A DNA stretch of 34,450 nt. Source: Myxococcota bacterium (GTDB lineage Bacteria; Myxococcota_A; UBA9160; UBA4427). The notes under the pieces are model-generated. The model was not told the DNA's origin, searched no databases, and saw only the letters and a list, made by a program, of their open reading frames with translations. Both the position numbers and the translations under genes were made by a program. This document shows positions 1 through 34,450 of the stretch, in pieces. Position 1 is the first letter of the stretch; every line of letters begins with the position of its first letter. The stretch covers positions 1-34,450 of the forward strand of contig JANQSB010000443.1 in the NCBI GenBank assembly GCA_028284295.1. Direction: 5' to 3'.

Positions 1-1
1 C

Positions 2-937
2 CATCACGGCCTTGGGAAGCGTCCCGGGTCGGCCGCGGCGGCCTCCGTGGTACTGCTCTACGGCCTCCGGGCCTGGCAGCTCGCCAGCGGCAAGGAGGCG
101 CTGCGATCCGGCTGGATCCAGGGAACCGGGTTCAACTACGGGGACGCGCTGGCGGTGGATGCGCCCGGGCCGCCACTCTCCGAGCTGCCCGCCCTGATGA
201 TCTCGAACGCCGGCCGCAACGCGGCCTGGCTGGGATCGGCGCTCGCGGAAGGGCCCGTCGGCTTCGAGTCCGCCTCCCTGCTCTTCGTCCTCGCCCTGCT
301 GCTGGCCGCCGCGGTCGTCGCGGCCTTCGCGTGGGCGGCCGGTCCTCGCGACCTGCTGCCCGCGGCGGCCGTCGCGATGGCGCTCGCCACCCTGGTTCTC
401 GGTCTCGCGATCTCGGACCTGCGCGGCTACAAGCTGGTGCGAAACAGCATGTTCTTCGTACCGCTGCTGTGCGTCGCGGTCGGGAGCGGGATGGCGCGCG
501 TCGACTGGTCGCCTCGTCGGGCCCTGCCCGGGGTGCTCTTGCTGGCGGCACTCTTGTGGGTCTCGTGGACCCTGCCCCTGGCAGAGCGCGCGAGCCGCGC
601 GATGGTGGCGGGCGACCGTCGCGCCGACGCGCAGCTGGCGGTGATGGAGCGGGTCGGGCACGACGACCGGACCCTGCTGGCCGCTCCCTGGGCCCTGGGG
701 CTCGAGTACGCGCTCCGGGCCTATCCCGTTCGCTACGCCTTCCCACCGGCCAACGATGCCTCGCTTCGGCTCCTCGACGAGCTGCACCCGGTCGGAACCC
801 TGATCCTGCCCTGGCGGGACCGGGGCCGGATCTCGAAGGATGCGCTGGAGCGCCTCGGGCTGTTCCCGAGCATGCAGATTCCCTCCCGGGGTGGGGGCGG
901 CTTCGACGTCTACCAGCGGGTGGAGCGACCGGAGTAG
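2..937 (+). CDS. C-terminal part of a polytopic membrane protein, GT-C glycosyltransferase-like (5' truncated)
   Basis: The reading frame is open to the left edge of the window, so the gene starts upstream; the in-frame GTG at 47 is probably internal. The visible part has about four hydrophobic segments (near bases 270-335, 350-410, 440-500 and 520-590) followed by a soluble C-terminal region of about 110 residues. The tail, with a GLEYALRAYPVRYAFPP segment and then VGTLILP, resembles the C-terminal region of membrane glycosyltransferases of the ArnT/GT39 type. The catalytic N-terminal loop would lie outside the window, so enzyme activity cannot be judged. A hypothetical membrane protein of another family is possible. 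The 167 bases to the next gene contain a short hairpin. Confidence 0.6.
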   Translation, partial: HHGLGKRPGSAAAASVVLLYGLRAWQLASGKEALRSGWIQGTGFNYGDALAVDAPGPPLSELPALMISNAGRNAAWLGSALAEGPVGFESASLLFVLALLLAAAVVAAFAWAAGPRDLLPAAAVAMALATLVLGLAISDLRGYKLVRNSMFFVPLLCVAVGSGMARVDWSPRRALPGVLLLAALLWVSWTLPLAERASRAMVAGDRRADAQLAVMERVGHDDRTLLAAPWALGLEYALRAYPVRYAFPPANDASLRLLDELHPVGTLILPWRDRGRISKDALERLGLFPSMQIPSRGGGGFDVYQRVERPE

Positions 938-950
938 CGGGGCGTTCGCT

Positions 951-968
951 GCTGCCTCCCCCGGCAGC
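951..968 (+). terminator. Short hairpin after the first gene
   Basis: GCTGCC (951-956) pairs with GGCAGC (963-968) around a TCCCCC loop, 14 bases after the stop codon. There is no T tract, so it is at best a weak terminator. The rest of 938-1104 shows nothing recognisable. Confidence 0.3.
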
Positions 969-1104
969 GCTCTTGCCCGGGAGCTGCCGGTCGGGCGCAT
1001 GTCGCGGAAGGCGTCTTCGCTCGACCGGGCCTCCCCGCGAGCCGTCTTGGCGACGCAGATCGGTGACGGGCAGAGCTGCGTCAAGCGCGGTCGCGGATCG
1101 GCCG

Positions 1105-2817
1105 ATGCGACCTTGCGTGAGCGACGCCGCCGACTCGACCTTCCGCAACGTCTCGCTCCCCAGCCGGGGGCCCGGGCGCATGGCCATCTTCCTGGTCGTC
1201 CTGACCGGGCTCGCGACCACGCTCGCACTCGGCCTCGTTGCCGCGCACGCCTGGTACGGCGAGATCCAACGCCGCGTCGAGACCGTGCACCCGGCCGTAC
1301 TCGAGTGGAGTGCGGAGTCGGTGAACCGGCACTTCGCAGAAGCCCGGAGCGAGATCGCGAACGTCGCAGCCGCGGCGAGCCCCGCGCTCCGCTCCGGAAG
1401 CCTCGACTCCCGCCTCCCCGCCATCGCGGGTGAAGCCCGGGCCTTCTCGGGGGTCTTCGTCGTCGACGGTCACGGACAGCTTCTGGCTGCGGCCGGTGAG
1501 GGGCGACGCCTCGAGAGCCTGCTGCGCGTGCTCCAGACCGAACGTGCGCTCGACGTGGGAATCGCCGAAGCGATGGCGGCTGCCGAGCTGCGCCGTCAGG
1601 TGGCCGCCTTCGAGGAGGCGGGCGTGCGCGTCCTGCAGGTCGAGGGCGAGAACCTGCTCCTCGCCTCGAGTCGTCTTTCGGGGCGAGCGAGCTCGGCCCA
1701 CGGTCTGATCCGCCCGGACGATCTGGCGGCAGCGCTCAAGAGCGAGCTCCTCGGGGTCGGATCGATCCGCCTGGCGGACGCGTCCGGAACGGTGTTCGCC
1801 CAGACCGGCGAGACGAGCCGCACGACCCTCTCCGCCGAGGCGCTGCACGCATCGCCCCGCCCCCGCCTGAACGCCTCCTTCGAGGCGGGCGAGACCTGGA
1901 CCGTCCGCAGCGCGAGCCCGGTCGGATCCCTCGGCCTCACCCTCGTGGTGGAGCAGCCGGTGCTGCTGGCCTTCCAGCCGATGCTGGTCGCCGCCGTCCA
2001 GATGGCGGCGGCGGCGGGGATCGTGCTGGCGGCCCTGGTGCTGGCGGCATCGCTGTTCGCGACCCGACTCACACGGCAGCTCCGCGCCCTGGTGGACGGG
2101 CTGCGGGGCCTCGCGAAGGCCGACTACTCGACCCGGCTCTCGACCGACGGTGTCCACGGCCAGATCGAGTTCGTGTATCGCGGCTTCAACGCCATGGCGA
2201 CGCGAGTCGAGGCAGGCCGCCGCAAGACCGACGCGCGCCTCGACGCGATGTCGAAGCAGAACGTGGGCTTCCAGAAGCAGCACGAGATGCTCGCGAAGCT
2301 CTCGATCACCGACGGCCTCACGCAGCTCCACAACCACCGGCACTTCCAGGACCAACTCGGCCGGGAGATCAAGCGACTGGCCCGCACCAACGAGGGGTTG
2401 TCGATCCTCATCATCGACATCGACGACTTCAAGCGCCTCAACGACACCTACGGGCACGCGGCGGGCGACGAGTTCCTGAAGCAGCTGGCCGGCATCCTGA
2501 AGGAGTCGGTGCGCGAGACCGATCTGCTCGCCCGCTACGGTGGCGAGGAGTTCGTGGTCGTCGCCATCGGGACCCCTCTCGACGGCGCCCACCTGCTTGC
2601 CGAGAAGCTCCGCACGCGAATCGCGGAGACCTCCTTCATCGTCGACGAGTCGAAGCGTCCCCGGGGAGTCACGGTCTCGATCGGTGTCGCGGACTTCCTC
2701 CACAGTCGAACCGAGCTCTTCGCGGCGGCCGACGCCGCCCTCTACCGCGCCAAGGCGGCCGGGAAGAACTGCGTGGTCGTCGCGGATCGTGCGGAGCGCG
2801 AAAGCAGCGCCGGATGA
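1105..2817 (+). CDS. Membrane diguanylate cyclase (sensor-HAMP-GGDEF)
   Basis: From the ATG at 1105 this is a 570-residue protein; GTG 1117 and ATG 1180 are alternative starts. A transmembrane helix at about 27-48 and another at 291-317 bracket a periplasmic sensor region of about 240 residues. A HAMP-like linker follows (about 318-372), then a GGDEF domain (about 400-565). The active-site motif GGEEF is intact at 479-483. The metal-binding IDIDDFKRLND segment and the product-inhibition RxxD site (RETD, 470-473, five residues before GGEEF) are also intact. It should make c-di-GMP from two GTP in response to an unknown periplasmic signal, with feedback inhibition. Its stop codon overlaps the next start, so it is probably translationally coupled to the phosphodiesterase below. 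Confidence 0.88.
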   Translation: MRPCVSDAADSTFRNVSLPSRGPGRMAIFLVVLTGLATTLALGLVAAHAWYGEIQRRVETVHPAVLEWSAESVNRHFAEARSEIANVAAAASPALRSGSLDSRLPAIAGEARAFSGVFVVDGHGQLLAAAGEGRRLESLLRVLQTERALDVGIAEAMAAAELRRQVAAFEEAGVRVLQVEGENLLLASSRLSGRASSAHGLIRPDDLAAALKSELLGVGSIRLADASGTVFAQTGETSRTTLSAEALHASPRPRLNASFEAGETWTVRSASPVGSLGLTLVVEQPVLLAFQPMLVAAVQMAAAAGIVLAALVLAASLFATRLTRQLRALVDGLRGLAKADYSTRLSTDGVHGQIEFVYRGFNAMATRVEAGRRKTDARLDAMSKQNVGFQKQHEMLAKLSITDGLTQLHNHRHFQDQLGREIKRLARTNEGLSILIIDIDDFKRLNDTYGHAAGDEFLKQLAGILKESVRETDLLARYGGEEFVVVAIGTPLDGAHLLAEKLRTRIAETSFIVDESKRPRGVTVSIGVADFLHSRTELFAAADAALYRAKAAGKNCVVVADRAERESSAG

Positions 2818-4595
2818 GCGCGATTCCCCAGGTGCCGGAAGCGGCTCCCGATGCGCTCCCCCTGGTGTTGCTCGAAGCGCACGACGGGGGGCTCGACCCG
2901 CTCCGGCGGACCCTCGAGTCGTTTGCCGATCTCCACCTGGAAATCTCGCAACACGCCCTTCACGGCTGGGCGCCCGGCTTCGACGACCGCGGCCTGCGCG
3001 GAATCCTCGTGCAGGGCGACTCGCTCGCGGAGCGCGAGCTCGGCGCTCGCATCGCGGCGCTCCGGCAGGCTTCGGCTGCGGCCATCGTCCTGGTCGACGA
3101 GTGCCAGGACCTCTCCCGCCTGCGGACCGTGCTCGACGCGGGCGGCGACGGTCTGATCGCGCTCCAGGATTCCCCGTCGACGGTGGTCGGCGGAATCGTG
3201 GGTGCCATCCACGCGCGTCATCGGGCCCGCAAGCTCGAGCTCGAGCTCGAGTGTGCGGTCCACATGACCAATCACGATCGGATCACGAACCTCGAGAATC
3301 GCTACTCGCTCGAGCGGCGGCTGACGCCCCTGCTCGCGACGGCCGCCCGCAAGCAGCGGAAGCTCGGTGTGCTGCTGGTCTCGACCCGGGGTCTCGATTC
3401 GGTGAACGACAGCTTCGGGCAGCAGGCGGGCAACCAGATGCTGCGCGATCTCGCGGACCGTCTGATCGCCTCGGTCCGGAGGAGCGACGAAGTCAGCCTG
3501 TCGACCGACGAAGCGGCGGAGACCGCGGTCTCGCATCTCGGGGGGAGCGACTTCACGGTGCTCCTGAGCGAGATCGCGGATGCCCAGGACGCAGCGCGGG
3601 TCGCCCAGCGCATCCTCGACTCGCTCTCCGAAGCCTTCTGGATCGAGGACCAGGAGGTCTTCGTCCGGACCAACGTCGGAATCGCGGTCTTCCCCTTCGA
3701 CGGGGCGAACGCAGACGCATTGCTGCGCAACGCCCGGTCGGCCCGACGCCGCGCCGAGAGCAGCGGTGGGAACGCCTTCCGCTTCTACGCGAAGAGCATG
3801 AACAACGAGGCGGCCCGGCGTCTCAAGCTCTCGAGCCTGCTCCACCGCGCGCTCGAGAGGAACGAGTTCTCGATCCACTACCAACCCCTGCGTGAGGCCA
3901 ACAGCGGCCGGCTGATCGGCATGGAGGCGCTGCTGCGCTGGTCGACCCAGGACATGGGCGAGATCTCGCCCTCCGAGTTCGTGCCGATCGCGGAAGACAA
4001 CAACCTGATCGTCCCGATCGGGGAGTGGGTGTTGCGGACCGCTTCGCAACAGTACCGGCGCTGGCTCGACGAGGGCTACCGGGCGACCCGCCTGGCCGTG
4101 AACCTCTCGGGTCGCCAGCTGCAGGGCGGCGAGCTCGTCGAGGCCGTCTCCCGGATCCTCAGCGAGACGGGCATGAGCTCGAGCGACCTCGAGCTGGAGA
4201 TCACGGAGACCACCATCGCGCGGGAAGACCGCGATGCCCGGGCGACGCTCGAGGAGCTTCGCGACATGGGTATCGGACTCGCGCTCGACGACTTCGGCAC
4301 CGGCTTCTCCACCTTGACCCATCTCAGCAACTTCCCGGTCGACCGCTTGAAGATCGACCGCTCCTTCATCTCGGAGATCGGCCGCGAGTCGGCGGGCTCG
4401 AACCTGGCCTCGGCGTTGATCGCCATGGCCCACAGTCTCGACCTGGGCGTGGTCGCCGAAGGGGTCGAGACCGAGGAGCAGGCGCGATTCCTCCGGGCCC
4501 ACGGCTGCGACGAGCTGCAGGGCTTTCTGCTCGGCCGCCCGGTTCCCGCACCCGAGTTCGAGGCCTTCCTCGACCGGAACAAGCGCACGAACTGA
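2814..4595 (+). CDS. Soluble GGDEF-EAL protein, degenerate GGDEF and intact EAL: c-di-GMP phosphodiesterase
   Basis: This 593-residue protein starts with ATG overlapping the upstream TGA by four bases. Residues 15-135 look like a receiver-type alpha/beta fold, but I cannot see the usual phospho-acceptor Asp set. The GGDEF domain (about 150-325) is degenerate: the motif reads GGSDF (243-247), and the expected metal-binding Asp segment reads STRGLDSVND. The EAL domain (about 335-585) keeps its catalytic set: EALLRW (371-376), NLSGRQL, ITETT, DDFGTGFS (492-499), LKIDRSF with K513, and EGVET (549-553). Hydrolysis of c-di-GMP is therefore the expected activity. The GGDEF part may be a GTP-binding regulatory module, as in other hybrid proteins. 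No transmembrane segment is seen, so it is probably cytosolic. Confidence 0.88.
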   Translation: MSAIPQVPEAAPDALPLVLLEAHDGGLDPLRRTLESFADLHLEISQHALHGWAPGFDDRGLRGILVQGDSLAERELGARIAALRQASAAAIVLVDECQDLSRLRTVLDAGGDGLIALQDSPSTVVGGIVGAIHARHRARKLELELECAVHMTNHDRITNLENRYSLERRLTPLLATAARKQRKLGVLLVSTRGLDSVNDSFGQQAGNQMLRDLADRLIASVRRSDEVSLSTDEAAETAVSHLGGSDFTVLLSEIADAQDAARVAQRILDSLSEAFWIEDQEVFVRTNVGIAVFPFDGANADALLRNARSARRRAESSGGNAFRFYAKSMNNEAARRLKLSSLLHRALERNEFSIHYQPLREANSGRLIGMEALLRWSTQDMGEISPSEFVPIAEDNNLIVPIGEWVLRTASQQYRRWLDEGYRATRLAVNLSGRQLQGGELVEAVSRILSETGMSSSDLELEITETTIAREDRDARATLEELRDMGIGLALDDFGTGFSTLTHLSNFPVDRLKIDRSFISEIGRESAGSNLASALIAMAHSLDLGVVAEGVETEEQARFLRAHGCDELQGFLLGRPVPAPEFEAFLDRNKRTN

Positions 4596-4601
4596 AGCGC
4601 T

Positions 4602-4617
4602 CCGCTGCTGGCAGCGG
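4602..4617 (+). terminator. Perfect 7-bp hairpin after the c-di-GMP pair
   Basis: CCGCTGC and GCAGCGG flank a TG spacer, seven bases after the stop codon. A second dyad, GGGTCGA (4647-4653) and TCGACCC (4661-4667), lies further on, before the SDR gene. Neither has a T tract, so termination is uncertain. Confidence 0.4.
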
Positions 4618-4690
4618 TCCGGGCGATGCCCCATAGTCGCTTGCCCGGGTCGATCTCCCTTCGACCCGACGGCATTCGGGGAGAGCGGCC

Positions 4691-5446
4691 ATGGACCTGG
4701 GCCTCAAGGATCGAGGCGTCGTGATCACCGGCGCGAGCAAGGGGATCGGTCGCGCGACGGCCCTGGCCTTCGCGGACGAGGGCGCCAATCTCGCGATCTG
4801 TGCGCGAAACGCCGAAGCCCTGGAGTCCACCGCGAAGGAGATCGAGAGCCGGGGAGTCTCCGTCCACGCGGCGACCTGCGACGTTTCCGATGCGGCCGCC
4901 CTCGATGCCTTCCTCGAAGGGGCGCACGCCGCGCTCGGCAGCATCGGCGTGCTCGTCAACAACGCGTCCGGCTTCGGGATCAGCGACGACGAGGCGAGCT
5001 GGAAGAAGGGCTTCGACGTCGACCTGATGGCTTCGGTGCGGGCGAGCTGGAAGGTGGTGCCCTGGCTCGAGGAGGCGGGTGGCGGTGTGATCATCCACAT
5101 CTCGTCGACATCGGGCCTGGAGGCGGGCTCGCCTCCGGCCTATGCGGCCTTCAAGGCCGCACTGATGAGCCACTCGAAGACCCTGGCGATCGACCTGGCG
5201 CCCAAGGGCATCCGCGTGAACAGCGTCGCGCCCGGCTCGATCGAGTTTCCCGGCGGGATGTGGGAGACGATCAAGAAGGTCAACGAGCCGATGTACGAGG
5301 CCATCCGATCGTCGATTCCCTTCGCAAGGCTCGGCACGGCCGAGGAGGTCGCGGCGGCCGTGGTGTTCCTGTCCTCCGCGCCCGCCAGCTGGATCACGGG
5401 CGTGTCGCTCGCCGTCGACGGGGGCCAGCACAAGGCCAACCTCTAG
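4691..5446 (+). CDS. SDR-family NAD(P)-dependent oxidoreductase
   Basis: This 251-residue protein has the classical short-chain dehydrogenase layout. The cofactor-binding TGASKGIG is at 13-20, NNAS at 90-93, and the catalytic Ser138, Tyr151 and Lys155 sit in the YAAFK context. PG follows at 181-182, and the C-terminal SSAPASWITG...VDGG segment is typical of FabG-like enzymes. The catalytic-tetrad Asn that usually precedes the Ser by about 27 residues appears to be Asp111, a mild oddity. A purine-rich GGGGAGAG precedes the ATG. The substrate cannot be predicted. The gene has its own leader and is followed after 33 bases by a transporter gene on the same strand. Confidence 0.9.
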   Translation: MDLGLKDRGVVITGASKGIGRATALAFADEGANLAICARNAEALESTAKEIESRGVSVHAATCDVSDAAALDAFLEGAHAALGSIGVLVNNASGFGISDDEASWKKGFDVDLMASVRASWKVVPWLEEAGGGVIIHISSTSGLEAGSPPAYAAFKAALMSHSKTLAIDLAPKGIRVNSVAPGSIEFPGGMWETIKKVNEPMYEAIRSSIPFARLGTAEEVAAAVVFLSSAPASWITGVSLAVDGGQHKANL

Positions 5447-5479
5447 GGCGCCCCGCCGCGCGCCCCGGGGACCACCCCC

Positions 5480-6394
5480 TTGCAGGCCGATCCCCGTCGC
5501 GGGCTTCTCTTCGCCCTCGCTTCGACCGGGGGTATCGCGGGCTTCGTGGTGCCCTGGAAGGTGGCGAGCGAGTACGGCGCGAGCCACGTCAACGCGCTGA
5601 TCCTGCTGGTCGCGGCGGCGCTCTTCAACACCGCGCTCGGCGCGGCGCAGCAGCAGGCGCTGCCCCGCTTCGGCGGCTTCGACCTGCGCTTCGCCGCGTT
5701 GCTGGCCCTGCTGACGCTGGCGGGCAATCTGGCCAGCGCCGCGGCCATCGCGGTGCTCTCCCCCGCCGTGCTCACGGTGGTGCAGCGCAGCGAGGTGATC
5801 CTGGTCGCCCTCCTGGCCTGGCCGCTGATCGGAGAGCGTGTCGACGGACGCTTCTGGATCGGTGCCGCGATCGCCGGTGCGGGTCTGGTGGTCCTGCAGG
5901 ACCCCCTCGCGGCACCCGTCGGCGAAGGCCGGTGGGGTGCGGCGGGCATGGGCTGGGCCGCGTTCTCGGCGTTCTGCTTCAGCAGCATGGCTGTCTTCAC
6001 CCGCAAGTACGTCCAGCGCATCGACGTCGTCTCCGTGAACGCCCTGCGCCTCTGGATGTCGGTGGCCCTGTGGTTCGTCGTCAACGGGGTGCCCGACGAG
6101 CTGCTGAACGCGGCGCCCGAGCAGGTCTTGTATGCGAGTCTCGCCGGCTTCTTCGGGCCCTTTCTGGGTCGTCTCGCGATGATGAACGCGGCACGTCATC
6201 TCGAGGCGCGCTTCATCGCGCTCGCCACCCTGGCCGCTCCGCCGGTCACCTTGCTGCTCGCCTTCGTGCTGCTGGGGGACCTGCCCTCTGCCCGCGAGAT
6301 CACGGGCGGCGCCATCATGCTCGTGGGAATCGCCCTGCCCCTCGGATTGCGCGCGCTCTCCGGAGGCGCCGCCGGACGCGATCGCGAGGACTGA
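5480..6394 (+). CDS. EamA/DMT-family transporter
   Basis: The 304-residue product is almost entirely hydrophobic, with about ten predicted helices in two EamA-like halves, the usual size and layout of drug/metabolite transporters. The second half contains RARHLEARFIALATLAAPP-like sequence ending in LGDLPSAREITGGAIMLVGI, typical of the last two helices of this family. The chosen start is TTG at 5480, because no ATG lies near the start of the first helix; this start is uncertain. It lies 33 bases after the SDR gene and may be co-transcribed with it. Substrate and direction of transport are unknown. Confidence 0.82.
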   Translation: MQADPRRGLLFALASTGGIAGFVVPWKVASEYGASHVNALILLVAAALFNTALGAAQQQALPRFGGFDLRFAALLALLTLAGNLASAAAIAVLSPAVLTVVQRSEVILVALLAWPLIGERVDGRFWIGAAIAGAGLVVLQDPLAAPVGEGRWGAAGMGWAAFSAFCFSSMAVFTRKYVQRIDVVSVNALRLWMSVALWFVVNGVPDELLNAAPEQVLYASLAGFFGPFLGRLAMMNAARHLEARFIALATLAAPPVTLLLAFVLLGDLPSAREITGGAIMLVGIALPLGLRALSGGAAGRDRED

Positions 6395-6452
6395 GAGCAG
6401 CGCAGACGCGAGACGGAGCGCTGCGCGCGTTGCCCGGGTCCGGTGCCCAGGA

Positions 6453-6458
6453 TACTCT
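6453..6458 (+). promoter_or_regulatory. -10-like box of the acyl-AMP ligase gene
   Basis: TACTCT ends six bases before the GTG at 6465. A transcript starting about seven bases downstream of the box would begin at the start codon, so a leaderless mRNA is plausible. No clear -35 is seen. Confidence 0.35.
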
Positions 6459-6464
6459 CGCTCC

Positions 6465-8192
6465 GTGAAGCGCACCGAAGTCGTTCGTCTGCCGGCGAGC
6501 CCCGTGCCGAGCGACTTCCTGGACGACGCCGACGGAATCGTCGAAGCCGTCGAGACACTGGTGCGGCGCCATCCGGACTTCGAGTGCCTGACCCTCCTCG
6601 ACCGCCAGCGCAACGAGACACGGCTCTCGCTCTCTGCATTCTGGAAGCGCGCCAAGCAGGTGCAGGCGTGCCTGGAAGCGAACGGGGTGACGCCGGGCGA
6701 CGCGGTGGTTCTCGTCCTTCCGACGGGCTTCGAGCTGCTGGCGGCCTACTTCGGTGCGATGTCCGCCGGGGCCGTCCCGGCACTCGCTGCGGTGCCCTCG
6801 AACCGGATCTCCGATCCGTCGGTCTACCGACGCACCCTGGGCGCCATCCTCGAGAACGCGGAAGCGCGAGTCCTGTACTGCGACGAGGCCGTGGCCGCGC
6901 TGCTTGGCGGTTCGGGGCGGGAGCTCGCGCCGAACGCGCTCGTCCTGCGCCCCGAGGACGTGGCCGGGGGCGACGCGAGCCCCGTCCGCGTCGCGACGCG
7001 ACCCGATGATCTCGCCAGCATCCAGTACTCGTCGGGGACGACGGGGACGCCCAAGGGGGTCCAGCTCAGCCACCGCGCCATCCTCGTCTACCTGCGAGCG
7101 CTCCGCGACGGCCTGGAACTGCGGCCGGACGACGTCCATGTGAACTGGGCGCCCCTGTACCACGACATGGGCTTGTTCGGCGCCTTCCTGCTCCCGCTCC
7201 TGTGCGGCTGCCCCTCGGTGCTGATCCCGACCATGGACTTCCTGCGCGACCCCGGGCTGTGGCTGTGGGCGCTGCACCGATACCGGGGCACGGTGTCCTG
7301 GGCCCCGAACTTCGCCTACTCGCTGTGCGCCAAGCGGATCCGGGACGACGCCCTGGAGGGTCTCGACCTGTCGAGCTGGCGCCACGCCATCAGTGCGTCG
7401 GAGCCGCTGCTCGCACACACCGTCGAGGCCTTCCGGGATCGCTTCGCTCGCTACGGGCTGAGGCGTGAGGCGTTGGGGGGGGCCTGGGGACTCGCCGAGG
7501 TCGTCATGGTCGGGACGGTGCAGCCTGCCAGCTGCGGACCGACCCTCGAGACGGTCGACCGGGACCGGCTCGTCCGGGAGGGGATCGCCGCGCCGGTCTC
7601 GGACGCCGGGATGCGGATGGTCTCGACCGGTCGCTGCCTGCCCGGCTTCGCGGTCGAGGTGCGGAACGACCAGGGGGAAGCCCTGCCGGACCGTCACGTC
7701 GGCCAGCTGTGGCTGCGCAGCGAGACCCTCTTTTCGGGCTACCGCGGCGATCCCGAACGATCGGCCGGAATCGTGCGCGACGGCTGGATCGACACGGGCG
7801 ACCGGGGCTATCTCGTGGGCGAGGACGTCTTCTTCGTGTCCCGCGACAAGGACCTGGTGATCATCGGAGGCGAGAACTACGCACCCCACGACATCGAGGT
7901 GGTGATCGACCGGGTTCCGGGCGTGCGCGAGGGTTGCGGAGTGGCCTTCGGCGTCGTGAACGAGGAGCGCGGCACGGAGGATCTGGCCTGCGTCGTGGAG
8001 ACGCGGCTCGAAGGCGCCGACGAGCTGGCCGCGCTGGAAGAGGCGATCCGCCGGGAAGTCACGGCCACGTTGGGTCTGGGCATCCGTCATCTGAAGCTGG
8101 TGCCGCCTGGCGGGATCGAGAAGACCACCAGCGGCAAGCTCTCCCGCAGCGGGACCCACGCGCGCTACGCGGACGAGCTGGCGGAAGGCTGA
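6465..8192 (+). CDS. Fatty acyl-AMP ligase (FAAL-like adenylate-forming enzyme)
   Basis: This 575-residue member of the ANL superfamily carries all the core motifs: SSGTTGTPKG (189-198), YHDMG (232-236), GAWGLAE (339-345), TGDRGYL (444-450) and RDKDLVIIGG (460-469). The C-terminal catalytic lysine is K558 in TTSGKLSR. The PLYHDMGL, APNFAYSLC and LDLSSWR stretches are characteristic of fatty acyl-AMP ligases rather than acyl-CoA ligases. It should activate a fatty acid as the acyl-adenylate and pass it to a carrier-protein thiol. The stand-alone carrier at 15391 is the only candidate acceptor in the window. No carrier domain is fused. The 3' end overlaps the convergent exporter gene by 28 bases. 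An acyl-CoA ligase remains possible, since the FAAL-specific insertion cannot be aligned by eye. Confidence 0.85.
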   Translation: MKRTEVVRLPASPVPSDFLDDADGIVEAVETLVRRHPDFECLTLLDRQRNETRLSLSAFWKRAKQVQACLEANGVTPGDAVVLVLPTGFELLAAYFGAMSAGAVPALAAVPSNRISDPSVYRRTLGAILENAEARVLYCDEAVAALLGGSGRELAPNALVLRPEDVAGGDASPVRVATRPDDLASIQYSSGTTGTPKGVQLSHRAILVYLRALRDGLELRPDDVHVNWAPLYHDMGLFGAFLLPLLCGCPSVLIPTMDFLRDPGLWLWALHRYRGTVSWAPNFAYSLCAKRIRDDALEGLDLSSWRHAISASEPLLAHTVEAFRDRFARYGLRREALGGAWGLAEVVMVGTVQPASCGPTLETVDRDRLVREGIAAPVSDAGMRMVSTGRCLPGFAVEVRNDQGEALPDRHVGQLWLRSETLFSGYRGDPERSAGIVRDGWIDTGDRGYLVGEDVFFVSRDKDLVIIGGENYAPHDIEVVIDRVPGVREGCGVAFGVVNEERGTEDLACVVETRLEGADELAALEEAIRREVTATLGLGIRHLKLVPPGGIEKTTSGKLSRSGTHARYADELAEG

Positions 8193-10645
8193 CGCCGGCC
8201 GAAGGCCAGGGAGAGCAGCGCGGGGGACACGACGAGGTCCGCGAGCAGGGCCGCGGCGGCGCCGAACGAAGCGAGGAGCCCGAAGCGGACGATGCCCGCC
8301 ATCTGTCCGAAGACGTAGACCCCGAAGCAGCAGACGAGGGTCAGGGTGGTCACGAGCAGGGCACGGCCGGTGGTGGCGACGGTGCGTGAGAGCGCCACCC
8401 GAAACTCCGCGTCCGGGTCGTCGCGCAGGTATCGATCGAACTTGTGCATCAGGTGGATGGTGTCGTCGACCGCGAGGCCGATCACCACGCTGCCCACGAG
8501 CAGGGTCGAGATGTTGAGGGAGATGTCGAGCCAGCCCATCAGGGCGAGGGTGAAGAGGACGGGAAGCAGGTTCGGGATCATGCTGAGCAGTCCGATGCGC
8601 ACGCTTCCGAGCATCAGCACCATGAGTGGCGTGATGATCAGCAGGGCCAGCGCATAGGACCTCGCCATGCTGGTGAGCACGACCTCGAAGGCGCGGCTCC
8701 CCAGCACGGTCGCTCCCGTGATGTCGAAGTCGAGCTCCGTCCCGAGGATGTCGGTCAGGTCCTCGCGCAGGCGTTCCAGGTAGGGGCCGTAGTAGAAGCC
8801 GTCCGTCAGTGGGACCCGCAGGGTCAGGCGAGCGATTCGAAGCTGGCTGTCGCTCACCTGGAGGAGATCGTCGGAACCGCTGTTCTCGAAGAGCAGCAGC
8901 TCCTGCGCGATCAGAGCCCGCTCGTCGGGTAGTGGCTCGCGGGAGGCCGCGTCGGCGTGCAGTGCGGCGTGGATCTCGCGGACGATGTCCACCAGGGAGA
9001 TCGCGCTGCCCGCCCGGATCGGTCCCACCTCGAGCTGGAGGGCGTGCCGGGCCGCCCTGTCGATCCGGTGCAGGAGCTCCGGTTCGTAGAGCCCGTTCTC
9101 GCGTCCGGTGTCGATGACGATCTCGACGCTCGAGACGCCATCCAGGGCCTCGTCCATCCGCAGGACGGCGAGGCGCACGGGATCCTCCGGGAGCAGCCAG
9201 TCGAAGGGGTCGTTGGCGAAGCGGAGCTTCGAGGCACCCGTGGCGGCGACGACGACAAGAAGCCCGGTCGCCAGGAGGACCCGGGCCGGGTGTCGGGCCA
9301 CGGCGTCGACGAAACCCAGCATCGACCGGTCGAGTGCGCTGCCGGGCCCGGAGGGCGAGGCGCCCCCGGCGTCCGGCCCCCGCGCTGACCGCACGCGGAT
9401 CGGAACCACGGCGAGCAAGGCGGGAAGGAGCGTGAGGGTATAGAAGAGGGTCACGGCGACCCCGATGGGCGCGATCATGCCGAGTCGGGCCACGGGCGCG
9501 ATCTCCGCGGCCAGGAAGGAGAGCAGCCCCCCCGCCGTCGTGAGGCTGGTGAGGACGATGGCGAGACCCGAGTGGCCGAGGGCGAACGCGATCGCATCCT
9601 CGCGGGTCCCACCCCGATCGTGGGCCTGGAAGAAGACGGCCAGGACGTGGACGGAGTCGCAGACCGCGACGACGATGATGAAGGTCGGGAGGATCTGGGT
9701 CGGAATGCTGAACGGGATGCCGAGCCCGCCCATCGCGCCGAAGGTCGAGGCCATGGAGAGGACGATCACCAGGGCAGGCAGCAGCGCTGCGGACAGGCGT
9801 CGGAAGAGCAGCCATAGCACCACCATGCTGATCAGCTGGGCGAGGGCGCCGAAGACGACGGTGTCGACCCGGGAGATCTCGGTGGCGCGGTACCCGAGCA
9901 CCGACTCCCCGGCCAGTCGGATCCGGAGATCTTCCGTCTCGTAGCGGGCCACCCGCTCGAGCAGGGCGGCCACCAGCTCGTCGGACTCCGCGCCCGTCAG
10001 GTACTCGTGCTTCTCTGCCGTCGCGGCTCTCGGCTCGTCGTCGAAGCCGGAGAGGTCCTCGTCGTCCTGGCCCCGGGTCGAGTAGGTCTGCGCGCGGATC
10101 AGCAGAGCGGTGTAGCGGCCGTCCTCGGAGACGAAGTTGTTGCGATAGACGGGGTTCGCGAGCACCTCCGCGCGCAGGGCCGGAAGTCCGTCCGGGCTCT
10201 CGGGCCAGCGCTCGAGGAGGTCCTCGACGATCAGCTCGTCGCCCTCGCCCCGGGTGCTGCGAGCGTTCACCAGGCTCTGCACCTCGGCCACGTAGGGAAG
10301 CTCGTTCTCGATCTCCCGGTGGAGGCGCTCGAGGGTATGCAGGAAGTCGAGGTCGAAGACCTCGGGCGGCTCGAGGCCGACGACGATCCGGTCGTCCAGT
10401 CCGAAGCGGTCGCGGAAGGCGTCGTAGCGCTCGCGGGTGTCGTCGCCGGGAAGGAGATAGCTGTCGTTCGAGAAGTCGGCTTCGATGGCGGGGATGCCGG
10501 CGAGCAGCACGGCGCTCACCACGCAGCATCCCAGGATCACCCACCCGGGCCGGCGCGAGACGCCGCGGCCGAGCCGCTCGAAGGCGGACTCGGCGCGGCC
10601 GTGGAGAGAAGCGACGAGCCTGCCGCGACCCCCCCGACCCGCCAT
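8165..10645 (-). CDS. RND/MMPL-family transporter
   Basis: The start is the ATG at 10645, preceded by a strong GAGGAGGG; upstream in-frame codons overlap the methyltransferase gene. The 826-residue protein has the duplicated RND layout. TM1 (34-54) is followed by a soluble loop (55-260), TM2-6 (262-413), TM7 (455-470), a second loop (471-660) and TM8-12 (663-815). Polar intramembrane residues expected for proton coupling are visible in CDSVH (329-333) and VDDTIH (726-731). This is the size and form of single-component MMPL or hopanoid-transporter-like exporters, which move lipids or hydrophobic molecules across the inner membrane. The gene follows the methyltransferase gene by 59 bases, so the two probably form an operon. 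Confidence 0.85.
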   Translation of the reverse strand: MAGRGGRGRLVASLHGRAESAFERLGRGVSRRPGWVILGCCVVSAVLLAGIPAIEADFSNDSYLLPGDDTRERYDAFRDRFGLDDRIVVGLEPPEVFDLDFLHTLERLHREIENELPYVAEVQSLVNARSTRGEGDELIVEDLLERWPESPDGLPALRAEVLANPVYRNNFVSEDGRYTALLIRAQTYSTRGQDDEDLSGFDDEPRAATAEKHEYLTGAESDELVAALLERVARYETEDLRIRLAGESVLGYRATEISRVDTVVFGALAQLISMVVLWLLFRRLSAALLPALVIVLSMASTFGAMGGLGIPFSIPTQILPTFIIVVAVCDSVHVLAVFFQAHDRGGTREDAIAFALGHSGLAIVLTSLTTAGGLLSFLAAEIAPVARLGMIAPIGVAVTLFYTLTLLPALLAVVPIRVRSARGPDAGGASPSGPGSALDRSMLGFVDAVARHPARVLLATGLLVVVAATGASKLRFANDPFDWLLPEDPVRLAVLRMDEALDGVSSVEIVIDTGRENGLYEPELLHRIDRAARHALQLEVGPIRAGSAISLVDIVREIHAALHADAASREPLPDERALIAQELLLFENSGSDDLLQVSDSQLRIARLTLRVPLTDGFYYGPYLERLREDLTDILGTELDFDITGATVLGSRAFEVVLTSMARSYALALLIITPLMVLMLGSVRIGLLSMIPNLLPVLFTLALMGWLDISLNISTLLVGSVVIGLAVDDTIHLMHKFDRYLRDDPDAEFRVALSRTVATTGRALLVTTLTLVCCFGVYVFGQMAGIVRFGLLASFGAAAALLADLVVSPALLSLAFGRRQPSASSSA

Positions 10646-10704
10646 GTGCCCTCCTCGTCTCTCGAGCGCGTGCGCGGAAGCGAGCCCGTACCGGGCCGGA
10701 TCCC

Positions 10705-11352
10705 CTAGTCGGGGCGTACCCCGGACATCACCATGCACTTCCACAGGAAGGGCATCCCGCCCGCCCCGCGCCAGTCGATCTCGGCGAAGCCGGCGCGGGT
10801 GAGCAGCTGAGACAGGGTGTCGACCGAGAAGAACTTGATGTGGCCGAGCTGCCGGAGGGTGTGATGGTGATGGTCCCAGCGATTGCTCGCCGCGATGGCG
10901 ACGTTCTTCAGCCACCCGTGGTAGGGCGTGGAGCAGATCAGCGTTCCGCCCGGCCTCAGACCCGCGTAGCAGGTCGCCGCCCAGTCGGCGGGCTGGAAGA
11001 GGTGCTCGACCACCTCGGTGCTCACCACCAGGTCGAAGGGCTCTTCGCCGAGTGTCTCGAGAAGCTTCGTGTCGACCTCGAGGTTCTCGAAGCGTCCGTC
11101 CGGATGGTCGCTACGCGCCTGCTCGATGCGCTTCGCCGACGCGTCGACTCCGACCGTGCTGTGCCCGCGCTCGAGCATGCGCCCGAGCCAGTAGCCGTTG
11201 CCGCAGCCGATATCGAGGATGCGGAGCGGTCCGTCGGCCTGTGGCATGAGTGCGTCGATGGCCGCTTCCAGATAGGCGAACACCCCGGGTCGGCCCGAGA
11301 AGACGCGGCCGTATTCGGGGACGCGGATACTCTGACTGGCTTCCTCGCTCAC
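10705..11352 (-). CDS. Class I SAM-dependent methyltransferase, UbiG-like
   Basis: Translation from GTG at 11352, preceded by GAGAGGG, gives 215 residues. Motif I is LDIGCGNGYWLG (46-57). It is followed by VGVDAS (motif II), FDLVVSTEVVEHL and RPGGTLICSTP (motif III region), the order seen in UbiG/UbiE-type enzymes. A His-rich WDHHHHTLRQLGH segment follows and may help bind the acceptor. The protein looks cytosolic. It probably shares a transcript with the RND exporter downstream and is divergent from the nucleotidyltransferase-kinase fusion. A role in modifying a glycan or lipid head group is inference from the neighbours. The frame stays open upstream through a 15-bp tandem repeat, so a longer N-terminus cannot be excluded. 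Confidence 0.82.
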   Translation of the reverse strand: MSEEASQSIRVPEYGRVFSGRPGVFAYLEAAIDALMPQADGPLRILDIGCGNGYWLGRMLERGHSTVGVDASAKRIEQARSDHPDGRFENLEVDTKLLETLGEEPFDLVVSTEVVEHLFQPADWAATCYAGLRPGGTLICSTPYHGWLKNVAIAASNRWDHHHHTLRQLGHIKFFSVDTLSQLLTRAGFAEIDWRGAGGMPFLWKCMVMSGVRPD

Positions 11353-11368
11353 GGCCCTCTCTTCTTTC

Positions 11369-11407
11369 TTCCCACGCGCTTCCTTCCCACGCGCTTCCTC
11401 ACGCGCT
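11369..11407. repeat. 15-bp tandem repeat upstream of the methyltransferase gene
   Basis: TTCCCACGCGCTTCC occurs at 11369-11383 and again at 11384-11398, followed by a partial copy, TCACGCGCT, at 11399-11407. It lies in the 129-bp divergent spacer 11353-11481, between the methyltransferase GTG and its probable promoter. Confidence 0.85.
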
Positions 11408-11431
11408 CGTCTCGCGCGCCCCGGGCTCGGC

Positions 11432-11437
11432 AGGATA
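11432..11437 (-). promoter_or_regulatory. -10-like box for the methyltransferase-exporter unit
   Basis: On the minus strand this reads TATCCT, flanked by GGC and GCC. It lies about 80 bases upstream of the GTG at 11352, so the leader would contain the 15-bp tandem repeat. Confidence 0.3.
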
Positions 11438-11464
11438 GCCGAGTCCGGGAAGGGGCGGCCGGGG

Positions 11465-11470
11465 TATAAT
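11465..11470 (+). promoter_or_regulatory. Consensus -10 box TATAAT before the fusion gene
   Basis: A perfect TATAAT in otherwise very GC-rich DNA ends 11 bases before the ATG at 11482. The mRNA would have a leader of only a few bases, and no Shine-Dalgarno sequence is seen. Confidence 0.5.
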
Positions 11471-11481
11471 GCGCGCTCGCG

Positions 11482-12894
11482 ATGAGCCAGCCCGCACCGG
11501 ATCGAAGCCCGCTCGCCCAGCTGCTCGTGGGGATCTTCGATGCACTCGAAGGAGACGGCATCCGGTACTGCGTCCTCCGCGGATACGCAGATCTCCCGCA
11601 GGCGACGCGCAACGACGTCGATCTCGCGATCGATCCCGCGGCACTCGATCGGGTCCACGAGCACGTCGCGAGAGTGGCGCGTGATGCCGGCTGGCTGTGG
11701 GCGGGTCGCGATGATCAGAGCGGCGTGTCCCGGGTGAAGCTCTTCCACCCGGAGCATCCCGGTGGCATGCTGCCACTCGACCTCTGCGTGGAGCACAGCG
11801 TCTGGGGGATGCGCTATGCGGACCCCGAGTTCGTCCTGGACACGGAGCTTCGCCACGAGGGCATCCGGGTCGCACGGCCCGGCTGCGAGGCAGCCGTCAG
11901 TCTCCTGAAGGGGCTGCTGCGACACGGCACGGTGAAGGCGAGAGCCAGCCACCGCGACAGGCTCCAGACCTGCACGCGCGAGGATCCGCAGTCGTTCGCC
12001 GCCTGCGCGGCGCCGCTCGTGGGCGAGGCGTTGTGCGGAGAGCTCCTGGATGCCTGCCAGCGGGCCGATTGGGAGGCCGCGATCGCCCGTGCTCCCGCCC
12101 TGAGACGCGCCCTCGCGCGCCGCTCCGGACCCTTGCGGGTCTTGTCGAAGGCTCTCCGAGCCGCCCTGCGCACCCGGATGGCGCGCTTCTCGCGTCGCGG
12201 GGGGCAGGAGTTCCGAGGCGGCCTCTTCATCTGCCTGCTCGGCCCGGATGGCTCGGGCAAGACCACCCTCTCCCGTGCGCTCGAAGCCCGGATCGGCGGG
12301 CTCTTCGCCGAGACCGAGCAGTTCCACTCCGTGTCCGGGGTCTTCCCGCGGCTGCGCGGGCTCAAGAGGATCTTCTACGGGCTGCAGGGGCGAGAGGTTC
12401 CCGAGTCTCCCCTCAAGGGTGTCGCCATGCCGGGGGTGGTGGCGAAGCCGAGCCCGGCCTGGCGCGCGACGATCTACATCCTCTACTACGGCGTGGAGTA
12501 CATGCTCTACCGCTTCACCGTGGGAAGCAAGGTCCGGCGCAATCACCTGGTGATCTTCGATCGCTACTTCTACGACTACTACCTGATGCGCGTCCACATG
12601 AATGCGCCGCGCTGGCTGCTCGACCTCTTCTCCCGCTGGATCGCACAGCCCGACGTCCTCTTCGTGATGCTCGCGGACCCGGAAGCGATCTATCGGCGCA
12701 AGCCCGAGCTGACGCCGGAGGAGATCGAACGACAGCAGACCATCCTGAAGGGCCTGCAGCTCCCGCGGTCGGCGCAGATCGATACCTCGATCTCCGTGGA
12801 GCGGACCGTCGACGAGGCGCTGGATGTGATCGTCCCGCTCCTGGGGGGTCCAGTGGTGCGCTCGGAGCCGGGAACGGGCTCGTCCGCGTCGTGA
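11482..12894 (+). CDS. Nucleotidyltransferase-like / thymidylate-kinase-like P-loop fusion protein
   Basis: The 470-residue protein appears to have two parts. Residues 15-200 resemble a minimal nucleotidyltransferase fold, with a NDVDLAID motif (44-51) in place of the usual GSxxxDxD and a second acidic pair near PLDLCVEHS (98-106). Residues 243-455 form a P-loop kinase of the thymidylate/nucleoside-kinase type. Its Walker A is GPDGSGKTT (254-262), with FDRYFYDYY (359-367) at the substrate/DR position and a LID-like ADPEAIYRRKPELT (398-411). Such proteins occur in polysaccharide gene clusters with unknown substrate, and their divergence from Tmk argues against a housekeeping dTMP kinase. The gene overlaps the next one by GTGA, so the two products are probably made together. 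Confidence 0.7.
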   Translation: MSQPAPDRSPLAQLLVGIFDALEGDGIRYCVLRGYADLPQATRNDVDLAIDPAALDRVHEHVARVARDAGWLWAGRDDQSGVSRVKLFHPEHPGGMLPLDLCVEHSVWGMRYADPEFVLDTELRHEGIRVARPGCEAAVSLLKGLLRHGTVKARASHRDRLQTCTREDPQSFAACAAPLVGEALCGELLDACQRADWEAAIARAPALRRALARRSGPLRVLSKALRAALRTRMARFSRRGGQEFRGGLFICLLGPDGSGKTTLSRALEARIGGLFAETEQFHSVSGVFPRLRGLKRIFYGLQGREVPESPLKGVAMPGVVAKPSPAWRATIYILYYGVEYMLYRFTVGSKVRRNHLVIFDRYFYDYYLMRVHMNAPRWLLDLFSRWIAQPDVLFVMLADPEAIYRRKPELTPEEIERQQTILKGLQLPRSAQIDTSISVERTVDEALDVIVPLLGGPVVRSEPGTGSSAS

Positions 12895-13769
12895 ATCCGA
12901 GCGGCCTGCGGGAGTTCCTCGGCTCCGACTACGAGGTCAAGCCCCTCAAGTCGCGGGGCCTGCTCCTGCGCAACGCCCTCAAGCCCTGGCTGATCCGGCA
13001 GCCGCCGCGGGGCATGGCCTACCTCATCGAGGCGGGCGACGGGCGCCGCTTCAAGCTGGTGCGGTTTCCGCGGCCGGCCCGGGAGCGCTGCGCGGCGATC
13101 GCGGAGCGACTTCGCGTCCTGGCGGATCATCCGGCCGTGCCCGCGCTGGTGTGGAGCGACCGCGCCCACCTGCTCTGCGAGTGGATCGAGGGCTACGAGC
13201 CGAGCGTCGACGACGAGGGCTTCGCTCGGCGCCTGGGCGCGGCCTTCGCTGCGCTCTACCGATTCGGATACGAGGAGCAGAGCCGGGAGACGGTGCTCGA
13301 GCCCTTCCTGGGCTTCGCGCGCGAGCTCGCTGCAGCCGGAGGCCTCGAAGCGGCTCTCGCGAGCCGCTTCGAGTCACGACTGCTCGAGAGCCTGCCGTCG
13401 CGGATTCCGACCTCGATCCTGTGCAGCGACCAGAACGTGGCCAACTTCCGTGTTCGCGACGACGGCCACATGTACATGATCGACCCGGGCGCGTTCCAGT
13501 CCCGACAGCCGGTCGACCTCTTCCTGGTGGGCGACGGACTCTACGACGAGATCCGCAAGGACGCCTTCCACGAGGAGTACGGCCGCGCGGGGGGCATCGA
13601 GTTTCCCTTCGCCCACCTCGACGCCCTGGGTCTCATGCACGGCGTGCGCTACGCGGCCCTGCAGGTTCGTCTGCTCCAGCGGACCTCCTTCCTCGAAAGG
13701 CGCCGCCGACGAAGCCTCACGCGGCGGATCGAAGGCATCCTGGAGAGCCTGCGGCACCGGCTCGCCTGA
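12891..13769 (+). CDS. Kinase-fold phosphotransferase-like protein (APH/LPS-kinase type)
   Basis: From the GTG at 12891, which overlaps the preceding stop codon, this is a 292-residue cytosolic protein. A kinase-like order is visible. There is a possible nucleotide-binding lysine (K55 in FKLVRFP), a hinge-like HLLCEWIEGY (93-102) and a catalytic loop CSDQNVANF (178-186), with D180 and N185 standing for the usual HxDxxxxN. A metal-binding D198 lies in MIDPGAF. The histidine of the catalytic loop is replaced by Cys178. The family is related to aminoglycoside/choline kinases and small LPS kinases. Tight coupling to the nucleotidyltransferase/P-loop protein suggests that both act on one sugar or lipid substrate, which I cannot identify. 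Confidence 0.65.
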   Translation: MNPSGLREFLGSDYEVKPLKSRGLLLRNALKPWLIRQPPRGMAYLIEAGDGRRFKLVRFPRPARERCAAIAERLRVLADHPAVPALVWSDRAHLLCEWIEGYEPSVDDEGFARRLGAAFAALYRFGYEEQSRETVLEPFLGFARELAAAGGLEAALASRFESRLLESLPSRIPTSILCSDQNVANFRVRDDGHMYMIDPGAFQSRQPVDLFLVGDGLYDEIRKDAFHEEYGRAGGIEFPFAHLDALGLMHGVRYAALQVRLLQRTSFLERRRRRSLTRRIEGILESLRHRLA

Positions 13770-13786
13770 GCGGGCCTCCGGGCGGG

Positions 13787-15289
13787 CTACCAGCGACAGG
13801 CACCGTGGTGCTTCAACGCGATGGGTCTCGTGAGCAGGTAGTTGCGCTCGAGAAAGCCCGCCGCCAGGGCGGGATCCCGCTCCGCATTCGGCACCCGGTG
13901 CTGCACCCCCTGGCGCGAGAAGACCAGGTGCAGCCCTTCCTCGCCGGCTTCGGCCCGGCGTGTGACCTCTCTCCGCAGGGCGATCCAGGGTTGGGCGAGT
14001 ACGGGGGGACGAGCGGCGCGCATCACGTCCCGGCCCTGCCGGGGAGGATTCGCGAAGCCGCGCAGCCGCGGGTCGTTGCCTTCGAGGAAGTGGATGGGGT
14101 CGTTCAGGTTGTCGGAGATCTGGAGCCAGGCGGGCAGCAGGTAGTGGTTCGACTGTCCGTTCCCGGTGTCGAGGTTGGAGAACATCGCGAAGGACTGGAC
14201 GGCCTTGATGCCCAGGTGCGGCTGTGCGCCCTGGGCGAGGACGAAGGCCGGCAGCAGCCACAGGGGCCAGGCCGGGCGGGCGCGTCCGGGCCGCCAGGCG
14301 GGGAGAAGAGGCCTGCTCCGTGAGGGCCATCCCACTGCGCTTGCATAGGCGATTGCGATCACGACGAGCAGGCCGAAGAGCGCCGCGTGGTAGGTGTTCT
14401 GGCCCAGGATGCGGCGGAGATCCGGGCTGCCTGTCGACTCGTGGAAGACCTCGAGCGCGAGTGCGGTGACGACGCCCAGTGCGGCGCGAACCCACCGCGG
14501 CTCCACCACCCGGGCGATCGTTGCGACGCGCGCCGGAAGGTCGCGCCCGAGACGGGTCGCGACGCGCCTGGCACGTGCGACGCCGCACTCGAGCTCCTCT
14601 TCCGGCGTGAAGAGGAAGAGGAATCCGTACACGAGGAACTGGAAGGAGGGAAAGCCGATCCCCAGCGCCGCGTGGAACGCGAAGGCCAGGAGGACGCCCG
14701 CCTTTCTCGTGCGAGAGAAGAGCAGCAGGAACGGGATCGAGGCCTCGGCCAGCAGGGTCCCCGGGGCCACCCACGAGTCGAGTGCGGGCGGCAGCGGAAG
14801 GATCGGGAGGATCCTGCGAGTCGTCTCCAGCAGGTGGACTCCACAGCTCGAGGCGGGATCGAGGAAGTGCGGGTTCAGCTTGTGGAAGAAGACCCAGAAG
14901 TAGAAGACCAGGAAGGCGGCCCGCAGCAGGGTCGCCAGCTCCCGGTGCAGCGCACCGATCTCGACGCGGAGCCGCCGCTCCGCGATCGCCCGGGCGGCGT
15001 AGACCGCGAGGAAGCCGATCCAGAGGGAGGCGTACAAGCTCTCGTGGTTGCTGAGGTGCCGGTCGAGCACCAGCATGAGCGGTCCTGCGACGCCCATGAC
15101 GAGAAGCGCGGAGCGCCCCCCGCTCGCGAAGAGGAAGGCGCCGAAGGCGAAGGGGGCGAGGTAGCGAGCCCAGGCGGCCGGGTCTCCGTCGCCGGGCGAG
15201 AAGCTCCTGTTGTTGGTCACGACGGAGAGCGCGAACAGGGAGACGAAGGCGACCATCTGCTCCCGGGGCCCGGTCGGTGCGCTTCCCAT
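13787..15289 (-). CDS. HTTM-like (vitamin K-dependent carboxylase-related) polytopic membrane protein
   Basis: From the ATG at 15289 (alternative ATG 15256) this is a 500-residue protein with about ten hydrophobic segments over residues 10-400 and a hydrophilic C-terminal domain of about 100 residues. The FYFWVFFHKLNPHFLDP stretch (FHKLN at 135-139) is typical of HTTM-domain proteins, which share the membrane fold of gamma-glutamyl carboxylase. The biochemical role of most bacterial members is unknown. It is divergent from the acyl carrier protein gene, separated by 101 bases, and convergent with the kinase-like gene (17 bases). A -10-like box lies seven bases before the start. Function in the neighbouring acyl-transfer set is inference only. 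Confidence 0.65.
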   Translation of the reverse strand: MGSAPTGPREQMVAFVSLFALSVVTNNRSFSPGDGDPAAWARYLAPFAFGAFLFASGGRSALLVMGVAGPLMLVLDRHLSNHESLYASLWIGFLAVYAARAIAERRLRVEIGALHRELATLLRAAFLVFYFWVFFHKLNPHFLDPASSCGVHLLETTRRILPILPLPPALDSWVAPGTLLAEASIPFLLLFSRTRKAGVLLAFAFHAALGIGFPSFQFLVYGFLFLFTPEEELECGVARARRVATRLGRDLPARVATIARVVEPRWVRAALGVVTALALEVFHESTGSPDLRRILGQNTYHAALFGLLVVIAIAYASAVGWPSRSRPLLPAWRPGRARPAWPLWLLPAFVLAQGAQPHLGIKAVQSFAMFSNLDTGNGQSNHYLLPAWLQISDNLNDPIHFLEGNDPRLRGFANPPRQGRDVMRAARPPVLAQPWIALRREVTRRAEAGEEGLHLVFSRQGVQHRVPNAERDPALAAGFLERNYLLTRPIALKHHGACRW

Positions 15290-15296
15290 GTCGGGG

Positions 15297-15302
15297 ATCC
15301 TA
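15297..15302 (-). promoter_or_regulatory. -10-like box of the HTTM-like gene
   Basis: The minus strand reads TAGGAT, ending seven bases before the ATG at 15289. This spacing implies a leaderless or nearly leaderless mRNA. Confidence 0.35.
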
Positions 15303-15378
15303 ACGCCGCGAGTCGTCGGCGGGGGCCGCCGAAGCGGGCCGCGAAGAACCCGCTCGATCCGGGCTGCTGGCACCCTGC

Positions 15379-15384
15379 TAGCCT
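15379..15384 (+). promoter_or_regulatory. -10-like box of the acyl carrier protein gene
   Basis: TAGCCT ends six bases before the GTG at 15391. The spacing matches the boxes of the acyl-AMP ligase and MBOAT genes. Confidence 0.35.
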
Positions 15385-15390
15385 ACGAAG

Positions 15391-15651
15391 GTGCCGGCCC
15401 GCCTGGAAGCTCTCGAGTCCGTCGTCCGGGGCTTCCTGTCGAGCGAGCTCGAGATCCCCGAAGGCGAGCTCACCGTGGACGCACCGCTGGTCTCGAGCGG
15501 GCGCGTGGACTCCGCGGGGCTCGTCCAGCTGGCCGCTCTGCTCGAGGACGAGGCGGACGTCGTCATCCCGGACGCCGACGTGAACGCCGACCACTTCGAC
15601 AGCATCGCCTTGATCCTCGACTACGTGGCCGGCCGGATCGGGTCGCGTTGA
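15391..15651 (+). CDS. Stand-alone acyl carrier protein
   Basis: The 86-residue, acidic, four-helix-type protein carries the phosphopantetheine attachment motif as GRVDSAGLVQL, with the modified serine at S41. Helix 1 (LEALESVVRGFL), an acidic loop and a late DSIALILDYV helix fit the PP-binding family. The sequence is unlike housekeeping AcpP, which has DSLDTVEL, and closer to specialised carriers of the DltC or FAAL-partner type. It would hold an acyl group as a thioester after loading by an adenylate-forming enzyme. The FAAL-like ligase at 6465 is the only candidate in the window. Its stop codon lies three bases from that of the convergent MBOAT gene, a likely receiver of the acyl group. 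Confidence 0.8.
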   Translation: MPARLEALESVVRGFLSSELEIPEGELTVDAPLVSSGRVDSAGLVQLAALLEDEADVVIPDADVNADHFDSIALILDYVAGRIGSR

Positions 15652-15654
15652 GCT

Positions 15655-17097
15655 TCAGCGACTTCCGCCTGCCAGCATCCGCAGGTAGCCCGGGAACTGG
15701 TCGATGGCCGGCCCCTGGTAGTTGAGCAGCGTGACCGTGAAGGAGGCCAGGACCAGGGTGAGTGCCGTTGCGACCAGGCGGCGGGGTCCCCAGCCCGTCG
15801 CGGGAGGCCGGCCCCGCCAGCGCTGGTAGTGCACGTGACCCACGACGGCCGCGGCGTTCAGTGCCGCCCACAGGGTGACCGGCGCTGCGTTGCGGAGGCT
15901 CCAGTCCGAGGTGAGGAAGGGCGTGCCGAGCGCGTGCCACACGGCGCTCACCGCGAATGCGGCCAGGATGTTCAGCGATTGGTGGCGCCGATTCGCACCC
16001 AGCGGTGCGTAGACGTGCACGATCAGCCAGTTGGTGAGCGACCCGCGCCAGGAGCGCCAGAGCTCCGAGGGATTGCGAAGCGAGAGCAGGCGCAGGAAGT
16101 TGGTCCGCAGCCGGATGCCGTAGGCGAGTGCACAGGCCTCGATCAAGGCCCAGTAGCCCATCACCATCAGCGCGACGCGGACGTATAGGAGAAGCGAGTT
16201 GCCCCAGAGGGCCAGCGACCCCGCGCTCGCGAGCTGCGCCTCGACGGAGATCGGGATGCGTTCGGCGAGCCAGAGCTGCGCGGTGCCTCTCACCATCATG
16301 CGGCCGGCGCGCGGAAGGTCGAAGTGGGTCCGGGCGCGGAGATTCCTCCTCGAGAACTCCTGGTAGACCTCGGGGCCCCCGACCGGCCCGTTGGCACCGG
16401 GATAGAAGCTCAGGAAGCACAGGTAGTCGGGCGGCGAGCCGATCTCCTGCTTGCAGGCCGTCACCACGAAGCTGATGTGCCGCAGGAAGACGAGGAAGAT
16501 CAGCCCGTGCGTCTCCAGCGCGTCGGTGGGCGAGCCCGCGCGAAGGGTCAACGCGTAGGCGTAGGCGGCGCTCATCACCGCGCCCTGCAGGAGCAAGGCG
16601 TTGCGTGGGCGGCGTCCGCCGGGCAGGTGGAGGAGCGCATAGCCGCCCGCACAGGCGCCGAAGACCGCGACCACCGCGGGGGTCCCCGCGTATCCCGTGA
16701 GGATCAGGAGGCTGAGGGTCGCGAGTGCGAGCTTGCGCCACGAAGGCCCGAGCTGCGCGAAGCCGAGGCCCGCGAAGAGACAGAACGCAGCGTGGTCGAA
16801 GCGCCGGAAGAGCAGCCAGATCGCGTCGCTCGGGACCGACAGCAGCCACCCCAGCAGTGCTGCGGCGATCACGAGCGAGCCGAGGCCGATCCCGAGTCGG
16901 GCGCCCGCCCCTGCCCGACGGTGAAGCGCGGCGACGCCCGAAGCCAGGGGCAGCACGAGGGCGGCGAAGAGGCCGACCTCGAAGACTCCCTCCATGGCGG
17001 CCTCGGCGAAGCGCGGCTCGACCGAGGCCGGTAGCAGGGATGTCAGGCCCTCGCGCGCCGGTGCCGACAGGCGCGCGAGGAGATCGCCCTCGTTCAT
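15655..17097 (-). CDS. MBOAT-family membrane-bound O-acyltransferase
   Basis: The 480-residue protein has about ten hydrophobic segments. The family signature NPSELWRSWRGSL is at 342-354, then NWLIVHVYAPLG and the catalytic histidine H388 in AVSAVWHALGTPF. The layout resembles DltB/AlgI/PatA-type enzymes, which take an acyl group from a cytoplasmic carrier and deliver it to an extracytoplasmic hydroxyl. The position normally read as WHxSL is WRGSL here, so the first conserved His of the AlgI/DltB type is Arg. The length (480) is normal for the family. It is convergent with the carrier-protein gene, which supports, without proving, an acyl-carrier donor. It has its own -10-like box six bases before the ATG. 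Confidence 0.85.
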   Translation of the reverse strand: MNEGDLLARLSAPAREGLTSLLPASVEPRFAEAAMEGVFEVGLFAALVLPLASGVAALHRRAGAGARLGIGLGSLVIAAALLGWLLSVPSDAIWLLFRRFDHAAFCLFAGLGFAQLGPSWRKLALATLSLLILTGYAGTPAVVAVFGACAGGYALLHLPGGRRPRNALLLQGAVMSAAYAYALTLRAGSPTDALETHGLIFLVFLRHISFVVTACKQEIGSPPDYLCFLSFYPGANGPVGGPEVYQEFSRRNLRARTHFDLPRAGRMMVRGTAQLWLAERIPISVEAQLASAGSLALWGNSLLLYVRVALMVMGYWALIEACALAYGIRLRTNFLRLLSLRNPSELWRSWRGSLTNWLIVHVYAPLGANRRHQSLNILAAFAVSAVWHALGTPFLTSDWSLRNAAPVTLWAALNAAAVVGHVHYQRWRGRPPATGWGPRRLVATALTLVLASFTVTLLNYQGPAIDQFPGYLRMLAGGSR

Positions 17098-17103
17098 CGC
17101 ACG

Positions 17104-17109
17104 AGCATA
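17104..17109 (-). promoter_or_regulatory. -10-like box of the MBOAT gene
   Basis: The minus strand reads TATGCT, ending six bases before the ATG at 17097. This suggests a leaderless mRNA independent of the upstream gene. Confidence 0.4.
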
Positions 17110-17149
17110 GGCCGGAATGGCCTGTGGAGAGGGTCCGGGCGGGCTTGGC

Positions 17150-17758
17150 TCAGCTCCAGGAGAAGTGGCCGATCGCGCGTCGACCCTCCCGATCGATCTC
17201 GAAGCTCAACTCGGGGTCCTTGGGCTTCTCGAGGTCGAAGACGCCGAGACAGATCCCGTGCCAGCAGTGCAGGTAGCCGGGGGACTCGAAGGCCTGGGGA
17301 GCGATGTCGTCGAGGTGCAGCTCGCAGTGGTTGTCGTCGAGGGGGACGAAGCGCGGCGCGCAGAAGTCGCGGTAGGCGAGGGTCCAGCCCTTGGGGACCA
17401 TCTTGATCAGCTTGCCGGGTCGGGCGCCGAAGATCCGCAGGGCTCCGGACACGAAGTTCTTGAGCAGCGGCTTCTCGATGAGCTGCGAGATGCTCTGGCG
17501 CCAGCACTGGATCGCGTCGTCGCGGCCGAGGACCTCGAGGGTGGCATCCATCAGCCAGTGGTCGTGCTCGAACTCGAGCCACGAGATCCCCGGGGTCTCG
17601 TCGATGGCCGTGAGCGAGGCCTCGGGGATGCGCTCGCGGATGCGACGCAGGGAGCCCGGTCGATAGACATCCGTGAAGGCGACGTTGTCGCGCGCGGCGC
17701 TGGCGCGTGCGGCGGGGCTGCGACTCATGACGACCTCCGTCGGGCGAGTCCGACTCAT
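17150..17758 (-). CDS. Uncharacterised protein, possibly DUF2378/TIGR02265-like
   Basis: From the ATG at 17758 (alternative ATG 17728) the product has 202 residues, with no signal peptide or membrane helix. The central region, ISWLEFEHDHWLMDATLEVL through GWTLAYRDFCAP, and the size recall the roughly 200-residue family expanded in myxobacteria (TIGR02265/DUF2378). This match is from memory of the pattern and is tentative. Several His, Cys and Asp residues cluster in DNHCELHLDDI and YLHCWHGICLG (about 140-170), which could bind a metal or cofactor. The gene lies 52 bases upstream of the MBOAT gene on the same strand and is divergent from the sulfatase-like gene. No function is assigned. Confidence 0.6.
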   Translation of the reverse strand: MSRTRPTEVVMSRSPAARASAARDNVAFTDVYRPGSLRRIRERIPEASLTAIDETPGISWLEFEHDHWLMDATLEVLGRDDAIQCWRQSISQLIEKPLLKNFVSGALRIFGARPGKLIKMVPKGWTLAYRDFCAPRFVPLDDNHCELHLDDIAPQAFESPGYLHCWHGICLGVFDLEKPKDPELSFEIDREGRRAIGHFSWS

Positions 17759-17804
17759 CGGCCGAAAGGGCGGACGCCCTGAGCGAGCGCCCTTCCGGAA
17801 GCCC

Positions 17805-17810
17805 TATGCT
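17805..17810 (+). promoter_or_regulatory. -10-like box upstream of the sulfatase-like gene
   Basis: TATGCT is followed by GCGGGC, about 40 bases before the GTG at 17850. A dyad AAGGGCG (17766-17772) and CGCCCTT (17788-17794) lies just upstream in the 91-bp divergent spacer. Confidence 0.35.
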
Positions 17811-17849
17811 GCGGGCTCGATTGGAGCGGGAACGGGGGAGGCGGGGCGA

Positions 17850-19337
17850 GTGGTAGCGCGAGTCTCGATCGGTGGCTGCCAGCGGCCGTCCCGGCCCGGA
17901 CAGCCGCTCCCGGTCCTCCTGGGCGCCCTCCTCCTGTTAGGCTGCACGGGAGCCGATCCCAGCCCGCCCAACGTGCTGCTCGTCGTGGTGGACACCCTGA
18001 GGGCGGACCACGTCGGCGCCTACGGCTACCCGCGGCCCACGAGCCCGCGACTCGATGCGCTGGCCGACGAGGGCGTCCTGTTCCGCCGCTGCGCGGCGGT
18101 GGCCAACTGGACCCTGCCCAGCCACGCCTCGATGTTGACCGGGCTGCTCCCGCCCGCTCATGGCGCCCACCGTGTCGCTCCCGGTGCGGCGAGCGTGGAG
18201 CACGAGGAGCCCGCGGGCGCGATCGCCCGGGATGCGCCGAGCCTGGCGGAGGCGCTCCAGGGAGCGGGCTACCGGACCGCAGGCATCGTGGCGAACTGGT
18301 GGTGGCTGGGAGCCGCCTATGGCTTCGACCGCGGCTTCGACCACTACGATCATCGCGGTGGCCGGCCGCCCTGGGTCTACCGGAGAGCGCGGCCGATCAG
18401 CGACGCGGCCATCGCATGGCTCGAAGAGGGACTCGGAGGCGAGGGTCGTCGGCCCTTCTTCCTGCTGCTCAACTACATGGACCCGCACATCCCCTATCTG
18501 CCACCGAAGCGCTTCCTCGAGCGCTTCGGTGCCGGAGCGACGGGTGACGAGCTCGAGAAGTCCTGGATCTTCTTTCACGAGACCCAGTCGGCGGTGACCC
18601 GCGAGGGCCGGCCCCCCGCGCCCGCGCTCCTGGAGCGCCTCGTCGATCGCTACGACGCGGAGATCGCGTTCGTGGATGCCGAGCTCGGTCGCGTCTTCGA
18701 CTGGCTTCGCGAGACCGGGCAGTGGCAGGACACGCTCGTCATCGTCACCTCCGACCACGGCGAGGCCTTCGGCGAGAACGGCGTCGCGGGCCACGGCGTC
18801 CTGCTCCACGAAGCGGAGCTCGCCGTGCCCCTGATCGTGAAGCTGCCTTCCGCAGCGTCTGGGTCGATCGATGCGGCTGGCAGGGTGGTGGAGCAGCGCG
18901 TGCAGCACGTCGACCTGCTGCCCACGGTGTTGGAGGTCGCTCGTGTTCCGGACTCGGGTGGTCACCACGGTCGCTCGCTGCTGCGGGAACTGGCTGGCGA
19001 GGTCGCGGGCGAGCGCGACGCCCTGGCCGTCGCGTACGAACGCGAGCGCATCGCTCGCCTGCGGCCCTCGCTCGCGGGGGAACGCTGGGCGCTCTACCGC
19101 GACGACCTCAAGCTCGTCGCGCACGCCGACGGCCGTCGCGAGCTGTTCGACCTGGCCGCCGATCCGGGGGAGACGCGCGACCTGTCGGCCGAGAGGCCGC
19201 ACGAGCTGCGCTCCCTCTCGGACTCGCTCGCCGAGAAGCAGCGGACACTGGAGCCGCTCGACCGTGGGGAGCCGGTGACGAGGGCTCCGGATGCCGACAC
19301 GCGCGAGAAGCTGCGCGCGCTGGGGTACTCGGACTGA
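17850..19337 (+). CDS. Sulfatase-like hydrolase, predicted lipoprotein, with Thr at the nucleophile position
   Basis: The GTG at 17850 is chosen because a GGGGGAGG lies just upstream and the product then begins with a lipoprotein signal, hydrophobic from about 19 with lipobox LLGC at 29-32. The mature protein is an alkaline-phosphatase-superfamily hydrolase. Metal-binding D48 lies in VVVDTLRADH, the nucleophile segment is NWTLPSHASMLTG (86-98), and SDHGEAFGE (301-309) holds the second metal pair. Classical sulfatases have C/S-x-P-x-R, converted to formylglycine. Here the position is Thr88 and the Arg is His92, so formylglycine chemistry is not expected and phospho- or phosphonate-ester substrates are possible. 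It has 495 residues. A hairpin follows the stop codon. Confidence 0.85.
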   Translation: MVARVSIGGCQRPSRPGQPLPVLLGALLLLGCTGADPSPPNVLLVVVDTLRADHVGAYGYPRPTSPRLDALADEGVLFRRCAAVANWTLPSHASMLTGLLPPAHGAHRVAPGAASVEHEEPAGAIARDAPSLAEALQGAGYRTAGIVANWWWLGAAYGFDRGFDHYDHRGGRPPWVYRRARPISDAAIAWLEEGLGGEGRRPFFLLLNYMDPHIPYLPPKRFLERFGAGATGDELEKSWIFFHETQSAVTREGRPPAPALLERLVDRYDAEIAFVDAELGRVFDWLRETGQWQDTLVIVTSDHGEAFGENGVAGHGVLLHEAELAVPLIVKLPSAASGSIDAAGRVVEQRVQHVDLLPTVLEVARVPDSGGHHGRSLLRELAGEVAGERDALAVAYERERIARLRPSLAGERWALYRDDLKLVAHADGRRELFDLAADPGETRDLSAERPHELRSLSDSLAEKQRTLEPLDRGEPVTRAPDADTREKLRALGYSD

Positions 19338-19338
19338 G

Positions 19339-19357
19339 GCGAGCCCCTCGGGCTCGC
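19339..19357 (+). terminator. 8-bp perfect hairpin after the sulfatase-like gene
   Basis: GCGAGCCC pairs with GGGCTCGC around a CTC loop, two bases after the stop codon. There is no T tract, so it may terminate weakly or protect the 3' end. Confidence 0.45.
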
Positions 19358-19417
19358 TCCGCGCGTCGGCTCGGTCCCCTCCTTCAGGTCGGCCGCGCGT
19401 TCGGTCGATCCGGAGCC

Positions 19418-20527
19418 ATGGCGAGCTTGCCCGAAGCAGAGGAGCGGCCGGAGTTCCGCTTCGGCGAAGGGCGGATCAGTGGCGTCCTGTCGGTGTTCCT
19501 GGGCGCCCTCTGCGTGCTGGCGGTGCTCTGCTTCCGCTACCCCGAGCTGCTCACGACCCCGGAGCTGCGAGCCGTGCTGCCGCTCGACCTCGTGCGGGTG
19601 GTCCTGTTCTGTGCGAACGCGCTGGCACTCCTCTTCGGGGCGCTCTGCTTCGCGCTCGGAGGGCAGCGGCGGCTCGCCTTCACGGGAATCGCGCTCGCCG
19701 CCCTGGCCGTCGGGCTGGGAGGGTCGTGGGTCGAGACGCCCGAGTCGGTGGAGTCGGCGCGCTACGTCGGCGTCGACTGGTTCGTCCTCGACCTGCTCGT
19801 CCTCGCCCTCGTCTTCCTGCCGCTGGAGCGCTTTCTCGCCCTCCACCCCCGGCAGTACGTCTTCCGGCGGGGCTGGCGCACCGATCTCGCGCACTTCTTC
19901 GTCAGCCATCTGCTGGTGCAGCTGACGGTTCTGCTCACCCTCTCGCCCGCGAAGCTCCTCCTCTCCGGAGTGGTCGACCCGGACTTCCAGGCGCGGGTGG
20001 CCGCCCTGCCCCTGGCGGTCCAGTTCGTGCTGGCGCTGGTCCTCGCCGATCTCTTCCAGTACGCGGCCCATCGCGCGATGCACACCGTGCCGGCGCTGTG
20101 GCGATTCCACGCGATCCACCACTCCTCGACCTGCATGGACTGGCTGGCGGGCTCGCGGCTCCACCTGGTGGACATCGTGATCACGCGCGCGATGAGCTTC
20201 CTGCCGCTCTTCGCGCTCGGAGTCGACGACACCGCGCTCACCGCCTACCTCGTGTTCGTGTCCTTTCAGGCGGTGTGGATCCACGCCAACCTGCGAACCC
20301 GCATCGGTCCGCTGCGTTGGCTCCTGGCCTCCCCCGAGTTCCACCACTGGCACCACAGTGCCGAGAAGGAGGCGGTCGATCGCAACTTCGCGGTCCACCT
20401 GCCGTGGCTCGATCGGCTCTTCGGCACCGCCTACCTTCCGGATCGCTGGCCCGAGCGCTACGGCATCGAGGGAGACCCGGTGCCCGAGAGCTGGCCCGCC
20501 CAGCTCGTCTGGCCCTTCCGTGGCTGA
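19418..20527 (+). CDS. Fatty acid hydroxylase / sterol desaturase family membrane protein
   Basis: From the ATG at 19418, the start that leaves the gene clear of the upstream hairpin, the product has 369 residues with about six hydrophobic segments. The di-iron histidine boxes are complete: HRAMH (218-222), HAIHHSS (231-237), a single H289 and HHWHH (309-313). This family uses a non-heme di-iron centre and O2 to hydroxylate or desaturate fatty acids, sterols or related lipids in the membrane. Bacterial members have varied lipid substrates. The extra N-terminal hydrophobic region (20-105) makes it longer than minimal family members. The FAAL, MBOAT and exporter neighbours suggest lipid tailoring, but no direct link is shown. 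Confidence 0.87.
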   Translation: MASLPEAEERPEFRFGEGRISGVLSVFLGALCVLAVLCFRYPELLTTPELRAVLPLDLVRVVLFCANALALLFGALCFALGGQRRLAFTGIALAALAVGLGGSWVETPESVESARYVGVDWFVLDLLVLALVFLPLERFLALHPRQYVFRRGWRTDLAHFFVSHLLVQLTVLLTLSPAKLLLSGVVDPDFQARVAALPLAVQFVLALVLADLFQYAAHRAMHTVPALWRFHAIHHSSTCMDWLAGSRLHLVDIVITRAMSFLPLFALGVDDTALTAYLVFVSFQAVWIHANLRTRIGPLRWLLASPEFHHWHHSAEKEAVDRNFAVHLPWLDRLFGTAYLPDRWPERYGIEGDPVPESWPAQLVWPFRG

Positions 20528-20558
20528 GAGCCCGTCCCCGGCTCCCTTCGTTCCGGGT

Positions 20559-21512
20559 CTAGTCGCGCAGGACGAAGACGTTGACCCGGTGCTCGCAGCT
20601 CTGGCGCTCCTCGGCGCCTTCGGGGGTGTCGGGAGCGTCGAAGGCGGAGTGGAAGCACGCGCGGACGCGCCGGGGGTCCCCGTCCTTGGCGCAATCGAAG
20701 TTGTTGAAGGCGAGCACCTCGTCGACGTGCATCTCCGGGTAGTAGTACCACTCCTGCGCTTCCCGATAGCGCAGGCCGAGCTGGGTGGTGGGCTTGCCGG
20801 TCGGCGTGATGCCATGGAGCGCCAGCGGCACCCGGTCGTCGGGCCGCACCGTGTCCGGTCGGCAGAGCCCGAGCGGCATGTGCCGGACCGGTCCCTGCAT
20901 GCCCACGGGCCGCCACAGGTCGATCACCACGAACGCTTCGACGTCGTCCTGCTCGTAGCGGCTTCGCCAGGCCGCCGCGATCTCGGGACCCGTGAAGGCG
21001 GCGAGGCCCTGCTGGAAGTCGTCCGGGCCGATACCGAAGTCCTGGTGCACACCGTTCGCATAGCCTGCGGGTTGGCCCGGCCCGCGCCGCGTGGGCGGCC
21101 CCTGCCAGAGCTCGAGCTTGCGACCGGGAAGCAGCTGTGACCGGATCAGCGCCTCGGACTCCGGTCCGTACACGCGCAGCACCGCGTTGTCGGGCGGCTG
21201 CACGCCGGGGTCGGCGTCCCAGTCCTCCACCGCCGACTCGTGATCGAGCAGCACGAAGCCGTGGGCGCCGAAGAAGTCGGCGGGTGTCCGGGCTTCGCGG
21301 GCTGCCCGCTGGAGCGCGCGCGCGTCGCGAATCCGCAGGCGGGGCAGCTCTTCGGCGGGGATCATCCCCTCGGCGGGCGAGTCGATCGTCATCTCGACGG
21401 GTGCGTCGCACCGGAAGTCCGACGGGAAGAAGCCGTAGAGGATCGCTTCGACGCTGCGGTCCCGGGTGTCGGCCTCGTCCGACGAGGTCGTGGCGCTTGC
21501 GGTCTCGGTCAT
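20559..21512 (-). CDS. CmcJ/NvfI-family non-heme iron oxygenase
   Basis: The 317-residue cytosolic protein has the pattern of the CmcJ/NvfI (AsaB-like) family. An N-terminal variable part is followed by VHQDFG (155-160) with the HxD metal pair, then VVIDLWRPVG, EWYYYPEMHVDEVLAFNNFD (254-273) and a distal RACFHSAFD containing H288. H156, D158 and H288 would form the iron-binding triad of a 2-oxoglutarate-dependent enzyme. Known relatives include cephamycin CmcJ, gibberellin GA4 desaturase and fungal NvfI, so oxidation of a small molecule or lipid is likely but the substrate is open. A GGAG lies upstream of the ATG. The gene is divergent from the nitronate monooxygenase gene across 154 bases. 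Confidence 0.8.
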   Translation of the reverse strand: MTETASATTSSDEADTRDRSVEAILYGFFPSDFRCDAPVEMTIDSPAEGMIPAEELPRLRIRDARALQRAAREARTPADFFGAHGFVLLDHESAVEDWDADPGVQPPDNAVLRVYGPESEALIRSQLLPGRKLELWQGPPTRRGPGQPAGYANGVHQDFGIGPDDFQQGLAAFTGPEIAAAWRSRYEQDDVEAFVVIDLWRPVGMQGPVRHMPLGLCRPDTVRPDDRVPLALHGITPTGKPTTQLGLRYREAQEWYYYPEMHVDEVLAFNNFDCAKDGDPRRVRACFHSAFDAPDTPEGAEERQSCEHRVNVFVLRD

Positions 21513-21615
21513 CGGGGGGCTCCGATTCGTCCGCGATGTTGGGGCGCGATGGAGCGACGGTCCAGCACGGGAAGGATGCCAGGCCGCACGCGGTCATCAA
21601 CCCCGACTCCCGTGC

Positions 21616-21621
21616 TATCTC
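21616..21621 (+). promoter_or_regulatory. -10-like box of the nitronate monooxygenase operon
   Basis: TATCTC is preceded by TGC (extended -10 like) and lies 45 bases before the GTG at 21667. The leader would then carry the AGGAG at 21653-21657 as its ribosome binding site. Confidence 0.35.
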
Positions 21622-21666
21622 CTGGGCTCTGCGTCGACTCGCTGCCGACCCCCAGGAGACCCCCCC

Positions 21667-22854
21667 GTGCGAACCGAGCTCTGCGACCTCTTCGGCATCG
21701 ACGTGCCGATCTTCGCCTTCAGCCACTGCCGCGACGTGGTCGCCGCGGTGAGCAACGCGGGAGGGCTCGGTGTGCTCGGCGCTCTGGCCTTCTCGCCCGA
21801 ACAGCTCGAGCTCGAGCTCCGCTGGATCGACGACAACGTCGACGGCAAGCCCTACGGCGTCGATACGGTCATGCCCATGAGCTACGCGGGCAAGGACGAG
21901 GGGCTCGGGAAGAAGAACGAGAGTACCGGGGAGGTGGACGCCAGCGTCTTCCAGAAGCTGATTCCCGACGAGACCCGCGAGTGGATCGAGAGCGTGCTCG
22001 AAGAGTACGAGGTGCCGCCCCTGCCCGACGACTACGACTCCGGCGACGGCGGCGTGGGCGGGGGGTCGACGGGTCTGCTGGGCTGGACGGATGGCGGGGC
22101 GCGCAATCACGTCGACGTCGCTCTCCGGCACGAAGGCGTCAAGCTGCTCGTCAATGCTCTCGGTCCGCCGCCCAAGGACATCATCGACCTGGCCCACGAG
22201 CACGGCGTCAAGGTGGCGGCACTCACCGGTGCGGTCGAGCACGCCCAGCGTCAGAAGCAGGCCGGCGTCGACATCATCGTGGCCCAGGGAACCGAAGCCG
22301 GGGGACATACGGGGGAGATCGGCTCGATGGTGCTCATTCCGGACATCGTGGATGCCGTCGCGCCCACGCCGGTGCTTGGCGCGGGAGGCATCGCGAACGG
22401 GCGCCAGGCGGCTGCTGCCATGGCGCTCGGCGCGGCCGGGGTCTGGACCGGATCGGTGTGGCTCACGGTGCGCGAGGCCGACGTGTCGCCGTTGGTGAAG
22501 GGCAAGCTCTTCGCGGCGCGCCCGAAGGACGCGGTTCGATCCCGTTCGCTCTCCGGCAAGCCCGCGCGGCTGCTCCGCACCGGCTGGACCGAAGCCTGGG
22601 AGCGGGACGACTGTCCGGGGACGCTGCCGATGCCCCTGCAGTACATGGCCTGCTCCGAGGCCCAGACCCGGATCGGGCTGGCCGCCCGCAAGGAGGGCGC
22701 ACGAGCCCGCGATCTGGTGGGGATGCCCGTCGGCCAGGTCGTCGGACGCCTCGAAGAGGAGCTGGGCACGGCCGACGTCGTCTACCGCTTCATCGACGAG
22801 TTCGTCGACGCGGTCGAACGGCTGCAGAAGAGCCTCGACGCGGCGAAGGAATAG
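21667..22854 (+). CDS. Nitronate monooxygenase family FMN-dependent oxidoreductase
   Basis: The GTG at 21667 is chosen for the AGGAG about ten bases upstream and because it starts the TIM-barrel sequence; this gives 395 residues. The signature QGTEAGGHTGEIGS (207-220) holds the catalytic His214. LGAGGIANGRQ (237-247) is the FMN-phosphate site and GVWTGSVWL (258-266) follows. Members oxidise nitronates or act as NAD(P)H-flavin oxidoreductases or enoyl reductases. Residues about 72-145 form an acidic, glycine-rich insertion (KKNEST, DSGDGG...GGGS) absent from short members. The gene leads a run of three genes on the same strand and is divergent from the CmcJ/NvfI oxygenase gene. Confidence 0.87.
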   Translation: MRTELCDLFGIDVPIFAFSHCRDVVAAVSNAGGLGVLGALAFSPEQLELELRWIDDNVDGKPYGVDTVMPMSYAGKDEGLGKKNESTGEVDASVFQKLIPDETREWIESVLEEYEVPPLPDDYDSGDGGVGGGSTGLLGWTDGGARNHVDVALRHEGVKLLVNALGPPPKDIIDLAHEHGVKVAALTGAVEHAQRQKQAGVDIIVAQGTEAGGHTGEIGSMVLIPDIVDAVAPTPVLGAGGIANGRQAAAAMALGAAGVWTGSVWLTVREADVSPLVKGKLFAARPKDAVRSRSLSGKPARLLRTGWTEAWERDDCPGTLPMPLQYMACSEAQTRIGLAARKEGARARDLVGMPVGQVVGRLEEELGTADVVYRFIDEFVDAVERLQKSLDAAKE

Positions 22855-22861
22855 TCGAGTC

Positions 22862-23806
22862 GTGCTCAAGGCCGTCGCGGCCGTCGTCGGGGTGCTCGTC
22901 GTGCTGATGACGTGGCAGCACCTCCGCTATCTCGGCGCCCGCCGGGATCAGGTGCAGGACCGACAACCGCTCCTCCATGCGTCCGACGCCTTCCACGTCA
23001 TGAGCTTCCTGCGGCTGCGCGACGACGACGAGCCGGTCGGCAGTGTCGACCCCACCGACGCTCTGCGCGTACTGCGGCGCGCGATCGAGACGCAGAGCGG
23101 CCGGGTCGTGTACGCCGGGCAGGCTGCCTTCACCCGGCCTTCGGATCAGCTGAGCGAGCTCTTCGGCGACTCTCCCGCCGACGCGCGCACGTCCGGGCAG
23201 TGGGATGCGGTGCTGCTGTCGCAGTATCCCTCGCGGGAGCACTACGACGCGGCAGCGGCGAGCGGGCCGCTGCGGGAGGCCCGCGCCGCGTTCTCGCGAA
23301 GCTACGACCACGGCATGAAGCGCCCGGTCGTGCTGAACCTGCTCATTCCCCAGGGCCTGCTGGCACTGCGGGCGACGGATCTGCTGCGCGGGCGCTTTGC
23401 GCCGGAAGCGCTCGAAGCGATGCCGCCGGCCGAGCGGGGTTCCGGCCCGGCGGAGTTCGCGCCGGCGATCGACCGGCTCCACGCGCTCGCCGAGCTCAAC
23501 GACGATGCGGTGCTCGTCTTCAATCTGATCCAGCCCGGGAGCACGGATCAGCAGGAAGCGAACCGCTCCTACGGGCTGGAGATGTTGCGGCGCATGGCGG
23601 CTCTCGCTCACGGGCCGATGCACGCGGGACGGCCAGTCACCGTCGAGGGCAATGCCCGCTTCGAGCAGGCGATGCTCGTCTACTACCCCGGCGCGAGCTA
23701 CTTCGCGGAGCTGATCGGCAGCCGCTTCTTCCAGGGCATCATCGGCGACAAGCAGCTGGGGGACACCCAGGCGGTCGCGACCGTTCCGGTCCTCTCTCGG
23801 CTGTGA
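22862..23806 (+). CDS. Membrane-anchored protein with two DUF1330-like ferredoxin-fold domains
   Basis: From the GTG at 22862, seven bases after the preceding stop codon, the product has 314 residues. Residues 3-17 form one hydrophobic N-terminal helix, with no obvious signal cleavage site. Two related regions follow, about 45-150 and 215-305. Each has a strand like VMSFLRL or LVFNLIQPG, then a YGLEMLRR or ALRVLRRAIE-type helix, a GRVVYAGQA or RPVTVEGNA segment, and a VLLSQYPSREHYD or AMLVYYPGASYF segment with F/Y near the end. This is the layout of DUF1330/ABM-type dimeric alpha-beta-barrel domains, here in tandem. Function is unknown. The stop codon overlaps the next start codon (GTGA). Confidence 0.65.
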   Translation: MLKAVAAVVGVLVVLMTWQHLRYLGARRDQVQDRQPLLHASDAFHVMSFLRLRDDDEPVGSVDPTDALRVLRRAIETQSGRVVYAGQAAFTRPSDQLSELFGDSPADARTSGQWDAVLLSQYPSREHYDAAAASGPLREARAAFSRSYDHGMKRPVVLNLLIPQGLLALRATDLLRGRFAPEALEAMPPAERGSGPAEFAPAIDRLHALAELNDDAVLVFNLIQPGSTDQQEANRSYGLEMLRRMAALAHGPMHAGRPVTVEGNARFEQAMLVYYPGASYFAELIGSRFFQGIIGDKQLGDTQAVATVPVLSRL

Positions 23807-24876
23807 GGCCCCGGGCGGATCGCGAGACGGTCGCCACGGCCTTCAAGCTGCAGGCGGGCTACTCGAAGTTCCTGGGCTCCGCCCTCTATGCCGGACTGGC
23901 GGATCGCGCTCGCGCGGACGTCGAGGCCGAAGGCCCGGTGTGGCAGCTGGTGCGGGACTTCGAAGGCGATCCGCTCACGGGCTTCCTGCCCCTGCGCGTC
24001 TTCGGTGCGGTGCACGCCGAGGCGCTGTCGGGTGACGCGCCCGAGCTCGCGCGCTTCTATCCCACCGCGGGCGGTCGTGCGGACCCGGTGGCCGCCTGGC
24101 CGCACTTCCGGGCTCTGGTCGACGGCGCCCGCGAGCGCCTGCGTCCCCGGCTGGAGCGCTTCCCGCAGACCAACGAGGTGCGCCGCACCGCGGGCCTGCT
24201 GGGTGGCTTCCTGACCGTGGCCCGGCAGGCGCGGCTGCCGATCCGCTTGCTCGAGCTCGGGTGCAGCGCCGGGCTCAATCTGCAGTGGAGTCGCTTCCGC
24301 TTCGAGCTCGGCTGCTGGTCGTGGGGGAGTCCCGAATCGCCCGTCCGCATCCAGGCGGACTGGCAGGGAAGTCCGCCCGACGGGGCGGAGGTGTCCGTTC
24401 GGGTCGTCGAACGTCGAGGCTGCGACATCGCTCCGCGCTCGATCGACGACGAGCGGGCGGTGCGCGACCTCGAGTGCTTCGTGTGGGCCGACCAGCCGGA
24501 GCGCCTGGTGGAGCTGCGAGCCGCGGTCGGAATCGCCCGCCAGGATCCTCCGCGGATCGATCGGGCGTCCGCGGGTGACTGGCTTCCCGAGCAGCTGGAG
24601 TCGCTCACGGACGGGGTGTGCACGGTCGTCTATCACTCCTCGGTCTGGAGCTATCTCTCCGCGGACGAGCAGACGCGGGTGCGCGATCAGATCGCTGCTG
24701 CGGGGTCCTGCGCGAACGCGGACCGTCCGCTGGCGTGGCTGCGGGCCGAGGACTCGCCGGATCGTTCCCGGATCGAGCTGCGTCTCCGCAGCTGGCCCGG
24801 CGGCGAAGAGATCCGGCTCGGAGAGGGACACGCGCACGGGCGCCGGGTGATCTGGAGCCCCGGCTCCGCGCCTTGA
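23803..24876 (+). CDS. DUF2332 family protein
   Basis: The GTG at 23803 overlaps the upstream stop codon by four bases; the product has 357 residues. The N-terminus (residues 12-30, TAFKLQAGYSKFLGSALYA) and the spaced blocks FPQTNEVRR, LELGCSAGLNL (150-160) and VYHSSVWSYLS are typical of DUF2332. The LELGCSAGLNL block looks like a SAM-binding motif I, so a methyltransferase-like fold is plausible, but no activity is established for the family as far as I know. No signal peptide or membrane helix is seen. Overlap with the DUF1330-like gene suggests equal expression of the two. A strong hairpin follows 65 bases downstream. Confidence 0.78.
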   Translation: MRPRADRETVATAFKLQAGYSKFLGSALYAGLADRARADVEAEGPVWQLVRDFEGDPLTGFLPLRVFGAVHAEALSGDAPELARFYPTAGGRADPVAAWPHFRALVDGARERLRPRLERFPQTNEVRRTAGLLGGFLTVARQARLPIRLLELGCSAGLNLQWSRFRFELGCWSWGSPESPVRIQADWQGSPPDGAEVSVRVVERRGCDIAPRSIDDERAVRDLECFVWADQPERLVELRAAVGIARQDPPRIDRASAGDWLPEQLESLTDGVCTVVYHSSVWSYLSADEQTRVRDQIAAAGSCANADRPLAWLRAEDSPDRSRIELRLRSWPGGEEIRLGEGHAHGRRVIWSPGSAP

Positions 24877-24941
24877 AGCGGTTGCCCGGAGCCGGTCCCG
24901 GTCAGGCCTGGCTCGACGACTGGACGGAGGTCGCTGTCCGC

Positions 24942-24972
24942 CAGCAGGCGAACGCTTCGCGTTCGCTTGCTG
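24942..24972 (+). terminator. 13-bp hairpin after the DUF2332 gene
   Basis: CAGCAGGCGAACG (24942-24954) pairs with CGTTCGCTTGCTG (24960-24972), with one G-T pair and a CTTCG loop. No T run follows, but the stem is long and sits between two transcription units. Confidence 0.55.
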
Positions 24973-24977
24973 CGGGA

Positions 24978-24994
24978 TCTGCACTCCGTGCAGA
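24978..24994. promoter_or_regulatory. Perfect palindrome upstream of the acyltransferase 3 gene, possible operator
   Basis: TCTGCAC and GTGCAGA are separated by TCC. The dyad lies 8-24 bases upstream of the -10-like TAGGTT and so would cover the -35/spacer region, a common place for a repressor site. Confidence 0.4.
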
Positions 24995-25001
24995 CCTTCC
25001 C

Positions 25002-25007
25002 TAGGTT
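25002..25007 (+). promoter_or_regulatory. -10-like box of the acyltransferase 3 gene
   Basis: TAGGTT lies 63 bases before the GTG at 25071. The leader would contain a hairpin of GGGATCGGG (25011-25019) and CCCGATCCC (25028-25036). Confidence 0.3.
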
Positions 25008-25070
25008 CTCGGGATCGGGTGGAGTCCCCCGATCCCCCGACCCCCCGAGCGTCAGCGAACGAGGGACCCC

Positions 25071-26258
25071 GTGTCTTGGATCGATCTGAAGTCGGGGCTT
25101 CGCGATCGCAGCTTCCACCTCGTCGAGCTCGAATGTCTGCGGGGTCTGGCGATCTGGCTCGTGGTGCTGTTCCACACCTGCAGCATGGCCTTCTGGCGGG
25201 ACGACGGCTGGGAGGGACACGAGGTTCCCTGGCCGCTCGCCTTCGTGACGGCCGGTCGCACCGGCGTGACGCTCTTCTTCGTGCTGAGCGGCTTCCTGCT
25301 CTCGCTGCCCTTCCTGCGCGGCGCAGCGCTCGATCGACGAAGCGTGGGGCGCTTCTACGGGGCCCGGGTCCTGCGGATCGTGCCCGCCTACTACCTGGCG
25401 GTGGCTGTCGCGATCGCGTACACGGGCGAGATCGCGCTGGGCGCCGAGGCGCTCCTCTTCCGGGTCGTCGGCCTCGAGCTCTTCCCCTTCAACGCCGTGT
25501 GGTGGAGCCTGTCGACCGAGGTGCAGTTCTACCTGTTGCTGCCGCTCTTCATGTTCCTGCTGCGCCACCCGGCCGGGCGCGTGGTGCTGGTGATGGCAGG
25601 TCTGGTCTGGGCGGGGGCCTTCGCGGCCTCGCTCGCGGTGGACCGGGGTGCGCTGGGTGACTGGGCCGAGCCGGCGCGCAATTCCCTCTTCGGTCGTCTC
25701 CCCGCGTTCGGCTTCGGAATGGCGGTGGCGCTCTGGTACGCCCGCGGCAGACCCGGAGCCGAGAGGTGGTTGGCGAGCCGGTGGGCGGCCACGGCCGTCT
25801 GGGTCGTCCTCGTGCTGATCCTGGGCCAGCTCCTCGACCTCGCCACCCGGGTCGGGGAGGGGATGGTGTTCCGCGAGCTCCACTGGCTCCACGGGCTCGA
25901 GGCGCTGTGCTGGGCGCTCTTCCTCGCCGTCCTGGTCTCGGCGCGCCCCGTCGGCGCCGGGCTGCTCGTGAACTCCTTCTTCGCCTTCACGGGCAAGATC
26001 TCCTACTCGCTCTTCCTCGTACACCAGCCGATCCTCTTCTTCATGCTCTACCCGCTGGTGAGCTCGCTCGAGGCCGACGAGCTGCTGGTCTCGCCCTCGG
26101 TCTGGGGGCTCTCCGCGTTGGCGATCGCGGTGAGCTGCGCGGTCGCGCTCGTCACCTACCGCTGGGTGGAGCTGCCCTTCCTGCGGCTGAAGGAGCGGCT
26201 GCCGGCAGCGCCCCGGGCGGGCGACGAGGAGGTCGCGGTCGCGAGCGGTCGCGTCTAG
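25071..26258 (+). CDS. Acyltransferase 3 family membrane protein (OafA/YrhL-like)
   Basis: Translation from GTG at 25071, after GAGGG, gives 395 residues with about ten transmembrane segments. The N-terminal block LECLRGLAIWLVVLFHTC (19-36) holds the conserved R-G and the catalytic H35. FFVLSGFLLSLPF and the GARVLRIVPAYY segment are typical of the family, as is WWSLSTEVQFYLLLP. Acyltransferase 3 proteins transfer acetyl, succinyl or other short acyl groups to sugars or lipids outside the cytoplasm. No SGNH domain is fused at the C-terminus, which ends in a short polar tail. It probably acts on a surface glycan or lipid, but the substrate is unknown. It is convergent with the M23 peptidase gene (40 bases). 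Confidence 0.88.
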   Translation: MSWIDLKSGLRDRSFHLVELECLRGLAIWLVVLFHTCSMAFWRDDGWEGHEVPWPLAFVTAGRTGVTLFFVLSGFLLSLPFLRGAALDRRSVGRFYGARVLRIVPAYYLAVAVAIAYTGEIALGAEALLFRVVGLELFPFNAVWWSLSTEVQFYLLLPLFMFLLRHPAGRVVLVMAGLVWAGAFAASLAVDRGALGDWAEPARNSLFGRLPAFGFGMAVALWYARGRPGAERWLASRWAATAVWVVLVLILGQLLDLATRVGEGMVFRELHWLHGLEALCWALFLAVLVSARPVGAGLLVNSFFAFTGKISYSLFLVHQPILFFMLYPLVSSLEADELLVSPSVWGLSALAIAVSCAVALVTYRWVELPFLRLKERLPAAPRAGDEEVAVASGRV

Positions 26259-26298
26259 ACGAGCCCGGAGCCGCCCGTCTCCATCGACCGCCTCTCCC

Positions 26299-27657
26299 TC
26301 AACCCCCTTGCGCCAGCTCGGGCTCGAGGCGCCACTCGACGTGGGTGCGGACCCACTTGGGATCCCACCACTCGAGCGGGTCGACGTATTGGCCCCCCAC
26401 CAGGATCGCGAAGTGCAGGTGGTCTCCGCCCGCCAGGCCGGTGGCCCCGGAGCTTCCGAGCTTCTGCCCTCTTGCGACTTCTTCGCCCACCTTCACGTCC
26501 ATGCTGGACAGGTGTGCGTAGAGGGAGTGCAGGCCGAGTCCGTGATCGACGATCACGCACTGTCCGTAGATCCCGAGCTCGTCCGCGAAGGCGACGACGC
26601 CGGCGTTCCCCGCGGTGACCGGTGCGCCGCCGGTGCTGGCCAGGTCGAAACCGTAGTGGGTCGCGCGGGAGATCTTGCGATCGCGCCAGAGATAGCTGCG
26701 CTGCTCCGCGAAGCGACTGGTGACCTTCGAGTTCCGCATCTGCTCGAAGGCGCCCTGCCAGTGGCGCTTCGAGCTCGCCCCTTCGACGATCGCCCGGATG
26801 CGTTCCTCGTTGCGTCCGCGCAGCACCTCGTTGACCCGGGCGAAGGACTCTCCGGCGTCGCGCCCCGCCAGCCCGTTCGCCTCGGCGAGGGGTCGCACCT
26901 TCGACTCGAGGAAGCCCTCGGAGAGGCGGATCTGACTGCTGTCGAAGTCGCGCTCGATGATCCGGACCGCGAAGCCCGCCTCGGCCTCGTTGCCGGCGGC
27001 ATCGCGAGCGACCACCCGCACCGCCGGATCGCGCGGTGCCTCGACGGGGATCGCGAAGAGCGCGATCCGGTCCAGCTCGTCCCCTCCAGGCGAGACAGGA
27101 TGACCCGGGAAGAAGGCCTCGGCGACCCGGACACCGTCCTCGGCGGTCGCCTCGCCGACGCGATAGACCACGGCCGCCGATCCGCCCCGGTGCACGTAGG
27201 TGAGGCCGCTCCTCACGTCGAGCGCGGGCGGGGCCGTATCGACCACGACCTTGCTGCTCTGCTCGGAGAAGTTGCCGGCCAGGCCGTCCCGCAGCGACCA
27301 ATCGCGCGCAACGACCTCCAGGGTGGTCGTTCCGTCGGAGAGGCCGAGGGCTTCGGCGTCCAGCGAGACCTCCAGCTCTTCTTCGCGGGCGCTTCCTCCG
27401 GTCATGAAGTCGCCCGGGTGGTGGCGTTCGACCAGGGTGCGCGGCTCGCCGCCGACCTGGATGCGAACCTCGACGGCGCGAAGGCCCGAGCCCGCGTCGG
27501 CGACCCGCACGGTCAGGGTCTGCAGCTCCTTCCCCAGCACCACGGATGGCAGGACTTCGATCTCGGGCGCGTCGCCTTCGAGGCGCGGAACGAGAGCGAC
27601 GAGGACCGCGACGCTCGCGGCGAGAACGACGAGAAGAATCCAGAATCGGGCCGTCAA
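26299..27657 (-). CDS. Membrane-anchored M23 family metallopeptidase
   Basis: No ATG precedes the N-terminal hydrophobic helix in a sensible place; the TTG at 27657, with GGTGG upstream, gives 452 residues and puts the helix at 5-24. A region of beta-rich, Ig-like sequence follows (about 30-235, two modules ending in VVVDTAPP and VVARDAAGNE). The C-terminal LytM/M23 domain (about 325-435) has the zinc ligands H334 and D338 (HYGFD) and H415 in GDHLHFA, plus catalytic H382 in HSLYAHLS. All are intact, so it should be an active endopeptidase that cuts peptidoglycan cross-links in the periplasm. Divergent from the histidine phosphatase gene; a -10-like box lies about 50 bases upstream. Confidence 0.87.
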   Translation of the reverse strand: MTARFWILLVVLAASVAVLVALVPRLEGDAPEIEVLPSVVLGKELQTLTVRVADAGSGLRAVEVRIQVGGEPRTLVERHHPGDFMTGGSAREEELEVSLDAEALGLSDGTTTLEVVARDWSLRDGLAGNFSEQSSKVVVDTAPPALDVRSGLTYVHRGGSAAVVYRVGEATAEDGVRVAEAFFPGHPVSPGGDELDRIALFAIPVEAPRDPAVRVVARDAAGNEAEAGFAVRIIERDFDSSQIRLSEGFLESKVRPLAEANGLAGRDAGESFARVNEVLRGRNEERIRAIVEGASSKRHWQGAFEQMRNSKVTSRFAEQRSYLWRDRKISRATHYGFDLASTGGAPVTAGNAGVVAFADELGIYGQCVIVDHGLGLHSLYAHLSSMDVKVGEEVARGQKLGSSGATGLAGGDHLHFAILVGGQYVDPLEWWDPKWVRTHVEWRLEPELAQGG

Positions 27658-27708
27658 CGGGTGTCCACCATGAGTTCGGAGGGGGGTCCGCTGAGGAGGG
27701 CACCGGGC

Positions 27709-27714
27709 AGCATA
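27709..27714 (-). promoter_or_regulatory. -10-like box of the M23 peptidase gene
   Basis: The minus strand reads TATGCT followed by GCCCGG, 51 bases before the TTG at 27657. The divergent spacer also holds a GCCCCCG...CGGGGGC dyad (27723-27748). Confidence 0.35.
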
Positions 27715-27755
27715 GCAGCGGTGCCCCCGCCATTGACGCCTCGGGGGCGCTTTCC

Positions 27756-27761
27756 GATGCT
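27756..27761 (+). promoter_or_regulatory. -10-like box of the histidine phosphatase gene
   Basis: GATGCT ends eight bases before the ATG at 27770. It is a weak match, but its spacing fits the leaderless pattern seen for several genes here. Confidence 0.25.
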
Positions 27762-27769
27762 CGGGCCCG

Positions 27770-28369
27770 ATGTCGCTCCTGAACCGCATCGTTCTCGTCC
27801 GACACGGCGAGACGGTCGGCGAGTCGAGCATCCGCTACTACGGGGCCACGGACGTGGCGCTCTCGGATCTGGGGCGCGAGCAGGTGCGGCGGGCGAGACT
27901 GGCCCTCCCCGGAGACGGCTTCGACCTGGTGCTGACGAGCCCCCTCTCGCGCGCCTGGGAGTCGGCCCGGATCGTCCATCCCGAAGGCGGCATCCGCCTG
28001 GTGGCCGAGCTGCGCGAGATCGACTTCGGCGACTGGGAGGGTCTGACTGCCGAGGAGATTCGCGCGCGCGACCCGGTGCGCTACGAGGACTGGCAGCGGA
28101 AGCGGTCGGGCTTCGAGTTCCCCGGTGGCGAACGCCGCGCCGACTTCCAGCGGCGCATCGACACGGCCGTCGACGGCATGCTGTCGAGTGGCTTCTCGTC
28201 GCTCCTGGTGGTGGTCCACAAGGGCGTGATCCGCGCTATCGCGCGCCGCCTGCTGGCCGCCGAGCTTCCGGAGGGCGAACCCCAGCTGGGAGGCCTGGTC
28301 CAGCTGACCCGTCGCGCGAACGGAGAGTGGTTCGCGGGGCGCACGAGCAGCGATCCCACCCGCGCGTAG
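27770..28369 (+). CDS. Histidine phosphatase family protein (phosphoglycerate mutase-like)
   Basis: The 199-residue cytosolic protein has the complete phosphohistidine set. RHGET lies at 11-15 with the nucleophile H12, and TSPLSRA (56-62) with the phosphate-binding Arg61. The general-acid region is LREIDFGDWEG (81-91), and the second histidine is H150 in VVVHKGVIRAI. Size and the short linker match CobC/GpmB-like phosphatases rather than glycolytic mutase. There are no cobalamin genes nearby, so a CobC role is not supported. The substrate is unknown. It is convergent with the TSP3/dockerin-like gene (15 bases). Confidence 0.88.
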   Translation: MSLLNRIVLVRHGETVGESSIRYYGATDVALSDLGREQVRRARLALPGDGFDLVLTSPLSRAWESARIVHPEGGIRLVAELREIDFGDWEGLTAEEIRARDPVRYEDWQRKRSGFEFPGGERRADFQRRIDTAVDGMLSSGFSSLLVVVHKGVIRAIARRLLAAELPEGEPQLGGLVQLTRRANGEWFAGRTSSDPTRA

Positions 28370-28384
28370 AGGGAGTCTCGAGCT

Positions 28385-29740
28385 CTACTCGGTGGCGCCG
28401 GGGCTCCGATAGGCGTCGCACTCGTTCGGAATCGGGCTTCCGTCGCCCAGGGAGCGCGCCAGCACGAAGAGGTCGGCGACCGTGCAGTCCGTGGCTCCCC
28501 CATCCGAGGGGCCGATGACGTTGCAGCGACGCTCTTCGAAGCTCGTCTGCGGACTCGCGCCGACCACGAAGCGACGGGCCTCTTCCAGGTCGGCGGCCGT
28601 CACGCCACCGATCTCGTCGACGTTTCCGCACTGGCAGACGTCGCCGCCGGGGAAGACGTCGCTCTCTTCCTGGCCCGGGTTGAAGATGAAGATGCAGTTG
28701 TCGACGCCGTCGAGGTCGGCGTCCGAGTCCGTGTCGGGGTCGTTGGGGTTCGAGCCGATCCCGACCTCCTCGCTGTCGCTGAGGGTGTCCGAGTCCGTGT
28801 CGGCCGAACGGGGATCGGTGCCGGTGTCGTTCTCGTCGATGAAGACACCGCTGTCGGTCTCGACGTCGTTCGCGAGACCGTCCCCGTCGATGTCGGGGTC
28901 GCAGAGGTCTCCGAGGCCGTCCCCGTCCACGTTGCCCTGCCGGCCGTTCCCGACACCCGGGCACAGGTCCGAGCCCGGCTCCACGGCGTGGAGGGCGTTG
29001 CGACCGATGGCTCCCGCCCAGGCCAGGTCCATCGCGCTGCCGTCGATGGCGAGCTCGAAGCTCGGGCCCGTCGATTCGTACTCGAAGGCATCGGCCGGCT
29101 CGCCCAGGCTGCCGCCGAGCGATTCGGGCTGGTCGAGGGAGAGCAGCAGGTGCCCGCTCGAGAGCCGGTGCAGGGCGTCGACGTCCGACCCGGAAGACAG
29201 ACCCTCGCCGTCGCCGTCGAAGACGACCACGGCGGAGGGCGAGCTGGACCACTGGACGACGTCCTCGGGCCACACCGTCGTGCCCTCCAGCACCACGACC
29301 GTGTCGAAGGAGAGCAGCAGGTCCGACCCGCTCCGGCCGACGGCGTCGACGTTCACCCCGGCACCGAGGCCCCGCGCGGAGGCGTCGAAGACCACCACGT
29401 AGCTCTCCGCATCCAGGTCGTAGCTCACCACGTCGCCGGGCTCGACGAAGGTCCCGCCCAGGTCGGCGGGCTGATCGAGGGAGAAGAAGGCCAGGCCGTT
29501 CAGGTCGAGATGGAGGGCGTCCACGTCCACGCTCGCTGGCAGGGCTCCCAGCTCGACGGTGTTGGAGGCTCCGGGCGGGTCCTCGCTGACGGCCTGCTCG
29601 GGACCCACCAGCAGCGCTCCGCCACCGAGGGAGAGCAGCTGGTCGGCCGAGCTCGTCACGTCGGCCAGGGGGGTGGCCGCACCGGCCAGAGGCGCCGCGA
29701 AGAGCAGGCAGAGCCCGAGAGAAAGGGCCGCGGCGCGCAC
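28385..29740 (-). CDS. Secreted protein with three internal repeats, TSP3 calcium repeats and a dockerin-like tail
   Basis: The GTG at 29740 gives 451 residues with a signal peptide ending near LAGAA (18-22). Three degenerate repeats of about 57 residues follow (71-128, 129-184, 186-243). Each has a VDAL/VDAV start, an LLLSLDQP/FFSLDQP strand, LGGTFVEP or EGTTVWPED and a VVVFDG-type strand. Residues 270-345 are Asp-rich thrombospondin type 3 repeats (NVDGDGLGDLCDPDIDGDGL, DTDSDTLSDSEE, DPDTDSDADLDGVDN). Residues 370-435 hold two half-repeats resembling a dockerin (GGVTAADLEEARRFV and ATDCTVADLFVLARSL). Calcium binding is likely. It is last in a three-gene operon, one base after the preceding stop codon. 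Probable surface or matrix protein; ligand unknown. Confidence 0.8.
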   Translation of the reverse strand: MRAAALSLGLCLLFAAPLAGAATPLADVTSSADQLLSLGGGALLVGPEQAVSEDPPGASNTVELGALPASVDVDALHLDLNGLAFFSLDQPADLGGTFVEPGDVVSYDLDAESYVVVFDASARGLGAGVNVDAVGRSGSDLLLSFDTVVVLEGTTVWPEDVVQWSSSPSAVVVFDGDGEGLSSGSDVDALHRLSSGHLLLSLDQPESLGGSLGEPADAFEYESTGPSFELAIDGSAMDLAWAGAIGRNALHAVEPGSDLCPGVGNGRQGNVDGDGLGDLCDPDIDGDGLANDVETDSGVFIDENDTGTDPRSADTDSDTLSDSEEVGIGSNPNDPDTDSDADLDGVDNCIFIFNPGQEESDVFPGGDVCQCGNVDEIGGVTAADLEEARRFVVGASPQTSFEERRCNVIGPSDGGATDCTVADLFVLARSLGDGSPIPNECDAYRSPGATE

Positions 29741-29741
29741 C

Positions 29742-30788
29742 CTACTCGACGACCTCGCAGGTCCCCGGCTCGCAGAAGTTGTCGAGCAGGTTCGTGAAGA
29801 AGTAGCCGGAGAGCGATCCGCGGAGGATGTCGCCGTCCCCGTCCTGGTCGTTGTAGCTGAAGCTGTTGAGGCCCACGCCCTGGTTGGTGCGAAGGGTCAG
29901 GATGCCGTCGTTGTCGTTGCTGAGGAGCAGATTTCCGTAGATGAGCGCGTGGTGGCTGCCCACCGAGATGCCGTTGAGCGTGTTGTCGAGAGAGACGTTG
30001 TAGCGGAAGATCATGCTCTCGCCGCCGCCCAGCCCCGTGCCTCCGTTGTCGCCGGAGAGGTTGGAGACGATGGTGCTGTTGCCGCTGAGGGTGATCCCCC
30101 AGCCGCCGTTGCTCTTCGCGATGTTGTGCTGGGAGCTGGTCGCGTCCTTGCCGAAGATGCCGTGGCCGGTGTTCCGCCAGCTGATGTTGCCCGTATGGAC
30201 ATCGCCCTTCTGTCCGGAGGACAGTCCATTGCCGCCGTTGTGGTGGACGAGGTTGTCGAACATGGTGCCGAACTGGTTGACGATGACTCCCGCGCCGCCG
30301 TTGCGGGCGGCCCGGCAGCGGATCACCGTGGCCCGGTTGTCGAGCCGGATGCCGACACCTCCGTTGTCGACCGCGGTGACAGCCTCGACGTGCACGAGGT
30401 CGGCGGTGGGGGAGTCGATCCCGTCCCCTCCCATGCCCCGGATGATCCCGTTCCGGATCGAGTGGCCCAGCCCCGCGAGGATCTCGATGCCGTTGCCGTT
30501 TCCCGCGCTACCGGGCCCGACGATCGAGAAGCCGTTCAGGTCGATGAAGACGGCGTCGCTGCTGTTGACCGTGATGGCCGTGGTGTTCGGCGGGTCGGCC
30601 GCGCCCGTCACGTCGAGGTTGCTCGTGAGCCGGTAGGTGCCGGCCTGGGTGATGTCGAAGGGGAAGCCGCCCGACCCTTCGACCCGGGCCTGATTGACGA
30701 GCACCACGCCTTCCGCGCCGAGCGCGGGAGTGGCGAAGATCAGGAGCAGGCCGGACAGCAGGGCGAGTCGTGTGTGTCGCGTGTCCAT
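29742..30788 (-). CDS. Secreted right-handed parallel beta-helix protein
   Basis: The product has 348 residues with an N-terminal signal peptide ending near PALGA (21-25). From about residue 40 it shows repeated turns with N-G-G, D-N-G-G and H-N-G-G spacings of about 22-24 residues (for example VDNGGVGIRLDN, ARNGGAGVIVN, KSNGGWGITLSGN, DNGGTGLGGG), typical of pectate-lyase-like beta-helices. No catalytic signature for polysaccharide lyases or glycosidases is evident, so a binding or structural role is as likely as an enzymatic one. A strong AAGGAGAGGAG lies directly before the ATG. It lies ten bases after another beta-helix gene, and a tandem duplication is likely because both start with GLVLVNQA/IQISQTAA-like and LTSNLDVTG/LVSDLDLTG segments. 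Confidence 0.82.
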   Translation of the reverse strand: MDTRHTRLALLSGLLLIFATPALGAEGVVLVNQARVEGSGGFPFDITQAGTYRLTSNLDVTGAADPPNTTAITVNSSDAVFIDLNGFSIVGPGSAGNGNGIEILAGLGHSIRNGIIRGMGGDGIDSPTADLVHVEAVTAVDNGGVGIRLDNRATVIRCRAARNGGAGVIVNQFGTMFDNLVHHNGGNGLSSGQKGDVHTGNISWRNTGHGIFGKDATSSQHNIAKSNGGWGITLSGNSTIVSNLSGDNGGTGLGGGESMIFRYNVSLDNTLNGISVGSHHALIYGNLLLSNDNDGILTLRTNQGVGLNSFSYNDQDGDGDILRGSLSGYFFTNLLDNFCEPGTCEVVE

Positions 30789-30798
30789 CTCCTCTCCT

Positions 30799-31875
30799 TC
30801 AGCAGCTCGTGTTGCTGCCGCACACGTTGGATTCGAGGGTGTAGCCGTTCAGCGGATTGCTGCTGAACACGTTGAGGCCGTAAGGCTGCTGCACGGTCAG
30901 GTAGAGCGGGTAGCCGCTGTTGCCCCGGGCGACGTTCTCGAGGATCAGGACTCCGCGACTCGAGCCGTTCATGTGGTAGCCGTCCCCGTCGTTGTTGAGG
31001 GCGCTGTTGCCGTGGAGCAGGGTCCCGTTCTCGAACTCGAAGCCCATCGTGTTGCTCTCGTAGGCGGTGCTCGAGTCGACGAGCATTCCCTTCGAGGTGG
31101 ACACGAAGCCGCGGCCGTTCACCCAGGCGTTGGTGTTGTGGACCAGCATGTAGCCGCTGCCCTGGACGGCGGCGTCGCTCGCGTAGCGGACACTGCTCGC
31201 GTCCACGAGCAGTGCCGCATCGGAGCCCGAGAACGCGCCGTAGATGCCGTCGCCGCCAGTCGTCACGATGCGCGCGTTCGAGACCCGGCACGGGCCCCAG
31301 CAGGTGACTCCGTTCGCGGCCAGGTCCTGCATGGCCACGTCGTGAACCCGGGAGCCGTCACCCACGTAGATCCCGGTGCCGCCTCCGTGGCGCACCGTGA
31401 CCGACTCGACGGTAGCCCCGTCGCCGAGGATCACGCCGTGGCGCCCCATACCGGAGATGGACCCGTTTCGGACGCTGACGCCTTCCTGGTTCAGTCCGTA
31501 GATGGCGTCCCCGTTGGCCGTGTAGGTGCAGTTCACGCTACCCGCCTCGCTGGACGTGCTGGTCGTGGTGCAGTTGTTGGTCCCCTTGATGGTGTGGCCG
31601 CCCATGTCGAGGGTGACCCAGTCCGCGGTGATCTCGATCGCGGTCGTGAACTGGGGGTTCAGCTCGCCCGTCAGGTCGAGATCGCTGACGAGCACGTAGC
31701 TTCCCGAGCTCGCGATGGTGATCGGGAAGCCGGGCGCGTCGCCGGCGAGGCGCCCGGTCGTCGCCGCGGTCTGACTGATCTGGATGCGACCGTCCGTCGC
31801 CCGGGCGGGCTCGGGAGTGACGAGGCCCGCCGTGAGTGTCGCCACCAGGAAGAGGACGCTGTGGGAGAGCTTCAT
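30799..31875 (-). CDS. Secreted right-handed parallel beta-helix protein, first gene of the operon
   Basis: From the ATG at 31875 the product has 358 residues with a signal peptide (hydrophobic 7-18, cleavage near PARAT at 23-27). The N-terminal lead-in GSYVLVSDLDLTGE followed by AIEITADWVTLDMGGHTIKG (about 58-95) has the same plan as in the next protein. It gives way to beta-helix turns such as NGSISGMGRHGVILGDGATV and HGGGTGIYVGDGSRV. Cysteine pairs occur at NNCTTT/VNCTYT, TCWGPC and the C-terminal VCGSNTSC, suggesting disulfides in an oxidising compartment. No lyase or hydrolase active site is recognised. It is separated from the next gene by ten bases and has a GGAG before the ATG. Confidence 0.82.
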   Translation of the reverse strand: MKLSHSVLFLVATLTAGLVTPEPARATDGRIQISQTAATTGRLAGDAPGFPITIASSGSYVLVSDLDLTGELNPQFTTAIEITADWVTLDMGGHTIKGTNNCTTTSTSSEAGSVNCTYTANGDAIYGLNQEGVSVRNGSISGMGRHGVILGDGATVESVTVRHGGGTGIYVGDGSRVHDVAMQDLAANGVTCWGPCRVSNARIVTTGGDGIYGAFSGSDAALLVDASSVRYASDAAVQGSGYMLVHNTNAWVNGRGFVSTSKGMLVDSSTAYESNTMGFEFENGTLLHGNSALNNDGDGYHMNGSSRGVLILENVARGNSGYPLYLTVQQPYGLNVFSSNPLNGYTLESNVCGSNTSC

Positions 31876-32282
31876 CGGGGCTCCGGTGCAGGGATCGGGT
31901 TTCGAGGGACCTTGGCCTAACAGATTGTGGGCGCGGATGACGCCGGGCGCCATGAACCACTTAACAACAGGCGACCCTCGACTTCCCGCTCGCCGGGTGG
32001 CCGATTCCGGCCATCCCGACGCCCCGGCGCCGTCGGGCGGGGCGGAGTGCCCCAAGACCGCACCGACCCGGGGTCCCGAAGCGGGACGGCCGACCGAACA
32101 GCCTTCTCGTCCGGACGCTTGCGTTCCCCGAAAAGCCTGCAAATGCAGGGCCTTGGCGGCCCGCTTGCGGGTTCCGACGCGAGGTATGGAATCGGTAAGG
32201 GCGCGGTAACGCGCGCCACCCGCCTTCTGGCGATGTTCCCGTCGTCCTTCGGCACACCTCAAACCTTCAGGGAGCAATCGCA
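31876..32282. other. 407-base non-coding divergent region rich in inverted repeats
   Basis: No credible gene lies between the beta-helix operon and mddA; open frames here lack ribosome sites and family signals. Dyads seen: CGGGTGGCCG (31994-32003) with CGGCCATCCCG (32008-32018), one bulge; GTCCCG/CGGGAC (32073-32087); CCTGCA-AA-TGCAGG (32136-32149); GGGCC/GGCCC (32148-32162); CCCGC/GCGGG (32160-32171); and GCGCG-GTAA-CGCGC (32201-32214). The mddA ribosome site AGGGAG is near 32269. No known riboswitch consensus was recognised. Confidence 0.6.
32136..32171. promoter_or_regulatory. Cluster of three overlapping inverted repeats upstream of mddA
   Basis: CCTGCAAATGCAGG (32136-32149), GGGCC-TTGGC-GGCCC (32148-32162) and CCCGCTTGCGGG (32160-32171) overlap by two to three bases each. 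They could be operator half-sites or alternative RNA stems. The first and third have very short spacers, which favours a DNA-binding site. Confidence 0.35.
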
Positions 32283-33050
32283 ATGAAGCGCGCGGCCGTC
32301 CTCGTCTACGGATTCGCCTGTTACGGCATCTTCTTCGCCACCTTCCTCTACTCCATCGGGTTCATCGGAAACCTCGCCGTCCCCAAGTCGGTCGACTCGG
32401 GCCCGGCGGTCGACTGGAGCCTCGCCGTCGCCGTGAACCTGGCGCTGCTCGGAGTCTTCGCCCTCCAGCACAGCGTCATGGCGCGTCCCTTCTTCAAGCG
32501 CTGGATCACACGCAGCATCCCGCAGCCCGCCGAGCGGCCGACCTACGTGCTGGCGAGCAGCGCGGCGCTGGCGCTGCTGTACTGGGGCTGGGAGCCGCTG
32601 CCCGAGCTGGTCTTCTCCGTCCAGAGCGAGATGCTCCGGAGCGCGTTGACCGCGCTCTTCTTCGGCGGCGTGGGCCTGGTCCTCTACTCGACCTTCCTGA
32701 TCGACCACTTCGACCTGTTCGGCCTGCGCCAGGTGATCCTCTACTTCCAGGACCGGCCCTACACGGAGAAGAACTTCGTCACGCCCTCGCTCTACCGCTA
32801 CATCCGCCACCCGCTCTACGTCGGCTGGTTCGTCACCTTCTGGGCCACCCCGGACATGAGCGTCGGGCATCTGCTGCTCGCTCTCGGCACGACCGCGTAC
32901 ATCCTGGTGGCCATCGTCTTCGAGGAGCGGGATCTGGGCGAGCTGCTCGGAAGCGACTACCGCGAGTATCGCGAGCGCACGCCGAAGTTCGTACCCCGCG
33001 TCCGCAATCGCAGCAGCGAGCAGCCGGTGACTCTGGAGAGCGCCGTCTGA
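32283..33050 (+). CDS. mddA: Methanethiol S-methyltransferase (MddA-like)
   Basis: The 255-residue protein has about six hydrophobic segments and strong MddA-like blocks. These are FFATFLYSIGFIGNLAVPKS (17-36), LQHSVMARPFFKRW (61-74), STFLIDHFDLFGLRQV (136-151), LYRYIRHPLYVG (170-181), FWATPDMSVGHLL (186-198) and FEERDLGELLGSDYREYR (213-230). The RHPLY and EERDL blocks are the SAM-binding region shared with isoprenylcysteine and phospholipid N-methyltransferases. MddA methylates methanethiol with SAM to dimethyl sulfide, in the membrane. An NnrU/isoprenylcysteine-type methyltransferase of other specificity is possible, but the match along the whole length is good. AGGGAG precedes the ATG. The next gene is another SAM-dependent methyltransferase. 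Confidence 0.82.
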   Translation: MKRAAVLVYGFACYGIFFATFLYSIGFIGNLAVPKSVDSGPAVDWSLAVAVNLALLGVFALQHSVMARPFFKRWITRSIPQPAERPTYVLASSAALALLYWGWEPLPELVFSVQSEMLRSALTALFFGGVGLVLYSTFLIDHFDLFGLRQVILYFQDRPYTEKNFVTPSLYRYIRHPLYVGWFVTFWATPDMSVGHLLLALGTTAYILVAIVFEERDLGELLGSDYREYRERTPKFVPRVRNRSSEQPVTLESAV

Positions 33051-33057
33051 GACCACT

Positions 33058-33091
33058 CGGACGGGAGGCGCGGTGCCGCGCCTCCCGTCCG
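33058..33091 (+). terminator. Perfect 16-bp hairpin after mddA
   Basis: CGGACGGGAGGCGCGG (33058-33073) and CCGCGCCTCCCGTCCG (33076-33091) are exact complements around TG, seven bases after the mddA stop codon. There is no T tract. It may be a terminator, an attenuator or a 3'-end stabiliser that sets the ratio of mddA to the downstream gene. Confidence 0.6.
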
Positions 33092-33116
33092 GGCTTCCGA
33101 AACCTCCCACCCGCAA

Positions 33117-33131
33117 CTCTGGAGTCCAGAG
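33117..33131 (+). promoter_or_regulatory. Dyad covering the ribosome binding site of the downstream methyltransferase
   Basis: CTCTGGA and TCCAGAG flank a single G, directly against the ATG at 33132. The Shine-Dalgarno GGAG (33121-33124) lies inside. In RNA, CUCUGG could pair with CCAGAG and hide the ribosome site; in DNA it could be an operator. Confidence 0.45.
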
Positions 33132-34199
33132 ATGACCCGAGAAATCGACAACGCCCGAGCCGAAGCCTTCGGAGAGAAGATGGTCGGCATCCTCAACGGG
33201 GCCGCCACCGCGCTGATGGTCTCGGTGGGCCACCGGACCGGCCTCTTCGACGTGATGAGCGGCCTCGACCCTCGCGAGAGTCAGGGGATCGCCGACGAGG
33301 CCGGCCTGCAGGAGCGCTACGTGCGCGAGTGGCTCGGTGCCATGGTGACCGGTGGCATCGTCGAGTACGACGAGAGCAGTGGCTGTTATCACCTGCCGCC
33401 CGAGCACGCCGCGAGCCTCACGCGCGAGGCCCGTCCCAACAACCTGGCCGCGACATGCCAGTGGATCCCGGTCCTCGGCGACGTGGAGGACCAGATCGTC
33501 TCGTGCTTCGAGCACGGCGGTGGCGTTCCCTACTCGAGCTATGAGCGCTTCCACGCGGTCATGGCCGAGGAGAGCGATCAGACCGTGGTCGCCGGGCTGC
33601 TCGAGCAGATCCTGCCCGGCGTGCCGGGACTGGTGGAGTCGCTCGAGCGCGGCATCGACCTCCTCGACGTGGGCTGCGGCAGCGCCAGGGCCATCAACGC
33701 CATGGCGGAGGCCTTCCCGAACAGCCGCTTCACGGGCTACGACCTCTCTTCGGAGGGGATCGCTGCCGGCAAGGCCGAGGCGGCGGCGCGCGGTCTCGAC
33801 AACGTGCATCTCGAGATCCGGGACGTCGCGGATCTCGGGATCGACGACGCCTTCGACGTGGTGACGGCCTTCGACGCGATCCACGACCAGGCCCGGCCAG
33901 ACGCCGTTCTCGCCGGAATCGCCGGAGCGTTGCGCGGCGATGGTCTCTTCCTGATGCAGGACATCGGCGGGTCGAGCCACGTCCACGAGGATCGCGCCAA
34001 TCCGATGGCACCCTTCCTCTACACGATCTCCTGCATGCACTGCATGACGGTCTCGCTCGCATCGGGTGGCGCCGGCCTCGGCGCCATGTGGGGCAAGGAG
34101 ACGGCCTGCAACATGCTGGCGAACGCCGGCTTCGGCAGCGTCGTCGTCAAGGAGCTGCCGCACGACGCGATGAACTACTACTACGTCGCCCGCAAGTAG
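33132..34199 (+). CDS. Class I SAM methyltransferase with winged-helix N-terminus (Rv2258c-like)
   Basis: The 355-residue cytosolic protein has two parts. Residues 5-110 resemble the winged-helix/dimerisation domain of O-methyltransferase-like proteins (GLFDVMSGLDPRESQGIADE, then LQERYVREWLGAMVTGGIVEY). The catalytic domain has motif I DVGCGSARAI (179-188), then GYDLS (202-206), VVTAFDAIHD and ALRGDGLFLMQDI. The plan is that of Rv2258c-type proteins, often annotated as transcriptional regulators although they bind SAM. The substrate is unknown. It lies 81 bases after mddA on the same strand, beyond a strong hairpin. The shared SAM chemistry may be chance or may reflect one sulfur or small-molecule methylation pathway. 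A good terminator follows. Confidence 0.85.
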   Translation: MTREIDNARAEAFGEKMVGILNGAATALMVSVGHRTGLFDVMSGLDPRESQGIADEAGLQERYVREWLGAMVTGGIVEYDESSGCYHLPPEHAASLTREARPNNLAATCQWIPVLGDVEDQIVSCFEHGGGVPYSSYERFHAVMAEESDQTVVAGLLEQILPGVPGLVESLERGIDLLDVGCGSARAINAMAEAFPNSRFTGYDLSSEGIAAGKAEAAARGLDNVHLEIRDVADLGIDDAFDVVTAFDAIHDQARPDAVLAGIAGALRGDGLFLMQDIGGSSHVHEDRANPMAPFLYTISCMHCMTVSLASGGAGLGAMWGKETACNMLANAGFGSVVVKELPHDAMNYYYVARK

Positions 34200-34216
34200 A
34201 ACGACGCGGCTCGTGG

Positions 34217-34247
34217 AAGGGGACGGTGCTCGAAGCGCCGTCCCCTT
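34217..34247 (+). terminator. Intrinsic-type terminator after the methyltransferase gene
   Basis: AAGGGGACGGTGC pairs with GCGCCGTCCCCTT (one G-T) around a TCGAA loop, followed by CTTGCGTT. This 13-bp stem, 17 bases after the stop codon, is the best terminator in the window. Confidence 0.75.
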
Positions 34248-34296
34248 CTTGCGTTCGGCCCGTGTCCGGGCTGCGTTCCCGGACGGAGTCGCCTGT

Positions 34297-34302
34297 TATC
34301 TT
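34297..34302 (+). promoter_or_regulatory. -10-like box of the winged-helix gene
   Basis: TATCTT followed by CCCGGG ends nine bases before the ATG at 34312. Confidence 0.4.
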
Positions 34303-34311
34303 CCCGGGTCG

Positions 34312-34450
34312 ATGATCTACCGATTCGGCCCCTTCGAGCTCGACGAGCAGGCCGGCGAGCTGCGGCGGGGCGGCCAGGCCGTCGCCATCCAGCCGAAGCC
34401 GCTGGCCCTGCTCTCCTTCCTGCTCCGGGAGCGGGGGCGGGTCGTTCCCC
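34312..34450 (+). CDS. Winged-helix transcriptional regulator, N-terminal fragment (3' truncated)
   Basis: The first 46 codons encode MIYRFGPFELDEQAGELRRG followed by GQAVAIQPKPLALLSFLLRERGRVV. This is the beginning of an OmpR/PhoB-type winged-helix DNA-binding domain, the YxFGxFxLDxxxxxLxRxG form that starts CadC/ToxR-like or TPR-containing regulators rather than response regulators. The remainder lies outside the window, so sensor domain, membrane anchor and target are unknown. It is separated from the methyltransferase by a terminator and has its own -10-like box. Confidence 0.8.
   Translation, partial: MIYRFGPFELDEQAGELRRGGQAVAIQPKPLALLSFLLRERGRVVP

Follow-up and report, generated by a model that had tools for sequence, protein, structure and literature searches.

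Among the closest described systems is AfsR, an activator with the domain order wHTH-BTA-NOD-TPR (wHTH, winged helix-turn-helix) that binds two 11-bp repeats overlapping the -35 position, and in which the NOD/TPR part is inhibitory until ATP binds (PMC10936776). In the SARP-LAL protein PimR one monomer binds per repeat, and the protein works best with three repeats (PMC5930380). Boxes of the PhoB/OmpR/KdpE type and activators of the CadC/ToxR type also pair a winged-helix domain with tandem 11-bp half-sites that lie ahead of a weak promoter. The genes mddA, mddH and mddM of the Mdd pathway have been described separately (PMC12904073); that paper attributes to earlier work an enhancement of mddA and mddH transcription by H2S and/or MeSH, and in the passages searched we found neither a regulator nor an operator of mddA, whereas the locus described here, which shares an MddA equivalog with that pathway, provides candidates for both.

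The window (the whole stretch analyzed, 34,450 nt of a Myxococcota bacterium) contains at 31876-32282 a region that is non-coding by gene context and separates a divergent beta-helix gene on the minus strand from mddA on the plus strand. It is 407 nt long, or 329 nt if an alternative upstream start of the minus-strand gene is used, and by a crude gene call no other gap in the window is as long, the second-longest being 194 nt, which bears out the original prediction of an exceptionally long non-coding stretch. The mddA gene (32283-33050, ATG at 32283) specifies a methanethiol S-methyltransferase (NCBIfam equivalog NF045656, 321.9 bits, cut-off 270). Next on the same strand are its conserved partner, the gene for an Rv2258c-like SAM methyltransferase with HTH_65 and Methyltransf_31 domains (33132-34199; PDB 5f8c, E 9e-114), and the start of a gene for a regulator (34312-34450) with the domain order wHTH (Trans_reg_C)-AAA_16-TPR, as read from the orthologue of the sister genome G001. 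The contig ends within the regulator gene, the remainder of which was found on contig C566 (G000), starting with an exact 55-bp overlap; the whole protein is 1004 aa. The partner methyltransferase was considered as a possible MddM1 or MddM2 and rejected by size (355 aa against 204-210 aa, PMC12904073); it matches Rv2258c. The spacer between mddA and the methyltransferase gene carries at 33055-33093 a near-perfect 17-bp hairpin (z -5.95 relative to shuffles) without a T-run; a comparable hairpin is absent at that place in most relatives, and G019 has a long stem.

Overlooked in the original prediction are three 11-bp direct repeats at 32181-32213 on the plus strand: R1, GAGGTATGGAA (32181-32191), R2, TCGGTAAGGGC (32192-32202) and R3, GCGGTAACGCG (32203-32213), the last lying within a hairpin at 32201-32214. 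All three were delimited by ungapped alignment of 10-11 loci. The pattern CGGTAAN5CGGTAA is found once in the window, where 0.01 occurrences are expected with one mismatch allowed, and once without mismatch in the 5.85-Mb genome. A -10-like hexamer on the same strand, GATGTT (32232-32237), begins 29 bp from the R3 start. Setting this hexamer at -12 to -7 places the predicted transcription start at about 32244, and the repeats at -63 to -53 (R1), -52 to -42 (R2) and -41 to -31 (R3), so that R3 lies over the -35 position, where no match to a TTGACA-type hexamer was found. The predicted 39-nt leader of mddA (32244-32282, plus strand) contains an AGGGAG ribosome-binding site at 32269-32274.

We consider 32181-32237 to be an activator-dependent promoter of the mddA-methyltransferase(-regulator) operon, with the repeats probably bound by the neighboring regulator, and give this reading a probability of roughly 85% from the sequence comparisons described below. 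The three repeats share one face of the helix, where winged-helix domains of the OmpR/PhoB type are probably bound side by side. Since R3 covers the -35 position and there is no TTGACA-like hexamer, RNA polymerase would be brought by the bound regulator to the -10 hexamer, which lies 18 bp beyond R3, and repeats at -63 to -31 would have the placement expected of an activator that works by recruitment. The regulator's STAND ATPase and TPR portion may gate the promoter upon a signal, for which sulfide or methanethiol is the obvious guess. Judged from the same sequence features, the array may alternatively act in repression rather than activation.

To assess conservation, mddA orthologues were gathered from related genomes and their upstream regions compared. 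The trio of mddA, Rv2258c-like methyltransferase and wHTH-STAND-TPR regulator is present in eleven genomes, ten of which have testable upstream sequence (the contig of G059 ends at mddA), and the array is found before mddA or its operon in all ten, with mddA of the relatives 55% to 74% identical to the query. For example, the sister genome keeps ACGGTACGGAA ACGGTAAGGCC GCGGTAACGCG as the counterpart of GAGGTATGGAA TCGGTAAGGGC GCGGTAACGCG in the window. The three 11-bp units align without gaps in the ten loci, and the distance from the R3 start to xAxxxT is 29 bp in every one of them, the A and T being invariant and the hexamer otherwise loosely conserved. In the ten loci, alignment columns of the repeats and hexamer carry 0.9-1.1 bits of information each, versus 0.34-0.43 for those of the flanks and spacer. 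MAFFT gave the same register in 9/10 loci when applied to raw segments, and a gap-free alignment of 11 trimmed sequences (two added later); among 11 sequences, self-match at lag 11 is 0.60, while other lags give 0.13-0.38. A tandem operator for winged-helix proteins would show a 10-11 bp period and a fixed phase to a promoter without a good -35, and the array has these features. Related genomes are non-independent samples, but their flanks are at background level, indicating that there has been enough time for divergence despite this relatedness.

The regulator gene is third in the operon in seven genomes (the window, G001, G033, G034, G041, G088 and G090) and divergent from the operon in three (G019, G053 and G077). 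In G077, mddA apparently comes second in its operon, and the array precedes the first gene, lying between the operon and the divergent regulator, which indicates that the array goes with the promoter of the operon and not with the start codon of mddA. With a leave-one-out matrix, the true site ranked first in 10/10 loci of 10-34 kb. A strict motif was matched in 7/10 trio loci and in 2/21 other mddA loci (Fisher P 0.0013), these two being L064 and G075, the latter having a weaker array with a 30-bp phase before mddA and no regulator nearby. At L064 (Mangrovimicrobium sediminis, 5860-6000), which was absent from the results of a search within the window's own phylum, mddA has GGTCATGAAATGGTCATGG, again an 11-bp direct repeat. 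Just upstream of this mddA is a different, CadC-like wHTH-TPR gene; in its product the wHTH domain is followed by a hydrophobic segment that probably lies in the membrane. The locus looks like an independent pairing of mddA with a wHTH regulator.

Orthologues of the regulator (E up to 1e-150) were detected in 12/91 genomes, comprising the ten trio genomes, G008 and G076. In G008, the regulator gene is beside that of the methyltransferase, mddA is missing from the locus, and between the two genes is the array with the same 29-bp phase (best matrix site 19.8, runner-up -5.4). On contig C86 of G076, the regulator's neighbor is an mddA paralogue with 40% identity, which the array precedes by about 90 bp (best site 23.6, runner-up 7.8), and the second regulator copy of this genome (C162) has no such adjoining target gene and no site. 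Whole genomes were scanned with patterns and with a model based on sequence only. A strict composite pattern, requiring two repeats, the 29-bp phase and xAxxxT, gave 8 matches in 91 genomes, 5 before mddA and 3 in other promoters of G041, compared with 2 matches for the reversed pattern. The model recovered its training sites, as expected, along with further promoter-placed sites in G041, G008, G055 and G046; weaker matches are not all promoter-like, and those in G004 and G026 are doubtful. In G055 (L154, 6359-6736), the box persists upstream of a damaged mddA-like frame that lacks its middle. Boxes with the 29-bp phase in G041 precede a DUF3455-lipase pair (C240:34137), a thioesterase-like gene (C240:37196), and the genes for an RTX-repeat lipoprotein (C49:21290) and a beta-helix protein (C250:10992), and may represent a wider regulon.

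The array could be a wHTH box bound by a two-component response regulator, or by a paralogous wHTH protein encoded elsewhere, instead of the neighboring regulator. Such domains are numerous, and boxes without an adjacent regulator occur in G075, G055 and G046, and away from the regulator in G041; in particular, the G075 array and the distant G041 sites mean that the protein actually bound might be a paralogous regulator. We think this unlikely, given that the array is beside an orthologue of the regulator at 10/10 testable mddA loci and at two loci with a different target gene. The repeat variants also go with variants of the recognition helix: SLNRA is present in two regulators (G019 and G053), whose repeats are of the GGTC/GGTT type, and nearly all regulators with SLTRA or SLPRA go with mostly GGTA repeats. 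This correspondence is suggestive only, as numbers are small and phylogeny is uncontrolled. The array is very probably the docking site of the regulator that is encoded two genes downstream.

The domain content of the regulator agrees with such a role. Trans_reg_C (PF00486) scores above cut-off in the regulators of G001, G019 and G076, and in the PDB the DNA-binding domain finds matches among PhoP/KdpE-type response regulators and in CadC/ToxR. AAA_16 follows the wHTH domain in the G001 and G019 proteins (89.4 and 87.8 bits), and TPR_12 scores 29.9 bits in G001, where the cut-off is 30.1, with none reported in G019. The array resembles a box of the OmpR/PhoB or AfsR type, and the kind of system is already known. 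As in AfsR and the large SARPs, an OmpR-type winged helix precedes a STAND/NOD ATPase and TPR, the latter weak here (PMC10936776, PMC5930380), and the box of 11-bp direct repeats overlaps a -35 position with a poor hexamer; the triplet of repeats is like that of PimR (PMC5930380). In contrast to the AfsR family, Pfam detects no BTA domain in the G001 and G019 regulators, the distance from the end of the last heptamer to the -10 hexamer is 22 bp and not 8 (as defined in PMC10936776), the three repeats extend from -63 to -31 while the center of the afs box is at -29.5, and the system is found outside Actinomycetota, with a sulfur methyltransferase as its probable target. With no BTA domain detected and a different spacing to the -10, the mddA system is not a SARP by definition, but by analogy it probably works in the manner of AfsR and PimR. 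The difference from PhoB/OmpR/KdpE- and CadC/ToxR-type proteins is that no receiver domain is reported and an AAA_16 ATPase follows the wHTH domain.

The gap had originally been singled out for its inverted repeats, as a possible leader RNA, cis-regulatory element or small RNA gene. The three overlapping dyads (32136-32171, assigned to no strand), CCTGCAAATGCAGG (32136-32149), GGGCCTTGGCGGCCC (32148-32162) and CCCGCTTGCGGG (32160-32171), and the GCGCG-GTAA-CGCGC hairpin, GCGCGGTAACGCGC (32201-32214), are indeed present, but the excess over shuffled sequence is small and the claim holds only in a weaker form. Perfect stems of at least 5 bp number 12 in the gap versus 5.7 in dinucleotide shuffles (P 0.04), and as many occur in 9% of all 407-nt windows of this stretch; stems of at least 6 bp are not enriched (4 versus 1.8, P 0.16), and the gap has none of 7 bp. 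Sub-region 32136-32220 is denser in stems (7 versus 1.1, P 0.004), as a region picked post hoc. Folding of the whole gap as RNA is ordinary (z -0.97 for the plus strand and -0.64 for the minus strand, relative to shuffles), and sub-regions give z values between -0.9 and -1.8. RNA structure of the gap and its sub-regions was rejected as an explanation, as any excess over chance is too small to count.

A structured leader RNA or riboswitch controlling mddA in cis, such as one responsive to sulfur compounds or SAM, would draw on these mildly enriched dyads and on 32130-32225, which folds at z -1.83. However, Rfam gave no match to the gap, either at the gathering score or permissively (E up to 5), and the covariation whose absence the original prediction had set as a refuting condition did not appear: the hairpin pairs in 55.3% of cells across ten relatives versus 55.2% in shuffles, and RNAalifold found no consensus structure in the relatives' alignment. 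The hairpin with its GNRA-type loop proves to be the third DNA repeat plus flanking bases, and it is the repeat that is conserved and not the pairing. The dyads are not seen before mddA in relatives, the sister genome included, and are found only in this genome. The predicted 39-nt leader has no unusual fold (z 0.48) and excludes the structured part. A leader RNA is highly improbable. The length of the gap and the same dyads might also suggest a small RNA gene, an idea we find scarcely credible, as a sigma-70 and terminator scan of both strands of the gap returned nothing, no family was matched, and the region has no clear second copy in its own genome (best match 33 nt, E 0.004). What survives of the original proposal is a cis-regulatory element, acting as DNA and not as RNA.

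The dyads include a sequence, TTGGCGGCCCGCTTGC (32153-32168), that is a good match to the -24/-12 spacing of a sigma-54 promoter, which could drive mddA with the upstream dyads serving as sites for an enhancer-binding protein. About 0.39 such matches are expected by chance in the window, and the element is absent before mddA in the other loci examined, occurring only in this genome, so that this alternative also appears very unlikely. The divergent gene (30799-31875, ATG at 31875) specifies a right-handed beta-helix protein with a signal peptide (Pfam Beta_helix, 43.4 bits), and a search of the class's other 90 genomes found nothing matching it at E up to 1e-30; with no orthologue in the class, there was no relative's sequence against which to set the left half of the gap. 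No counterpart was found elsewhere for the left part (31876-32130) or the dyads, and the simplest view is that both belong to this divergent, genome-specific gene. The left 250-300 nt would then be chiefly its promoter region, although the sigma-70 scan did not locate the promoter itself. The gene is one of three tandem minus-strand genes for secreted proteins (28385-31875), two of them beta-helix/NosD-like and one with a TSP_3 match.

On land, MddA provides a main route to dimethylsulfide. The literature searched yielded neither a regulator nor an operator dedicated to mddA, which gives the operator described here a moderate interest. It also shows that, in GC-rich DNA, a hairpin with the appearance of a GNRA loop can be one unit of a protein-binding repeat. 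More speculatively, a widespread wHTH-STAND-TPR regulator might sense a volatile or toxic sulfur compound and switch on dimethylsulfide formation via the triple 11-bp box, with the same box wiring other genes in some genomes, such as G041; this would be a first sulfur-gas regulon of such architecture, a tentative idea that we hold to be possible but doubtful. With a specific DNA box, a specific regulator and the exact bases to mutate, control of mddA becomes directly testable, and the array with its probable regulator represents a first candidate on/off switch for dimethylsulfide-producing mddA.
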